From Streptomyces humicola (GTDB taxonomy: Bacteria; Actinomycetota; Actinomycetes; Streptomycetales; Streptomycetaceae), in contig NZ_JANFNG010000008.1 of NCBI RefSeq assembly GCF_024436035.1, forward strand, positions 62,001 through 126,000: a stretch of DNA of 64,000 nt, in the 5' to 3' direction. The notes under the pieces were generated by a model. That model did not search any database and was not told the origin of the DNA. It saw only the letters and a program-made list of their open reading frames with translations. Position 1 is the stretch's first letter. Every line of letters starts with the position of its first letter. This document shows, one piece after another, positions 1 through 64,000 of the stretch. Position numbers and translations under genes: made by a program.

Positions 1-48
1 GTTGGCATCGCTCCCGGCGTCCTCAGTGTTCTCAACGGCCGTGGACAT
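1..48 (-). CDS. 5' end of an unidentified gene, cut by the window edge
   Basis: An ATG at 48 on the minus strand opens a frame that runs off the window and reads MSTAVENTEDAGSDAN. A strong ribosome binding site (GGAAGGAG) lies about 9 bases upstream, which is the main support for the start. It follows the lgt terminator, so it is probably a separate transcription unit. Sixteen residues are too few to assign a family. Confidence 0.55.
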   Translation of the reverse strand, partial: MSTAVENTEDAGSDAN

Positions 49-171
49 GATCTATGGCTCCTTCCGGGCCGGGGTTCGCATTCCCGGCTCGCCTCCCCGA
101 CAGGTCGAAGATAAGCACGAGAGCGAGATCGCTGCCAGCAAGGAAAGCCTCTCCGAAGTGCGGAAACGACG

Positions 172-200
172 ACCGCCGGGCCCTTGTGGGGCCCGGCGGT
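172..200 (-). terminator. Perfect 12-bp hairpin after lgt
   Basis: ACCGCCGGGCCC, a 5-base loop, then GGGCCCGGCGGT: a perfect inverted repeat between the lgt stop and the next gene start. There is no U-tract, as is usual for streptomycete terminators. Confidence 0.75.
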
Positions 201-245
201 GGTGGCTTCGTACAAGCCCGGTGCGGCCTTGGTACGACCGGCCGC

Positions 246-1181
246 TCAGGGTTTGTTGGACGCCCCTGCGTCGGCTTCCTCCTGCCCGGCACGGCTGTCG
301 GAGCCTTCCTCCTCCTCGGCGTCCGGCCCGGTGCTCGCCGTGTCCGATCCGACCGCAGCCGGCTCGACCACGGTCTCGCGGCCCGGACGGCGCTTCGCGG
401 AGATGACGATGTAGAGCACCGCGAGGACGAAGACGACGATCGAGGTCCAGTCGTTCAGCCGCAGGCCGAGGATGTGGTGGGCATAGTCGACGCGCATGTG
501 CTCGATCCAGAACCGCCCGACGGTGTACGCGGCCGCGTACACCGCGAACGCCCGGCCGTGCCCGAGCTTGAACCTGCGATCCGCCCAGATCACCACGACG
601 GCGACGATGCAGATGTCCCACAGCGATTCGTAGAGGAAGGTCGGCTGGTACAGGCCGATGTCCGGTGTGGCGAGCGGACGGTGCGCGGGGTCGATCTCGA
701 GTGCCCACGGCAGGTGGGTGGGGCTGCCGTACAGCTCCTGGTTGAACCAGTTGCCCCAACGGCCGATGCCCTGCGCGATGGCGACACCGGGTGCCACGGC
801 GTCCGCGTACGCGGGCAGCGGAATGCCCCGGCGACGGCAGCCGATCCACGCCCCGACGGCGCCGAGGGCGACCGCGCCCCAGATGCCGAGCCCTCCGTCC
901 CAGACCTTGAAGGCGTTGACCCAGTCGCGGCCCGGCCCGAAGTAGAGCTCGTAGTCGGTGATGACGTGGTAGAGCCGCCCGCCGACCAGTCCGAACGGCA
1001 CGGCCCAGACAGCGATGTCGGCGACGGTGGTCTTCTGGCCGCCACGGGCGGCCCAGCGCTTCCCGCCCAGCCAGACGGCGACGAAGACGCCGATGATGAT
1101 GCAGAAGGCGTACCCGCGCAGCGGAATGGGGCCGAGGTAGAGCACGCCCCTCGACGGGCTGGGGATGTATGCGAGGTCCAT
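246..1181 (-). CDS. lgt: Prolipoprotein diacylglyceryl transferase
   Basis: Lgt transfers a diacylglyceryl group from phosphatidylglycerol to the lipobox cysteine of prolipoproteins in the cytoplasmic membrane. The 311-residue protein is multi-spanning and carries the family signature GRWGNWFNQELYG (about 140-152), including the conserved Arg141. The upstream block reads DGGLGIWG (95-102), with Asp where many Lgt proteins have His. The C-terminal tail (about 280-311) is strongly acidic and probably cytoplasmic. The partner enzyme LspA is encoded at 30.4 kb in the same window. A perfect hairpin follows the stop, so lgt probably ends the transcript coming from the trp genes. Confidence 0.95.
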   Translation of the reverse strand: MDLAYIPSPSRGVLYLGPIPLRGYAFCIIIGVFVAVWLGGKRWAARGGQKTTVADIAVWAVPFGLVGGRLYHVITDYELYFGPGRDWVNAFKVWDGGLGIWGAVALGAVGAWIGCRRRGIPLPAYADAVAPGVAIAQGIGRWGNWFNQELYGSPTHLPWALEIDPAHRPLATPDIGLYQPTFLYESLWDICIVAVVVIWADRRFKLGHGRAFAVYAAAYTVGRFWIEHMRVDYAHHILGLRLNDWTSIVVFVLAVLYIVISAKRRPGRETVVEPAAVGSDTASTGPDAEEEEGSDSRAGQEEADAGASNKP

Positions 1182-1226
1182 GACGATGACGACGCTACCG
1201 CGCGCGGGCGGCCGCGTGGCAATCGG

Positions 1227-1451
1227 CTAGGCCATGGGTCGGTAAATCGGGCCGGTAAATCGCCCCTCAGGGGCCCCGGAGCTCTCCCGTTCGTCGCTCA
1301 TGACGATGCTGATCGCCGCGATGACCACCAGCAGGACGAGGACGACCGACGCCAGCAGCCCGGTTCTGCGGCGCCTGGCAAGCACCCTCTCGCGCAGCTC
1401 GCGCTCGCGCTCCGCACGCTCCCGTGCGCGGTCGTGGTCGTTCCGGCTCAC
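1227..1451 (-). CDS. Small single-span membrane protein between trpA and lgt
   Basis: The 74-residue protein has a highly charged N-terminal part rich in Arg and Glu (1-29), one hydrophobic segment (about 31-50) and a short polar tail, so it is probably an N-in single-span membrane protein. The helical, alternating-charge N-terminus could form a short coiled coil. I do not recognise a named family; a small membrane protein at this position between trpA and lgt is, as I recall, common in Streptomyces. No function can be given. It lies 45 bases upstream of lgt and 83 bases after trpA, with a hairpin in the latter gap. Confidence 0.75.
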   Translation of the reverse strand: MSRNDHDRARERAERERELRERVLARRRRTGLLASVVLVLLVVIAAISIVMSDERESSGAPEGRFTGPIYRPMA

Positions 1452-1474
1452 CCCCCGATTAACCCTCCGGAAGA

Positions 1475-1508
1475 CGGCCCGGGACGCGGCTTCCCGCGCA
1501 CCGGGCCG
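1475..1508 (-). terminator. Hairpin after trpA
   Basis: Outer arms CGGCCCGG and CCGGGCCG (8 bp) enclose an inner CGCGG-cttc-CCGCG stem with small bulges. It sits in the 83-base gap after the trpA stop, where it could end or attenuate trp transcription before lgt. Confidence 0.6.
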
Positions 1509-1534
1509 CCCATTCGCCCGAAGGGATCAACGGT

Positions 1535-2350
1535 TCAGCCGCGCTTGCGGACGCCTTGGGCCAGTTCCGCGGCGAGTGCGCGGATGCTGTCGAGACCGGA
1601 GGGCGTGTCGCGGGCGTCGAGCATCCGTTTGACGAATGCGGAGCCGACGATGACCCCGTCCGCGAAGCCGGCCACCTCGGCCGCCTGCTCGGCGTTGGAG
1701 ACCCCGAGCCCGACGCACACCGGCAGTTCGGTGGTGGCGCGCGTACGCCGTACCAGGTCGGCGGCCTGCGCCCCGACCGACTCCCGCGTGCCGGTGACGC
1801 CCATCAGCGAAGCGGCGTAGACAAAGCCCGAGCCGGCCGCGGTGATGGTGGCCAGCCGCTCGTCGCGGCTGGACGGCGCGACGACGAAGACCGTGGCCAG
1901 GCCGTGACGCTCGGCGGCCTTCCGCCACACTTCGGACTCCTGCACCGGCAGGTCGGGCAGGATGCAGCCCGCTCCGCCGGCCTCGGCGAGATCGGCGGCG
2001 AAACGCTCGGGCCCGTAGTGGTCGACCGGGTTCCAGTAGGTCATCACCAGCACCGGCGCACCGGTGGCGGCGTGCACCTGCCGCACCGTCTCCACCACGT
2101 CCACGATCTTCACGCCGCCGCGCAGCGCGATGTCGTCTGCGGTCTGGATCACCGGACCGTCCAGCACCGGGTCGCTGTGCGGCAGGCCGATCTCGACGAT
2201 GTCGCAGCCGCCCTCGATGATCGCCACCGCCGCGGCCACTGCGTCGGTGACGGTCGGGAAACCGGCCGGCAGATAGCCGACGAGCGCGGCCCGGCCCCCG
2301 GCCTTCGCCGCCGCCAACGACCGCTCCAACAGCTCGATGGTGCCGCTCAC
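1535..2350 (-). CDS. trpA: Tryptophan synthase alpha subunit
   Basis: TrpA cleaves indole-3-glycerol phosphate to indole and glyceraldehyde 3-phosphate; the indole is channelled to TrpB. The 271-residue length is normal. The active-site block [16 protein letters not shown] (51-66) supplies the catalytic Glu53 and Asp64 expected from the family. The start ATG overlaps the trpB stop by four bases (ATGA), so the two subunits are translationally coupled and made together. It is the last biosynthetic gene of the trpC-trpM-trpB-trpA run. Confidence 0.96.
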
Positions 2351-3609
2351 TTCGCCTCCACCCCTTCCTGCCCATCGGCCGGCTCGTTGTCGTACAGCCC
2401 GAAGTAGCGGGCCGCGGTGTCCATGTCCTTGTCGCCGCGCCCGGAGAGGTTGACCAGGATCAGGCCGTCCCTGCCGAGCTCACGACCGAGTTCGAGCGCG
2501 CCGGCCAGCGCGTGGGCGGACTCGATCGCCGGGATGATGCCCTCGGTCCGCGACAGCAGCCGCAACGCCTGCATCGCCTCGTCATCGGTGACCGGCCGGT
2601 ACTCCGCCCGCCCGGTGTCCTTCAGATACGAGTGCTCCGGCCCGATCCCCGGATAGTCCAGCCCCGCCGAGATCGAGTACGGCTCGGTGATCTGACCGTC
2701 CTCGTCCTGCAGCACATACGACCGCGAACCGTGCAGGATGCCCGGGTCACCGGCGGTCAACGTCGCCGCATGCTCCCCGGAGGCCACCCCGCGCCCGGCC
2801 GCCTCCAGACCGACCAGCCGCACCCCCTCGTCCCCCAGGAACGCATGGAAGATCCCGATGGCGTTCGAGCCGCCGCCGACACACGCGGTGACCGCGTCCG
2901 GCAACCGGCCCGTGCGCTCCAGGATCTGGCGGCGCGCCTCGACACCGATGACCCGGTGGAAGTCACGCACCAGCGCCGGGAACGGGTGCGGGCCCGCAGC
3001 GGTGCCGAACAGGTAGTGCGTATGGTCGACGTTGGCGACCCAGTCACGGAACGCCTCATTGATGGCGTCCTTCAACGTCCGGCTGCCCGAGGTCACCGAG
3101 ACGACCTCCGCGCCGAGCATCCGCATCCGCGCGACGTTGAGCGCCTGCCGCCGGGTGTCCACCTCGCCCATGTAGACGGTGCACTCCAGACCGAACAACG
3201 CACAGGCGGTGGCGGTGGCCACGCCGTGCTGCCCCGCGCCGGTCTCGGCGATCACCCGCGTCTTGCCCATCCGCTTGGTCAGCAGCGCCTGACCCAGCAC
3301 ATTGTTGATCTTGTGCGAGCCGGTGTGGTTCAAATCCTCACGCTTGAGGAAGACCCGTGCACCCCCCGCATGCTCGGCAAACCGCCTGACCTCCGTCAAC
3401 GCGCTCGGCCGGCCGGCGTAATTCACCAGCAGATCAGACAGCTCCGCAGCGAAAGCAGGATCCGTCCTCGCCTTCTCGTACTCGGCGGCGACCTCATCAA
3501 CGGCGGCAACGAGCGCCTCCGGGATGAACTTCCCGCCGTATGCGCCGAAATACCCCTCGGCACTGGGGACCCGACCCTCCGGGTCCGGGATGAACAAGTC
3601 GGTGGACAT
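2347..3609 (-). CDS. trpB: Tryptophan synthase beta subunit
   Basis: TrpB condenses indole with L-serine using pyridoxal phosphate. The PLP lysine is Lys100 in [13 protein letters not shown], and the phosphate loop GGGSNAIG follows later. I chose ATG 3609 ([10 protein letters not shown], 420 residues) because GAGGAG precedes it at the right distance. The frame stays open far upstream, and an in-frame ATG at 3654 has no ribosome binding site. The gap to trpM is about 230 bases, unlike the tight spacing elsewhere in the operon, so an internal promoter is plausible. The stop overlaps the trpA start. Confidence 0.96.
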
Positions 3610-3692
3610 CCGGTCAACTCCTCGACGAGGCCCGTTCGCCCCGTGCGTCGTCATGATCAGCGTCTGCTGTGGTCCGGTTCCCGGTGATTGCG

Positions 3693-3698
3693 ACACTA
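3693..3698 (-). promoter_or_regulatory. Possible -10 element of an internal trpB promoter
   Basis: TAGTGT on the minus strand fits the streptomycete TANNNT -10 pattern and lies about 84 bases upstream of trpB in the unusually long trpM-trpB gap. No convincing -35 box is visible, so this is weak. Confidence 0.25.
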
Positions 3699-3838
3699 GC
3701 CCGCACGGCACGCCTGCGCGGCGCGCACCGACGCGCGCCGCGTGCGTCCGCTCCCGCCGGACGACCCGGGCGGGATGCGCCGGACGCGGCCATCCGCATG
3801 CTGCACAGCAGCCGCCCCTGCCGGGACGGAGCCGCACG

Positions 3839-4024
3839 TCAGGCCGTTGTCGCCTCGCGGCGCCATCGCCTGCCGTTCACCTGGCCGGGTTCGCAGCCGA
3901 TCACGTAGCGCACGCGGCGTCCCAGCACGCGACGCGCGGGCGCACGGCAGCCACGCGGCCGGCAGCCGCGCCGCAGGGGCGCATGGGCGTGCCGGTCGGT
4001 GTCAGGGCAGACGGAACGGGCCAC
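3839..4024 (-). CDS. trpM: Tryptophan biosynthesis modulator TrpM (TrpX)
   Basis: This 61-residue, very basic protein lies between trpC and trpB, where Streptomyces carry the small gene trpX/trpM. Its core [19 protein letters not shown] followed by [15 protein letters not shown] matches my memory of that family. The frame stays open upstream through trpC. I take GTG 4024 as the start because it lies four bases after the trpC stop (4029-4031), giving coupling and the expected length of about 60 residues; the ribosome binding site (AGGGA) is weak. From the literature, TrpM modulates tryptophan synthesis and development in S. coelicolor; the mechanism is not visible here. Four or five Cys residues could bind metal, which is conjecture. 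Confidence 0.8.
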
Positions 4025-4028
4025 GGCG

Positions 4029-4838
4029 TCAGTCCCTGCCGTGGCGCAGGGCCGGGTGGGCACCCGCGGCGACCAGGTCGGCCACCGCCGCCTTCGGGTC
4101 ACGGCCGGTGACCAGCGACTCGCCCACCAGGACCGCATCGGCGCCGTCGTTGGCATAGGCGATCAGGTCGTGCGGCCCCCGCACACCCGATTCGGCGACC
4201 TTCACGATGCGGTCGGGGATCTCCGGGGCCACCCGCGCGAACGCACCCCGGTCGACTTCGAGGGTCTTCAGGTCACGCGCGTTGACACCGATGACCTTCG
4301 CCCCGGCCGCCACCGCCCGGTCGACCTCCTCCTCGTCGTGCACCTCCACCAACGGCGTCAGACCGATCGATTCGGCACGCTCGACCAGCGAGACCAGTGC
4401 CTCCTGGTCCAAGGCCGCAACGATCAGCAGCGCCAGGTCCGCACCGTAGGCACGCGCCTCCCACAGCTGATACGAGGTGACGATGAAGTCCTTGCGCAGC
4501 ACCGGGATGTTGACCTTGGCCCGGACCGCTTCCAGGTCGGCGAGCGAGCCGCCGAAGCGCCGCTGCTCGGTCAGCACACTGATCACCGCCGCGCCACCCG
4601 CCTCGTAGTCCGCGGCGAGCCCGGCCGGATCCGCGATCGCGGCCAGCGCACCCTTGCTCGGACTGGACCGCTTGACCTCGCAGATCACCTTGACGCCCTC
4701 GCCGCGCAGCGCCGCAACGCCATCCTTGGCCGCGGGAGCCTTGCCGGCCCGCTCCTTGAGCTCATCGAGGGATACCCGCGCCTGCCGCTCAGCAAGGTCG
4801 GCACGGACTCCATCGATGATCTCATCGAGCACACTCAC
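4029..4838 (-). CDS. trpC: Indole-3-glycerol phosphate synthase
   Basis: TrpC closes the indole ring of 1-(o-carboxyphenylamino)-1-deoxyribulose 5-phosphate. The 269-residue single-domain barrel shows [10 protein letters not shown] (54-63) with the conserved Glu and Lys, and the later RKDF block with the second catalytic Lys. It is monofunctional: no TrpF domain is fused, which fits PriA supplying that step. The start is GTG (4838), following a GGAAGGGG ribosome binding site. The upstream 237 bases hold repeats described separately. trpM and trpB follow downstream. Confidence 0.96.
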
Positions 4839-4874
4839 GCGAGCGGTCCCCTTCCGGGCTGGTGGTGACGTAGC

Positions 4875-5046
4875 GGTTCCGACAACGCAGGTTCCGACAA
4901 CGAACGGGCGGATCCGTGCTGCTCAGGTAGTGCGATGGTAGCCGCCGGAGGGCCGGGATCCGTCATCCGGTGGCCACGGTCCCACTTCGTGGACACGTGG
5001 CGACTTATCACCACATACATCCAATACAGCCGATACAGCCGGTCAC
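4875..5046 (-). promoter_or_regulatory. Repeat-containing leader region upstream of trpC
   Basis: Two exact 13-bp direct repeats GGTTCCGACAACG lie at 4875-4887 and 4890-4902, just upstream of trpC. Farther up, three imperfect 9-bp repeats of TACAGCCGA type occupy 5016-5042. On the minus strand these 9-mers lie within a 12-codon frame from GTG 5046 to TGA 5008 that ends in Cys-Met-Trp, but I see no ribosome binding site for it. The region probably holds the trpC promoter and may be regulatory. Confidence 0.4.
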
Positions 5047-5075
5047 GGCCACCCGGGCAGCGACCGCGGGCGCCT

Positions 5076-5537
5076 CTACGGTGCCAGGGCCGCGCCGAAC
5101 GGCACATTCCGCACGACGGTGAAGATCAGGACGACCGCACCGAGTCCCCACCACACCGCCCGTGGCACCTGGATCCGCTGCGGGCGGCCACGCACCTCGC
5201 GGGAGAGCCAGAGGACCCAGAGCACCGCGGCGGCGCCGTACCCGATGACCGCGAGCACGTTGTCGTGGACCGCGGCGCCGAACTGGCCGTGCGCGACGGC
5301 ATAGGCGCTGCGCAGACCGCCGCAGGCGGGGCAGTACCAGCCCGTCAGGTACAGGAACGGGCAGACCGGGTAGTGGCCCGGGTGGTTCGGATTGACCGTC
5401 GCAACGTACGCCCACGCCGCCGCCACCCCGGCGAGTGCGCCCAGCGGTGTGGCCGCCCGGCGCAGCACCGAGCCGTGCGGCGGCTCCGGCGGGGCTGCGG
5501 CGAAAGCGGGACCGGGATTGGGCGGCGTCGGCGACAC
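5076..5537 (-). CDS. DUF2752 family membrane protein
   Basis: The 153-residue protein has the DUF2752 hallmark block: PVCPFLYLTGWYCPACGGLR (57-76) followed by a hydrophilic stretch, with three to four predicted membrane segments (about 33-48, 92-110, 128-143). Function is unknown; the clustered Cys residues could bind metal or form disulfides. The frame is open far upstream, so the start was chosen as GTG 5537 (VSPTPPNPGP) behind a purine-rich GGGGGGAG site nine bases away. The gene sits between trpC and two other membrane genes, a neighbourhood that is conserved in Streptomyces as far as I know. Confidence 0.85.
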   Translation of the reverse strand: MSPTPPNPGPAFAAAPPEPPHGSVLRRAATPLGALAGVAAAWAYVATVNPNHPGHYPVCPFLYLTGWYCPACGGLRSAYAVAHGQFGAAVHDNVLAVIGYGAAAVLWVLWLSREVRGRPQRIQVPRAVWWGLGAVVLIFTVVRNVPFGAALAP

Positions 5538-5583
5538 GTGTCGATTCTCCCCCCTGATCGAAGCCTCCGGCAGGCCCGGCGGG

Positions 5584-5817
5584 TCAGTTGCCGCCGGCCG
5601 TACCCGTCGCGCGGGCCTTCTCGGGCAGCGGCTGGCCGAGGCCCATCTGCCGCATGACCATGCCCACGATGCCGCCGAGGGCAACCACGACAAGCCCGGC
5701 CCAGAAGCCGACCGGCTCCGCAGCCACCACAAAGACCGACGAGATGCAAAAGCCGATGAAGGCGATGGTGACCCCGGTCCAGGCGGCCGGGGTGTGTCCG
5801 TGGTGGTTTCCCGCCAT
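5584..5817 (-). CDS. HGxxPAAW-type small membrane protein
   Basis: The 77-residue protein starts MAGNHHGHTPAAWTG, matching the HGxxPAAW motif of a small actinobacterial membrane family, and has two hydrophobic segments (about 14-34 and 38-56). The start has an AAGGAG site (TCAAGGAGC) just upstream. Function is unknown. It lies between the Trp-associated membrane protein and the DUF2752 gene, all on the same strand with short gaps, so the three are likely co-transcribed with trpE. Confidence 0.85.
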   Translation of the reverse strand: MAGNHHGHTPAAWTGVTIAFIGFCISSVFVVAAEPVGFWAGLVVVALGGIVGMVMRQMGLGQPLPEKARATGTAGGN

Positions 5818-5926
5818 GAGTGCTCCTTGAAATTCCGCTCTGCGCCGACTGGGTGGCGCGCGACACTTCCACCATTGTCACCCGGCCCCGGAACGCCTCG
5901 TCCCCGGGGCCCCTGAGATCTTGGCC

Positions 5927-6649
5927 TCAGAGGCGGTCGGTGGGGTCCTCGCCGCGGTCGAGAGCCTTCCACATCTCCTCCGGGCGCTCCGGGTCGGGTG
6001 TGCTCCGGGGGCTGCGGGTCTTGCCGGCCGCGCCGCCGCCCCGCTCGTAGCGTGCGGACATCGCAGGCCAGTGCGCGCCGCGCGCGAGGGCGAGCAGCCC
6101 GGCGGCCAGCAGCAGCACGCCGCCGAACACCGCAACCCACGGCCAGCCGGTGTGCGCGATGTGCTGGACGGTCGTACCGCTCAGCCCGCTCGCCTTGGCG
6201 GCGGCCGCATCGAGCGCGCTGGTGTCGCCCGCTCCGGCCGCGGCGGAGGCGATGGTGCCGGCGCCGCACAGCGCGAGCAGGAGGCAGACCACGAGCCGCC
6301 CCGCACGGCGTACGGCGAAGACGGCGACGAGTGCAGCAAGGCCGACCAGGGCGAGCGCGTCGGGAAGTCCGGTGACGGCCTTGCCGGTCGCGGTGACCTG
6401 CAGCTGTCCGCCCGCCGAGGCGGCGGCGCCGATCGTCCAGGTCCTGCCCGCGGCGAGGAGGACGAGTGCGGAGCCCGCGGCGCCCAGCAGCAACGCCGCG
6501 GCCAGGCTGCGGCGGCCGGATCCGCGGCTGCGGGAGGTTCCTGCTTCGGGTCCTGCTTCGGGTCCTGCTTCGGGTCCTGCTTCGGGTCCGTCAGCGGATC
6601 CTTCGGCGGAACGGGGCTGGGGAACGGCGGCGGCACTCACGCCCTCCAC
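5927..6649 (-). CDS. Trp-operon-associated membrane protein (TIGR02234-like)
   Basis: A 240-residue membrane protein with about four hydrophobic segments (near 50-65, 97-111, 117-137, 167-187) and the layout of the family repeatedly found beside trp genes in actinobacteria. The N-terminal cytoplasmic part contains a tandem GPEA repeat (about 22-37) encoded by a perfect 12-bp DNA repeat, and the C-terminus is charged. No enzymatic motif is visible. It follows trpE by 48 bases on the same strand. Its constant association with trp genes suggests a link to tryptophan metabolism or transport, but this is unproven. Confidence 0.85.
   Translation of the reverse strand: MEGVSAAAVPQPRSAEGSADGPEAGPEAGPEAGPEAGTSRSRGSGRRSLAAALLLGAAGSALVLLAAGRTWTIGAAASAGGQLQVTATGKAVTGLPDALALVGLAALVAVFAVRRAGRLVVCLLLALCGAGTIASAAAGAGDTSALDAAAAKASGLSGTTVQHIAHTGWPWVAVFGGVLLLAAGLLALARGAHWPAMSARYERGGGAAGKTRSPRSTPDPERPEEMWKALDRGEDPTDRL
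6541..6588. repeat. Four perfect 12-bp tandem repeats
   Basis: CTGCTTCGGGTC is repeated four times with no mismatch inside the Trp-associated membrane protein gene. The unit length keeps frame and adds Gly-Pro-Glu-Ala per copy, so copy number can vary without breaking the gene. Confidence 0.9.
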
Positions 6650-6697
6650 TATCGCAACTGCCCTGCCCGCGTTCGCGTGCGGGGCCCGAGTGCGTGC

Positions 6698-8248
6698 TCA
6701 GACCGCGCCGGGACGGGATGCGCCGCCGAGCCGGTTCGCCGTGGCGACCGCCCGCAGCACCGCCGCCGCCTTGTTGCGGCATTCGGTGTCCTCGGCCACC
6801 GGATCGGAGTCCGCGACGATGCCCGCGCCCGCTTGGACGTACGCCGTGCCGTCCCGCAGCAGCGCGGTGCGGATCGCGATCGCGGTGTCGGAGTCACCGG
6901 CGAAGTCCAGATAGCCGACGGCGCCGCCGTACACACCGCGCCTGGTCGGCTCCAGCTCGTCGATGATCTGCATGGCCCGCGGCTTGGGCGCGCCCGACAG
7001 GGTGCCGGCGGGGAAGCACGCGGTCAGCACGTCGAAGGCGGTGCGGCCCCCGCCGACCGTTCCGGTGACGGTGGAGACGATGTGCATCACATGGCTGTAG
7101 CGCTCGATGGACATGAAGTCCACGACCTCGACGCTGCCCGGCTCGCACACCCGCCCGAGGTCGTTGCGGCCGAGGTCGACGAGCATCAGGTGCTCGGCGC
7201 GCTCCTTGGGGTCGGCGAGAAGCTCGTCGGCGAGCGCCTGGTCCTCCTGGGGGGTGGCGCCGCGCGGCCGCGTCCCGGCGATGGGGTGCACCATCGCCCG
7301 GCCGTCCTCGACCTTGACCAGCGCCTCGGGAGAGGAGCCGACGACGTCGAAGACGCCTCCGTCCGCGCTGGGGAACCGCAGCAGGTACATGTACGGGCTC
7401 GGGTTGGTGGCGCGCAGCACGCGGTACACGTCGAGGGCGCTCGCCGGGCAGGGCGTCTCGAACCTCTGCGAGGGCACCACCTGGAACGCCTCGCCCGCCC
7501 GGATCCGCTCCTTGATGTCCTCGACCGCCTCCTGGAAAGCCGGGCCGCCCCACAGCGGGCTGAACTCCGGCAGCTGAGGCGGCGGCAGCTCGCACGCCGT
7601 CGTGTCGAGCGGGCGGGCGAGGTCGGCGGCCATGGCGTCGAGCCGGGCTACGGCGTCGGCGTACGCCTCGTCGACGCCGGTGTCCAGGTCGTTGTGGTTG
7701 ATCGCGTTGGCGATCAGCAGCACGGTGCCGTCCCAGTGGTCGAGCACCGCGAGGTCGGAGGTGAGCAGCATCGTCAGCTCGGGCAGGTGCAAGTCGTCCT
7801 TGCCGTGGTCGCCGATGCGTTCGAGGCGGCGTACGACGTCGTAGCCCAGGTAGCCGACCATGCCGCCGGTGAACGGCGGCAGGGCGCCTGCGGAGTGCAG
7901 GTCGCGCGGGGTGTGCAGGGTCTCGACGGTGGCGCGCAGCGCCTTCAGCGGATCACCGTCGATGGGTACACCGATCGGCGGGGTCCCCAGCCAGTGCGCC
8001 TTCCCGTCCCGCTCCGTGAGCGCCGCGGAGCTGTGCACGCCGACGAAGGAGTAGCGCGACCAGGAACGGCCGTTCTCTGCGGACTCCAGCAGGAAGGTGC
8101 CCGGCCGCTCGGCGGCGAGTTTGCGGTAGAGCCCGATCGGTGTGTCACCGTCGGCGAGCAGCCGCCGGGTGACCGGGATGACTCGGCGGTCCCTGGCCAG
8201 GGCGCGGAATCCTGCAAGGTCGGGGGATGCGGTTCCCGTCGTCGTCAT
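6698..8248 (-). CDS. trpE: Anthranilate synthase component I
   Basis: TrpE converts chorismate to anthranilate using ammonia from a TrpG glutaminase, which is not encoded in this window. The 516-residue protein has the LLES motif (53-56), part of the tryptophan feedback site, and the chorismate-binding block [20 protein letters not shown] toward the C-terminus. The start lies 11 bases after the hisI stop, so hisI and trpE form one transcript, a physical join of His and Trp synthesis. I see no Trp-codon leader peptide directly before trpE; any attenuator would have to lie upstream of hisI. Confidence 0.96.
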
Positions 8249-8259
8249 GGCAGCGCAGC

Positions 8260-8628
8260 CTAGCTGTACTGGTGATCGTCGAGTGGCAGCCGGTCGGCGT
8301 CGAAGCAGGTGCGGTCGCCGGTGTGGCAGGCGGCGCCGAGCTGGTCGACCTTGACGAGCACGGTGTCCCCGTCGCAGTCCAGGGACACCGACTTCACGTG
8401 CTGCACATGGCCGGAGGTGTCTCCCTTGACCCAGTACTCCTGGCGGCTGCGGCTCCAGTACGTGCAGCGGCCGGTGGTCAGGGTGCGGTGCAGCGCCTCG
8501 TCGTCCATCCAGCCGAGCATGAGCACCTCACCGGTGTCGTACTGCTGGGCGATGGCGGGGACCAGGCCGTCGGCGTTCCGCTTCAGGCGGGCGGCGACGG
8601 CGGGATCGAGGCGTGAGGCATCCGGCAT
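8260..8628 (-). CDS. hisI: Phosphoribosyl-AMP cyclohydrolase
   Basis: HisI opens the adenine ring of phosphoribosyl-AMP, the third step of histidine synthesis. The 122-residue protein is monofunctional (no HisE pyrophosphohydrolase domain). It has [17 protein letters not shown], the Asp-Cys-Asp-x-Asp metal site (SLDCDGD) and the later Cys pair ([10 protein letters not shown]) expected for the Zn and Mg sites. It is the first gene of a transcript with trpE, divergent from the plus-strand membrane protein gene at 8700. hisG and hisE are not in this window. Confidence 0.95.
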
Positions 8629-8699
8629 GCCCCCTATTGTGGCCCGTCCGGGGGCCGATCGGGAAAAGCCCGCAAGCGCACTGTCGGCGGGCTGTGACC

Positions 8700-9275
8700 A
8701 TGGGGCATGCTGCGCACATGGGTTTCCCGGCGTCCGGCGCAGGCGGTACGGGCAACGGCCCGGAGCGAAGCGAGCCCCCCGTTGGCGGGATCGTGGTCGG
8801 CGCGCTGCTGGTGCTCGCTGTCGTCATCGGCGGGATCGTGTGGCTCGGCCACGACGCCGGCACGGGCCCGGGCCCGACCGGGCACGGCCCGCCCCCGTCG
8901 TCCTCGGCGACGCCGCCCCCGTACGTGGCGCTGAAGCCGGGGACGTGCTTCGACACACCGGGGCTCAACAGCCATGTGGCACGCGAGACCGTGCGCCCCT
9001 GCACCGCGCCGCACGACGCGGAAGTGATCTCCGACGAGACGCTGACGGGCAGCTTCGCCACCGAGAAGCAGCTGCAGGTCAAGGTGCTCGCACTGTGCGA
9101 CCCGGACACCAGGCAGCGAATGCGGAGCATCCCGGAAAACGGCAGGTCGTACTACGCGTATGCGATCTACCCGTCGCTGAGCACCTATCAGGTCCAGGGC
9201 GAGGACACCGTCTCCTGTGCGCTGACGCTCAGCAATTCGACGGACGGCAAGCAGCTGACCGACCGATTGCCGTAG
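8700..9275 (+). CDS. Membrane-anchored protein with a septum-formation-like extracellular domain
   Basis: The 191-residue protein has a short Gly/Pro-rich N-terminus, one membrane segment (about 28-48), a Pro/Ser-rich linker and an extracellular domain with paired cysteines. The pattern [10 protein letters not shown] followed by [12 protein letters not shown] resembles the Septum_form domain (PF13845) found in many actinobacterial surface proteins. Two ATG codons are possible (8700 and 8718), neither with a strong ribosome binding site; I chose the first. It is divergent from hisI. The family link is by motif only, and a role in septation is not implied. Confidence 0.7.
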
Positions 9276-9308
9276 CAGCTCCGCTCTTCACAGACGTAAG
9301 CTGACGCC

Positions 9309-9938
9309 ATGTCGACTCATGCCCAGCGTGAACGTCTTCTCCTCGCCGATCTCCTCGAAAGCGCCGGTCCCGACGCGCCGACGCTGTGCGAGAACTGGAC
9401 GGCGCGCGACCTGGCCGCCCACATCGTGGTGCGCGAACGGCGCGCCGACGCCGCAGGTCTGGTGATCCCCCAGCTGGCGGGGCGTCTGGAGAAGGCGCAC
9501 CGGGAGTTCGCGGGCAAGCCGTACGAGGAGCTGATCCAGCTCATCCGCACCGGGCCGCCACGGATGTCGCCGTTCTCCCTCAAGCAGATCGACGAGGCAG
9601 CCAACACGGTCGAGTTCTACGTTCACGCCGAGGACGTCAGGCGCGCACAGCCCGACTGGTCCCCGCGCACGCTCGACCCGGTCTTCTCCGACGCGCTGTG
9701 GGCACGGCTGGAGAAGGGGGCGCGGGTGCTGGGGCGCAAGTCCCCGGTCGGCCTGGTGCTGCGCCGCCCGGACGGCCAGACCGTGGTCGCCCACCGCGGG
9801 ACGCCCGTCGTCACCGTCACCGGGGAGCCGGGCGAACTGGTGCTCTTCGCCTTCGGCCGCCAGTCCGCCGCCCATGTCGAACTGGACGGCGACAAGGACG
9901 CGGTCGAACAGGTCAAGGAGGCGAAGCTCGGCATCTAG
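9309..9938 (+). CDS. TIGR03085-type metal-binding protein (DinB/MDMPI fold)
   Basis: The 209-residue protein begins with the pattern LLADLLESAGPDAPTLCENW then TARDLAAHI, typical of mycothiol-dependent maleylpyruvate isomerase N-terminal/DinB-like domains, and matches my recall of the TIGR03085 family. Family members are thought to bind a divalent metal through conserved His residues (here His34 in DLAAHIVVRE and others). The substrate is unknown. A TAAGCT hexamer ends 6 bases before the ATG, so the mRNA may be leaderless. The gene converges on hisF, with only 17 bases between the stops. Confidence 0.8.
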   Translation: MSTHAQRERLLLADLLESAGPDAPTLCENWTARDLAAHIVVRERRADAAGLVIPQLAGRLEKAHREFAGKPYEELIQLIRTGPPRMSPFSLKQIDEAANTVEFYVHAEDVRRAQPDWSPRTLDPVFSDALWARLEKGARVLGRKSPVGLVLRRPDGQTVVAHRGTPVVTVTGEPGELVLFAFGRQSAAHVELDGDKDAVEQVKEAKLGI

Positions 9939-9952
9939 CCGAGCGTTCGGCC
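9939..9952. terminator. Small hairpin between convergent stops
   Basis: GCCGA-gcgt-TCGGC lies exactly between the stop codons of the TIGR03085-type gene and hisF. At only 5 bp it is a weak bidirectional terminator candidate. Confidence 0.35.
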
Positions 9953-9955
9953 TCG

Positions 9956-10726
9956 CTAACGCACCAGGTGGCCGGCTTCGCGGAGCGTCTGCTTGACCTC
10001 GGCGATACGCAGGTCGCCGAAGTGGAAGACGCTCGCGGCGAGCACGGCGTCCGCGCCGGCCGCGATTGCGGGCGGGAAGTCGGCGAGCTTGCCGGCGCCT
10101 CCGCTGGCGATGACGGGTACGGTGACGTGCTTGCGCACGGCTTCGATCATCTCGGTGTCGTAGCCGTCCTTGGTGCCGTCGGCGTCCATGGAGTTGAGCA
10201 GGACCTCGCCCGCGCCGAGTTCGGCAGCGCGGTGCGCCCACTCGACCGCGTCGATGCCCGTGCCGCGGCGCCCGCCGTGCGTGGTGACCTCGAAGCCCGA
10301 GGGCGTCACCGTGCCCTCCGGGCAGCGCCTGGCGTCCACCGAGAGCACCAGCACCTGGCGGCCGAACCGCTCGGAGATCTCGCGGATCAGCTCGGGGCGG
10401 GCGATCGCGGCCGTGTTGACCCCGACCTTGTCGGCACCGGCCCGCAGCAGCCGGTCGACGTCCTCGGCGCTGCGCACCCCGCCGCCGACGGTGAGCGGGA
10501 TGAAGACCTGCTCGGCGGTGCGGCGCACCACGTCGTACGTGGTCTCCCGGTTGCCGGACGAGGCGGTGATGTCGAGGAAGGTGAGCTCGTCGGCGCCCTC
10601 CGCGTCGTAGATCTTCGCCATCTCGACGGGGTCGCCGGCGTCCCGCAGGTGCTGGAAGTTGACGCCCTTGACGACACGGCCCTCCGTGACGTCGAGGCAC
10701 GGGATGACCCGTACGGCCACGCTCAT
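9956..10726 (-). CDS. hisF: Imidazole glycerol phosphate synthase, cyclase subunit
   Basis: HisF forms IGP and AICAR from PRFAR with ammonia delivered by HisH. The 256-residue barrel has the two catalytic Asp residues at Asp12 (PCLDVTEG) and Asp131 (LSVDARR). The open frame continues upstream in the wrong register, so I chose ATG 10726 with an AGAGGAG site. This start overlaps the stop of the RidA gene (ATGA). It is the last gene of the his run that starts at hisD. Confidence 0.96.
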
Positions 10727-11160
10727 TGCGCTGCTCCTCTGTAAGCCTCTAGTTCGACCTCCACCAGCACGCGCGAGTCGACGAAGCCGGAGACCACGAC
10801 GAGTGTCGCGGCCGGGCGAACGGAGTCGAACAGCTCCTTGTGCGCGCGGCCCACGGCGTCCACGTCGCGGGCGTGCGTGAGGTACATGCGGGTGCGGATG
10901 ACGTCGGCGGGCCCGAGGCCGAACTCCTCCAGCGCGGCGAGCGCATTGCGGAAGGCCACCTTCGCCTGCTCGAACGGGTCTCCCTCGCCCTGGAGCACGC
11001 CGCCCACCAGCGGCATCGTGCCGGAGACCAGGACCCGGTCGCCGGCCGCCACCGCCCGGGCGAAGCCTATGGTCTCCTCCCACGGGCTGTCGGTCTGGTG
11101 GCGGCGCACCCCGGGGGTTCCGGTGGCGGCGGACGGCTGGACGGGCCCGGGTACGATCAT
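10723..11160 (-). CDS. RidA family reactive-intermediate deaminase
   Basis: RidA-type proteins hydrolyse reactive enamine/imine intermediates, often from PLP enzymes. The 145-residue length and the core [16 protein letters not shown], which includes the family's key Arg, followed by [10 protein letters not shown] fit the YjgF/YER057c/UK114 fold. The gene overlaps priA upstream and hisF downstream by four bases each (ATGA junctions), so it is a true operon member. That position suggests it detoxifies intermediates around HisC or related PLP enzymes, which is inference. Confidence 0.88.
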
Positions 11161-11909
11161 GGCTGGGATGCCTCCGAAGCGGTCGACACGGCCTGCAACG
11201 CTTCTTCCAGGGTGAACGCGTTGGCATAGAGCGCCTTGCCCACGATGGCGCCTTCGACACCCTCGGGTACCAGCCTCGCGATCGCCCGCAGGTCGTCAAG
11301 GGATGAGACGCCGCCGGAGGCGACCACGGGCTTGTCGGTGGCGGCGCACACGTTCCGCAGCAGGTCGAGGTTGGGGCCCTGCAGGGTGCCGTCCTTGGCG
11401 ATGTCGGTGACGACGTAGCGGGCGCAGCCCTCGGAGTCGAGCCGGGCGAGCGTCTCGTAAAGGTCGCCGCCGTCGCGCGTCCAGCCGCGGCCGCGCAGCG
11501 TGGTGCCGCGGACGTCGAGGCCGACGGCGATGCGGTCACCGTGCTCGGCGATCACCTTGGCGACCCACTCGGGGGACTCCAGGGCCGCGGTGCCGAGGTT
11601 GACGCGGGTGCAGCCGGTGGCCAGCGCGGCAGCCAGCGAGGCGTCGTCGCGGATGCCGCCGGAGAGCTCGACCTTGATGTCCATCGAGTGAGTGACCTCG
11701 GCGATCTGCGCACGGTTGTCGCCGGTGCCGAACGCCGCGTCGAGGTCCACCAGGTGCAGCCACTCGGCGCCGGCACGCTGCCAGGCGAGCGCCGCGGCCA
11801 GCGGGTCGCCGTACGACGTCTCGGAGCCGGACTCGCCATGGACCAGGCGGACGGCCTGGCCGTCGCGGACGTCCACGGCGGGGAGAAGTTCGAGGCGGTG
11901 CGTCGTCAT
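11157..11909 (-). CDS. priA: Bifunctional isomerase PriA (HisA/TrpF)
   Basis: The 250-residue barrel is a HisA homologue with catalytic Asp13 (PAVDVRDG) and Asp132 (GLDVRG). In actinobacteria this protein, named PriA, isomerises both ProFAR (histidine) and PRA (tryptophan). Loop residues [10 protein letters not shown] (139-148) match the arrangement linked to dual activity. No separate trpF lies beside the trp genes here, which fits. The start ATG 11909 was chosen because it opens the family's conserved N-terminus; the open frame extends 34 codons further into hisH. The stop overlaps the RidA gene start. Confidence 0.93.
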
Positions 11910-11922
11910 GGTGTGCGTGGTC

Positions 11923-12558
11923 CTAGAGGGAGGTGATCCAGTTGGTGAGCAGCTGGGCGCCGGCGTCGCCGGACTTCTCGGGGTGGAACTGGGTGGCCCA
12001 CAGCGGACCATTCTCCACAGCCGCCACGAACGGCTCGCCGTGCGTGGTCCAGGTGACCTTCGGGGGGTGGAAGGCGTCGCTCGTGGCGTCGAGCTCCCAG
12101 GCGTTCACCGCGTAGGAGTGGACGAAGTAGAAGCGCTCCTCCGGGTCCAGCCCGGCGAAAAGACGGGAGCCCTCGGGTGCCTTGACGGTGTTCCACCCCA
12201 TGTGCGGCACGACGGGCGCCCGCAGCGGCTCCACGGTGCCGGGCCACTGGTCGCACCCCTCGGTCTCCACACCGTGCTCGACGCCGCGGGCGAAGAGGAT
12301 CTGCATGCCGACGCAGATGCCCATCACCGCGCGGCCGCCGGCGAGCCGCCGACCGATGATCCAGTCGCCGCGTGCGGTCTTCAGCCCCGCCATGCAGGCG
12401 GCGAAGGCACCGACGCCGGGGACGAGCAGACCGTCGGCTGCCATCGCCTTGTCGTAGTCGGCGGTGATCTCCACGTCGGCTCCGACGCGGGCCAGCGCCC
12501 GCTCAGCGGAGCGGACGTTTCCGAAGCCGTAGTCGAAGACGACCACGCGCTTGCTCAT
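11923..12558 (-). CDS. hisH: Imidazole glycerol phosphate synthase, glutaminase subunit
   Basis: HisH releases ammonia from glutamine for HisF. The 211-residue class I amidotransferase has the nucleophile Cys82 in GICVGMQ and the His-x-Glu pair in QFHPEKSG near residue 193. It is followed after 13 bases by priA. Upstream, 39 bases separate it from a 50-codon membrane protein gene. The start is preceded by a GGGAAGGGAA site. Confidence 0.96.
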
Positions 12559-12597
12559 CGGTGTTCCCTTCCCAGTCCGCAGGGGCCGGTCATGCGG

Positions 12598-12750
12598 CTA
12601 CAGCCGCAGCAGACCGGCGGCGAGCGACATCACGGCGCCGGCGGCGAGCACCACGATCACGCTCTTGGGCATCTTCTGCTTCCAGAACGAGTAGACCCCG
12701 CCGAGAAGGAAGAGGCCGAGCAGGATCAGCAGTGTGGCGGCGGTACTCAT
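12598..12750 (-). CDS. 50-residue membrane protein inside the his operon
   Basis: A complete short frame fills most of the gap between hisB and hisH: ATG 12750 to TAG 12598. It reads MSTAATLLILLGLFLLGGVY, then a basic turn SFWKQKMPKS, then a second hydrophobic helix ending AAGLLRL. Two short membrane helices with a positively charged loop are a real-protein pattern rather than a shadow. The start is three bases after the hisB stop, which implies translational coupling. I recall small membrane proteins at this place in other Streptomyces his operons. Function unknown. Confidence 0.8.
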   Translation of the reverse strand: MSTAATLLILLGLFLLGGVYSFWKQKMPKSVIVVLAAGAVMSLAAGLLRL

Positions 12751-12753
12751 CGT

Positions 12754-13344
12754 TTACAGGGCGCCCTTGGTCGAGGGGATTCCGGTCTGCCGCGGGTCGA
12801 TCTCCGAGGCATAGCGCAGGGCTCGGGCGAGCGCCTTGAACTGGCATTCGACGATGTGGTGCGCGTTGCGTCCGTACGGCACGTGCACGTGCAGCGCGAT
12901 CTGCGCCTGTGCGACGAAGGACTCCAGGATGTGCCGGGTCATGGTGGTGTCGTACGAGCCGATCATCGGCGCCATGCCCTCGGGCTCGGTGTGCACCAGG
13001 TACGGGCGGCCGGAGAGGTCGACCGTCACCTGGGCCAGCGACTCGTCCAGCGGGACGGAGGCATTGGCGAAGCGGACGATGCCGTGCTTGTCGCCGAGCG
13101 CCTGCTTGAAGGCGGCGCCGAGGGCGAGCGAGGTGTCCTCGATGGTGTGGTGGCTGTCGATGTGCAGGTCGCCGTCGGTCTTGACGGTGAGGTCGAAGAG
13201 GCCGTGGCGGCCGAGCTGGTCGAGCATGTGGTCGTAGAAGCCCACGCCTGTTGAAACAGCTACATCGCCCTTACCGTCGAGATTGATCTCGACGACAACG
13301 GAGGTCTCCTTGGTGGTGCGTTCCACGCGGCCCACGCGGGTCAT
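12754..13344 (-). CDS. hisB: Imidazoleglycerol-phosphate dehydratase
   Basis: HisB dehydrates IGP to imidazole acetol phosphate. The 196-residue protein is monofunctional, without the phosphatase domain of the enteric enzyme. Duplicated metal-binding motifs are visible: DSHHTIED (63-70) and NAHHIVE (160-166). The ATG 13344 overlaps the hisC stop (ATGA) and was chosen over the longer open frame because of this coupling and the family's usual length. The histidinol-phosphate phosphatase must be encoded elsewhere. Confidence 0.96.
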
Positions 13345-14462
13345 GTGCTCGGGGTCTCCTTCTTGATCGCGCGCACCGCATCGAGGAACGCGTCGTTCTC
13401 GGCCGGGGTGCCAGCGGTGACCCGCAGCCAGCCCGGTACGCCGTTGTCCCGGACGAGGACGCCGTGGTCGAGGATGGCCTGCCAGGCGCTGTGGCTGTCC
13501 TCGAACCGCCCGAACTGCACGAAGTTGGCGTCGGAGTCGGTGACCTCGTAGCCGATGGCGCACAGCTCCTCGACGAGGCGGTCGCGCTCGGCCTTGAGCT
13601 CGTCGACGTACCCCAGCAGGGTATCGGTGTGCTCCAGGGCGGCGAGCGCGGTGGCCTGGGTGACGGCCGAGAGGTGGTAGGGCAGCCGCACCAGCTGGAC
13701 GGCGTCGACGACGGCCGGGTCGGCGGCGAGGTAGCCGAGGCGCAGGCCCGCCGCGCCGAAGGCCTTGGACATGGTCCGGGAGAGCACCAGGTTGGGCCGG
13801 CCCTCGATCAGCGGCAGCAGCGACGGGCGGTGGCTGAACTCGACGTACGCCTCGTCGATCACCACGAGCGCCCCGGCGGTGTCCGCCTTGGCGGCCTGGG
13901 CGGCCTCGTAGAGGGCGAGGACGGTCCCGGCGTCCACGGCGGTGCCGGTCGGGTTGTTCGGGGAGCAGATGAAGACCACGTCGGGCCTGCGCGCCGCGAT
14001 CTCCGCCGTGGCCGCCTCGACGTCGATGGTGAAGTCGGCGTTGCGCAGGCCGGAGATCCAGCCGGTGCCGGTGCCGCGCGCGATCAGGGCGTGCATCGAG
14101 TACGAGGGCTCGAAGCCGAGCGCGGTGCGGCCGGGCCCGCCGAAGGCCTGCAGCAGCTGCTGGATGATCTCGTTGGAGCCGTTGGCGGCCCAGACGTTGG
14201 CCGGGGCCACCTCGTACCCGCCGGTGCGGGTGAGGTACCTCGCCAGCTCGGTGCGCAGCTCGACCGCCTCCCGGTCCGGGTAACGGTTGAGCTCACGGGC
14301 GGCCTCCCGCACCCGCTCGGTGATCCGCTCGATGAGCGGCTCGGGCAGCGGGTAGGGGTTCTCGTTGGTGTTGAGGCGGACCGGGACGTCCAGCTGGGGT
14401 GCGCCGTAGGGGGACTTGCCGCGCAGCTCGTCCCGGATCGGCAGGTCGTCGATTCCGGTCAC
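13341..14462 (-). CDS. hisC: Histidinol-phosphate aminotransferase
   Basis: HisC transfers an amino group from glutamate to imidazole acetol phosphate with PLP. The 373-residue fold-type I aminotransferase has the PLP-ring Asp in [10 protein letters not shown] (200-209), the Asn-Pro block SPNNPTGT (167-174) and the Schiff-base Lys233 in RTMSKAFG. The start is GTG 14462, overlapping the hisD stop (GTGA), which defines it against a longer open frame. The downstream end overlaps hisB the same way. Confidence 0.96.
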
Positions 14463-15805
14463 TGTCCGGGCACCTTCCACTCGCTGTGCCGGTCTTGTCC
14501 GCCTCCGGCAAAACGCGCCTTGATCGCCGCGCCGTGCGCCGGGAGGTCCTCGGCGTCGGCGAGGGTGACGACGTGGTGGGCGACCTCGGCGAGGGCGTCG
14601 CGCGAGTAGTCGACGACGTGGATGCCGCGGAGGAAGGACTGCACGGACAGGCCCGAGGAGTGGCAGGCGCAGCCGCCGGTGGGCAGGACGTGGTTGGAGC
14701 CGGCGCAGTAGTCGCCGAGCGAGACCGGGGCGTACGGCCCGACGAAGATCGCGCCGGCGTTGCGCACCCGGGCGGCGACCTCGCCGGCGTTCTCGGTCTG
14801 GATCTCCAGGTGCTCTGCGGCGTAGGCGTCGACGACCTTCAGCCCCTGGTCGAGCGTGTCGACGAGGACGGTCGCGGACTGGGTGCCGGACAGCGCCTCG
14901 GTGATCCTGGCGACGTGCTTGGCGGCCGCGACCTGGGCCTCCAGCTCCTTGTCGACCTGATCGGCGAGCTCGGTGGAGGTGGTGACCAGTACGGCGGCGG
15001 CGAGCGTGTCGTGCTCGGCCTGGCTGATCAGGTCGGAGGCGACGTGTGCGGGGTCGGCGGTCGCGTCGGCCAGGATGGCGATCTCGGTGGGGCCGGCCTC
15101 GGCGTCGATGCCGATACGGCCCTTGAGCAGGCGCTTGGCGGCCGCGACCCAGATGTTGCCGGGACCGGTGACCAGCTGCGCCGGGCGGCACTCGTCGGTG
15201 CCGTACGCGAACATGGCGATCGCCTGGGCGCCGCCGGCCGCGTACACCTCGTCGACGCCCAGCAGTGCGCAGGCCGCGAGGATCGTCGGGTGCGGGAGCC
15301 CGTCGAAATCACGCTGCGGCGGGCTGGCCACGGCGAGGGACTCGACGCCCGCCTCCTGGGCCGGGACGACGTTCATCACCACGGAGGAGGGGTAGACGGC
15401 CTTGCCGCCGGGCACATACAGGCCCACCCGCTCCACCGGCACCCACCGCTCGGTGACCGTGCCGCCGGGCACGACGTGGGTGGTGTGGTCGGTGCGCCGC
15501 TGCTCGCCGTGGACGAGCCGCGCCCTGCGGATCGACTCCTCCAGAGCCGTACGTACGGCCGGATCCAGACGGTCGAGGGCGCGGGTGAGCGCCTCGGCGG
15601 GCACGCGGACCCGCTCGATCTCGACACCGTCGAACCGCTGCGCATAGTCGATCAGCGCCGCGGTGCCGCGATGCTGCACGTCGTCGCAGATCGGCCGCAC
15701 CTTCTCCAGGGCGGCCTCGACGTCGAGCTCGGCACGGGGCAGCAGGTCACGGTCGATGCCGCCTTCGGGGAAGGCGTCGCCGCGCAGATCGATTCGGGAG
15801 ATCAC
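14459..15805 (-). CDS. hisD: Histidinol dehydrogenase
   Basis: HisD performs the last two oxidations, histidinol to histidine, with NAD and Zn. The 448-residue protein starts [15 protein letters not shown] after its initiator and carries the conserved blocks [15 protein letters not shown] and the C-terminal segment [12 protein letters not shown], which holds a Zn-ligand region. I chose GTG 15805 because it begins the conserved N-terminus; the ribosome binding site (TTGAGGG) is close. It is the first gene of the hisD-hisC-hisB-hisH-priA-ridA-hisF run, so the operon promoter should lie in 15806-15996, shared with the divergent gene. Confidence 0.95.
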
Positions 15806-15996
15806 GCCCTCAAGTGTAGAGATGCCGCGCGCCCGCCGTTGCGGAGCTCCACTGAGTGAGATGCGCCGCGTCCACCGGACGCCTGTCATGACCGCGGCAC
15901 AGGAGTGGCCGGATCCGGCCATTCGGCGTACCCGTGGGAGGCGGGAACCGCTAGGTTGCCGATCGGGATGATCACCGTGTTCGGGGAGGGACGGCT

Positions 15997-17547
15997 GTGA
16001 CCGAGCCGCAGGGCCTGACATCCACCGAGGAACATCTCTGGGAGACCTTCCGCCGTGGCGACCTGTGCGACGTGCGCACCGGCGACCCGGAGCTCGACGA
16101 CCCCACCGCACAGCACGACTGGGGCCCCGAGCGCACCGTGCGAGCCGAGATCATCGCACGGCTGCTGCTCGACGGGCCGCCGCACGAGCCCGGCCGGGTG
16201 GCGGCGCTCAAGCTCGCGGGCGCCGCGATCACCGGCCTGCTCAACCTCGCCGGCGGCCGCGTCGTGCCCTATCTGGAGCTGCGCAACTGCCGTTTCGACA
16301 CCGAAATCCGGCTGCCCGAGGCCCACTTCGCGACGATCCGGCTCATCCGCTGCGCGATTCCGCGGTTCGAGGCGGCGCGGCTGGCCACGGCAGGTGATCT
16401 TCATCTCGTGCAGTCGACGATCGAGGCCGGCATCCGCCTCACCGATGCGCACATCGGCACCGATCTTCTCCTCAACCAGATGACCGTGCGCCGGGACCGC
16501 AACGGACGCGCCGTCTCCGCCGACGGACTGACGGTGGGTCAGGACGTGGAGGCCGAACTGATCACCGCCGACGGGGAGATCAGCCTGCGCAGCGCCCGCA
16601 TCGGCGGCCGGCTGAGCCTGCGCGGCAGCGAGTTGCGCAACCCGGGCGGGCGGTACGCGCTCAACGCGGCGCGCGTCACGGTCGAGCACACCCTCTACCT
16701 CAGTTCGGGCTGGACGAGCGGCTACTACGGGGGCGGCACACCGCCGATGGGCGTCCGCACCCGCCGTTTCGTCGCCGAGGGCGGAATCCGGCTCGACGAC
16801 GGGCGGTTCGGCAACGGCATCATCGCCGACAAGGCCCGGTTCCTGCTCAGCGGCGCACAGCAGCTGTCGCTGCGCCGGATTCAGACGCCCGAACTGCGGC
16901 TCGCCCTCGAAGAACCTCCGTCGGGGCGGATCTCGCTCGCCGGTGCGCGGGTCGGCAATCTCACCGACGCCCAGTCGAGCTGGCCCAGCGCCGGGCGCAT
17001 CGACCTCGCCGGGTTCACCTACGAGACGATCGCCGCCCACGGCTCGTTCCCGCTGCACCGCAGGATCGCCTGGCTCGCGGACGCCACCCCCGAGTACAAC
17101 CCGGAGCCCTACGAGCACCTGGCGCAGGCGCTGCGCGGCGGCGGCGAGGACAACGATGCCCGCGAAGTGCTGCTGGCCAGGCAGCGCAGGCGGCGCGAGA
17201 CGCTGCCGCTGGCCGGCACGGTGTGGGGCTATGTGCAGGACATCACGGTCGGATACGGCTACCGGCCGGGCCGGGCCGCGCTGTGGCTCGCGGTGCTGTG
17301 GGCGGTCGGTACGACGTATTTCGCGTGCGGTCCGGCGCCGCTGCCCGTCGACGAACACGCGTGGCCGCACTGGAACCCGGCGCTGTTCTCCCTCGACCTG
17401 CTGCTTCCGTTCGTCGATCTCGGGCAGAGCCATGCCTGGCGGCTGGCGGGGACGGCGCAGTGGGGGGCCACGGTGATGACGCTGGTGGGCTGGATCCTGG
17501 CGACGACGGTCGCGGCGGGAGCCTCGCGGCTGCTGCGCCGCGGCTGA
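15997..17547 (+). CDS. Membrane-anchored beta-repeat protein, function unknown
   Basis: The 516-residue protein has a long N-terminal part (about 60-330) made of short periodic units of the type 'gc.itG.l.L.g..i...l.l.n..f', e.g. [30 protein letters not shown] and [10 protein letters not shown]. This suggests a right-handed beta-solenoid resembling pentapeptide-repeat or bactofilin folds. After a helical region it ends in about three membrane helices (near 425-445, 460-475, 490-510). Similar Streptomyces proteins are often labelled membrane-associated oxidoreductase, for which I see no cofactor motif. Start GTG 15997 has GGGGAGGG upstream. Divergent from hisD. Confidence 0.75.
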
Positions 17548-17618
17548 CGCCCGGCTCCTTACGGCTCCTGCGGCTCCGCCTGACTTCCCCGCCCGCGGGG
17601 CGCATAGGCTTGCGTGCT

Positions 17619-18338
17619 GTGACCGTTCGTCTGCCGCTCTTCCCCCTCGGCTCGGTGCTCTTCCCCGGGCTTGTGCTGCCGCTCAACATCTTCGAGGAGC
17701 GGTACCGGGCGCTCGCCCGCGATCTGCTGGCGATCCCCGAGGACGAGCCGCGGCAGTTCGGCGTCGTGGCGATCCGGGACGGTTCCGAGGTGGCGCCGAG
17801 CGGTCCGGGCGTCACGGACTCCGGGCCCGCGGCAGGCTTCGGACCGGACCTGAGCACGGCGCTGCACCAGGTCGGCTGCGTCGCCGACACGGCCTCGTTG
17901 AGCGAGCGGGAGGGCGGCGGCTACGAGCTGGTGGCCACCGGCACCACGCGCTTCCGGTTGCTGTCGGTGGACACCGGCGGACCGTATCTGGTGGGCGAGG
18001 TCGAGGAGTTGCCCGAGGAGCCGGGCGAGGGAGCGGGGTCACTGGCGGGCGCGGTCGAACGGGCCTTCCGCACCTACCAGAAGCAGCTCGCCGGTGCGCG
18101 TGAGCGCACCCTGTCCGCGTCGCAGGAGCTGCCCGACCGGCCCTCCGTGCTGTCGTATCTGGTGGCGGCCGCGACCGTGGTCGAAGTGCCGGTCAAGCAG
18201 CGGCTGTTGGAGGCTGCGGACACGGCGACGCGGCTGCGGGAGGAACTGAAACTCCTGCGCCTGGAGACCGCGGTGATCGGTAAGCTCCCGTCGCTGCCGG
18301 CGATCGAGCTGACCCGGCAGCCGACCAACCGCAACTGA
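17619..18338 (+). CDS. LON substrate-binding domain protein
   Basis: The 239-residue protein matches the N-terminal LON (PUA-like) domain alone: RLPLFPLGSVLFPGLVLPLN and IFEERYRAL at the start, and the later FGVVAIRDG strand. There is no AAA or protease domain, so it is a stand-alone LON-domain protein, a common actinobacterial family of unknown role that may bind protein substrates. The upstream frame is open; GTG 17619 opens the conserved domain. A TAGGCT hexamer ends 8 bases before it, so the transcript may be leaderless. The ybaK gene follows after 21 bases. Confidence 0.88.
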   Translation: MTVRLPLFPLGSVLFPGLVLPLNIFEERYRALARDLLAIPEDEPRQFGVVAIRDGSEVAPSGPGVTDSGPAAGFGPDLSTALHQVGCVADTASLSEREGGGYELVATGTTRFRLLSVDTGGPYLVGEVEELPEEPGEGAGSLAGAVERAFRTYQKQLAGARERTLSASQELPDRPSVLSYLVAAATVVEVPVKQRLLEAADTATRLREELKLLRLETAVIGKLPSLPAIELTRQPTNRN

Positions 18339-18359
18339 TCACCCACCGGAGGCGGCACC

Positions 18360-18872
18360 GTGGGCAGGAAGGCGAAGGCGAAGGCGAAGGAGGCCGGGTC
18401 GGGGTCCACGCCCGCGACGGCGGCGCTGGCTGCGGCCGGTGTGGAGTTCACCGTGCACTCCTACGACCACGATCCGGCAGCCGCGTCATACGGCGAGGAG
18501 GCCGCGCAGGCCATGGGTGCCGCCCCCGAGCGCGTCTTCAAGACCCTCGTCGCGGATGTGGACGGCGCGCTGACGGTCGGGGTGGTGCCGGTCGCGGGGT
18601 CGCTGGATCTGAAGGCACTTGCGGCGGCGGCCGGAGGCAAGCGCGCCGCGATGGCCGATCCTGCGGCAGCGGAGCGCACCACCGGTTACGTACGCGGTGG
18701 CATCTCACCGCTCGGGCAGCGCAAACGGCTGCGCACCGTCGTCGACGTCTCGGCGCTCGATCACGCGACCGTGTTCGTCTCGGCGGGACGGCGAGGTCTC
18801 GAGGTGGAACTGGCCCCGCAGCTCCTGATCGAGCTTACGGACGCCGTCACCGCCGCCATCGGCCGCGCCTGA
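18360..18872 (+). CDS. ybaK: YbaK/EbsC family Cys-tRNA(Pro) deacylase
   Basis: YbaK proteins hydrolyse Cys mis-attached to tRNA(Pro). The 170-residue protein has the family blocks EERVFKTLVA-like (PERVFKTLVADVDG, with the key Lys), AAAGGKRAAMAD and the Gly-rich YVRGGISPLGQRKRL. The N-terminus is Lys/Ala-rich (KAKAKAKEAG). The start is GTG 18360 with a good GGAGG site. It is probably co-transcribed with the LON-domain gene. The symbol follows the E. coli homologue. Confidence 0.9.
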   Translation: MGRKAKAKAKEAGSGSTPATAALAAAGVEFTVHSYDHDPAAASYGEEAAQAMGAAPERVFKTLVADVDGALTVGVVPVAGSLDLKALAAAAGGKRAAMADPAAAERTTGYVRGGISPLGQRKRLRTVVDVSALDHATVFVSAGRRGLEVELAPQLLIELTDAVTAAIGRA

Positions 18873-18951
18873 CCCTCGACAGCCTGGCAGGTGCGGCGCA
18901 CGCTAGCAGCAGGAGCGCGGGCGAGCGCCCCGCGCGGAGAGGCGGGAACCG

Positions 18952-19026
18952 ATGTCGAAGCGGACTCGCAAGCGCAAGTGGCGGCTGAAGAAGCGCCACG
19001 CCAACCACGGACACCGTCCCGCGTGA
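18952..19026 (+). CDS. Probable ribosomal protein bL37 (24 residues)
   Basis: A 24-codon frame from ATG 18952 to TGA 19026 encodes MSKRTRKRKW then RLKKRHANHGHRPA. Size, extreme basicity and the ANHGxRP ending match the actinobacterial 50S protein bL37, first seen in mycobacterial ribosome structures. A purine-rich GGAGAGG lies upstream. It stands alone between ybaK and a convergent membrane gene. The His-rich C-terminus and Trp10 differ from the mycobacterial sequence as I remember it, so this is a family-level call. Confidence 0.75.
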   Translation: MSKRTRKRKWRLKKRHANHGHRPA

Positions 19027-19028
19027 CG

Positions 19029-19718
19029 TCACCCCTCGCGGGGCGGCTGCTCGCCCGGCGCAGGCGACGCAGGTGACGAGGACGAAGGCGCCGGTGGGGT
19101 GGACCAGCCGTCCCACCGCGTCGGCGCATGCTCGCCGTCCCGCTGTTCATCGCGCGGGCCGAAGGCCGAGGTGAGCGCCAGGAAGACACCGGTCGCCGCG
19201 ATCGGCCAGGCGAGCAGCGCCGCCTTGGCGCGCAGTTGCAGCGGCGCGTAGAAGACCTTGCCCGCGCCCACCAGCTTGGCGTGCGCGACGACGTTCTGCG
19301 TCGGGCCGAGCAGGATGCCGATCCGCCACGCGATGAGCGAGGCGGCCACGGCGCCGACCGCGAGGCCGATGACGACGGCCACTCCCCCGGCGCGCCGCCA
19401 CCAGAAGACCGCACCCGCGCTCAGCGCGCCGAAGCCCAAGCCCATCAGGGTGAACCAGCCGTCCGCGCCGACCGACTGCTCGCCCTCGGAGTCCTTCAGG
19501 TAGACCGCCGTGCCGTCGGAGATCAGCGGCACCTGCGGCGCCGCCCACCACCACACCACTGCGAGCACCACTCCGAGCACCGCCACGCCGAGCGCGATGA
19601 GGGCGCCGTCGCGCACCTCACGGCCGACGTCGGGACGCTCGTCGGGGCTGCCGACGCCGCCCGAGGGGACGGGCGGGTGCGGTGGCTGCTGGTCGTGCGG
19701 TGTAAGCGGTGCGGTCAC
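19029..19718 (-). CDS. Membrane protein, DUF2567-like
   Basis: The 229-residue protein has a Pro-rich cytoplasmic N-terminus, about four membrane segments (near 38-60, 84-100, 106-125, 157-177) with an external loop containing VPLISDGTAVYLKDSEGEQS, and a Ser/Pro-rich acidic tail. The layout agrees with DUF2567 proteins of actinobacteria, but I assign this from overall pattern only. GTG 19718 was chosen over a longer frame because VTAPLTPHDQQ begins after an Arg/Gly stretch typical of non-coding sequence. The stop is 2 bases from the bL37 stop, so the genes are tightly convergent. Confidence 0.7.
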   Translation of the reverse strand: MTAPLTPHDQQPPHPPVPSGGVGSPDERPDVGREVRDGALIALGVAVLGVVLAVVWWWAAPQVPLISDGTAVYLKDSEGEQSVGADGWFTLMGLGFGALSAGAVFWWRRAGGVAVVIGLAVGAVAASLIAWRIGILLGPTQNVVAHAKLVGAGKVFYAPLQLRAKAALLAWPIAATGVFLALTSAFGPRDEQRDGEHAPTRWDGWSTPPAPSSSSPASPAPGEQPPREG

Positions 19719-19811
19719 TCGTCCATCGTGCCAGGTGCGGCCCGCCCGTCTCCCACCGCCACCCTCAGCGGAGGCGCTTCGCGCCCCTGTCATGCCTGCG
19801 GTCGCACGGGA

Positions 19812-20654
19812 TCACCTGCAGGCGGCCCTGCGGTACGCCCATGTCGCGAGGGCGAGCGAGGCCATGCCCACCGCCGCGCACACGGCGAGGTCGCCGAGGA
19901 CGGCGAACCAGTCCGGTGCGGCGGCAAACGTGCGGGCGAAGGCCTCGACCCCGTACGTGGACGGCAGCAGGTCGCGTGCGTAGGCGACGGGTGACGGCAT
20001 GTGATCGGCGGGGAGCACCCCGAGCAGCAGCGCCGCCGACATCCCCAACTGGCCCGCGAGCGTGGCGAGTTCCTGGCGCGGCGCGAGCAGCCCGAGCGCC
20101 GCGCCGAGCCCGGAGAGGGCTGCACCGGCCAGCGGCACCACGGCGGCGAGCACCCACAGGTTGCCGAGCGGCAGATGGAACAGCAGGCAGCCGACGCCCG
20201 CCGTGACAAGCGTCCCCGGCACGGTGAACGACGCGTAGGCCGCCGCCGCCCCCAGCACCACGGAGGCAGGGGGCACCGGCAGCGTCGCGTAGTGGTCGAG
20301 GCCGCCGGAGGCCCGCAGCTGCCCGAAGTACTGGGCGAGCAGATTGAGCGCGACGAACGCGACGACCAGCACGCTGGAGCCGGAGACCACCGCGCGCGCC
20401 GCCTCGGAGCCCGCGCCGACGACACCGCGCATCAGGACCATGATCCCGACGGACTGGAATGTCGCCACGAAAAGCAGCGGGATGCGGGCCACCTTCGCCC
20501 GCGACAGCTGCGCCCGGTAGACGGCGCCGAGCGCGGGCAGCAGCCCGGCCCGCGGTGCGAGCGGCGCTGCGTGGTCCGCGGCCTCCCCGTCGTCGTGGTC
20601 GAGGCGGGGACCCGGCACCGCGGGCCACGGAGTCCGTGCGGACAGAGTGCTCAC
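19812..20654 (-). CDS. ABC transporter permease
   Basis: The 280-residue protein has six predicted membrane helices (about 43-60, 80-100, 122-142, 150-172, 185-210, 250-270) and the ABC-2 (exporter) layout, with a cytoplasmic N-terminus. The start GTG 20654 overlaps the stop of the ATPase gene (GTGA), which fixes it. Together with that ATPase it forms a two-component exporter of unknown substrate. No regulator gene is adjacent. Confidence 0.85.
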   Translation of the reverse strand: MSTLSARTPWPAVPGPRLDHDDGEAADHAAPLAPRAGLLPALGAVYRAQLSRAKVARIPLLFVATFQSVGIMVLMRGVVGAGSEAARAVVSGSSVLVVAFVALNLLAQYFGQLRASGGLDHYATLPVPPASVVLGAAAAYASFTVPGTLVTAGVGCLLFHLPLGNLWVLAAVVPLAGAALSGLGAALGLLAPRQELATLAGQLGMSAALLLGVLPADHMPSPVAYARDLLPSTYGVEAFARTFAAAPDWFAVLGDLAVCAAVGMASLALATWAYRRAACR

Positions 20655-21676
20655 GCCTTCACCAGGCCCTTCCGGCGTCCGCCGAGCGCCAGGTAGACGT
20701 CCTCCAGGCTCGGCGTCGCGAGCGTGAAGTCGTCGAGCGCGGCGAAGGCGGGACCGCCGGTCACCGTCGCGACCACGCCTCGCGCCTCCTCCTGTGCCAT
20801 CCGCAGCGTCCAGCGGCGCCCGGCCGCCTCCGCACTCTCCCCGAGCGCGGCAATCTCCGCCAGGTGCAGCGGCGGCTCGTCCCGCCACACCAGGTCCAGC
20901 CGCACGTCGCCTTCGACCATGGCCTTGAGACCGGAGGGGGTGTCGCATGCGATGACCCGCCCGTCGTCGATCACCGCGACCCGGTCCAGGACCGTCTCGG
21001 CCTCCAGCACGTTGTGGGTGACGAGCAGCACGGTGGTGCCGCGCTCGGCGCGCCGCCGGTCAATGGCCGCCCAGACCGCGCGGCGGGCGACCGGGTCCAT
21101 TCCGGTGGTGGGCTCGTCGAGGACGAGCATCGGCCGGCCCCCCACGAGCGCGGCGGCGAAGCAGGCGAGCCGCCGCTGCCCGCCGGACAGCCGCTTCAGC
21201 GGGCGGCAGGCGAGCCCGGTGAGCTCCAGTTCCTCCAGCACGGCGTCGCGTTCGCTGCGTGCGGTACGCGGGTCGAGGCCGCGCAGCCGTCCGGTGGTCT
21301 CGGCGGCGAGGGCGACGGTCAGCTCGTCCAGCGCGGTCGACTCCTGCCCGAGGTATCCGATGAGGCGGGCGGCGCGGTCGGGGTGGGCGACCAGGTCGTG
21401 GCCGAAGAGCCGGATGGAGCCGGCGTCCGGCCGCAGCAGGCCGGTCAGCTGGCGCACCAGTGTCGTCTTCCCGGCACCGTTGGGCCCGAGCAGCCCGAAG
21501 ATCTCGCCCTGGCCGACGTCGAGGTCGATGCCGTCGTTGGCACGGACGGCGGGCGGCGCGGCGGCCTTGCGACCGCGTCCGGCCGGGTATGTCTTGACCA
21601 GCCCGCGCACGGTCCACACCGTCCCGCGGTCGGTGGCCGCCGAGGGGACTGCGGCCGGTGGGGTGCCCGTACTCAC
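20651..21676 (-). CDS. ABC transporter ATP-binding protein
   Basis: The 341-residue ATPase has Walker A GPNGAGKT (64-71), the signature LSGGQRR, Walker B MLVLDEPTTGMDP and the switch His in LLVTHNVLEAE. The TTGMDP form and C-terminal extension (about 240-341) are typical of DrrA-like ABC-2 exporter ATPases. I chose GTG 21676. The TACCCT hexamer ending 8 bases upstream suggests a leaderless mRNA; a TTG two codons earlier is less likely. The permease gene follows with overlap. Confidence 0.92.
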   Translation of the reverse strand: MSTGTPPAAVPSAATDRGTVWTVRGLVKTYPAGRGRKAAAPPAVRANDGIDLDVGQGEIFGLLGPNGAGKTTLVRQLTGLLRPDAGSIRLFGHDLVAHPDRAARLIGYLGQESTALDELTVALAAETTGRLRGLDPRTARSERDAVLEELELTGLACRPLKRLSGGQRRLACFAAALVGGRPMLVLDEPTTGMDPVARRAVWAAIDRRRAERGTTVLLVTHNVLEAETVLDRVAVIDDGRVIACDTPSGLKAMVEGDVRLDLVWRDEPPLHLAEIAALGESAEAAGRRWTLRMAQEEARGVVATVTGGPAFAALDDFTLATPSLEDVYLALGGRRKGLVKA

Positions 21677-21741
21677 GAGCAACGAGGGTACGCGCCGCTG
21701 CTGTGGCCCGTCCCTCCGGGGAAGGCCCTGGGCATCGGGCC

Positions 21742-22977
21742 CTACTCGCCGGCCGTGCTGTTCTCCGCGACCTGGCGTGCGTCGACCTCGCGCCAGAAGC
21801 CCGCCCGGATGGCGTAGCGGTCGTGCTCGTCGATCTGGTCGTCCTTGTGCGCGAGCAGACCGAAGCGGGCGGCGTAGCGAAGCAGTTCGCCGTCGATGCG
21901 GTGCGGGACACGCGGGTACTCGCCGGAGAGCTGCTGCAGCAGGGAGCGGTCGATGAGCCGGTCGATCCAGCGGCGGGCGAAGACCTGGCCGACCTCGAAG
22001 GGGTCACCGCTGACGGTGGTGATGTCCTCCTCGCGGTCCGCCCAGCGCTGTTCGGCGGTGGTGAGCTGGGCGAGGGTCGGCAGGCCGGCGTCGGCGGCCT
22101 CGCTCGCCGCCGCGCGTTCGATCCAGCCCTTCTCCGACGACCAGCGCAGCGTGGCGGCGGCCGGCCCGTGCCGGTCGGGCTGCGCGGTGGCCACGCCGCG
22201 GCTGAGCCCCGCCAGGTCCTTGGGCGTGGGGACGCCGGGCTTGCCGGCGGTGGCGCCCGTACCGGGCGCGGCTTCCTGGCCGTTGGCCGCCTTGGCTGCC
22301 TCGGCCGCCGCCGTGGTGGATGCGGACGGCTTCGCGGGCTCGGCGGGCAGCGCGGACTCCGGCAGCGGGGCGGAGAGGATCGCGGCGATCTCGGGACGCG
22401 GGCTGGGCGGCGCGCAGATACCGGGCGCCTCGCGGGCCTGCATCGCGCGGGTGATCCACTCGCGGTCGAGGACGCGCCGCTCGTCGGCCTCGGCGACGAG
22501 GTCCTCGGACTGGTTGTAGTCGCCGTCGGCGGCCTGCACCGCCCACAGGTGGACGGCGACGCCGTGTTCCTTGGCGGACATCATGCCGGGCAGCAGATCG
22601 CCGTCCCCGGTGACCAGCACGACATCGCTGCAGGCACGATTCCTCGCGAGTTCGGAGAGCTCGGCGTGCATGGCCGCATCGACGCCCTTTTGGGCCCAGC
22701 GGCCGTCGGAACGAGTGAGGGCACCCAGCCGTACCGTGACGCGCGGCATGACGCGCAGCCGCCGGTGCTCGGGCTGCGGCACCCGGTCGGGGGCACCGTC
22801 GAACCAGTAGATCCGCAGCAGCGGCCGGCCGGTCTCGCGCTCGGCGCGTTCCCGCAGGCCCTGGACGATCGCGGCGTGGTCCACGGTGATCCGGGACCGC
22901 GAGGGCTCTCCGGCAAGCAGGCTCGCGGCAGCGCCCAGGAGATAGCCGGCGTCCACGAGGACGACGCAGCGGTCCAC
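21742..22977 (-). CDS. NYN domain (PIN-like) nuclease-type protein
   Basis: The N-terminal domain (1-160) is a NYN/PIN-like fold: VVLVDAGYLL (Asp9), GVDAAMHAEL (Asp100) and LVTGDGDLLPG (Asp125, Asp127) supply the four acidic residues expected for metal-dependent RNA cleavage. A low-complexity Ala/Pro linker (about 190-250) joins a C-terminal domain (260-411) with a helical pattern that could be a winged helix of OST-HTH type. The start is GTG 22977 with GAGGGTGGAAA upstream. RNase activity is inferred from the residues; the RNA target is unknown. It stands alone. Confidence 0.85.
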   Translation of the reverse strand: MDRCVVLVDAGYLLGAAASLLAGEPSRSRITVDHAAIVQGLRERAERETGRPLLRIYWFDGAPDRVPQPEHRRLRVMPRVTVRLGALTRSDGRWAQKGVDAAMHAELSELARNRACSDVVLVTGDGDLLPGMMSAKEHGVAVHLWAVQAADGDYNQSEDLVAEADERRVLDREWITRAMQAREAPGICAPPSPRPEIAAILSAPLPESALPAEPAKPSASTTAAAEAAKAANGQEAAPGTGATAGKPGVPTPKDLAGLSRGVATAQPDRHGPAAATLRWSSEKGWIERAAASEAADAGLPTLAQLTTAEQRWADREEDITTVSGDPFEVGQVFARRWIDRLIDRSLLQQLSGEYPRVPHRIDGELLRYAARFGLLAHKDDQIDEHDRYAIRAGFWREVDARQVAENSTAGE

Positions 22978-23261
22978 TTTCCACCCTCTTTCGTACGTCC
23001 GGTCGCCCCCGGCAGCTATTCCTTGAGTCTGCCCGACCCGCCGGGGGATGTAAGCCGAACCCGATCATCGGCGTGGCGGACGAGGTGTCGCACGCCGGCG
23101 GAGTCAGCCCATACGGCGAGCCACTACCCGTCGTATGCCCATCGAACGACCGAAATGCGACTTTCGTTCCGTCGTGCAAGTCTGAGTTCGCGCAAGCAGG
23201 GGGTCGTCCCCGCGAAAGCGCCCCACAGGCCATCGTCCGAGATCCAACAGGAGGCACGATC

Positions 23262-23444
23262 ATGGCCAAGAACAAGAACCAGAAGCAGGAACGCCGTCAG
23301 CAGCAGCCGATCGAGAACCGCAGCGCCGAGATGCGCGGCCAGGAGCAGGTCAAGGCCGCTTCCGCGGAGCCGCAGCAGGACGTTCTGTCGGCCGATGCGC
23401 CGAATATGTCGCGCAAGAAGCAGAAGAGACTCGGCCACAACTGA
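23262..23444 (+). CDS. Small hydrophilic disordered protein
   Basis: A 60-residue protein rich in Gln, Lys, Arg and Asn (MAKNKNQKQERRQQQ at the start, MSRKKQKRLGHN at the end) with no hydrophobic core, probably disordered. AGGAGG lies 8 bases upstream of ATG 23262, and a perfect hairpin follows the stop, so it is a complete stand-alone unit. Related short proteins occur in Streptomyces as far as I recall, but the function is unknown. RNA binding would fit its charge, which is speculation. Confidence 0.8.
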   Translation: MAKNKNQKQERRQQQPIENRSAEMRGQEQVKAASAEPQQDVLSADAPNMSRKKQKRLGHN

Positions 23445-23465
23445 CCGTTTTCACACGGCAGTCGT

Positions 23466-23500
23466 GGGGGCGCGCCCGCAACGGTCGAGGGCGCGCCCCC
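23466..23500. terminator. Bidirectional terminator between the small gene and dnaE
   Basis: GGGGGCGCGCCC and GGGCGCGCCCCC form a perfect 12-bp stem with an 11-base loop between the convergent stops at 23444 and 23508. Confidence 0.85.
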
Positions 23501-23507
23501 TCGCGCG

Positions 23508-27065
<3,558 letters not shown>

Positions 27066-27314
27066 CAGGCGGGCCTTCCGTAGCGAGAACGGTCAATCGA
27101 AGAGCGCGACAGATTGACCCTACCGCTGCGGGCGCCCCGGTCGCCGCCATCCGACGCACGCCGCACGGCATGGCGTTTCCGCAGGTCAGCGACGGCCGGG
27201 CAGGGGCATGGCCGATAGATCGCGAGGTCAGGGCGGCGGTGCTCGGCACTCGCCCGAGGGATCGCCGCCGATCCTTAGGCGACGCCTACAGCAGGACATG
27301 GCACACTCTGCCCC

Positions 27315-27971
27315 ATGGAGGGGACGCCACAGCTCAGGGAGGTGCGCGCCGCGCTGTTCGCCGCGGTGTGCACGACCCTGTCATGCACCTCTCACGTGAT
27401 GCTGTCACGGATGCCCCTCCCGGTCACGACGGTGGCGGTCGTCTACGTCGCCGTCTTCGCGCTCGCCTACACGCTCGCCGGGCGCGAGCGCGGGTTCCGG
27501 CCGATCGCCGCGCTGCTCGTACCTCTGGAGCTGTGCGCGGACACGCTGTTCACCGCCGGGCAGCACACCTGCTACGGCCCTGCGGGCGGTCCCGTGACCG
27601 GGCCGCTCGCCTCCTTCGGCGCCGATCTGATCTGCAACGGCGGACGGGTCGGCACCCCGCTGGCGGGCGGCGCACCCGTCACCGCCGACCGCGCGCTGCC
27701 CTGGCTGCTGCTGAGCGCGCACGTCACCGTGGGGCTGCTCGCCTCCTGGTGGCTGCGGCGCGGTGAGGCCGCGGTGTACCGACTCCTGCGCGCCGCAGCC
27801 TCGTGCGCCTACCGGCCGCTCGCCCTGGCGGCCGCGGTGGTGCGTGCCCATGCGGGCGTCCCGCCCCGGCCGGCCGCGCGCTGCACGGGCGCCGCGCCCG
27901 CGGTGCCGGCGCTCCCGCTCCTGCTGCATTCCGTCATACGTCGCGGACCTCCCTGCCTGGCCACCGCCTAG
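27315..27971 (+). CDS. Predicted membrane protein, function unknown
   Basis: A 218-residue protein with about three membrane segments (about 12-30, 37-55, 122-142), a Cys-containing external loop around HTCYGPAGG, and a long basic C-terminal tail ending HSVIRRGPPCLATA. No named family recognised. CACACT ends seven bases before the ATG, so it may be leaderless; no good ribosome binding site is present. It is divergent from dnaE and 54 bases upstream of the thioredoxin-like gene. Confidence 0.65.
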   Translation: MEGTPQLREVRAALFAAVCTTLSCTSHVMLSRMPLPVTTVAVVYVAVFALAYTLAGRERGFRPIAALLVPLELCADTLFTAGQHTCYGPAGGPVTGPLASFGADLICNGGRVGTPLAGGAPVTADRALPWLLLSAHVTVGLLASWWLRRGEAAVYRLLRAAASCAYRPLALAAAVVRAHAGVPPRPAARCTGAAPAVPALPLLLHSVIRRGPPCLATA

Positions 27972-28025
27972 GCCACAGGAACGTATCCGCGAAGCAACCA
28001 CCACCTTGACGGAGTTTTGATCATC

Positions 28026-28823
28026 ATGAGCAACAAGAACAGCTGGGAGAACAAGTCCTCGGCCCGCGAGCGCCTCAAGGCGGAGCGCGCGAAGCAGGCG
28101 AAGCGCGAGAAGGTGCGCCGCCAGCTCTTCGCAGTGGGCGGGGTCGTCGTCGTGATCGCGATCGCGGCCGGCGTCGCCGTTGCGGTGTCGAGCTCCGGGG
28201 GCTCCAAGACAGTGACCGTCCCCGCCAATGCCTCCGGCACCAACGGCACGACGGTGATCTACGGCAACGCCAGCGCCAAGCACACCCTGCACCTGTTCGA
28301 GGACCCGCGCTGCCCGATCTGCGCGCAGTTCGAGCAGCAGGACGGCCAGGCCGTGCTCGCCGGCGCCGACGCCGGCAAGTACAAGATCCAGTACACGTTC
28401 GGCACCTTCCTCGACGGCAACCTGGGCGGCACCGGCTCGATGAACGCGCTGAACGCCCTCGGCGCCGCGCTGAACGTCAGCCCGGACGCCTTCATCAAGT
28501 TCCACACCGCGATCTACTCGGCGAAGAACCACCCCGACGAGAAGACCGACAAGTTCAGCGACAACAACTACCTGCTGAACATCGCCGACCAGGTCCCCGC
28601 GCTCAAGGGCAACACCGTGTTCCAGAACGCGGTGAAGAACGGCACCTACAGCGGCTGGGCGAGCAAGATGTCCGACTCCTTCAACAGCAGCGGCGTGCAG
28701 GGCACTCCGACCGCTCAGCTCGACGGCAAGCAGCTGAACGTGGTGACCAACACCGGGATCATGCCGGCCGCTCAGCTGGAACAGAGCATCAACCAGCAGA
28801 TCGGCTCGAAGTAGCGGCCGCCT
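28026..28823 (+). CDS. Membrane-tethered DsbA-like thioredoxin-fold protein
   Basis: The protein has a very basic, helical N-terminus (SSARERLKAERAKQAKREK), one membrane helix (about 34-54), a short linker, and an extracellular thioredoxin-fold domain with the redox motif CPIC (Cys96, Cys99 counted from MSNKNSW) and a cis-Pro block GVQGTPTAQL. It probably oxidises or isomerises disulfides outside the membrane. I chose ATG 28026 with GGAG 11 bases upstream; an in-frame TTG lies three codons earlier. The reading frame ends at the TAG around 28812-28814, so the true 3' end is 28814 and the last few bases given here are an upper bound. Confidence 0.85.
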
Positions 28824-29463
28824 AGAGGTCGGCGAGGAAGTCCAGGGCCGTGGACCAGGTGCGTTCCGCGGCCTCCTCGTCCCAGTCCGGCAGCTCGGGG
28901 TCGGTGTAGAGGTGGCCGGCGCCGCGATAGCGGTGCACCTCGACATCGGCCCCGGCCCGCCGCATTCGCAGGTACCAGGCGTTCAGCCAGTCGTCCGGCT
29001 CGAACGGATCGGGCTCGGCGACATGCAGCTGGACGGGGATGTCGGTGGCGGCGTCGTCGGCGATGTCGGACGTGCCGTGCAGCAGGAGCAGCCCGCGGGC
29101 GCGCTCGTCGGCGAGCGCGAGGTTCTGTGCGACCGAGCCGCCGAGCGAGAAACCCGCATAGACCAGACCCGCCCGTCGCCCCCTGGCCTCCGGAGGGGGC
29201 ACCTCCCCTGCCCGGAGGGCCATGGGGGAGGCGGACCCCAAGTGCGGGGCAGCGGCCCTCACCGCGCGCGTCAGCAGCTCTTCACGTCCGATCTCGTCCT
29301 TGATCGCCACACCCTCCTCGGGCGTCTGCGCGGTGCGTCCGTCGAAGAGGTCGGGGACGTGCACCTCATGGCCGGCAGCGCGCAGCCGGTCGGCCGCAGC
29401 GTGCACCGCGGGCCGCAGCCCGTACATGGAGTGGAACAGGATGATCGTCTCGTTGGCGCCCAT
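28822..29463 (-). CDS. Dienelactone hydrolase family protein
   Basis: A 213-residue alpha/beta hydrolase beginning ETIILFHSMYGLRP, with the nucleophile elbow GFSLGG (104-109). The nucleophile is Ser where classical dienelactone hydrolases have Cys. The acid is probably in AEPDPFEPD and the His in GAGHLYTD (181-188). Between residues 76 and 98 lies a Pro/Gly/Arg-rich insert (GSASPMALRAGEVPP then PEARGRRAG) encoded by a repeated GC-rich element also found in murD. ATG 29463 has GGAGGAGG upstream and ends the choice over a longer frame. Substrate unknown. Confidence 0.85.
   Translation of the reverse strand: MGANETIILFHSMYGLRPAVHAAADRLRAAGHEVHVPDLFDGRTAQTPEEGVAIKDEIGREELLTRAVRAAAPHLGSASPMALRAGEVPPPEARGRRAGLVYAGFSLGGSVAQNLALADERARGLLLLHGTSDIADDAATDIPVQLHVAEPDPFEPDDWLNAWYLRMRRAGADVEVHRYRGAGHLYTDPELPDWDEEAAERTWSTALDFLADL
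29168..29238 (-). repeat. GC-rich interspersed element inside the hydrolase gene
   Basis: Read on the minus strand it contains GGGTCCGCCTCCCCCATG, a hairpin insert with arms CTCCGG and CCGGAG, and AGGCCAGGGGGCGACGGGCG. The same core without the insert occurs in murD (45931-45973), and a divergent copy lies at 42159-42192, all in the same orientation. Confidence 0.65.
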
Positions 29464-29483
29464 GGCGTGGCCCTCCTCCCCCG

Positions 29484-30425
29484 TCACGCGCTCTCCGCGC
29501 GCACCGTCTCCAGCGCGAACTCCAGGTCGTCCGGGTACGGGCTGACGAACTCCACCCAGCGGCCGTCCGCCGGGTGCTCGAAGCCTAGGCGCACGGCGTG
29601 CAGCCACTGGCGGGTGAGCTTCAGCCGCTTGGCCAGGGTCGGGTCGGCGCCGTAGGTGAGGTCGCCGACGCACGGGTGGCGGTGTGCGGCCATGTGGACC
29701 CGGATCTGGTGGGTGCGGCCCGTCTCCAGCTTGATGTCGAGCAGGCTGGCGGCGCGGAACGCCTCGATGAGGTCGTAGTGGGTGACGCTGGGCTTGCCGT
29801 CGGCGGTCACCGCCCACTTGTAGTCGTGGGTGGGGTGGCGGCCGATGGGGGCGTCGATGGTGCCGCTCAGCGGGTCGGGGTGGCCCTGTACGAGGGCGTG
29901 GTAGCGCTTGTCGACGGTGCGCTCCCGGAACTGCTGCTTGAGCACGGTGTACGCCAGCTCGGACTTGGCGACCACCATGAGACCGGAGGTGCCGACGTCG
30001 AGCCGGTGCACGATGCCCTGGCGCTCGGCGGCGCCGGAGGTCGAGACCCGGAAGCCGGCCGCGGCGAGCCCGCCGATGACTGTGGGGCCGCTCCAGCCGG
30101 GGCTGGGATGGGCGGCGACGCCCACGGGTTTGACGACGACGACGATGTCCTCGTCGTCGTGGACGATCTCCATGCCCTCGACAGGCTCGGCGACGACCTG
30201 CACCGGCGCCGCGGGGGCGGGCATCTCCACTTCCAGCCACGCGCCACCGTGCACCCGGTCGGACTTCCCCGCGGCAGCGCCGTCAACGAGCACCTTGCCC
30301 TCGGCTGCGAGCTCGGCGGCCTTGGTCCGGGAAAAGCCGAACATGCGGGCGAGGGCGGCGTCCAGGCGCTCGCCTTCGAGGCCGTCGGGAACGGGCAGGG
30401 TGCGGATCTCGGGAAGGGTGCTCAC
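29484..30425 (-). CDS. RluA/RluD family 23S rRNA pseudouridine synthase
   Basis: The 313-residue protein has an N-terminal S4 RNA-binding domain ([12 protein letters not shown], about 18-75) and the RluA catalytic domain with [10 protein letters not shown], where Asp143 is the catalytic Asp. It probably modifies uridines of 23S rRNA; the exact positions cannot be told. It starts at GTG 30425, 22 bases after lspA. A CATACT hexamer 7 bases before the start could give it its own leaderless transcript, but read-through from lspA is as likely. Confidence 0.93.
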
Positions 30426-30447
30426 CCGAATGAGTATGCCGGAGGCT

Positions 30448-31020
30448 CTAGTCCCGGTTTACCGAGCCGTCCGGGTCGAGGCCGCGGAAGGAGAGCCAGA
30501 CGATCAGGAAGCCGCCGCAGACGATCGCGGAGTCGGCGAGGTTGAAGACGGCGAAGTGCGCGGGTGCGATGAAGTCCACGACCTCGCCGCGGAAGATCCC
30601 CGGGGAGCGGAAGATCCGGTCGGTGAGATTGCCGAGCGCACCGCCGAGCAGCAGGCCGAGCGCGATCGCCCACGGCACGCTGTAGAGCTTGCGGGCGAGC
30701 CGGGCGATCACCGCGATCACCGCGAGGGCGATCAGCGTGAAGACGATCGTGTACGCCTGTCCGATGCCGAAGGCCGCGCCCGAGTTGCGCACCGCCTCCA
30801 GCTGCAGATACGTGCCCAGCACCTGGATCGCCGGATGGTTCTCCAGGTGCTGCACCACAACGGTCTTGCTGGCGAGGTCCAGGGCGTACGCGAGCGCCGC
30901 GATGGCGAGCAGCACGGGGATCTTCCGCCTGCCCTGTGGGGCAGGCTGTTCCGACTCCTCGTCCTCAGCCTGCGTAGGTTCGAAACCTGGCGTACCGATG
31001 GTGCGCTCCGCCTTCGTCAC
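30448..31020 (-). CDS. lspA: Lipoprotein signal peptidase (signal peptidase II)
   Basis: LspA is an aspartyl protease of the membrane that cuts the signal peptide from Lgt-modified prolipoproteins. The 190-residue protein has four membrane helices and the conserved blocks DLASK (48-52), NSGAAFG (79-85), [10 protein letters not shown] (126-135), VVDF with Asp149 and FNLADS with Asp163, the two catalytic acids. An extra acidic N-terminal tail (about 1-33) precedes the first helix. GTG 31020 follows a TGAGGGA site. It is upstream of the pseudouridine synthase gene. Confidence 0.96.
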
Positions 31021-31109
31021 GTGAGTCCCTCAGCCTCGAGTCCCGCGCCAGGGGCTGGCCTGACGGGAACGAGCGTACGGCACCGCAGCGAGCTTGGTGT
31101 CCGGACCGG

Positions 31110-32060
31110 TCAGCGGCGCTCCTGCCGCTGCTTGCACTCGACGCACAGGGTGGCCCTGGGGAAGGCCTGCATCCGCGCCTTGCCGATCGGTTTGCCGCAG
31201 GACTCGCACAGCCCGTAGGTGCCGACGTCGAGGCGTTCCAGCGCGTGCTCGGTCTGTCGCAGCATCTCGCGCGCGTTGTTGGCGAGGGACATCTCGTGCT
31301 CACGGGAGATGTTCTTGGTGCCGACGTCCGCCTGGTCGTCGCCGGCTCCGTCGCCGGAGTCGCGCATCAGCCCGGAGATGGCCTCCTCGGAAGCGTGGAT
31401 CTCACTGCGCAGCCGCTCCATCTCCTCGAGCAGCTCGCCGCGCGCCTCCGCGACCTCCTCGGGCGTCCATGGCTCCTCGCCCGGCCGTACGGCGAGGGCC
31501 CCGGGCTCCACGGGGACGACGGGCTCCGCGGCGGCACGTGCTGCCGGGAATGCGGACGCCTCGGTCGCGGCCGCGCGGGCCGCTGTCTTCTTCGCAACCA
31601 CCGTCTTGGCTCCCGTCTTCTTCGCGGCCGCGCTCTTCTTCGCGGCCGTCGCCCTGGTGGAGGTGGTGCCCTTGCCCGCCGCCGGAGCGGCCCTCTTGGC
31701 AGCCGTTTTCTTCGCGGCGGACTTCACGGCGGTCTTCGCGGCCCCCGTTTTCTTGGCGGCCGTCTTCTTGGCGGCCGTCTTCTTCGCCGGCGCCGCCTTC
31801 TTCGCGGCTGTCGTCGTCGGCGTCTTCTTGGTGGCCACGGTCTTCTTGGTCGCGGCCTTCTTGGTCGCGGCCTTCTTGGTCACGGTCTTCTTTGCGGCCG
31901 CTTTCTTCGCCGGCGCCGCCGCCTTCTTCGCCTTCGCATGCGAGTCCGGGGTCGCGGTGGCCTTCTTCGAGCCCCTTGGGGCGGACGCCGCCTTCTTCGC
32001 CGCGGCCGACGCCTTCTGCGTCGGCCGCGTCGCCTTCGCGGCGGTCTTCTTCACCACCAT
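31110..32060 (-). CDS. DksA/TraR zinc-finger protein with a long Lys/Ala-rich N-terminus
   Basis: The 316-residue protein joins two parts. Residues 1 to about 165 are Lys/Ala/Thr repeats (KKTAAKK, KKAATKK types) like histone H1 tails, able to bind nucleic acid non-specifically. The C-terminal third has a coiled-coil region (EEMERLRSEIHASEEAISG) and a four-Cys zinc finger (Cys285, Cys288, Cys306, Cys309) typical of DksA/TraR. The frame is open far upstream through antisense of ileS; ATG 32060 with GAAGGGG upstream is the sound start. A transcription role, perhaps via RNA polymerase, is inferred. Confidence 0.9.
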   Translation of the reverse strand: MVVKKTAAKATRPTQKASAAAKKAASAPRGSKKATATPDSHAKAKKAAAPAKKAAAKKTVTKKAATKKAATKKTVATKKTPTTTAAKKAAPAKKTAAKKTAAKKTGAAKTAVKSAAKKTAAKRAAPAAGKGTTSTRATAAKKSAAAKKTGAKTVVAKKTAARAAATEASAFPAARAAAEPVVPVEPGALAVRPGEEPWTPEEVAEARGELLEEMERLRSEIHASEEAISGLMRDSGDGAGDDQADVGTKNISREHEMSLANNAREMLRQTEHALERLDVGTYGLCESCGKPIGKARMQAFPRATLCVECKQRQERR

Positions 32061-32383
32061 GGACGCGGCCCCTTCACATTTTGTGACCTTGCGCGCGAAT
32101 CGTGCCGGAACGATAAATCGACTCCGAGCCCGCGGCAACGGGGCACGCCGCCCGGTCGGCCTGCCATGGCCTGTCTCGTCAGGCAGGTCTGCATCCGTTG
32201 TGCCCAGCTCACCGTGGTGTAATCCGATACGCCCATGTAACGCCGTATACCGGACCCCTGGTTCCCGCATGTCGCCATTCGGGTCATGACACCACTTCCC
32301 CCGCTGCCTGCCATCCACTCCTCGATTGCGACCGAACCCCTCCTCCGGCCGGAAACCCGGAAGAGCATGCTCACGACTCGCCG
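32061..32383. other. Intergenic region between the dksA-type gene and the ileS leader
   Basis: About 320 bases with lower GC than the surroundings and no credible gene. It must hold the divergent promoters of the DksA-type gene and ileS. A short inverted repeat around TGGCC near 32155-32175 is the only structure I noted. Confidence 0.6.
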
Positions 32384-32389
32384 TACACT
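32384..32389 (+). promoter_or_regulatory. Probable -10 element of the ileS promoter
   Basis: TACACT matches the vegetative -10 pattern and lies about 26 bases before the first T-box stem (GGACGAGTAG at 32415). The -35 region is poor. Confidence 0.45.
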
Positions 32390-32404
32390 GGGGCACAGCG
32401 AGAG

Positions 32405-32672
32405 GCGCGGAAGGGGACGAGTAGCGCCGTACGCAGCCATGAGCGACCCGGGGACGGTGCGAGCCCGGGGGTGTGCGCGGCGTGAACATCACCCCGGAGC
32501 CGCCGGAAGAAACCCGTCCCCCGGGACGGGCGAGTAGAACCGGCATCGCGACCCCAATGAGGGGGCCGTGGACGCAGTGCGCGTCCCGCGGCCAAGGAGG
32601 GTGGTACCGCGGGAGCAGACGCTCTCGTCCCTCCGACGGAAGACGCGAGTGACATCTCCGCCGGAGGACGAT
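32405..32672 (+). promoter_or_regulatory. T-box leader controlling ileS
   Basis: The conserved T-box sequence AGGGTGGTACCGCGG is at 32598-32612. Upstream are the stem I start GGACGAGTAG (32415-32424), a likely specifier codon ATC (Ile) at 32488-32490 in GAACATCA, a hairpin CCCGTCCC-cc-GGGACGGG (32513-32530) and a linker CGAGTAGAACC (32531-32541). Uncharged tRNA(Ile) would bind the specifier and the T-box bulge. Downstream, TCCGCCGGA pairs with itself over the ileS ribosome binding site (GGAGGA). With no terminator U-tract, this suggests control of translation rather than transcription, as described for actinobacterial ileS leaders. Confidence 0.9.
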
Positions 32673-32675
32673 CCG

Positions 32676-35600
32676 ATGCCGCAGTACCGACCGGTGCCCG
32701 CCCAGGTAGACCTGCCCGCCCTCGAACACGAGGTGCTCACGTTCTGGCAGGAGAACAAGGTCTTCGCCCGTTCCCTCGAGCAGAGCGAGGGCCGGCCGGA
32801 GTGGGTCTTCTACGAGGGTCCGCCGACCGCTAACGGCATGCCCGGCGCCCACCACATCGAGGCTCGCGTCTTCAAGGACGTCTTCCCCCGCTTCAAGACC
32901 ATGCAGGGCCACCATGTGACCCGTAAAGCCGGCTGGGACTGCCACGGCCTGCCGGTCGAGCTCGCGGTCGAGAAGGAGCTGGGCTTCACCGGCAAACAGG
33001 ACATCGAGGCCTACGGCATCGCCGAGTTCAATGCGAAGTGCCGCGAATCGGTCACCCGCCACACCGACGCCTTCGCCGAGCTCACCAGGCGCATGGGCTA
33101 CTGGGTCGACCTCGACCAGGCCTACCGCACCATGGACCCCGACTACATCGAGTCCGTGTGGTGGTCGCTGAAGCAGATCTTCGACAAGGGCCTGCTCGTC
33201 CAGGACCACCGGGTGGCGCCCTGGTGCCCGCGGTGCGGCACCGGCCTGTCCGACCACGAGCTGGCGCAGGGCTACGAGACGGTGGTCGACCCCTCGGTCT
33301 TCGTCCGCTTCCCGCTCACCTCGGGGCCGCTCGCAGGCGAGGCGTCGCTGCTGGTCTGGACGACGACACCGTGGACCCTGGTCTCCAACACAGCGGTCGC
33401 CGCGCACCCCGACGTGACCTACGTCGTGGCCACCGACGGCGAGGAGAAGCTCGTCGTCGCCGAGCCGCTGCTCGGCAAGGCGCTGGGCGAGGGGTGGACG
33501 GCCACCGGCCAGTCGTTCACCGGGCGCGAGCTGGAACGCTGGACTTACCGGCGCCCCTTCGACCTCGTCGCCATCGAGGACGCCCACTACGTCGTCAACG
33601 CCGACTACGTCACCACCGAGGACGGCACCGGTCTCGTCCACCAGGCCCCGGCCTTCGGTGAGGACGACCTCAAGACCTGCCGCGCCTACGGCCTCCCGGT
33701 GGTCAACCCGGTCAATCCGGACGGCACGTTCGCCTCCGACGTCCCGCTCGTCGGCGGCCGGTTCTTCAAGAAGGCCGACGAGTCGCTCGTCGCCGACCTC
33801 GACGCGCGCGGCCTGCTCTTCAAGCACGTGCCGTACGAGCACAGTTACCCGCACTGCTGGCGCTGCCACACCGCGCTGCTGTACTACGCGCAGCCGTCCT
33901 GGTACATCCGCACCACCGCGATCAAGGACAAGCTGCTCCGAGAGAACGAGAAGACCAACTGGTACCCGGAGTCGGTCAAGCACGGCCGCTACGGCGACTG
34001 GCTCAACAACAACATCGACTGGGCGTTGTCGCGGAACCGCTACTGGGGCACCCCGCTGCCGATCTGGCGCTGCGAGGAGGGCCATCTGACGTGCGTCGGC
34101 TCGCTGGCTGAGCTTTCGGGGCTGACCGGCTCCGACCAGAGCGGACTCGACCCGCACCGCCCGTACGTCGACCACGTGACGTTCCCCTGTCCCACCTGCG
34201 GGACCACGGCGACGCGTGTCCCGGAGGTCATCGACGGCTGGTACGACTCCGGTTCGATGCCCTTCGCGCAGTGGGGGTACCCGTACCGCAACAAGGACGT
34301 CTTCGAGAAGAGCTACCCGGCCCAGTTCATCTCCGAGGCGATCGACCAGACCCGCGGCTGGTTCTACACGCTCATGGCGGTCGGCACCCTCGTCTTCGAC
34401 AAGTCCTCGTACGAGAACGTCGTCTGCCTCGGCCACATCCTCGCCGAGGACGGCCGCAAGATGTCCAAGCACCTGGGCAACATCCTCCAGCCGATCCCGC
34501 TCATGGACCAGCACGGAGCGGACGCGGTGCGCTGGTTCATGGCCGCCGGCGGCTCGCCTTGGGCGGCACGGCGCGTCGGCCACGGCGCCATCCAGGAAGT
34601 GGTCCGCAAGACACTGCTCACCTACTGGAACACCGTCGCCTTCCAGGCGCTGTACGCCCGCACCTCGCAGTGGGCGCCCTCCGCGGCGGATCCCGCGCCC
34701 GGCGAGCGGCCGCTGCTCGACCGGTGGCTGCTGGGCGAGGTGAACATGCTCGTCCGCCAGGTCACCGAGGCACTGGAGAGCTTCGACACCCAGCGCGCGG
34801 GCAAGGCGCTCTCGTCGTTCGTCGACGACCTGTCCAACTGGTACGTACGCCGCTCGCGCCGCCGGTTCTGGCAGGGCGACAAGGCGGCGCTGCGCACCCT
34901 GCACGACGTCATCGAGACGGTGACGCGACTGCTCGCGCCGCTCGTCCCGTTCATCACCGAACGCGTCTGGCAGGACCTCGTGGTGCCGACCACCCCGAAT
35001 GCCCCGGATTCGGTCCATTTGTCCACATGGCCCACGCCCGACGAGTCCCTCATCGACCCGGCGCTCTCCGCCCAAATGGCGCTGGCCCGGCGCCTGGTGG
35101 AGCTCGGACGGGCGACGCGTGCCGAGTCCGGTGTCAAGACACGCCAGCCGCTCTCCCGCGCCCTGATCGCGGCGAACGGATTCGAGACGCTCCCCGACGG
35201 GCTCCGCGAGCAGATCGCCGAAGAACTCAACGTCAGTGAGCTCGCGCCGCTCTCCTCCGTGGACGGTTCGCTCGTCGACACCACCGCAAAGGCCAACTTC
35301 CGCGCCCTGGGCAAGCGTTTCGGGAAGGGCACCCAGCCGGTGGCGAAGGCCATCGCGGCCGCCGACGCCGCCGCGCTCTCGCTCGCGCTGCGCGAGGGCA
35401 CGGCCACCGTCGAGGTCGACGGTGAGACGATCACCCTTTCACCGGATGAGGTGATCATCACCGAAACCCCGCGTGAGGGATGGTCCGTTGCCTCCGAGTC
35501 GGGCGCAACGGTGGCCCTGGACCTGGAGATCACCCCGGAGCTGCGCCGCGCCGGACTCGCCCGCGACGCGATCCGCCTGGTCCAGGAGGCCCGCAAGAAC

Positions 35601-35810
35601 TCCGGCCTCGACGTCGCCGACCGGATCGCCGTGCGGTGGGACACCGCCGACGGCGAACTGGCGGAGGCCCTCACCGAGCACGCGGCCCTCATCGCCGACG
35701 AGGTGCTGGCCCTGGACTTCGCCCGAGGCGAGGCGGACGACGGCTATGGCGAGCCCTTCACTGACGAGGCGCTCGGCTTGACGTTCCGGCTGCGCAAGAC
35801 CGAGGGCTGA
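32676..35810 (+). CDS. ileS: Isoleucyl-tRNA synthetase, IleRS2-like
   Basis: IleS charges tRNA(Ile). The 1044-residue protein has the class I nucleotide site as PTANGMPGAHHIE (50-62, the HIGH region), the editing domain with WTTTPWTL, and the KMSKH loop (595-599). The length and the GAHH form of the HIGH region fit the IleRS2 type shared with eukaryotes and some actinobacteria, often resistant to mupirocin; this is inferred from family knowledge. ATG 32676 has GGAGGA upstream. The longer frame from 32568 would run through the T-box and is rejected. A UUCG hairpin follows. Confidence 0.96.
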   Translation: MPQYRPVPAQVDLPALEHEVLTFWQENKVFARSLEQSEGRPEWVFYEGPPTANGMPGAHHIEARVFKDVFPRFKTMQGHHVTRKAGWDCHGLPVELAVEKELGFTGKQDIEAYGIAEFNAKCRESVTRHTDAFAELTRRMGYWVDLDQAYRTMDPDYIESVWWSLKQIFDKGLLVQDHRVAPWCPRCGTGLSDHELAQGYETVVDPSVFVRFPLTSGPLAGEASLLVWTTTPWTLVSNTAVAAHPDVTYVVATDGEEKLVVAEPLLGKALGEGWTATGQSFTGRELERWTYRRPFDLVAIEDAHYVVNADYVTTEDGTGLVHQAPAFGEDDLKTCRAYGLPVVNPVNPDGTFASDVPLVGGRFFKKADESLVADLDARGLLFKHVPYEHSYPHCWRCHTALLYYAQPSWYIRTTAIKDKLLRENEKTNWYPESVKHGRYGDWLNNNIDWALSRNRYWGTPLPIWRCEEGHLTCVGSLAELSGLTGSDQSGLDPHRPYVDHVTFPCPTCGTTATRVPEVIDGWYDSGSMPFAQWGYPYRNKDVFEKSYPAQFISEAIDQTRGWFYTLMAVGTLVFDKSSYENVVCLGHILAEDGRKMSKHLGNILQPIPLMDQHGADAVRWFMAAGGSPWAARRVGHGAIQEVVRKTLLTYWNTVAFQALYARTSQWAPSAADPAPGERPLLDRWLLGEVNMLVRQVTEALESFDTQRAGKALSSFVDDLSNWYVRRSRRRFWQGDKAALRTLHDVIETVTRLLAPLVPFITERVWQDLVVPTTPNAPDSVHLSTWPTPDESLIDPALSAQMALARRLVELGRATRAESGVKTRQPLSRALIAANGFETLPDGLREQIAEELNVSELAPLSSVDGSLVDTTAKANFRALGKRFGKGTQPVAKAIAAADAAALSLALREGTATVEVDGETITLSPDEVIITETPREGWSVASESGATVALDLEITPELRRAGLARDAIRLVQEARKNSGLDVADRIAVRWDTADGELAEALTEHAALIADEVLALDFARGEADDGYGEPFTDEALGLTFRLRKTEG

Positions 35811-35820
35811 CAACCGCAGC

Positions 35821-35854
35821 GAAGGGGCCGGGGCCTTCGGGCCTCGGCCCCTTC
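35821..35854 (+). terminator. ileS terminator with UUCG tetraloop
   Basis: A 15-bp stem (GAAGGGGCCGGGGCC with one mismatch to its partner) closed by a TTCG loop, 10 bases after the ileS stop. Confidence 0.88.
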
Positions 35855-35897
35855 GACGTTTCCGGGTTCCCGGCGATGCGCAACCGTGCGCAACAAC

Positions 35898-35949
35898 GGG
35901 CCGGGCCCCGAGGAGAGTCGATCCCCTGGGGCCCAGCCCGGCAGAACGT
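35898..35949 (-). terminator. divIVA terminator
   Basis: Arms GGGCCGGGCCCC (35898-35909) and GGGGCCCAGCCC (35938-35949) pair with one G-U, just after the divIVA stop at 35957. Confidence 0.75.
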
Positions 35950-35956
35950 CCGAGGA

Positions 35957-37093
35957 CTAGTTGTCGTCCTCGTCGATGAGGAACCCGCGCATCGGCGTCG
36001 GTGCCTGCTGCAGCGGCTGCGGGCCCTGTGGCCGCACCGGCGCCATCGGCTGCGTCATCGCCGGCGACATCTGCTGCTGCCCGCCGTACGTCTGGTTGCC
36101 GCCGTGGCCGCCCATCTGCTGGCCGCCGTAGGTCTGGTTGGACCCGGCCGAGTGCCCCATGGCGCCCGCACCGGCGCCGGCCGCGGCCAGCCCGCTGCCC
36201 ATCGTGGAGCCGCCCATCGTGGACGAGGACGGCAGCGACGCGGTCGCCGGCGTCCGCGGCGGTGCAAGCGAGTCGTCCGCCTGGTTCTCCAACTGGCGCA
36301 GCTGGCTCTCCAGGTACGACTTCAGCCGCGTGCGGTACTCGCGCTCGAAACCGCGCAGGTCCTCGACCTTGCGCTCCAGCGTGGCGCGCGCGGACTCCAG
36401 CGAGCCCATCGCCACGCGGTGCTTCTCCTGCGCGTCCCGCTCGAGCGCGTCCGCCTTCGCACGGGCGTCACGCTCCAGACCCTCGGCCCGGCTGCGGGCC
36501 TCGCCGACGATCTTGTTCGCCTCGGAACGTGCCTCAGCGATGGCCTGGTCGGCGGTCTGCTGGGCGAGCGAGAGCACACGAGCGGCGCTGTCGCCGTGCG
36601 GGCCGCCCTGCTGCTGCATGGGGTGACCGCCCTGCTGCATCGGATGCCCCTGGCCCATCGGGCCGCCCATCGGCCCCTGGCCCATCGGACCGGGGCCCAT
36701 CGGACCGGGGCCCATCGGACCGGGGCCCATGGGGCCCTGCGGGCCGTGCTGTCCGCTCGGCCCGGCCGGCAGCTGAGGTGCGCCGGACAGCTGGGGCGGG
36801 CCCATCTGCTGCTGCGGCGGCACCGGCTGCGGTCCGGATATGGCAGCGGGCACCGGAGCGCCCTGGCGATCCTGCGGCTCGGGCGGCTTGCGCATGCCCT
36901 GCTGCTGGTTCTGGGCGGCGGCCCGGGTGGCGGCGGCGAGTTTGGCGCGCAGGTCCTCGTTCTCCCGCAGCAGCCTGGTGAGCTCCGCCTCGACCTCGTC
37001 GAGGAAGGCGTCGACCTCGTCCTCGTCATAGCCTTCGCGGAGGCGGACGGTCGTGAACTGCTTGTTACGAACGTCCTCGGGGGTCAGCGGCAT
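35957..37093 (-). CDS. divIVA: Polar growth protein DivIVA
   Basis: DivIVA marks growing hyphal tips and recruits cell-wall synthesis; it is essential in Streptomyces coelicolor. The 378-residue protein has the conserved N-terminal domain (PLTPEDVRNKQFTTVRLREG, 2-21), a first coiled coil (about 25-60), a long Pro/Gly/Gln/Met linker with GPMGP repeats (about 75-165) and a second, heptad-rich coiled coil (about 170-265) with ERDARAKADALERDAQEK. The tail is Gly/Gln/Met-rich and ends GFLIDEDDN. GAGGTGA precedes ATG 37093. It ends the dcw cluster. Confidence 0.96.
   Translation of the reverse strand: MPLTPEDVRNKQFTTVRLREGYDEDEVDAFLDEVEAELTRLLRENEDLRAKLAAATRAAAQNQQQGMRKPPEPQDRQGAPVPAAISGPQPVPPQQQMGPPQLSGAPQLPAGPSGQHGPQGPMGPGPMGPGPMGPGPMGQGPMGGPMGQGHPMQQGGHPMQQQGGPHGDSAARVLSLAQQTADQAIAEARSEANKIVGEARSRAEGLERDARAKADALERDAQEKHRVAMGSLESARATLERKVEDLRGFEREYRTRLKSYLESQLRQLENQADDSLAPPRTPATASLPSSSTMGGSTMGSGLAAAGAGAGAMGHSAGSNQTYGGQQMGGHGGNQTYGGQQQMSPAMTQPMAPVRPQGPQPLQQAPTPMRGFLIDEDDN
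36681..36725. repeat. Three 15-bp tandem repeats in divIVA
   Basis: CCCATCGGACCGGGG occurs three times in exact tandem, with partial units on both sides. Each unit encodes Gly-Pro-Met-Gly-Pro in the DivIVA linker. Confidence 0.9.
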
Positions 37094-37139
37094 CTCTTCA
37101 CCTCAACGTGATCGTCGGCAATTGGCAAGACCGTATCGT

Positions 37140-37424
37140 TCACAGCCTGGCCACGACGGAGATCAGGATGTAGACGATGATCATCAGTACGAAGAAGGAC
37201 AGGTCGAGCGCCACGCCCCCGAGACGCAGCGGCGGGATGAACCGCCGCAGAAGCTTGAGTGGCGGATCGGTGACAGTGTAGGTGGCTTCGAGAATGACCA
37301 CCATGGCCTTGCCAGGACGCCACGAACGTGCGAACTGGAAGACGTAGTCCATGACAAGTCGGAAAATCAGGATGATCAGGTAGCAGTACAACGCGATGTA
37401 GAGCACCTGCAGTGCGACGCCCAT
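37140..37424 (-). CDS. YggT family membrane protein
   Basis: A 94-residue protein with two hydrophobic segments (about 5-25 and 70-92) separated by a basic loop containing TDPPLKLLRRFIPPLRLGG, the hallmark of YggT/YlmG proteins. It is encoded between sepF and divIVA, the usual place in Gram-positive dcw clusters. Family members affect division or osmotic balance, but the mechanism is not known. GGGAG precedes ATG 37424. Confidence 0.93.
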   Translation of the reverse strand: MGVALQVLYIALYCYLIILIFRLVMDYVFQFARSWRPGKAMVVILEATYTVTDPPLKLLRRFIPPLRLGGVALDLSFFVLMIIVYILISVVARL

Positions 37425-37516
37425 CGCGCTCCCCTCTTCCCTGCTCTCCGCCGGTCCTGTCGGTCCCGCCGGTCCGATTCCGCATGGTGTTCCGGTCTCA
37501 GCTTGTGCTCAGCTTC

Positions 37517-38077
37517 TCAGCTCTGGTTGAAGAACCCGCCCTCGGCGATCCGGGCCTTGTCCTCCGCCGTGACATCGACGTTAGCAGGCGACAGCAGGAA
37601 GACCTTCTGCGTCACCCGTTCAATGCTGCCGTGCAGACCAAAGACCAGACCCGCGGCGAAGTCGACAAGACGCTTCGCGTCCGTGTCGTCCATCTCCGTC
37701 AAGTTCATGATCACTGGGGTGCTCTCACGGAAGTGTTCCCCGATCGTACGGGCTTCGTTGTACGTACGGGGGTGGAGCGTCGTGATCCGGTAGGGCTCCC
37801 GTTCGGACACGACCTTGGGCATGATCACCGGTGCGTTCTTCTCCAGAGTGCGGCGTTCAGGTGTGATGGATGCCACTGGGGCGATCCGTGGCTCACGAGG
37901 CGCCGGCGCATGCACGATTCGCGCCGGTTCCTCCTGTTGCGGCTGGTGTTGCCGGCGTACCCGCTCGGGTTCCGGCTCGGGCTCGAACTCGTCGTCGGGG
38001 TCGAACCCCGGGCCGTCGTACCCATCGTCCTCCACGAGGCCGAGGTAGACCGCCATCTTGCGCATCGCGCCGGCCAT
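37517..38077 (-). CDS. sepF: Cell division protein SepF
   Basis: SepF anchors FtsZ filaments to the membrane in bacteria without FtsA. The 186-residue protein has an N-terminal amphipathic helix ([15 protein letters not shown]), an acidic, Pro/Glu-rich linker (about 16-70) and the SepF core (about 85-175) with [18 protein letters not shown] and [20 protein letters not shown] precedes ATG 38077. It lies downstream of yggS, with a strong hairpin in the gap. Confidence 0.95.
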
Positions 38078-38122
38078 GCTCTGCGTCCTCCGCTCTGTGG
38101 TGGATCAGCTCCTGGTGACCGG

Positions 38123-38163
38123 GCCGCCGGGAGCCGGGGATCCACGGGGTCGGCTCCGGCGGC
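38123..38163 (-). terminator. Strong hairpin between yggS and sepF
   Basis: GCCGCCGGGAGCC (38123-38135) and GGCTCCGGCGGC (38152-38163) form a 12-bp stem with one bulged base and a 16-base loop. It could end part of the yggS transcript or act in the sepF 5' leader. The AT-rich TATGGT/TTAGGC stretch just upstream on the minus strand (near 38185-38200) may be a sepF promoter, in which case the hairpin is in the leader. Confidence 0.55.
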
Positions 38164-38225
38164 CTGACTGCTTCTGCCGCGGGCCTAACCATATTTTCTG
38201 CTGTGGTCCGACTTGTTTGGTGACG

Positions 38226-38945
38226 TTACCCGAGCCTGGGACGGACTCCGAGCACCGCAGTCCCGACGCGTACATGTGTCGCACCCGCGGACACTGCCTC
38301 CTCGAGGTCCGAACTCATCCCTGCCGAGACCATGGTTGCAGCAGGATGACTCTCGCGCACCGAGGTTGAGATTTCCATCAGCCGGTCGAAGGCAGCGCGT
38401 GGATTTCCCGCGTACTCACCGGCAAGTGGCGCTACCGTCATCAGCCCGTCAATGCGCAGCCCCGGTGCCTGAGCTACGGCGTCGGCGACCGCGAGCACAT
38501 CGGCGGGAGCGGCACCGCCTCTGCCGCCCAGCGATCCTGACGGGGCGTCAAGCGCGACCTGGACCAGGCATCCGATCTCTCGTCCCCGCCGCACCGCGGC
38601 CGATGACAACGCCTCGACGAGCCGCAACCGGTCGACCGAGTGCACCACATCGGCATAACCCATCACGGATCTCACCTTGTTTGTCTGCAATTGACCGACA
38701 AAGTGCCACTGAAGATCGAGGTCGGAGCAGTCGGCGGCCTTCGGCTTCGCTTCCTGGTCGCGGTTCTCCGCGACGTCCCGCACGCCGAGTTCCGCGAGAA
38801 ACCTCACATCGCTCGCCGGATAGGTCTTGGTGACCACGATCAGGGTCACATCCTTGCGCTCCCGGCCCGCCGCCTCGCAGGCAGCGGCGATGCGCTCTTC
38901 GACCCGGGCCAGATTCGCGGCCAGTTGGGCCTTTCTCTCCGTCAT
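38226..38945 (-). CDS. YggS family PLP homeostasis protein
   Basis: A 239-residue PLP-binding protein of the alanine-racemase-like barrel fold. PLP Lys40 lies in IVVTKTYP, and the conserved HFVGQLQTNKV and SAGMSSDLEEAV blocks follow. YggS/PLPBP proteins balance free PLP and amino acid pools and have no known catalytic reaction. It overlaps the pgeF stop by four bases (ATGA), placing it firmly in the dcw operon tail. Confidence 0.95.
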   Translation of the reverse strand: MTERKAQLAANLARVEERIAAACEAAGRERKDVTLIVVTKTYPASDVRFLAELGVRDVAENRDQEAKPKAADCSDLDLQWHFVGQLQTNKVRSVMGYADVVHSVDRLRLVEALSSAAVRRGREIGCLVQVALDAPSGSLGGRGGAAPADVLAVADAVAQAPGLRIDGLMTVAPLAGEYAGNPRAAFDRLMEISTSVRESHPAATMVSAGMSSDLEEAVSAGATHVRVGTAVLGVRPRLG

Positions 38946-39694
38946 CTCACGTCCACGTCCACGTCCACGTCCAGCCAGACATAACCGGCGAGCCGTCCCG
39001 TGGTGCGCTCCCTGCGGTACGAGAAGTGGTCCGCCGACTCCAGGGTGCAGACCCCGGCCCCGGTCACGTCCTGCACCCCGACCCCGGCGAGTTGCCCGTG
39101 CACCCCGGCGGCCACGTCCAGCGCCGGGGTCCCCCAGCTTGTCGTCGACCGGGCCTCGGGGGCGACAGCGGCGACCTGTTCGCGCATCGCCTCGGGCACC
39201 TCGTAGCAGTGTCCGCAGACGGCGGGGCCGGTGACGACGGTGATGCGTTCGGGTCTCGCGCCGAGGCCGGCCATCGCCTCGACGGCCGCAGGCACGACCC
39301 CCTTGACCAGACCCGGGCGACCCGCGTGCGCCGCGCCGACCACCCCGGCAACCGGATCGGCGAGCAGGACGGGAACGCAGTCCGCGGTCAGCACGGCGAG
39401 GGAGAGTCCGCGGCGCGTGGTGACGACGGCGTCCACCGCGGGAACTTCGCCGTCACCCCAGGGGGCGGCCACCACGGCCACATCGTTGCCGTGCACCTGG
39501 TTCATCCAGACCACGGCGGCCGGGTCGAGGCCGAGCGCCTTCGCGGCCAGTTCCCGGTTGGTGTGCACGGCGGCCGGGTCGTCGCCGACCGCGCCGCCGA
39601 GATTGAGCGTGTCGTACGGAGCGGCGCTCACCCCGCCCCACCGGTCGGTGAAGGCGAAGTGGGCGCCGCTGACGTCGTGTCTGTGTCCTATCAC
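38942..39694 (-). CDS. pgeF: Laccase-domain peptidoglycan editing factor (PgeF/YfiH type)
   Basis: The 250-residue protein matches the multicopper-oxidase-like DUF152 family: FAFTDRWGGVS near the N-terminus, QVHGNDV with a metal His, LTADCVPVLLAD with Cys, and GAAHAGRPGLVKG with His. Homologues hydrolyse wrongly incorporated muropeptides (UDP-MurNAc-Ser) or act as purine nucleoside enzymes; which activity applies here is not known. The C-terminus ends in a VDVDVDV tail from four ACGTCC repeats. It starts at GTG 39694, 19 bases after ftsZ, with a weak ribosome binding site. Confidence 0.93.
   Translation of the reverse strand: MIGHRHDVSGAHFAFTDRWGGVSAAPYDTLNLGGAVGDDPAAVHTNRELAAKALGLDPAAVVWMNQVHGNDVAVVAAPWGDGEVPAVDAVVTTRRGLSLAVLTADCVPVLLADPVAGVVGAAHAGRPGLVKGVVPAAVEAMAGLGARPERITVVTGPAVCGHCYEVPEAMREQVAAVAPEARSTTSWGTPALDVAAGVHGQLAGVGVQDVTGAGVCTLESADHFSYRRERTTGRLAGYVWLDVDVDVDVR
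38949..38972. repeat. Four ACGTCC hexamer repeats at the 3' end of pgeF
   Basis: Exact tandem hexamers encoding alternating Asp-Val at the C-terminus of the laccase-domain protein, next to the yggS start. Confidence 0.9.
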
Positions 39695-39713
39695 TACGGT
39701 CTCTGGGGCCGAT

Positions 39714-40958
<1,245 letters not shown>

Positions 40959-41051
40959 GTCGAAGGCCTCTCGCCTCGAGTTACGTGTCGTCGCCTCGCG
41001 AAGTCGCGCTGCGCCGACGGATGCCGATGGGACGGTCCGGACGCCGACCCG

Positions 41052-41116
41052 AACCCTAACCCTGAGGTTTAGGGTTACCAGTATGTCTGTTCCTCGTGTC
41101 CTTTGGGACAGGACAC
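41052..41116 (-). promoter_or_regulatory. Two inverted repeats upstream of ftsZ
   Basis: First, AACCCTAACC (41052-41061) and GGTTTAGGGTT (41066-41076) pair with one bulged base. Second, GTGTCCT (41096-41102) and AGGACAC (41110-41116) are exact 7-bp arms around a 7-base centre. Both lie about 95-160 bases before the ftsZ start in the ftsQ-ftsZ gap. A CATACT hexamer near 41079-41084 lies between them and could be a -10 box. They look like operator or attenuator sites. Confidence 0.55.
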
Positions 41117-41256
41117 TAAGTCGACAAGCGGTTCGCGTTCAACGAACACGCCGAACCTCCCGCTTTTCTTTTGACCCTATGTGATCACGCCCGAAGCGGA
41201 CGAACCGGGGTGGCGGGCCTCCGTAGCACCCGCCGACGCAGTCCGCTGATGCAGCA

Positions 41257-42096
41257 TTAACTCCCTGATGAAGCGGGATCACTGGGGGCGCTCACGTCGA
41301 AGTGCTTCGCACCTCCGGCCGCCTTCATCAATGCGAGGAGCGACGCCGCCTTCTGCGCGTCGTCCTGCGGGCTGCCCCACATCACCGTCCGGCCGCCGGA
41401 CAGTTCCAGCGAGATGCCGTCGAAGGATTCCACTTGGATGGCTTGCGTCTGCTTCTGTACCGATTGGGGGAGATCGGCGATGACCTGTACCGCCGCATGG
41501 AGAAGGTTCTCCGTTCCGAAATAGCGGTTGGTCTCCGAGACTCCTGCGCCGGTCGTCGGCGCGGTCAATTCCACCTGCGGAACTCCGGGCGGAGCGGTGC
41601 TGTCCGTGGCATAACGGACACCCTGTGCGTCCACTTCGATGAAGTTTCCACCGTTTTTGAGAGCCACTTTTGGAGTTCGCTCGGTCACTTCCAGCGCGAT
41701 GGTGCCGGGCCAGGAGCGCACCACGCCCACCGACGCGATCCTCGGCAGCCGCAACCGCAGCCGCGCCTCGACGGCGCCGGCGTCGATGGAGACCAGCGGG
41801 ACGCCGAGCTTCACCGACGCCGCCGCCCTCACCTCGTCCTGGGTGAGCACCCGGACCCCGGTCACCTCGACCTTGCGAACGCGCAGCCAGGGTGAACCGT
41901 AGAGCAGCCAGCCGCACCCGGCGACCGCGATGACGAGCAGGAGCGCCAAGGCGGCGCGGCGCCGGGGCAGCGTGCGGCGTTCCGGGCCGTTCTCCGGCGG
42001 CCGCGGTCCCCGCCGGCGGACCCGGCCGACGTCACGTGGCTCCGCCTGCCTGACGCGGCCGCGGTCCCCGCGCTGCACTGTCGTCGGTCCGGCCAC
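41257..42096 (-). CDS. ftsQ: Cell division protein FtsQ
   Basis: FtsQ (DivIB) links FtsL and FtsI to the divisome. The 279-residue protein has a basic cytoplasmic N-terminus, one membrane helix (about 48-66), a POTRA domain (WLRVRKVEVTGVRVLTQDEV, about 70-140) and the beta domain with the conserved block TERTPKVALKNGG. GTG 42096 has GGAGGG upstream. It directly precedes ftsZ; murC, often found beside ftsQ in other bacteria, is missing here. Confidence 0.94.
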   Translation of the reverse strand: MAGPTTVQRGDRGRVRQAEPRDVGRVRRRGPRPPENGPERRTLPRRRAALALLLVIAVAGCGWLLYGSPWLRVRKVEVTGVRVLTQDEVRAAASVKLGVPLVSIDAGAVEARLRLRLPRIASVGVVRSWPGTIALEVTERTPKVALKNGGNFIEVDAQGVRYATDSTAPPGVPQVELTAPTTGAGVSETNRYFGTENLLHAAVQVIADLPQSVQKQTQAIQVESFDGISLELSGGRTVMWGSPQDDAQKAASLLALMKAAGGAKHFDVSAPSDPASSGS

Positions 42097-42158
42097 GCTG
42101 CCCTCCTACGGTTGCTGCCTGCCCGCGCTCCGTCGGCGGAATTCACCGTCCGCTTCTC

Positions 42159-42192
42159 CGGCCTCCCCCTGCCTCACGGCGGGGGACCCCCT
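42159..42192 (-). repeat. Third copy of the GC-rich element, between ftsQ and murG
   Basis: On the minus strand GGGGGTCCCCCGCCGTGAGG then CAGGGGGAGG, similar to the elements in murD and the hydrolase gene. It lies in the 121-base gap between the murG stop and the ftsQ start and can fold (CCCCC/GGGGG). Confidence 0.55.
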
Positions 42193-42217
42193 TCGCCTGC
42201 TCGCGCGCGTCGCTCAC

Positions 42218-43312
42218 CTATGCTGCCCGGCCGGCGGCGACAGCCTCGTGCACCATGCCGACGAGGAGTTCATCGGCATCACGACGGCCGAATTCCGCGG
42301 CGGCGCGGGACATCTCGTACAGCCGGTGCGGATCGGTGAGCACCGGCAGCACGTTGCCGAGCACCCACTCCGCGGTCAGCTCGGCGTCGTCGACGATCAG
42401 GCCGCCACCGGCCTTGACCAGCGGCTGGGCGTTGAGGCGCTGCTCGCCGTTGCCGATGGGAAGCGGTACGAACGCGGCCGGCAGCCCGACGGCGGAGAGT
42501 TCGGCCACCGTCATCGCGCCGGCCCGGCAGAGCATCATGTCGGCGGCGGCGTAGGCGAGGTCCATCCGGTCCACGTAACCGACCGGGATGTACGGGGGCA
42601 TGCCGGGCATGTGCTCCACCCGGGGCAGCTCGTTCTTCGGGCCCACCGCGTGCAGGATCTGGATGCCCGACTGCTGCAGCCGCGGAGCGACTGCCTGGAT
42701 CGTCTCGTTCAGCCGCCGCGCGCCCTGTGAGCCGCCGGAGACGAGGAGGGTCGGCAGGTTGGGGTCGAGCCCGAATGCGGCGCGCGCCTCGGGGCGCACG
42801 GCAGCGCGGTCGAGGGTGGCAATGGAGCGCCGCAGCGGGATGCCGATGTAGCGGGAGCCGCGCAGCTTGCTGTCCGGGGTGGACACGGCGACGGCGTGCG
42901 CGTACCGCGAGCCGATCTTGTTGGCCAGGCCGGGCCGGGCGTTGGCCTCGTGGACGACGATCGGCACGCCGAGCCGCTTGGCGGCGAGATAGCCGGGGAG
43001 CGCCACATAGCCGCCGAAGCCCACGACGCAGGAGGCCTTGGTGCGCTCCAGGACCTGCTCGGCCGCCTTGATGGTACCGCGCAGCCGTCCCGGGACGGTG
43101 ATCAGCTCGGGGGTGGGCCTGCGGGGCAGGGGGACGGCGGGGATCAGGGCCAGTTCGTAGCCGCGCTCCGGGACGAGCCTGGTCTCCAGGCCCCGCTCCG
43201 TACCGAGTGCCGTGATCCCCACGGTCGGGTCCTGCCTGCGCAGGGCGTCCGCGAGGGCGAGCGCGGGCTCGATGTGACCGGCGGTCCCCCCGCCGGCGAG
43301 AACGACATGCAC
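42218..43312 (-). CDS. murG: Lipid II synthase MurG
   Basis: MurG adds GlcNAc to lipid I to give lipid II on the inner membrane face. The 364-residue GT-B enzyme shows GGGTAGHIEPALALA (8-22) with the catalytic His, VVGFGGYVALPG, the second Gly-loop SGGSQGARRLNE and the donor site CRAGAMTVAELSA. GTG 43312 lies six bases after the ftsW stop, so the two are coupled. Confidence 0.96.
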   Translation of the reverse strand: MHVVLAGGGTAGHIEPALALADALRRQDPTVGITALGTERGLETRLVPERGYELALIPAVPLPRRPTPELITVPGRLRGTIKAAEQVLERTKASCVVGFGGYVALPGYLAAKRLGVPIVVHEANARPGLANKIGSRYAHAVAVSTPDSKLRGSRYIGIPLRRSIATLDRAAVRPEARAAFGLDPNLPTLLVSGGSQGARRLNETIQAVAPRLQQSGIQILHAVGPKNELPRVEHMPGMPPYIPVGYVDRMDLAYAAADMMLCRAGAMTVAELSAVGLPAAFVPLPIGNGEQRLNAQPLVKAGGGLIVDDAELTAEWVLGNVLPVLTDPHRLYEMSRAAAEFGRRDADELLVGMVHEAVAAGRAA

Positions 43313-43318
43313 CGAAAT

Positions 43319-44752
43319 TCACCGCTTCCTTGACGCCCGCCGCTTGACGAGACGTCTCATGCTCCGAGTCATTGCCCCCGTCGGAAAACGCTGCCCCCGC
43401 GCCGCCAGCGCCGCTCGCGCCGCAGGCTCGTTTCTCGCGAATGAGATCATCAGCCCGACCGCGAACATGGTCGGCAGCAGGGCCGACCCCCCGTAGGAGA
43501 ACAGCGGGAGCGGGACCCCGGCGATCGGCAGCAGACCGAGCACCGACCCGATGTTGACCACGGCCTGGGCCGTGATCCAGGTGGTCACGCCACCCGCGGC
43601 GAACCTGACGAAGGGGTCCTCCGTGCGTCCGGCCACGCGGATACCCGCATAGCCTAGAGCCGCGAAGAGACCGAGTACCGACAGCGTCCCCGCGAGGCCG
43701 AGTTCCTCCCCGGTCACGGCGAAGATGAAGTCGGTATGCGGTTCGGGCAGTTGACCCCATTTTTCCACACTTGCGCCGAGCCCCTTGCCGAACCATCCGC
43801 CGGAGGCGAGTGCGTAGATTCCGTGCACCGCCTGCCAGCACTGGTCGTCGGGACCGACGTCGGTAGCGCCGATGCACGCAAACCGGCCCATTCGGTGCGG
43901 ACTGGTCTTGATCAGCACGACGGCGACCGCCCCGGCGACGCCGAGCACCCCCGCGAACAGTCGCGTCGGGGCTCCCGCGAGCCACAGCAGCCCGAAGAGC
44001 ATGGCGGCGAGGATGATGGCGGTGCCCATGTCGCCGCCGAGCAGCACGAGGCCGAGGATGAGGAAGACCATCGGCACCAGCGGCACGAGCAGGTGCTTCC
44101 ACTGAGCGAGCAGGCGTTTGTCGTATTTACGTGCCAGCAGGTCCGCGCCCCACAGCACGACGGCGAGCTTGCCGAACTCGCTGGGCTGGACCTGGAACGA
44201 GCCGCCCAGCACCAGCCAGTTCTGGTTGCCGTTGACGGTCTTGCCGATCCCCGGTACCTGGACGAGCACCATCAGGAAAATCGATCCGGCGAGCAGCGGG
44301 TACGCCAGCGATCTAAGCAGCCGTACCGGCATCTTCGCGGCGGCCACCAGCAGTACGGCACCGATGGCCGCGGCGAGCAGCTGCTTGCGGAAGAAGAACG
44401 TGGACGGCAGTCCGTTCTGCAACGCCTCGATCTGTGAGGCGGAAAAGACCATGACCAGGCCGAGCACGATGATCAGCAGGCTGCCGCCGATGATCAGATA
44501 GTAGGCGGTCAGCGGCCGGTCCCAGGCCCGGCGGGCGCGGGCGAACGTCGTCCGGGCGCCGCGCAGTGCGCTGCCACGGCGCGGCGCCGGTCGGGCGGTC
44601 CGTGCGGAAGCGGGCCCCGTCATCCCGGGTCCGGCCGGCCGCGCCACGGTGCGGCCGCCCGCCATGACTTGTCCGTCGCTCACCCGCATCCGCTCGGCAC
44701 CCGTCCGGGGCCGGCGTTCGCCGCTGCGGGCGGCGGAGCGGTCGGCCGTCAT
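43319..44752 (-). CDS. ftsW: Septal peptidoglycan polymerase FtsW
   Basis: FtsW is the SEDS glycosyltransferase that polymerises lipid II at the septum with FtsI. The 477-residue protein has a basic Arg/Ala-rich N-terminus (about 1-75) and ten membrane helices, with QVQPSEFGKLAVVLW and the C-terminal GVPLPLFSYGGSALL, both SEDS hallmarks. ATG 44752 has GGAGGGGA upstream and fits between murD and the first helix, so the longer open frame is rejected. It lies 57 bases after murD. Confidence 0.96.
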   Translation of the reverse strand: MTADRSAARSGERRPRTGAERMRVSDGQVMAGGRTVARPAGPGMTGPASARTARPAPRRGSALRGARTTFARARRAWDRPLTAYYLIIGGSLLIIVLGLVMVFSASQIEALQNGLPSTFFFRKQLLAAAIGAVLLVAAAKMPVRLLRSLAYPLLAGSIFLMVLVQVPGIGKTVNGNQNWLVLGGSFQVQPSEFGKLAVVLWGADLLARKYDKRLLAQWKHLLVPLVPMVFLILGLVLLGGDMGTAIILAAMLFGLLWLAGAPTRLFAGVLGVAGAVAVVLIKTSPHRMGRFACIGATDVGPDDQCWQAVHGIYALASGGWFGKGLGASVEKWGQLPEPHTDFIFAVTGEELGLAGTLSVLGLFAALGYAGIRVAGRTEDPFVRFAAGGVTTWITAQAVVNIGSVLGLLPIAGVPLPLFSYGGSALLPTMFAVGLMISFARNEPAARAALAARGQRFPTGAMTRSMRRLVKRRASRKR

Positions 44753-44808
44753 GCGCTCCCCTCCATCGGTGCGTCGCGCCGGGTCCTCGGCGACGCGGGG
44801 ACGACCGG

Positions 44809-46341
44809 CTAGTGGTCCTGCTGTTGGTCCTGCTCTCCCTGCTGCGGTGCGGGCGGGCCCGCGATGGCGCGTACGGCGTCGGCGAAGGCGTCGCCGCGCT
44901 TGCCGTAGTTGGCGAACATGTCCATGGAAGCGCAGGCGGGGGCCAGCAGGACGGTGTCGCCGGGCCGGGCGAGTGCCCGCGCGGCGTCGACCGCCGCGGC
45001 CATCGCCCCAGTGTCGGTCCGTTCCAGGTCGACGACAGGGACCTCGGGCGCGTGTCGCCGAAGCGCTTCGGCGATCACAGCCCGGTCCGCGCCGATCAGG
45101 ACGACGCCGCGCAGGCGCTTGGCGGATTTGATGACGATCTCGTCGAAGGCGGCGCCCTTGGCAAGGCCGCCCGCGATCCACACGATGGGCTCGTACGCGG
45201 CGAGCGACGCCTCGGCGGCATGGGTGTTGGTCGCCTTGGAGTCGTCGACGTAGTCGACGCCCTCCACGTGGCCGACGTGCGCGATGCGGTGGGCGTCGGG
45301 CCGGAAGGCGCGCAGCCCGTCGCGGACCGCCTTGGGCTCGACCCCGTACGCACGGGCGAGCGCGGCGGCGGCCAGCGCGTTGGCGATGTTGTGCGGGGCG
45401 GGCGGGGTCACGTCGGAGACCTCGGCGAGCTCCTGGGCGTTGCGCTGCCGGTTTTCGACAAACGCCCTGTCGACGAGAATCCCCTCGACGACGCCCAGTT
45501 CGGAGGGGCCGGGGGCGCCGAGGGTGAAGCCGACCGCGCGGCAGCCCTCCTCCACGTCGGCGGCGCGGACGAGTTCCTCGGTGGCGGGGTCGGCGGTGTT
45601 GTAGACGCAGGCGACCCGGTTGCCCTGGTAGATGCGGCCCTTGTCAGCGGCGTACGCGGCCATCGAACCGTGCCAGTCGAGGTGGTCGGGGGCGATGTTG
45701 AGCACGGCGGCGGAGTGGGCGCGCACCGAGGGGGCCCAGTGCAGCTGGTAGCTGGACAGCTCGACGGCGAGCACGTCGTACGGGACGCCGGAGAGCACCA
45801 CGTCCAGGATCGGGGTCCCGATGTTGCCGACGGCGGCGGTGCGCAGACCCGCGGCGGCGAGGATCGAGGCGAGCATCTGGACGGTGGTGGTCTTGCCGTT
45901 GGTGCCGGTGACGGCGAGCCACGGCGCGGCACCCGTCCGCCGCCCGCCCCTGGCCTGCGGCATGGGGGACCCCGCGCCCTCAACCGAGGCGTTGCGCGCC
46001 GCTGCCACATCCTCGCGCAGCCGCCAGGCGAGCTCCACATCGCCCCACACGTCGATGCCCGCCTGCGCAGCGGCCGTGAACAGCGGGCTGCTGGGCTTCC
46101 AGCCGGGCGAGGTGACGATCAGGCCGGTGCCGTCCGGCAGGGTCTCGCCGTCGCCGAGTCGGACCGCGATCCCCTCCTTCTCCAGCTCGCGCGCGGTCTC
46201 CCGCTGCCGCTCGCCGTCACCGCCGTCGACCACCGTCACGCGGGCGCTGAGCCCCGCCAGGGCGCGCGCGGCGCTGACGCCGCTGACGCCGATGCCCGCG
46301 ACGGTGACGTGCTTGCCGGAGAAGTCCATCGCGTCACTCAC
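44809..46341 (-). CDS. murD: UDP-MurNAc-L-alanine:D-glutamate ligase
   Basis: MurD adds D-Glu to UDP-MurNAc-Ala. The 510-residue enzyme has the N-terminal UDP-binding domain ([18 protein letters not shown]), the ATP loop [10 protein letters not shown] and the C-terminal [12 protein letters not shown] block. Just before the ATP loop sits an insert of about 20 residues ([17 protein letters not shown]) encoded by a GC-rich repeated element. The start is GTG 46341, overlapping the mraY stop (GTGA); ATG 46329 is a possible alternative. Confidence 0.94.
45931..45973 (-). repeat. GC-rich interspersed element inside murD
   Basis: On the minus strand GGGGTCCCCCATGCCGCAGG then CCAGGGGCGGGCGGCGGACGGGT. 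It matches the flanks of the element in the hydrolase gene (29168-29238), in the same frame, giving SPM...ARG.R in both proteins. Confidence 0.65.
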
Positions 46342-47402
46342 TTCGCTGCCACGAAGCCCGCGTAGAACAGGCCGAGGCCCACGGCCATGCACATGCCCTG
46401 GATGATCCAGAACCGGACGACGACCAGGACTTCGCTCCACCCCTTGAGTTCGAAGTGGTGCTGGAGCGGTGCCATGCGGAAGACGCGCTTGCCGGTGAGC
46501 CGGAAGGACCCGACCTGGATCACGACCGAGGCGGTGATCAGGACGAACAGGCCGCCGAGGATGGCGAGGAGCAGTTCGGTGCGCGAGCAGATGGCAAGGC
46601 CCGCGAGCGCGCCGCCGAGCGCCAGCGACCCGGTGTCACCCATGAAGATCTTGGCGGGTGAGGTGTTCCACCACAGGAAGCCGAAGCACGCACCCATCAA
46701 CGCGGCCGCGACCACCGCCAGGTCGAGCGGATCTCGTACGTCGTAGCAGCCGGGTCCCGCGGTGAGCGGGTTGGCGCAGGACTGACCGTACTGCCACACC
46801 CCGATGACGGTGTACGCGGCGAAGACCATCACCGAGGCGCCGGTCGCCAGACCGTCGAGTCCGTCGGTGAGGTTCACGCCGTTCGACATCGCCAGGATCA
46901 TGAACAGCGCCCAGATGACGAAGATCACCGGGCCGATCGACCAACCGAAGTCCTGGGTGAAGGAGAGCTTGGTGGAGGCGGGGGTGGCGCCGCGGGCGTC
47001 GGCGAAGTTCAGCGAGAGGATCGCGAAGGCGATGCCGACGATGAGCTGTCCCGCCATCTTCGCCTTGGCCCGCAGACCGAGGCTGCGCTGCTTGACGATC
47101 TTGATGTAGTCGTCGAGGAAGCCGACGAGCCCGAGACCGGCAAAGAGGAAGAGCACCAGCAGGCCGGAGAGGGTCGGTTTCTCGGAGGTGATGATCTTCG
47201 TTACGGCGTAGGCGACGAGCGTGGCCAGGATGAAGGCGATGCCCCCCATGGTGGGGGTACCGCGCTTGCTGTGGTGGGCCTTGGGGCCGTCGTCACGGAT
47301 GAACTGCCCGTAGCCCTTGCTCGCCAGCAGTTTGATCAGCAGCGGGGTGCCGATGAGGGAGAGGAACAGTCCGAGCACGCCGGAGATGAGGATCTGCTTC
47401 AT
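46338..47402 (-). CDS. mraY: Phospho-MurNAc-pentapeptide translocase MraY
   Basis: MraY moves phospho-MurNAc-pentapeptide to undecaprenyl phosphate, making lipid I. The 354-residue, ten-helix protein has the catalytic pair in GFLDDYIK (Asp97, Asp98), [14 protein letters not shown] and [13 protein letters not shown] with the His motif. ATG 47402 is preceded by an in-frame GTG; I prefer the ATG because the family starts MKQIL. It overlaps the murF stop. Confidence 0.97.
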
Positions 47403-48826
47403 CACGCGATGACCTCGCCCTCGGTGGTCTCGACCAGCGCGTTCGCGACGCGCTCCAGGCCCACCGATCTCGATGCCTTCACCAGCACGACGTCCCCCGG
47501 GCGCAGCTCATTGCGCAACAGGTCGATCGCCGCCTCCGCGTCGGACACGTGCACCGACTCCTCACCCCACGAACCCTCGTTCTTGGCGCCCATGTCCAGC
47601 CAGGCTGCCGCCTGGCCGCCCACGGCCACGAGCTTGCTGACGTTGAGCCGAACGGCAAGCCGTCCGACCGCGTCGTGCTCGGCGAAGGACTCCTCGCCGA
47701 GCTCGGCCATCTCGCCGAGCACCGCCCACGTGCGTCCCCCCTGCCGCCGTGAGGCTCCGCTCATGGCGGCGAGGGCGCGCAGCGCGGCCCGCATGGAGTC
47801 GGGGTTGGCGTTGTAGGCGTCGTTGACGACCGTTACGCCGTCCGGCCGCTCGGTGACCTCCATGCGCCAGCGTGAGAGCGTACCGGCCTGCGAGAGGGCG
47901 GCGGCGATCTCCGGGACCGGCATACCGAGTTCACCGGCGACGGCGGCAGCGGCGAGCGCGTTCGACACGTGGTGCTCACCGTACAGGCGCAAGGTCACCT
48001 GGGCGCACCCGGAGGGTGTGCGCAGCGTGAACTCCGGGCGTCCGCGATCGTCCAGGCGGATGGACTCGGCGCGTACGTCCGCTTCGTCGGACTCGCCGAA
48101 GAAGACGGTGCGGGCCCGGGTACGGGAGGCCATCGCGCGCACCAGGGGGTCGTCGGCGTTGAGCACGGCGACGCCGCCGGACTCCGCGTCGGGCAGTGCC
48201 TCGACCAACTCGCCCTTCGCCCGGGCGATCTGCTCGCGGCCGCCGAATTCGCCGATGTGGGCGACGCCGACGTTGAGCACCACGCCGATGCGGGGCGGGG
48301 TCAGACGGGTGAGGTAGCTGATGTGGCCGATGCCGCGGGCGCCCATCTCCAGGACGAGGTGGCGTGTGGTCTCGTCCGCCCGCAGCGCGGTGAGCGGCAG
48401 CCCGAGCTCGTTGTTGAAGGAGCCCGGAGTCCACACGGTGGGGGCGAGCTTCTCCAGCAGCTGGGCCATCAGGTCCTTGGTGCTGGTCTTGCCGGACGAG
48501 CCGGTGAGCGCGACCACGGAGGTTCCGAGGCGCTCGATGACGTGGTTGGCGAGCGCGCCGAGCGCCGTCTGCACGTCGTCGACGACGATCGCCGGCACAC
48601 CGACGGGCCGGGCGGCGAGTACGCCGACGGCTCCGGCGTCGACGGCGCGCTGCGCGAAGTCGTGCCCGTCCACGCGCTCACCGGGGAGCGCGGCGAACAG
48701 CCCGCCCGGCCGCGCCTCGCGGGAGTCGATCACCACCGGACCCGACACGCGGACCTGCGGGTGGGGTATGTCGTGCATGCTCCCGCCGATCGCCTGCGCG
48801 ACCTCGGCGAGGGTGAGTGCGATCAC
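47402..48826 (-). CDS. murF: UDP-MurNAc-tripeptide:D-Ala-D-Ala ligase
   Basis: MurF adds D-Ala-D-Ala to the UDP-MurNAc tripeptide. The 474-residue enzyme has an N-terminal domain with [19 protein letters not shown], the ATP loop [13 protein letters not shown], and the conserved [15 protein letters not shown]. The GTG start overlaps the murE stop by four bases, and the C-terminus overlaps the mraY start, so all three are coupled. Confidence 0.96.
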
Positions 48827-50547
48827 TGCTGGTCCTGGTCCTTCGCTCGCAGGTGCTGACCCTGATGTCCGTGATGAGCGAGGGCCGAGTTCTTGATCGC
48901 CTCGCGCAGCACTTCCCGGTCGTCGAAGGGGCGAACCACTCCGGCGATGTCCTGGCCCTGCTCATGGCCCTTCCCTGCGACCAGCACCGTGTCGCCCGGC
49001 TGCGCGTTCGCGACGGCCACGGCGATGGCGGCGGCCCGGTCGGGCTCGACGGTGACATGGCCGCGCTCGTGCGCCGGCACCTCGGCGGCCCCGGCCAGCA
49101 TCGCGGAGAGGATCGCGAGCGGGTCCTCGGAGCGCGGGTTGTCCGAGGTGAGGACGGCGGTGTCGGCGAGCCGAGCGCAGGCGGCGCCCATCGGCCCGCG
49201 CTTTTGTTGGTCGCGGTCGCCGCCGCAGCCCAGGACGATGTGGATGCGTCCCTCGGTCACCTTCCGCAGCGAGCGCAGCACGGACTCGACGGCGTCGGTC
49301 TTGTGGGCGTAGTCGACGACCGCGAGGTAGGGCTGGCCCTCGTCCACCCGCTCCAGCCGGCCGGGGACACCGGGCACAGCGGCGACGCCGTCGGCCGCGG
49401 TACGCGGGTCGATGCCGGCGGTGACCAGGGCGGTGACGGCGGCGAGTGCGTTGGCGACGTTGAACGGGCCGGGCAGCGGGGCACGGGCGGCGATGCGCTC
49501 GCCCTTCGGGCCGACGACGGTGAAGGTGGAGCCGACCGGGCCGAGGGCGACGTCCTCGGCGCGCCAGTCGGCGTCCGGGTGACCCTCGGCGGAGTAGGTG
49601 GTGACGGGGACGGAGGCCTCCTTGACCAGCCGCTGCCCGTACTCGTCGTCGAGGTTGACCACGCCGAGACGGCTTCGGCGCGGTGTGAACAGCTGTGCCT
49701 TGGCCTGGTAGTAGTCCTCCATCCCGGAGTGGAACTCCATGTGCTCCGGGCTGAGGTTGGTGAAGACGGCCACGTCGAAGACGGCGCCGTCGACGCGGCC
49801 GAGCACCAGTGCGTGGCTGGAGACCTCCATGGCCACCGCGCGGACGCCCCGTTCGCGCATCACCGCGAAGAGCGCCTGCAGGTCGGTGGCCTCGGGGGTG
49901 GTGCGCTCGCTCCTGAGCCGCTCCTCGCCGATGCGCGACTCGACGGTGCCGATCAGTCCCGTGCAGCGGCCGTAGGCGGCGCGCAGGCCACCCTCGACGA
50001 GGTAGGCGGTGGTGGTCTTGCCGGAGGTGCCGGTGATGCCGATCTGCAGCAGGTCGTGGCCGGGATCGTCGTAGATGGCGGCGGCGAGCGCTCCCATCCG
50101 GGCCCGCGGCTCGTCGGTGACGAGCACGGGCAGGCCGGTCGCGGCGGCGCGCTGGCGGCCCGCCGGGTCGGTCAGCACCGCCACCGCGCCGCGTTCGGCG
50201 GCCTGGGCGGCGAAATCCGCGCCGTGGAAGCGGGCGCCGGGCAGCGCAGCGTACAGGTCGCCGGGCCGCACGGCGCGCGAGTCGTGCGTGATGCCGGTCG
50301 CCGGGGCGCCGGCGGCTGGAATCGGCGTGCCGAGGTGCTCTGCCAGCTCCGCGAGCGGCTTGGGGCGCACCTGGGCCGGGCGGGGCGAGCCGGGGCGGGG
50401 CTCCGGGGCGTCCTGCCGGTGTGGGAACTGATCAGCGTGTGGCACGGCGGTGAGGTTACCCGTCTGTCGGGGTTCCCGGCCAAAAGGGCCCTGGTCCCGG
50501 GGGTCACCGCCGGTTCCACCTGGCGTCCCGTTTGTGATCGTTGTCAC
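48823..50547 (-). CDS. murE: UDP-MurNAc-dipeptide:diaminopimelate ligase
   Basis: MurE adds diaminopimelate to UDP-MurNAc-Ala-Glu. The specificity motif DNPRSEDP is present; DNPR marks DAP-adding enzymes, and streptomycetes use LL-DAP. The ATP loop is GITGTSGKTTT. The 574-residue protein has an unusually long disordered N-terminus (about 1-65, rich in Gly, Pro, Gln and Arg). GTG 50547 is the most upstream credible start, with a GGAAG site; a later start near residue 60 cannot be ruled out. Confidence 0.95.
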   Translation of the reverse strand: MTTITNGTPGGTGGDPRDQGPFGREPRQTGNLTAVPHADQFPHRQDAPEPRPGSPRPAQVRPKPLAELAEHLGTPIPAAGAPATGITHDSRAVRPGDLYAALPGARFHGADFAAQAAERGAVAVLTDPAGRQRAAATGLPVLVTDEPRARMGALAAAIYDDPGHDLLQIGITGTSGKTTTAYLVEGGLRAAYGRCTGLIGTVESRIGEERLRSERTTPEATDLQALFAVMRERGVRAVAMEVSSHALVLGRVDGAVFDVAVFTNLSPEHMEFHSGMEDYYQAKAQLFTPRRSRLGVVNLDDEYGQRLVKEASVPVTTYSAEGHPDADWRAEDVALGPVGSTFTVVGPKGERIAARAPLPGPFNVANALAAVTALVTAGIDPRTAADGVAAVPGVPGRLERVDEGQPYLAVVDYAHKTDAVESVLRSLRKVTEGRIHIVLGCGGDRDQQKRGPMGAACARLADTAVLTSDNPRSEDPLAILSAMLAGAAEVPAHERGHVTVEPDRAAAIAVAVANAQPGDTVLVAGKGHEQGQDIAGVVRPFDDREVLREAIKNSALAHHGHQGQHLRAKDQDQQ

Positions 50548-50616
50548 GCCTGTGTCACTGCTTCCACTGCGTACCGCTTCCGTACTGTTTCCGACTGCTT
50601 GGCCACTGTTCGACCG

Positions 50617-52566
50617 CTACTGGAACTCGACGGGCAGATTGGCCGACGGGGTTCCCGTCGGCGGGACCTGCAGCGATTTCAGGGCGAATTCCATCACCTG
50701 CTTGAAGACGGGCCCGCAGATGCTGCCGCCGAAGTGGCTGCCGACGGTGGGGTTCTGGATCACGCAGGAGATGGTCACGCGCGGGTCGTCGGCCGGGGCG
50801 AACCCCATGAACGAGGAGGTGTAGCCACGGTACGTCCCGGTGGCCGGGTCCACCCGGTTGGCCGTGCCGGTCTTGCCCGCGACGTTGTAGCCGTCGATCC
50901 GGGCCGAGATGCCGGTGCCCTCCTCGTTGCCGACCACGGACTCCAGCATCTGCGCCACCGCCTTGGCCGTCTGCTCGCTGACCACACGCCGCTCCGGCGG
51001 CGCCGGGGCCGGCGTGTACTGGCCGTCCGGGCCGACGGAGCCCTTGACCAGGCTCGGCTGGATCCGCACGCCCCCGTTGGCGATTGTCGAGTAGATCGAG
51101 GTGGCCTGCAGTGCGTTCACGGACAGGCCCTGACCGAAGGGGATGGTGTACTGCTGCGAATCGCTCCAGTCCTTGGGCTTCGCCAGGATGCCGGGGGTCT
51201 CGCCGGGGAAGTTCAGGCCGGTCGGCTGCCCGATCCCGAACTTCCGCAGATAGGAGTAGAGCACCTGGTTGGCCTGGGGCTGGGTGGGGCCGAGTTCGCC
51301 GGTGGCCTCGATGGTGCCGATGTTGCTGGACTTGGCGAGCACTCCGTTGAGGGTGAGGTCCCAGGTGCCGTGGTCGACGTCGTCGTGGAAGACATGGTCG
51401 CCGCGCTGGAGGGTGCCGGGGACGACGACGTGGGTCTCGGGGGTGGCGACGCCCTGGTTGATGATGGCGGACATCGACATCAGCTTGCTGACGCTGCCGG
51501 GCTCGTAGGCGTCCTGCACCGCAGCGTTGCCGAAGGCGGACGGGTCGGCGTGCGCGATGTCGTTGGGGTCGAAGCTGGGGGCGTCGGCCATGGCGAGGAT
51601 CTGGCCGGTGCGCGGGTCCTGGACGACGACGTAGCCGCGGTCCGCGTGAGACGCCTTCACCTGGGCGGTGATCGCGCTCTGCGCGGCCCACTGGATGTTG
51701 CGGTCGATGGTGAGCTCGACGGTGCTGCCGGGCACGGGGGGCTTCTCCTGGCCGCCCGCGGTGGGGATCAGCTCGCCGCCGGACTGGGCGTAGGTGGCCT
51801 GGCCGGGCTGCCCCGCGAGTTCGCTGTTGAGCTCCTCCTCGAGCCCTCCCACGCCCTGGCCCTCGCCGTTGACGAATCCGATGACGGCTGCGGCCAGGTC
51901 GCCGTTGGGGTAGATGCGCTTGCTGGTGCTCTGCGCGATGATCCCGGCGAGCAGGCCGGGCGCGCCGCGCTGGGCCGCCTGCTCGGAGAGGGTGTTCTTC
52001 AGCTGCTTGATCCGGTCCCAGGCCTGCGGGGACTGGGCGCGGGCGAGCACGACATAGCGGGAGTCGGGGGTCGACAGCTGCCTGGCGATGGTGTCCTGGT
52101 CGCCGCCGATGATCGGGGCGAGCAGGCGTGCAGCCTGCTGCGGGGCGTCGCCGACCTTGGACTGGCCGGGGGTGAACAGGTAGGGGTCGGCAGTGATGTC
52201 GTATGCGTCGACGCTGGTGGCGAGAGGGGTGCCGTTGCGGTCGGTGATGTCGCCGCGCTTGGCCGGGAGTTCGATCGGCTGGTAGCGGTTGAGGTCGGCC
52301 TTGGCGGCGTACGCGGAGGCGTCGACCACCTGGACCTGGAAGAGCCGAGTGGTGAAGGCCGCGAGGACAAGCGTGAGCAGGGCGCTGACCAGGCGCAGGC
52401 GCGGCCGCGGCCGTCCCAGGCGCAGCGCGGGCTGCCCGCCGCCGGGGCGGCCGCGCGCCGGGGTGCGCGGGGGGTGGCCGCCGGGTTGCGGTCGGCCGGT
52501 TCCTCCCCGCCGCGGGCCCGCGGGACGCGGTACCTCGCCGCGTCCCGGCCGCTGCTGATCACTCAT
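50617..52566 (-). CDS. ftsI: Septal transpeptidase FtsI (PBP3 class)
   Basis: FtsI cross-links septal peptidoglycan with FtsW. The 649-residue class B penicillin-binding protein has a long basic Pro/Gly/Arg-rich N-terminus (1-58), one membrane anchor (about 59-76), a dimerisation domain and the transpeptidase domain with SVSK (catalytic Ser358), SSN (413-415) and KTGT (565-568). ATG 52566 follows GGAAGGTGAGG. It is followed by a 69-base gap before murE. Confidence 0.97.
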   Translation of the reverse strand: MSDQQRPGRGEVPRPAGPRRGGTGRPQPGGHPPRTPARGRPGGGQPALRLGRPRPRLRLVSALLTLVLAAFTTRLFQVQVVDASAYAAKADLNRYQPIELPAKRGDITDRNGTPLATSVDAYDITADPYLFTPGQSKVGDAPQQAARLLAPIIGGDQDTIARQLSTPDSRYVVLARAQSPQAWDRIKQLKNTLSEQAAQRGAPGLLAGIIAQSTSKRIYPNGDLAAAVIGFVNGEGQGVGGLEEELNSELAGQPGQATYAQSGGELIPTAGGQEKPPVPGSTVELTIDRNIQWAAQSAITAQVKASHADRGYVVVQDPRTGQILAMADAPSFDPNDIAHADPSAFGNAAVQDAYEPGSVSKLMSMSAIINQGVATPETHVVVPGTLQRGDHVFHDDVDHGTWDLTLNGVLAKSSNIGTIEATGELGPTQPQANQVLYSYLRKFGIGQPTGLNFPGETPGILAKPKDWSDSQQYTIPFGQGLSVNALQATSIYSTIANGGVRIQPSLVKGSVGPDGQYTPAPAPPERRVVSEQTAKAVAQMLESVVGNEEGTGISARIDGYNVAGKTGTANRVDPATGTYRGYTSSFMGFAPADDPRVTISCVIQNPTVGSHFGGSICGPVFKQVMEFALKSLQVPPTGTPSANLPVEFQ

Positions 52567-52575
52567 GCGCGTGCC

Positions 52576-53160
52576 TCACCTTCCGGTGGTCTCGCCGGTG
52601 GTCGTGGAGGTCAGGGAGCCGGTGCCGGTGCCGGTGCCGCTCAGGGTCCCGGTGCCGGTGGCGTCCGTGTGGGCGGCGGCCGGGTCCGGCCGGCCGGCCG
52701 ATGCGTAGTCCGTCGGCTGGTCGGTGGGCGCGGGGGCCTCTGACGGCATCGGTGAGGGTTCAGCGGGACCGGCCGGGGACGGCGCGCCCGGCTGTGGGGT
52801 GGCGGACGAACTGGGCGGCGCCGGTACGCCGCGCACCTTGCCGTCGGGGCTCAGGAAGGCCGGGTTGCCACCCGGCACCATGCCGAGCTGCCGGGCCCGC
52901 TGTTCCAGGGTCTCCGGCGCGGAGAGCCGGTCGACGTCCTGTTGCAGGGCCTGCTCCTCGTCGGTGCTGGCCTTGGTCTGCTGCTGCAGCTTGGAGAGCT
53001 GGAAGGCGCCCTGGTTGATGGCGGAATTGAGCAGCAGCAGGGTTACCAGGCCACCGGAGAGCAGGACGACGACGAGCAGGACGAACGGGGTGCGTGCCGC
53101 GTTCGAGGAGCGGGTGGTCATCAGACGGCCGGCGCCCGGGCGACCGGTTCTCGCGGTCAT
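52576..53160 (-). CDS. ftsL: FtsL-like division protein
   Basis: A 194-residue bitopic protein with a membrane helix (about 25-45), a heptad region ([20 protein letters not shown]) typical of FtsL/DivIC, and the block [11 protein letters not shown]. The long extracellular tail (about 110-194) is Pro/Ser/Thr-rich and ends in Gly-Thr repeats. FtsL bridges FtsQ and FtsI/FtsW. The start overlaps the rsmH stop (ATGA). An internal ATG (residue 14) is possible. Confidence 0.88.
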
Positions 53161-54116
53161 GACGTGTCCTCACGGATGCGTTCTGCGGCGCGCAGGCGGG
53201 CAGGGGCGGCCCGCCGGTTGGCGGCGACCTCCTCGTCCGTCGGCAGCTCGGCGCCGCGGGTCAGCAGCTTCAGCCTCGGCTGGTAGCGCTCGGGCACGAC
53301 AGGCAGTCCGGGCGGTGCGGTGTTGCTCGCGCCGGCCGCGAAGACCTGCTTGACCAGGCGGTCCTCCAGCGAGTGGTACGACAGGACGGCGATGCGACCG
53401 TGCACGGCGAGCGCGGCGACGGCGGCGGGGATCGCCCGTTCGAGCACCGCGAGCTCACCGTTGACCTCAATGCGCAACGCCTGGAATGTACGCTTTGCCG
53501 GGTTTCCGCCGGTGCGCTTGGCGGCCTGCGGGAGGGCGCCGCGGATCAGTTCGACGAGCCGGGCACTGTTGGTGAACGGTTCCCTCTCCCGCTCCCTGAC
53601 GATCGCCTCGACGATCTTGCGCGCGTACTTCTCCTCGCCGTAGGTGCGCAGCACGCGCACCAGGTCACCGGGCGGATAGGTGTTGAGCACCTCGGCCGCG
53701 CTGATCCCCACATCCTGGTTCATCCGCATGTCGAGGGGGGCGTCCTGGGCGTAGGCGAAGCCGCGCTCGGCCTCGTCGAGCTGCATGGAGGAGACGCCGA
53801 GGTCGAACAGGACGCCCTGCACCTTCGGGACGGACAGCCGCTCGAGCACCTCGGGCAGCTCGTCGTAGACGGCGTGGACGAGGGTGGCCCGCTCGCCGTA
53901 CGGCGCGAGCCGCTCCCCCGCCAGCTTCAGCGCGGCCGCGTCCCGGTCGATGGCGATCAGCCGAGCCGCGGGGAAGGTGGCGAGCAGGGCCTCACTGTGG
54001 CCACCGAGCCCGAGTGTCGCGTCGACGACGACGGCACCCGGCTCGGCGAGTGCGGGCGCGAGCAGGTCGAGGCAGCGCTCGAGCATGACGGGGACATGTC
54101 GAGCTTCCACCGTCAC
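53157..54116 (-). CDS. rsmH: 16S rRNA (cytosine(1402)-N4)-methyltransferase
   Basis: RsmH (MraW) methylates N4 of C1402 in 16S rRNA. It shows [14 protein letters not shown] at the N-terminus, the SAM loop [32 protein letters not shown] and [14 protein letters not shown] 54116 (319 residues) has GGGAGGGGG close upstream; GTG 54110 and ATG 54143 are alternatives. It begins the ATGA-coupled run rsmH-ftsL and follows mraZ by about 300 bases. Confidence 0.95.
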
Positions 54117-54370
54117 CGCCCCCTCCCGGCCTCGCCGGGCCACTGCCGCGGCGGCACGGGCCGCGACTGCACGGATGGAACGTAACGGGTGGTGCTCATG
54201 TGGGCCCTCTGGTCGGGGGCGGCTGGACGTACCGCCGGGTCCCCACCCGCTCGGAAGGGGAAGCAGCCATCTGGTGCCGGGGAAGGTGCACCAGCGGACC
54301 GGGGAGCGGGAGGAGGCCTGGCGTCACGTACGCGCCGCGTGGGCGTGCTCGCTGCGGGTCGGGATCAGGC

Positions 54371-54407
54371 GTCGGATGTCGGAGTCGGATGTCAGTCGTC
54401 GGTTGTC
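54371..54407. repeat. Three decamer repeats between mraZ and rsmH
   Basis: GTCGGATGTC at 54371-54380 and 54384-54393, and GTCGGTTGTC at 54398-54407, spaced 13-14 bases apart, just downstream of the mraZ stop. They could be a protein site or part of the rsmH leader. Confidence 0.6.
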
Positions 54408-54415
54408 GGGCGAAG

Positions 54416-54847
54416 TCACAGTATTCCGGGCAGCACCTCCTGCGACAGCGCCGAGAAGGTCTCCTCCTGGGCGGCGAGATAGCGCTCCCAGGCGGCCACG
54501 TCCCACACCTCCACGCGGCGGCCGGCGCCGATGACCGCGCAGTCGCGGTCGAGCCCGGCGTACTCGCGCAGGTTCTGCGGGACGGAGATGCGGCCCTGCT
54601 TGTCCGGGACCTCGTCGCTCGCCCCCGCGAACAGCACCCGCATGTAGTCGCGTGCCGCCTTGGAGGTCAAAGGGGCCTGACGCAGCTGCTCGGTCAACGA
54701 CCTGAACTCGGTCAACGACCATATGCACAGGCAGCGTTCCTGCCCCTTGGTGATGACCAGGCCGTCGGCGAGTTGCTCGCGGAACTTCGCGGGCAGGACC
54801 AGACGGTTCTTCTCGTCGAGCCGAGGCGCGTACGTCCCGAGGAACAT
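54416..54847 (-). CDS. mraZ: Transcriptional regulator MraZ
   Basis: MraZ is a ring-forming, AbrB-like repressor of the dcw cluster. The 143-residue protein has two SpoVT/AbrB-like repeats: [20 protein letters not shown] and the second with [18 protein letters not shown]. Both carry the DxxGR-like DNA-binding turns. I chose ATG 54847 because GGGAGG lies about 6 bases upstream; a GTG two codons earlier overlaps that site. Its own promoter region carries four GTGG boxes. Confidence 0.95.
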
Positions 54848-54921
54848 CCGCACCTCCCGCGGTCATCCGCCACGACCGGCCACAGACTGGCCACAACAGC
54901 TCGCTGGGGGCATCTCGCCTC

Positions 54922-54961
54922 CCACTTCGCGCCACTTTACTCCACCGCACCCCACCGTCAA
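54922..54961 (-). promoter_or_regulatory. mraZ promoter with four phased GTGG boxes
   Basis: On the minus strand, -35 TTGACG (54961-54956) and -10 TAAAGT (54939-54934) are 16 bases apart. GTGG occurs at 54922-54925, 54932-54935, 54942-54945 and 54952-54955, exactly every 10 bp, two boxes inside the promoter spacer, one overlapping the -10 box and one just after it. MraZ of other bacteria binds such TGGGN repeats spaced by five bases, so this is a likely autoregulatory operator. Confidence 0.7.
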
Positions 54962-55247
54962 TCAGCCACAGCACCCTCACACGGCCGACGCCGGGCAAGA
55001 AAGCGCAGGCCAGAGGGGTGGTCGTGGCTCCGTCCTGGCGCGCACCGGCGCGGCGACGACCACATCGTGCGCCCCATGCGCGCTCCTCGACGCCAGGGAG
55101 CCGACCCCGGGGCGGAAAAGCACTCGTTCGGCCCGTCATGCGTCCCACCTGTGGGTTAGCTCACAGGCTGGGTGATTGACGTCCTTTGGCGGAGATTGAC
55201 CGCGCTCCCGTCGGTTGTCCCACGGAGACATCACGCCAGCCGCCGTC
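54962..55247. other. Intergenic region between mraZ and the carbonic anhydrase gene
   Basis: No credible gene. An inverted repeat CCTGTG/CACAGG at 55148-55167 and two ATTGAC hexamers at 55175-55180 and 55195-55200 are the only structures seen; they may belong to the control region of the carbonic anhydrase gene. Confidence 0.5.
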
Positions 55248-55253
55248 TACCGT
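55248..55253 (+). promoter_or_regulatory. Possible -10 box for a leaderless carbonic anhydrase mRNA
   Basis: TACCGT ends 6 bases before the ATG at 55260, and no Shine-Dalgarno sequence is present, which suggests transcription starts at or next to the start codon. Confidence 0.4.
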
Positions 55254-55259
55254 CGAATC

Positions 55260-55793
55260 ATGCCGATAACCGCGCCCCAGCCCCCCGAGCCCGCAACCGG
55301 TTCCGTCACAGACCGGCTCGTCGACGCCAACCGGCGCTACGCGGCCGCCTTCCACGACCCGGGCATGGATGCCCGCCCGGTGCTGAAGGTCGCCGTCGTC
55401 GCCTGCATGGACGCCCGTATCGACCTGCATGCGGCGCTCGGACTCGAACTCGGCGACTGCCACACCATCCGCAACGCCGGCGGCGTCGTCACCGACGACA
55501 CCATCCGTTCCCTGACCATCAGCCAGCGGGCCCTCGGCACGCGGTCCGTCGTGCTGATCCATCACACCGGCTGCGGTCTGCAGACGATCACCGAGGACTT
55601 CCGCACCGAACTCGAACACGAGGTGGGTCAGCGCCCGACCTGGGCGGTCGAGGCCTTCACCGACGTCGACCAGGACGTACGTCAGTCCATGGCGCGCGTT
55701 CGCACCTCCCCGTTCCTCGCGCACACGGACGACGTCCGCGGATTCGTGTTCGACGTCCACACCGGGTTGCTCCGGGAAATCACGGCCCAGTAA
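55260..55793 (+). CDS. Beta-class carbonic anhydrase
   Basis: The enzyme interconverts CO2 and bicarbonate with Zn. The 177-residue protein has the beta-CA motifs ACMDARID with Zn-ligand Cys49 and the Asp51-Arg53 pair, and IHHTGCG with His102 and Cys105 as the other ligands. The length matches the small mycobacterial Rv1284-type enzymes. I chose ATG 55260 over an upstream frame because the conserved domain begins soon after. The gene stands between mraZ (divergent) and moxR. Confidence 0.92.
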   Translation: MPITAPQPPEPATGSVTDRLVDANRRYAAAFHDPGMDARPVLKVAVVACMDARIDLHAALGLELGDCHTIRNAGGVVTDDTIRSLTISQRALGTRSVVLIHHTGCGLQTITEDFRTELEHEVGQRPTWAVEAFTDVDQDVRQSMARVRTSPFLAHTDDVRGFVFDVHTGLLREITAQ

Positions 55794-55976
55794 CGGAAGC
55801 CCGGTGACGCGGGCCCCGGCGTGAGGGGAGAATGCAACGAGCGACACCGGCTTCCCCGGTGCGCGACATCGGGGAGGGCCGGTCCTCGGGATGCGATGCG
55901 ACAGGCCCTGTTGTGAGAGCCGCAGGCTTGAGCCTCAGTGCGAGAGCCGAAGGCTCCAAGGGCCTAGGAGGGCCGG

Positions 55977-56975
55977 GTGACCACCTACGAATCGCGAGCG
56001 AGCCTCGGCGATCTGACCACCACGGCGGCGCGTGTGCGGCGCAGCGTGGAGAATGTGATCGAGGGCAAGCCCGAGGTCGTACGGCTTTCGCTGACCGTGC
56101 TGCTCGCGGAGGGCCATCTGCTGATCGAGGACGTGCCGGGCGTGGGCAAGACCATGCTCGCCAAGGCACTTGCGCGGTCCATCGACTGCTCGGTGCGCCG
56201 GATCCAGTTCACGCCGGATCTGCTCCCCTCCGACATCACCGGGGTCAGCGTCTTCGACCAGCAGCGGCGGGACTTCGAGTTCAAGCCGGGTGCCGTCTTC
56301 GCGCAGATCGTCGTCGGTGACGAGATCAACCGCGCTTCACCGAAGACGCAGTCTGCGCTGCTGGAGTCGATGGAGGAGCGCCAGGTCACCGTCGACGGCG
56401 CCACGCACGTACTGCCCAGTCCCTTCATGGTGATCGCCACGCAGAACCCGGTGGAGATGGAGGGTACCTACCCGCTCCCCGAGGCACAGCGCGACCGCTT
56501 CATGGCACGAGTGTCGATCGGCTATCCCAGCCCGGACGCCGAGTTGCAGATGCTGGACGTGCACGGCGGCGCCGATCCGCTGGACGACCTGCAGCCGGTC
56601 GCGCACGCACACGAGATCGTCAAGCTGATCGAGGCGGTGCGGGCAGTCCATGTGGCCCCCGCGGTACGGCGGTATGCGGTGGATCTGGTGGGTGCGACCC
56701 GCGACCATCCGGATGTGCGGCTGGGGGCCTCACCGCGAGCGACGCTGCACCTGGTGCGGGCGGCACGCGCGGCCGCCGCGCTCGACGGGCGGGAGTTCGT
56801 GCTGCCCGACGACATCCAGGCGCTGGCGTCCTCCGTGCTGGCGCACCGGCTGCTCCCCACCGCGCAGGCCCAGTTGAACCGGCGTACGCCGGAGCAAGTG
56901 GTCGCGGAGATCGTCAAGCGCACGCACGTTCCTGATCCTTACGGGGGACGGCAGCCCGGGGTCCGGGGGCTGTGA
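55977..56975 (+). CDS. MoxR family AAA+ ATPase
   Basis: A 332-residue AAA+ ATPase with Walker A PGVGKT (54-59), Walker B VVGDEINRA (112-120), the sensor 1 region ATQNPVEMEGTYPLPEAQ and the C-terminal lid. MoxR proteins act as chaperones for metal insertion or complex assembly, usually beside DUF58 proteins, as here. GTG 55977 has GGAGGG upstream. It overlaps the DUF58 gene at TGATG. Confidence 0.94.
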   Translation: MTTYESRASLGDLTTTAARVRRSVENVIEGKPEVVRLSLTVLLAEGHLLIEDVPGVGKTMLAKALARSIDCSVRRIQFTPDLLPSDITGVSVFDQQRRDFEFKPGAVFAQIVVGDEINRASPKTQSALLESMEERQVTVDGATHVLPSPFMVIATQNPVEMEGTYPLPEAQRDRFMARVSIGYPSPDAELQMLDVHGGADPLDDLQPVAHAHEIVKLIEAVRAVHVAPAVRRYAVDLVGATRDHPDVRLGASPRATLHLVRAARAAAALDGREFVLPDDIQALASSVLAHRLLPTAQAQLNRRTPEQVVAEIVKRTHVPDPYGGRQPGVRGL

Positions 56976-58327
56976 TGGAGCCCTCACCGGGGGCGGGCGA
57001 CGAGGGGTTCCGGCGGGCGCTCGGCGGACTCACTACGCGGGGGCGCTCGTTCATCGCGGCCGGGCTCGCGGCCGGGGCGTGCGCCTACGTCCTTGGGCAG
57101 CAGGATCTGCTGCGGGTCGGGCTGTTGCTCGCCGCGCTGCCGCTGGTCTGCGTGGCCGTGCTCTGCCGGACCCGCTACCGCGTGGCCGGCAACCGCAGGC
57201 TCAGCCCCTCGCGGGTGCCGGCGATGGCGGAGGCGCGGGTGCATGTGCGCGTCGACAACGTCTCCCGCCTCTCGACCGGTCTGCTGATGCTGCAGGACCG
57301 GGTGCCGTACGTGCTCGGACCGCGGCCGCGGTTCATGCTCGACCGCGTGGAACCTGGCGGACACCGGGAGGTCTCCTACCGCGTGCGGTCCGATCTGCGC
57401 GGACGGTATCCGCTGGGGCCGCTGCAGCTGCGGCTCACCGACCCGTTCGGGATGTGCGAGCTGACGCGCTCGTTCGCCGCGCGGGACACGCTCACCGTGG
57501 TGCCGCGGATCGAGACGCTGCCCCCCGTCCGGCTGGCGGGCGAGGCGTCCGGCTACGGCGACAGCCGCCAGCGGGCGCTGGCGCTCGCCGGCGAGGACGA
57601 CGTGATCCCGCGCGGCTACCGGCACGGTGACGACCTGCGGCGCGTCCACTGGCGATCGACGGCGCGGTACGGCGAGTTGATGGTGCGCCGCGAGGAGCAG
57701 CCGCATCGCGCGCGCTGCACCGTTCTGCTCGACACCCGACGCATCGCCTATCACGGGGCGGGCCCGGATTCGGCGTTCGAATGGGCGGTCACCGGCGCCG
57801 CGTCGGCGGCCGTGCACATGCTCGAACGCGGCTACGCCGCACGGCTGTTGACGGACAACGGCACATTGGTGCCGGGCCAGGACGGTACGACCGGCGGCTT
57901 CGGCGGGGATTCCTCGGAGGCGTCGGGGCTGCTGCTGGAGGCGTTGGCCGTCGTCGACCACTCGGACGGGGGAACCCTGACACCGGCGCACGACGTGCTG
58001 CGCGGCGGGAACGAGGGACTGCTCGTGGCGTTCCTCGGGGAACTCGACGACGAGCAGGCAGCAATCGTCGGGCGGATGCGGCAGCGCACGGGCGGCGCCG
58101 TGGCCTTCCTCCTCGACGGGCGCGAGGACGGCGCCGCGGTGCAGCGGCCCTTGCGGATGCTGCGCGAGGCGGGCTGGACGGCGCTCCCGGTGCGGCCGGG
58201 GGATCTTCTGGCCGATCTGTGGCGCCAGGCGGACCGCCAGCCCGACCAGCAGTCCGCCCGGGCCCGGGCCCGGCAGTCCGGAGCCCACGAGGCGATGACG
58301 CGCGAGGGAACAGGGGCCGGACTGTGA
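56975..58327 (+). CDS. DUF58 domain membrane protein
   Basis: A 450-residue protein with two N-terminal membrane segments (about 25-45 and 48-63), then a beta-rich region and the DUF58 block DVIPRGYRHGDDLRRVHWRS, followed by a von Willebrand A-like fold. It likely works with the MoxR ATPase and the downstream transglutaminase-like protein. Either GTG 56972 or ATG 56975 could start it; both overlap the moxR stop. Confidence 0.92.
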   Translation: MEPSPGAGDEGFRRALGGLTTRGRSFIAAGLAAGACAYVLGQQDLLRVGLLLAALPLVCVAVLCRTRYRVAGNRRLSPSRVPAMAEARVHVRVDNVSRLSTGLLMLQDRVPYVLGPRPRFMLDRVEPGGHREVSYRVRSDLRGRYPLGPLQLRLTDPFGMCELTRSFAARDTLTVVPRIETLPPVRLAGEASGYGDSRQRALALAGEDDVIPRGYRHGDDLRRVHWRSTARYGELMVRREEQPHRARCTVLLDTRRIAYHGAGPDSAFEWAVTGAASAAVHMLERGYAARLLTDNGTLVPGQDGTTGGFGGDSSEASGLLLEALAVVDHSDGGTLTPAHDVLRGGNEGLLVAFLGELDDEQAAIVGRMRQRTGGAVAFLLDGREDGAAVQRPLRMLREAGWTALPVRPGDLLADLWRQADRQPDQQSARARARQSGAHEAMTREGTGAGL

Positions 58328-58419
58328 GCGACGCGCGCTGGGCCACCGGACCGCAGGCAACCACGACGCCCGCACCTGTGCGCCCGGTGCACGGAGAAGC
58401 GAACGGAAAAACGCCATGA
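58324..58419 (+). CDS. Possible 31-residue coupled ORF
   Basis: GTG 58324 overlaps the DUF58 stop (GTGA) and the TGA at 58417-58419 overlaps the next gene's ATG (ATGA). The frame encodes VSDARWATGPQATTTPAPVR and a short polar end. It may be a real tiny protein or a translation bridge between the two large genes. No family. Confidence 0.4.
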   Translation: MSDARWATGPQATTTPAPVRPVHGEANGKTP

Positions 58420-60827
58420 GCGGACGCGGGCGTCTTACGGTGTGCGCGGCCGCGGCCACTTTGCTCACGGCGTGTGCGCTGCTGCCGCTGACCGCGGGGG
58501 CGGCCTGGCTGTTTCAGGCGGCGCTGCTGGTGGTGGTGGCGTCCGGAGTGGGCACGGTGGCGCGCCGGGTGCCGCTGGCGCGGGCGGTGACCGTCGCGGC
58601 GCAGGCGGCGGTGTCCGTGGTGCTGCTGACGCTCACGTTCGTCCCCGGGCAGGCGCTGCTCGGGCTGGTGCCGGGGCCGCGGGCGATTGCGGCTTTCGGG
58701 CAACTGCTGGGCCACGGTGTGCAGGACGTCGGGCAGTATGCGATCCCCGCGCCGGTGACGCCGGGCATCAGGCTGCTGCTGGTCGGCGGTGTGGTGGTGA
58801 TCGGGCTGGCCGTGGATGCGCTCGCGGTGACCTACCGCAGCGCCGCGCCCGCGGGGCTGCCGCTGCTCGCGCTGTACTCGGTGGCCTCCGGTCTCGGTCA
58901 GGCCGGCGGGCACTGGCTGTTGTTCCTGTGCGCGGCCGGCGGCTATCTCCTGCTGCTGCTCGCGGAGGGACGGGACCGGCTGTCGCGCTGGGGACGCGTC
59001 TTCGGCCGCGCGCCGCTGCCGTCCGGCTACGCCACTGCCTCCCCCGCCGCGGTCAGCGCCGCCGTGGCGCCGGTGCGGACCGGACGAAGGATCGGGGCTG
59101 TCGTGCTGGGTATCGCGCTCGTCGCCCCGGCGCTGCTGCCCGCCATGGACGGCGGGCTGCTGGTGCGGGCACGCGACGGCGGGCTCGGCGGAGGCGGCAC
59201 GATCACCGCCATCAATCCCCTGGTGTCGCTGCAGAACAGCCTCAACCAGCCTGACGATCGCGAGGTGTTGCGCTACCGGACCTCCTCCGACGATGCGCAG
59301 GACATGTACCTGCGCATCATCACCCTCGACACCTTCGACGGCACGTCGTGGAAGGCTGCACAGCGGCATGTGACCGATGTGCCGGGGACCCTGCCGCCGC
59401 CGGCGGGGCTGAACTCCGCGGTGCAGGCCGACCCGGTCGACACCTCGTTCTCCGCTGCTCAGGGATACGCACAGAACTATCTGCCGATGCCCTACCCCGC
59501 GAGCAGGGTGCAGGTCTCGGGCGACTGGCGGTTCGAGCCGGAGGGCCGGACGCTCGTCGGCGACCGCGGGCAGACCACCTCGGGCCTGCAGTACGAGGTG
59601 ACGAGCCTGCAAGTGCAGCCGACCGCACAGCAGTTGGCCGACGCGGGGCCCGCACCGGCCGCGATCGAGCAGCAGTACACGCAGGTGCCCGACACGCTGC
59701 CCGCGATCGTCAAGGACACCGCGGAGCAGGTCACGAGCGGTGCGACCAACGCGTACGAGCAGGCCGTCAAGTTGCAGGACTGGTTCACCACGGCCGGTGG
59801 CTTCACCTACGACACCCGCGTCGCGGAGGGCAGCGGCACGGACGCGATCGTGCGTTTCCTCCGCGACAAGCGAGGATTCTGTGTGCACTTCGCCTTCACC
59901 ATGGCGGCGATGGCCCGCACCCTCGGCATTCCGGCCCGGGTGGATGTGGGATTCGTCCCGGGCACCGAGCAGCCGGACGGCTCGTGGACGGTGGGGCTGA
60001 AGGACGCCCACGCCTGGCCCGAGCTGTACTTCCAGGGGGTCGGGTGGACACGGTTTGAGCCGACTCCGAGCCGGGGGACGGCCCCGGGCTACACCCGTGT
60101 CGACAGCACCTCGCCGGGCCCCGGCGGCGCGGCGGCACCGCACGGGGGGAGCACGGCGCTGCCGACGCCCGGTGCTTCCGCCTCGTCGCGTTGTGCCGCG
60201 GGCCCGCACCATGTGACCGGTTGTGACAACCAGTCGCAGATCACAACCGGTGGCCCCGGTGGGGGTGCCGGGCTGGGCGACGGGACCCTGCCGGTGCTCG
60301 TCGCCGCGGCGGTCGTGCTCGTGGCAGGTGCGGTGCCGATGCTCTGGCGCGCACGGGTGCGCGCGGTGCGGCTGGCCGCCGGCGGCGGGAAGCGCTGGAA
60401 GGCCGGGAAGGGGGACGAGGCCGGGGAGCACGCCGGGCGGACGCTGGCCGCGTGGCGTGAACTCCTCGACACCGCCTGGGATTACGGTGTGCGGCCGGAC
60501 GCCTCCGAGACCCCGCGCGCAGCCGCCGGCCGGCTCATCCGGGAGGCGGGTCTTTCGGGGGCGGGCGCGGAGTCCGTCCAGCGGGTGGCGGTGGCGGTCG
60601 AGCAGGTGCTGTACGCCCCGCGGCCGGGGAGTGCGGAGGGCCTCGCCGACGACGTGCGGCAGGTCCGGGGTGCGCTGCGCGCCTCCGCCGGCCTGCGGGT
60701 CGGGGCCCGTGCCGTGCTGGCGCCGAGGTCCACGGTGCAGGTGGTGCGGCAGGTCTCGCAGCGGTGTGCGGCGCAGTCGCGGACGTGGCGCGTGATGCTC
60801 GGGCGCGTGCTCGCCCGGCATGCATGA
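58416..60827 (+). CDS. Membrane transglutaminase-like protein (DUF3488 plus TGase domain)
   Basis: An 803-residue protein with about six N-terminal membrane helices (1-230, DUF3488), an extracellular transglutaminase-like domain and one C-terminal helix (about 625-642) followed by a cytoplasmic DUF4129-like tail. The cysteine-protease-type site is visible: Cys489 in RGFCVHF and His532 in DAHAWPELYF, with a following Asp/Glu. The MoxR-DUF58-TGase trio is conserved in actinobacteria; the substrate is unknown. GGAGAAG lies upstream. A strong hairpin overlaps the stop. Confidence 0.93.
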   Translation: MSGRGRLTVCAAAATLLTACALLPLTAGAAWLFQAALLVVVASGVGTVARRVPLARAVTVAAQAAVSVVLLTLTFVPGQALLGLVPGPRAIAAFGQLLGHGVQDVGQYAIPAPVTPGIRLLLVGGVVVIGLAVDALAVTYRSAAPAGLPLLALYSVASGLGQAGGHWLLFLCAAGGYLLLLLAEGRDRLSRWGRVFGRAPLPSGYATASPAAVSAAVAPVRTGRRIGAVVLGIALVAPALLPAMDGGLLVRARDGGLGGGGTITAINPLVSLQNSLNQPDDREVLRYRTSSDDAQDMYLRIITLDTFDGTSWKAAQRHVTDVPGTLPPPAGLNSAVQADPVDTSFSAAQGYAQNYLPMPYPASRVQVSGDWRFEPEGRTLVGDRGQTTSGLQYEVTSLQVQPTAQQLADAGPAPAAIEQQYTQVPDTLPAIVKDTAEQVTSGATNAYEQAVKLQDWFTTAGGFTYDTRVAEGSGTDAIVRFLRDKRGFCVHFAFTMAAMARTLGIPARVDVGFVPGTEQPDGSWTVGLKDAHAWPELYFQGVGWTRFEPTPSRGTAPGYTRVDSTSPGPGGAAAPHGGSTALPTPGASASSRCAAGPHHVTGCDNQSQITTGGPGGGAGLGDGTLPVLVAAAVVLVAGAVPMLWRARVRAVRLAAGGGKRWKAGKGDEAGEHAGRTLAAWRELLDTAWDYGVRPDASETPRAAAGRLIREAGLSGAGAESVQRVAVAVEQVLYAPRPGSAEGLADDVRQVRGALRASAGLRVGARAVLAPRSTVQVVRQVSQRCAAQSRTWRVMLGRVLARHA

Positions 60828-60855
60828 GGGGCGGTTCCTCTCGGAACCGCCCCTC
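60826..60855 (+). terminator. Perfect 13-bp hairpin at the end of the moxR operon
   Basis: GAGGGGCGGTTCC, loop TCTC, GGAACCGCCCCTC; it begins inside the stop codon and lies between convergent genes. Confidence 0.88.
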
Positions 60856-60887
60856 GTCGTTCGTGCGCCGTTCGGTCGCGGGTGGCG

Positions 60888-61307
60888 TCAGGGGCCCTGC
60901 TGTTCGTCACGGCGGCGCTGCCAGCGCTCCTCGATGCGGTCCATCAGCCGGCCCTTGCGGCGGAAGTGCGGGGTGTGGTGGCGTCCCGGCCGGCCCAGGG
61001 GGCGCGGGCCGGCTCCGGGCTGCTGTTCGGCGGGCCTGACAGCCCGCCGCCATCCGGTGACCCCGAGCACCGCACACCCGAGCATGACGAGGAATCCCAC
61101 GACGCTGACCCAGATCAGTTGAGCGACCATCCCGCCCATCAGCAGCGCGATGCCGACCAGGAAGCCCGCCACCGCTTGGTAGAGACGCCGCCGGGTGAAC
61201 GTGCGCAGCCCGCTTCCCTCAAGCGCCGACGCGAACTTGGGATCTTCGGCGTACAGCGCTCGCTCCATTTGCTCGAGCATGCGCTGCTCGTGCTCCGAGA
61301 GCGGCAC
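60888..61307 (-). CDS. DUF3040 family membrane protein
   Basis: A 139-residue protein starting MPLSEHEQRMLEQMERALYA, the exact hallmark of DUF3040, with two membrane helices (about 42-62 and 66-84) and a basic tail. Function unknown; it is common near the dcw cluster in actinobacteria. GGAGGAC lies just before the ATG. It converges with the transglutaminase gene across the hairpin. Confidence 0.93.
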   Translation of the reverse strand: MPLSEHEQRMLEQMERALYAEDPKFASALEGSGLRTFTRRRLYQAVAGFLVGIALLMGGMVAQLIWVSVVGFLVMLGCAVLGVTGWRRAVRPAEQQPGAGPRPLGRPGRHHTPHFRRKGRLMDRIEERWQRRRDEQQGP

Positions 61308-61584
61308 GGAGTCCTCCTACTCGTCGGTCGCAGGGGGCGCGACCTGTACGGCCCTTTCAGGATAGGCAGGGATTCGCCCCCGTGAAACCCGCCCTCTGTG
61401 CCAATCCACTGCCGCTACGCCGGGGACGTAGCGGCATCGTGACGAGGAGTGCATTCCCCGCCCGCCGGTTGGTCATGCTGGCCAGCCTTTACCCAGATCA
61501 TACGGTCCGGAGCGGCCGAAAGGGCGGGCTGTGACGCAGTCCCTTCGAACTGCTTCGCGGTGGGCGGCGGTCTCACGGCAGGGG

Positions 61585-62346
61585 TCAGCCACGCCGGGCG
61601 AGCACGTGCAGCTGGGTCGCGATGGAGTGGAAGGCGGGCAGTTCGGCCGCGGACAGCTCGAGCTGGAGCAGCGCTTCGAGGGCGCCGGGCTCGGTGTCGA
61701 CGAGCACACCGGGGACGAGGTCGGCGAAGACCCGCACGCCGTGCACGGACGCCACGTCCAGGCCGGCCCCCTCGACGAGGGAGGTCAGGCCCTCGGTGGT
61801 GAAGCGGCGGGGCAGCGGGTCGCCCTCGCCCCAGCGCCCGTCCGGGTCGGCGAGCCCCCGCTGGGCCTCGGCGAAGTGCCCGGCGATCGCGCGGGCGAGC
61901 ACGGCGCCGTTACGGCTGGCGGCGAGCAGGCTGAGGGTGCCGGAAGGACGCAGCGTGCTGGCCACGTTCCGCACGGCCGCGGCCGGGTCGTCGACGTACT
62001 CCAGCACGCCGTGGCAGAGCACGACGTCGTAGGAGCCCGCCTCCACCACGTCGAGCAGTCCGGTCGCGTCGCCCTGCACCCCGCGGACCCGCTCGGTGGC
62101 GCCGGCCTCGTCGGCCCGCCGCCCGAGGGCGAAGAGCGCGTCCGGGTTGGGATCGACCACCGTCACCCGGTGGCCGAGTGCCGCGACGGGCACAGCGAAG
62201 GCTCCGGTGCCGCCGCCGGTGTCGAGCACGTCGAGGACGCCGCCCTCCGGGCCTGCGGCCTTGACCTGGCGTTCGAGCGCGTCCTTGAGCACCTCCCAGA
62301 CCACGGCGGTACGCAGGGACGCTCTGGGGCGCAGCGGGTCTGACAC
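61585..62346 (-). CDS. SAM-dependent methyltransferase (class I)
   Basis: A 253-residue protein with SAM motif I VLDTGGGTGAFAVPVA, motif II VTVVDPNPDAL (the acidic Asp) and LCHGVLEYVDDP, near the post-I region, in the SmtA/CmoM-like pattern. Substrate unknown; tRNA or small-molecule modification are both possible. The start is GTG 62346. It is followed by no close gene and preceded by the HEPN gene on the same strand, about 120 bases away. Confidence 0.88.
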   Translation of the reverse strand: MSDPLRPRASLRTAVVWEVLKDALERQVKAAGPEGGVLDVLDTGGGTGAFAVPVAALGHRVTVVDPNPDALFALGRRADEAGATERVRGVQGDATGLLDVVEAGSYDVVLCHGVLEYVDDPAAAVRNVASTLRPSGTLSLLAASRNGAVLARAIAGHFAEAQRGLADPDGRWGEGDPLPRRFTTEGLTSLVEGAGLDVASVHGVRVFADLVPGVLVDTEPGALEALLQLELSAAELPAFHSIATQLHVLARRG

Positions 62347-62466
62347 GGTGGGGCGGCTCCTCGGCGGGGCATCGCACCCTGATGGCCTGCGATGCGGAAC
62401 TGACGTCGGCGGCCTCCACTTTATGCCTCCGGCGGCGCAGGACGCTTGACGTCCACGGGCGCCCCT

Positions 62467-62985
62467 CTATGCGGTCCGTATGTCACCGTCCGACGGCTGC
62501 TGCGGCAGCGTGGGCTGCAGGGCGAGGAGCCGTTCGACCAGGCGCAGGAACATGCCCGCGGCGCGCACCAGGTCGTCCGCGTCGCGCCAGCTGGCGGCGC
62601 CGGTTATGCCCGCCTCCGCCTTGGCCCGGCGCGGCGCGCCCGCGGCGAACAGCGCGCTCCATTCGGCGAGTTCGGGCGCGACTTCAGGCAGCACCTCCCA
62701 GGCGCTGCGGATCCGCTGCCTGCGCCGTGGCGTGGGCTCCGGCCGCGCCCGTACCGCGAGCACGGCGGCCGCCGTGCGCAGCGCGGCCAGGTGTGCGGTG
62801 GCATAGCGCTCGTTGGGGGTCTGGAGCACCGCGGCCTCGTCGAGGCCGGTGTGTGCCTGGGTGAGCAGGTCGAGGGCGGCGGGCGCGGCCGTCATCCTGC
62901 GCAGGACGGGATGGACATCGCTCGCGGGCCCGGGCTGCGGGCCGGTGGCGGCGCGGCGGCGGCGCGCGGCTGCTGTGGCGGCCAT
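62467..62985 (-). CDS. SAV_6107-type HEPN domain protein
   Basis: A 172-residue, all-helical protein. The motif R60-Y-A-T-A-H65 fits the Rx4-6H active site of HEPN RNases, and the overall pattern fits the SAV_6107 HEPN family of actinobacteria. The N-terminus is basic (RRRRAATG). ATG 62985 has AGGAGG six bases upstream; the frame extends to ATG 63039 and 63096. Ribonuclease activity is inferred from the motif only; no nucleotidyltransferase partner is adjacent. Confidence 0.78.
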   Translation of the reverse strand: MAATAAARRRRAATGPQPGPASDVHPVLRRMTAAPAALDLLTQAHTGLDEAAVLQTPNERYATAHLAALRTAAAVLAVRARPEPTPRRRQRIRSAWEVLPEVAPELAEWSALFAAGAPRRAKAEAGITGAASWRDADDLVRAAGMFLRLVERLLALQPTLPQQPSDGDIRTA

Positions 62986-63142
62986 GGCGACCTCCTGTCT
63001 CCGGTCTTCGTACGACGGTTCGAGTCCGTTCACGCTCATAGTGGGGCACACCACTGACAATCGGCCCTGACCTGCGAAAACACCCTGAGACGGCATCAGG
63101 GCGACCCGGTGCGCGGTGCTCTGGCGCCATGCGGCATACTTT

Positions 63143-63162
63143 TGAACTGACTAGTCAGTTCA
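63143..63162 (+). promoter_or_regulatory. Perfect 20-bp palindrome, probable TetR-type operator
   Basis: TGAACTGACTAGTCAGTTCA is an exact palindrome 36 bases before the start of the ATPase gene. A CATACT -10-like hexamer (63135-63140) lies right beside it, so a bound repressor would cover the transcription start. The TetR gene itself is not in the window. Confidence 0.75.
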
Positions 63163-63198
63163 GGAGAGAAGGAAGAGAAAGAAGAGAGGGGAGGACAC

Positions 63199-64000
63199 GT
63201 GGAGGCCACCACCGCACCAGGGGCGGCGGTCACCGCCGAGGGCCTCGGGCTCGACGGACCACACGGCCGGGTGTTCCGGGACGTCACGCTGAACGCACCG
63301 GCGGGGAGCCTGATCGCGATAGAGGGCCCGTCCGGCTCGGGGCGGACCTGCCTGCTGCTTACACTCACCGGCCGCATGCGCCCCACCATCGGTCATGCCA
63401 CCGTGGCCGGCCTGCAGCTGCCCAGGCGTCTGGCCGCAGTCCGCAGCATCACCGGGCTCGGCCCGGTCGACGGCGTGTCCGAGCTCGACCCGGCGCTCAC
63501 CGTCCAGGAGCACCTGCGTGAACGCGCGCTGCTGCACCGGCTGTTCACCGGGCCCGTCTCGCCGCGCGCCCTGTTCAGGCCGCGCGGCGAGCGCGCCGAA
63601 CAGACCCGGGCGCGCATCGACGAGGCGCTGGCGGCCGCGGAGCTCGACCTCGGCCTCCTCCCCAAGGGCCCGCGCACCCACGTACGCGACCTGGAACGGA
63701 CCGAGGCGCTGCGGCTCGGAGTTGCTCTCGCACTGCTCGGACGCCCGCGTCTGCTCGCAGTGGACGACGTGGACCACAAGCTGTCGAGCGCGGACCGGGC
63801 GGCCGCATGGACGACGCTTCGCGCCATCGCGGAGTCCGGCACGACGGTGCTCGCGGTGTGCACCGAGGCGCTCGAGGGGGCCGTCACCGTCCGCCTCGGC
63901 GCGGGCCGCCCGACCGACCACAACAACGACCACGAGACCGAGAACGAGACGAAGACGAAGGGGGCGGCGGCCGATGCGTACGCCGAGGCTGGCAGCGCTT
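63199..64000 (+). CDS. ABC-like ATP-binding protein with atypical Walker A, cut by the window end
   Basis: A frame open from GTG 63199 to the window end. The N-terminal domain looks like an ABC ATPase: Walker A reads GPSGSGRT (43-50) with Arg49 where Lys is normal, and a Walker B-like LLAVDDVDHK is present. The signature region reads RDLERTEALRLGVAL instead of LSGGQ. The C-terminus is highly charged (HNNDHETENETKTK). GGGGAGG lies 5 bases before the GTG. It may bind nucleotide weakly or act as a regulatory partner of the next gene. Confidence 0.75.
   Translation, partial: MEATTAPGAAVTAEGLGLDGPHGRVFRDVTLNAPAGSLIAIEGPSGSGRTCLLLTLTGRMRPTIGHATVAGLQLPRRLAAVRSITGLGPVDGVSELDPALTVQEHLRERALLHRLFTGPVSPRALFRPRGERAEQTRARIDEALAAAELDLGLLPKGPRTHVRDLERTEALRLGVALALLGRPRLLAVDDVDHKLSSADRAAAWTTLRAIAESGTTVLAVCTEALEGAVTVRLGAGRPTDHNNDHETENETKTKGAAADAYAEAGSA
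63974..64000 (+). CDS. 5' end of a probable YhgE/Pip membrane protein
   Basis: ATG 63974 opens a second frame inside the 3' part of the ATPase gene reading MRTPRLAAL, which matches the start of streptomycete YhgE/Pip family proteins as I recall them. GGGGG lies 9 bases upstream. The pairing with an ABC-like ATPase behind a TetR-type operator supports it. Only nine codons are visible. Confidence 0.55.

Follow-up and report, generated by a model that had tools for sequence, protein, structure and literature searches.

The window, by which we mean the whole analysed stretch of 64,000 nucleotides, carries on its minus strand the head of a dcw cluster in the usual order, with mraZ followed on the same strand by rsmH (mraW), ftsL and a gene for a class B penicillin-binding protein (Table 1). 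The mraZ product contains two tandem MraZ domains scoring above the curated cut-offs, with a DXXXR motif in each (DEKNR at residue 11 and DKQGR at residue 82), and solved structures of MraZ proteins match its residues 1–130. This is the only MraZ gene of the genome; a cognate MraZ, as expected of an MraZ operator, is encoded in the same genome. The gap between mraZ and rsmH (54117–54415) is about 300 bp long vs 1 bp in E. coli; neither an Rfam match nor an intrinsic terminator was found in it. An explanation at the RNA level was considered and rejected: the interval 52000–57000 contains no Rfam family, and the leader has no advantage in folding over shuffled sequences (z = −0.71).

Upstream of mraZ the minus strand reads TTGAC-G-GTGG-GGTGCG-GTGG-AGTAAA-GTGG-CGCGAA-GTGG. 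Re-reading of this strand reproduced the four GTGG starts given in the preliminary description (54955, 54945, 54935 and 54925) and their exact 10-bp spacing. The last box lies 74 bp upstream of the mraZ start. The promoter proposed in the same description, TTGACG-16-TAAAGT, is the only σ70-like promoter found between 53900 and 55300, the corresponding number in shuffled sequences being 0.0. The boxes had been assigned to the spacer and the −10 hexamer, which is correct for box 2 and box 3, respectively; to this we add that box 1 abuts the −35 hexamer and that box 4 falls on the expected transcription start site, as positioned from the −10 hexamer. Both the direct GTGG/TGGG repeats with a 10-bp period and their location inside the mraZ promoter at the head of the dcw cluster are as expected of an MraZ operator.

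Table 1. Genes, promoter elements and putative MraZ boxes at the mraZ locus. Intact boxes (GTGG) were counted in promoters of mraZ-bearing family genomes (n = 28) and in promoters of two groups lacking mraZ, Streptomyces/g9 (n = 88) and the g3/g4/g11 clade (n = 12).
Feature	Coordinates	Strand	Evidence
mraZ, 143 aa, two MraZ domains	54416..54847	-	PF02381, E = 1.3e-39, two stretches; TIGR00242, 129.7 bits (cut-off 98.35)
rsmH (mraW), next dcw gene	53157..54116	-	TIGR00006, 305.9 bits; PF01795
ftsL	52576..53160	-	NF053549 (FtsL_Actino), 107.1 bits
Class B penicillin-binding protein, ftsI position of the dcw cluster	50617..52566	-	PF00905, PF03717
−35 hexamer TTGACG, mraZ/dcw promoter	54956..54961	-	Promoter scan
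−10 hexamer TAAAGT, 16-bp spacer	54934..54939	-	Promoter scan
Putative MraZ box 1 (GTGG), adjoins −35	54952..54955	-	Intact in 28/28 with mraZ; 0/88 and 0/12 without
Putative MraZ box 2 (GTGG), within the spacer	54942..54945	-	Intact in 28/28 with mraZ; 85/88 and 12/12 without
Putative MraZ box 3 (GTGG), overlaps −10	54932..54935	-	Intact in 28/28 with mraZ; 16/88 and 2/12 without
Putative MraZ box 4 (GTGG), expected start site	54922..54925	-	Intact in 20/28 with mraZ; 24/88 and 0/12 without

Conservation of the boxes in genomes with mraZ

Since named Streptomyces fall inside the family of the studied organism on the tree, this family is Streptomycetaceae. The host had been called a streptomycete, which holds at the family level; its genus is other than Streptomyces and is represented by two genomes in our sample. 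Among the 61 sampled genomes of the family, 28 contain mraZ, and in all 28, belonging to 10 genera, the phased array and the same promoter are found upstream of this gene. The TGAC of the −35 hexamer is kept in 26 of these promoters and the TA...T of the −10 hexamer in every one, while box 4, where it is not GTGG, reads ATGG.

In the class as a whole, MraZ was found in 131 of the 148 sampled genomes. The regions of 300 bp upstream of mraZ in 89 actinomycete genomes outside the family contain 219 GTGG pairs spaced by 10 bp vs 2.8 expected from dinucleotide shuffles. At least three consecutive boxes with a period of 10 bp are present in 67 of these genomes, and with periods of 6–9 or 11–16 bp, in none of the 89. 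The outcome that would have spoken against the preliminary description, boxes not conserved or not phased in related species, was looked for and did not come about in the genomes with mraZ. The actinomycete consensus is TTGAC-n-GTGGnG-nnAA-GTGGAG-TAnA-GTGGnG-Cnn-AGTGGnG. The unit is GTGGnG, the sixth-position G being present in 95–98% of sequences in boxes 1 to 3 and in 79% in box 4. A fifth box, further upstream, is seen in some relatives (loci L026, L043, L049, L057, L228, L255 and others); it reads GTGG or TGG, immediately precedes TTGAC and overlaps the −35 hexamer.

The 7.07-Mb genome contains a single copy of the exact four-box pattern, with a chance expectation from base composition alone of approximately 0.02–0.1 by our own rough estimate. 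A sequence-only profile of the operator was then built from 46 operators, the window's own site among them. When the genome was searched with this profile, the site in the mraZ promoter scored best (E = 4.1e-10, such E-values being rough) and the next match had E = 0.62. Hence the profile revealed no second convincing operator that would indicate a regulon, nothing else falling below E = 0.6; as it takes in the promoter hexamers, it could overlook sites elsewhere that have fewer boxes. Within the family, the profile yielded E ≤ 1.6e-6 in 28 of 28 genomes with mraZ, whereas 33 of 33 genomes without it gave either no match or weak relics, the best at 3e-5.

A run of GTGG words might arise by chance in G-rich DNA, given that the genome is GC-rich and single words of this kind are common in it. 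This explanation is refuted by the class-wide conservation at a period of 10 bp and at no other period, as well as by the arrays found throughout the mraZ-bearing genomes of the family, and its probability is practically nil.

Fate of the boxes in genomes without mraZ

The mraZ gene, otherwise nearly universal in the class, has been lost at least twice in Streptomycetaceae. It is absent from the sampled genera g3, g4, g9, g10, g11, g14 and g15, of which g9 is Streptomyces according to its position on the tree; all ten sampled Streptomyces genomes lack mraZ. Nor does mraZ stand beside rsmH in the 79 named loci fetched by rsmH (bar one unclassified metagenome bin), which are labelled Streptomyces except for one labelled Kitasatospora aureofaciens. 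The alignment of mraZ upstream regions across Streptomyces, proposed earlier as a check, is therefore impossible as such.

In the genomes without mraZ the same promoter precedes rsmH, and 100 such promoters were aligned (Table 1). The box counts do not include genera g14 and g15, in which a search with the consensus gave no convincing relic promoter. The promoter itself is retained, with the TA...T of the −10 hexamer kept in 100 and the TGAC of the −35 hexamer in 96 of the 100 sequences. Box 1 is lost in all of them, i.e. in 88 of 88 Streptomyces/g9 and in 12 of 12 g3/g4/g11 promoters. Box 3 is lost in 72 and 10 promoters of these groups, respectively, mostly by a change of GTGG to GTGA. Box 2 remains intact in 97 of the 100 promoters; boxes 2–4 are all retained in about 14 Streptomyces. 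In Streptomyces without mraZ (loci L090–L107 and L121–L199), the region upstream of rsmH is nearly invariant in box 2 (GTGGA) and in the sequence flanking the −10 hexamer, TAAAGTGRCGCGA.

On the RsmH tree the genomes lacking mraZ do not form one clade (AU test, p = 0.005). The loss of box 1 accompanies the loss of mraZ in both of two independent pairs; the sign test on this co-loss gives p = 0.5 and has low power, since with only two independent losses it cannot reach significance, and the counts over many Streptomyces do not represent independent events. The decay of the boxes in genomes without mraZ was not foreseen in the preliminary description and is the strongest support for an MraZ operator.

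The retention of box 2 in the absence of mraZ and of boxes 2–4 in some Streptomyces means that a part of the site is constrained independently of MraZ, perhaps because it is a promoter element or is bound by a different factor. The boxes as a whole could then be ascribed to a different regulator of the division cluster, linked to mraZ by neighbourhood only. In Dietzia, for example, the mraZ promoter is bound by MtrA (PMC9602371), and the conservation of box 2 and the −10 region where mraZ is missing fits such a regulator. However, boxes 1, 3 and 4 decay specifically in genomes without mraZ, in which the promoter and rsmH remain, and the same GTGGnG unit is present in E. coli, a member of a different phylum; hence we regard this explanation as very unlikely.

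Returning to MraZ, we consider it probable that its operator is ancestral to actinomycetes, that Streptomyces and, separately, at least one other clade of Streptomycetaceae deleted mraZ and kept the promoter, and that the division cluster of these bacteria escaped MraZ control. The remnant, consisting of box 2 and the −10 flank, may now work in the promoter or be used by a different factor. Streptomyces, with their unusual and developmentally timed division, have lost MraZ yet kept the promoter, and this natural experiment makes the link between the loss of MraZ control and the Streptomyces mode of division testable.

Proposed autorepression and comparison with known MraZ systems

Judging from the sequence data, MraZ almost certainly binds the boxes and controls its own operon through them. 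In the complete form of this reading, to which we assign a probability of about 0.92, the four boxes would be the operator of the MraZ encoded downstream, and MraZ would repress the mraZ-rsmH-ftsL-ftsI dcw operon in a negative loop. The MraZ operator over the mraZ promoter suggested by the preliminary description is thus supported by the conservation of the boxes in 10-bp phase, by the match in E. coli and by the box decay in the absence of mraZ. With a spacing of approximately one helical turn (10 bp), the four GTGGnG units would all be on the same side of the DNA, and we propose that they are contacted by an MraZ oligomer. Bound MraZ would cover the DNA from just after the −35 hexamer to the start site, and therefore RNA polymerase could not load onto the core promoter. 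Such steric autorepression, blocking the whole core promoter, is the simplest account of how the operon would be repressed.

Eraso et al. are said to have described, in 2014, an MraZ operator upstream of mraZ in E. coli. The mraZ promoter of E. coli MG1655, AGTGGGAAAT-TGTGGGGCAA-AGTGGGAATA, matches with 21 bits and has the same unit, period and register as the actinomycete consensus. In both systems GTGG(G) boxes recur every 10 bp upstream of mraZ, the gene that opens the dcw operon. They differ in that the window contains four full boxes, with the GTGGnG unit and a fixed register relative to the −35 and −10 hexamers, whereas in MG1655 three boxes are clear and the fourth is weaker. In Corynebacterium glutamicum, MraZ reportedly acts on ftsEX (Maeda et al., 2016), which makes it a likely parallel as an actinomycete MraZ repressing division; in the genome studied here, however, no phased boxes were found within 400 bp upstream of ftsE.

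In Burkholderia cenocepacia, putative MraZ repeats are located within the dcw promoter (PMC7761207), a likeness in location. As quoted from Fisunov et al. 2016 in PMC8475190, the mollicute MraZ site consists of direct repeats of AAAGTG[T/G]. Going by this quotation, AAAGTGG (box 3) and GAAGTGG (box 4) fit the repeat word and the sites share their location in the mraZ promoter, while the actinomycete boxes, with their GTGGnG core, would be a GC-rich version. The sole site with AAAGTG[T/G] repeats in Mycoplasma genitalium is that in the mraZ promoter, and the MraZ of this bacterium is a repressor of its own cluster (PMC8475190).

For E. coli and mollicutes, such MraZ operators are already known. 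A literature search, with key subscription papers beyond its reach, yielded no paper on an actinomycete MraZ operator. What appears to be new is the class-wide actinomycete form of the putative operator and its decay in Streptomyces; the MraZ operator would be extended to actinomycetes, in which its consensus and register are clear.

Finally, G-rich repeats such as these may form a promoter G-quadruplex, as proposed for mraZ of Staphylococcus aureus, and a 2025 study reports conserved G-tracts forming G-quadruplexes in mraZ promoters (PMC11796246). A quadruplex needs neither the T within GTGG nor an exact spacing of 10 bp, and yet both are conserved; two of the four tracts at this promoter (boxes 2 and 3) are only GG, and the boxes decay once mraZ is lost. 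The segment 54921–54955 does not contain four G-runs of three or more residues separated by short loops, a definition outside which two-tetrad forms lie. We therefore consider the quadruplex explanation extremely improbable. Recognition by MraZ offers a simpler reading of the mraZ-promoter G-tracts proposed as a G-quadruplex drug target. In E. coli and actinomycetes, G-tracts of the kind read as a G-quadruplex in PMC11796246 fall on the MraZ boxes.
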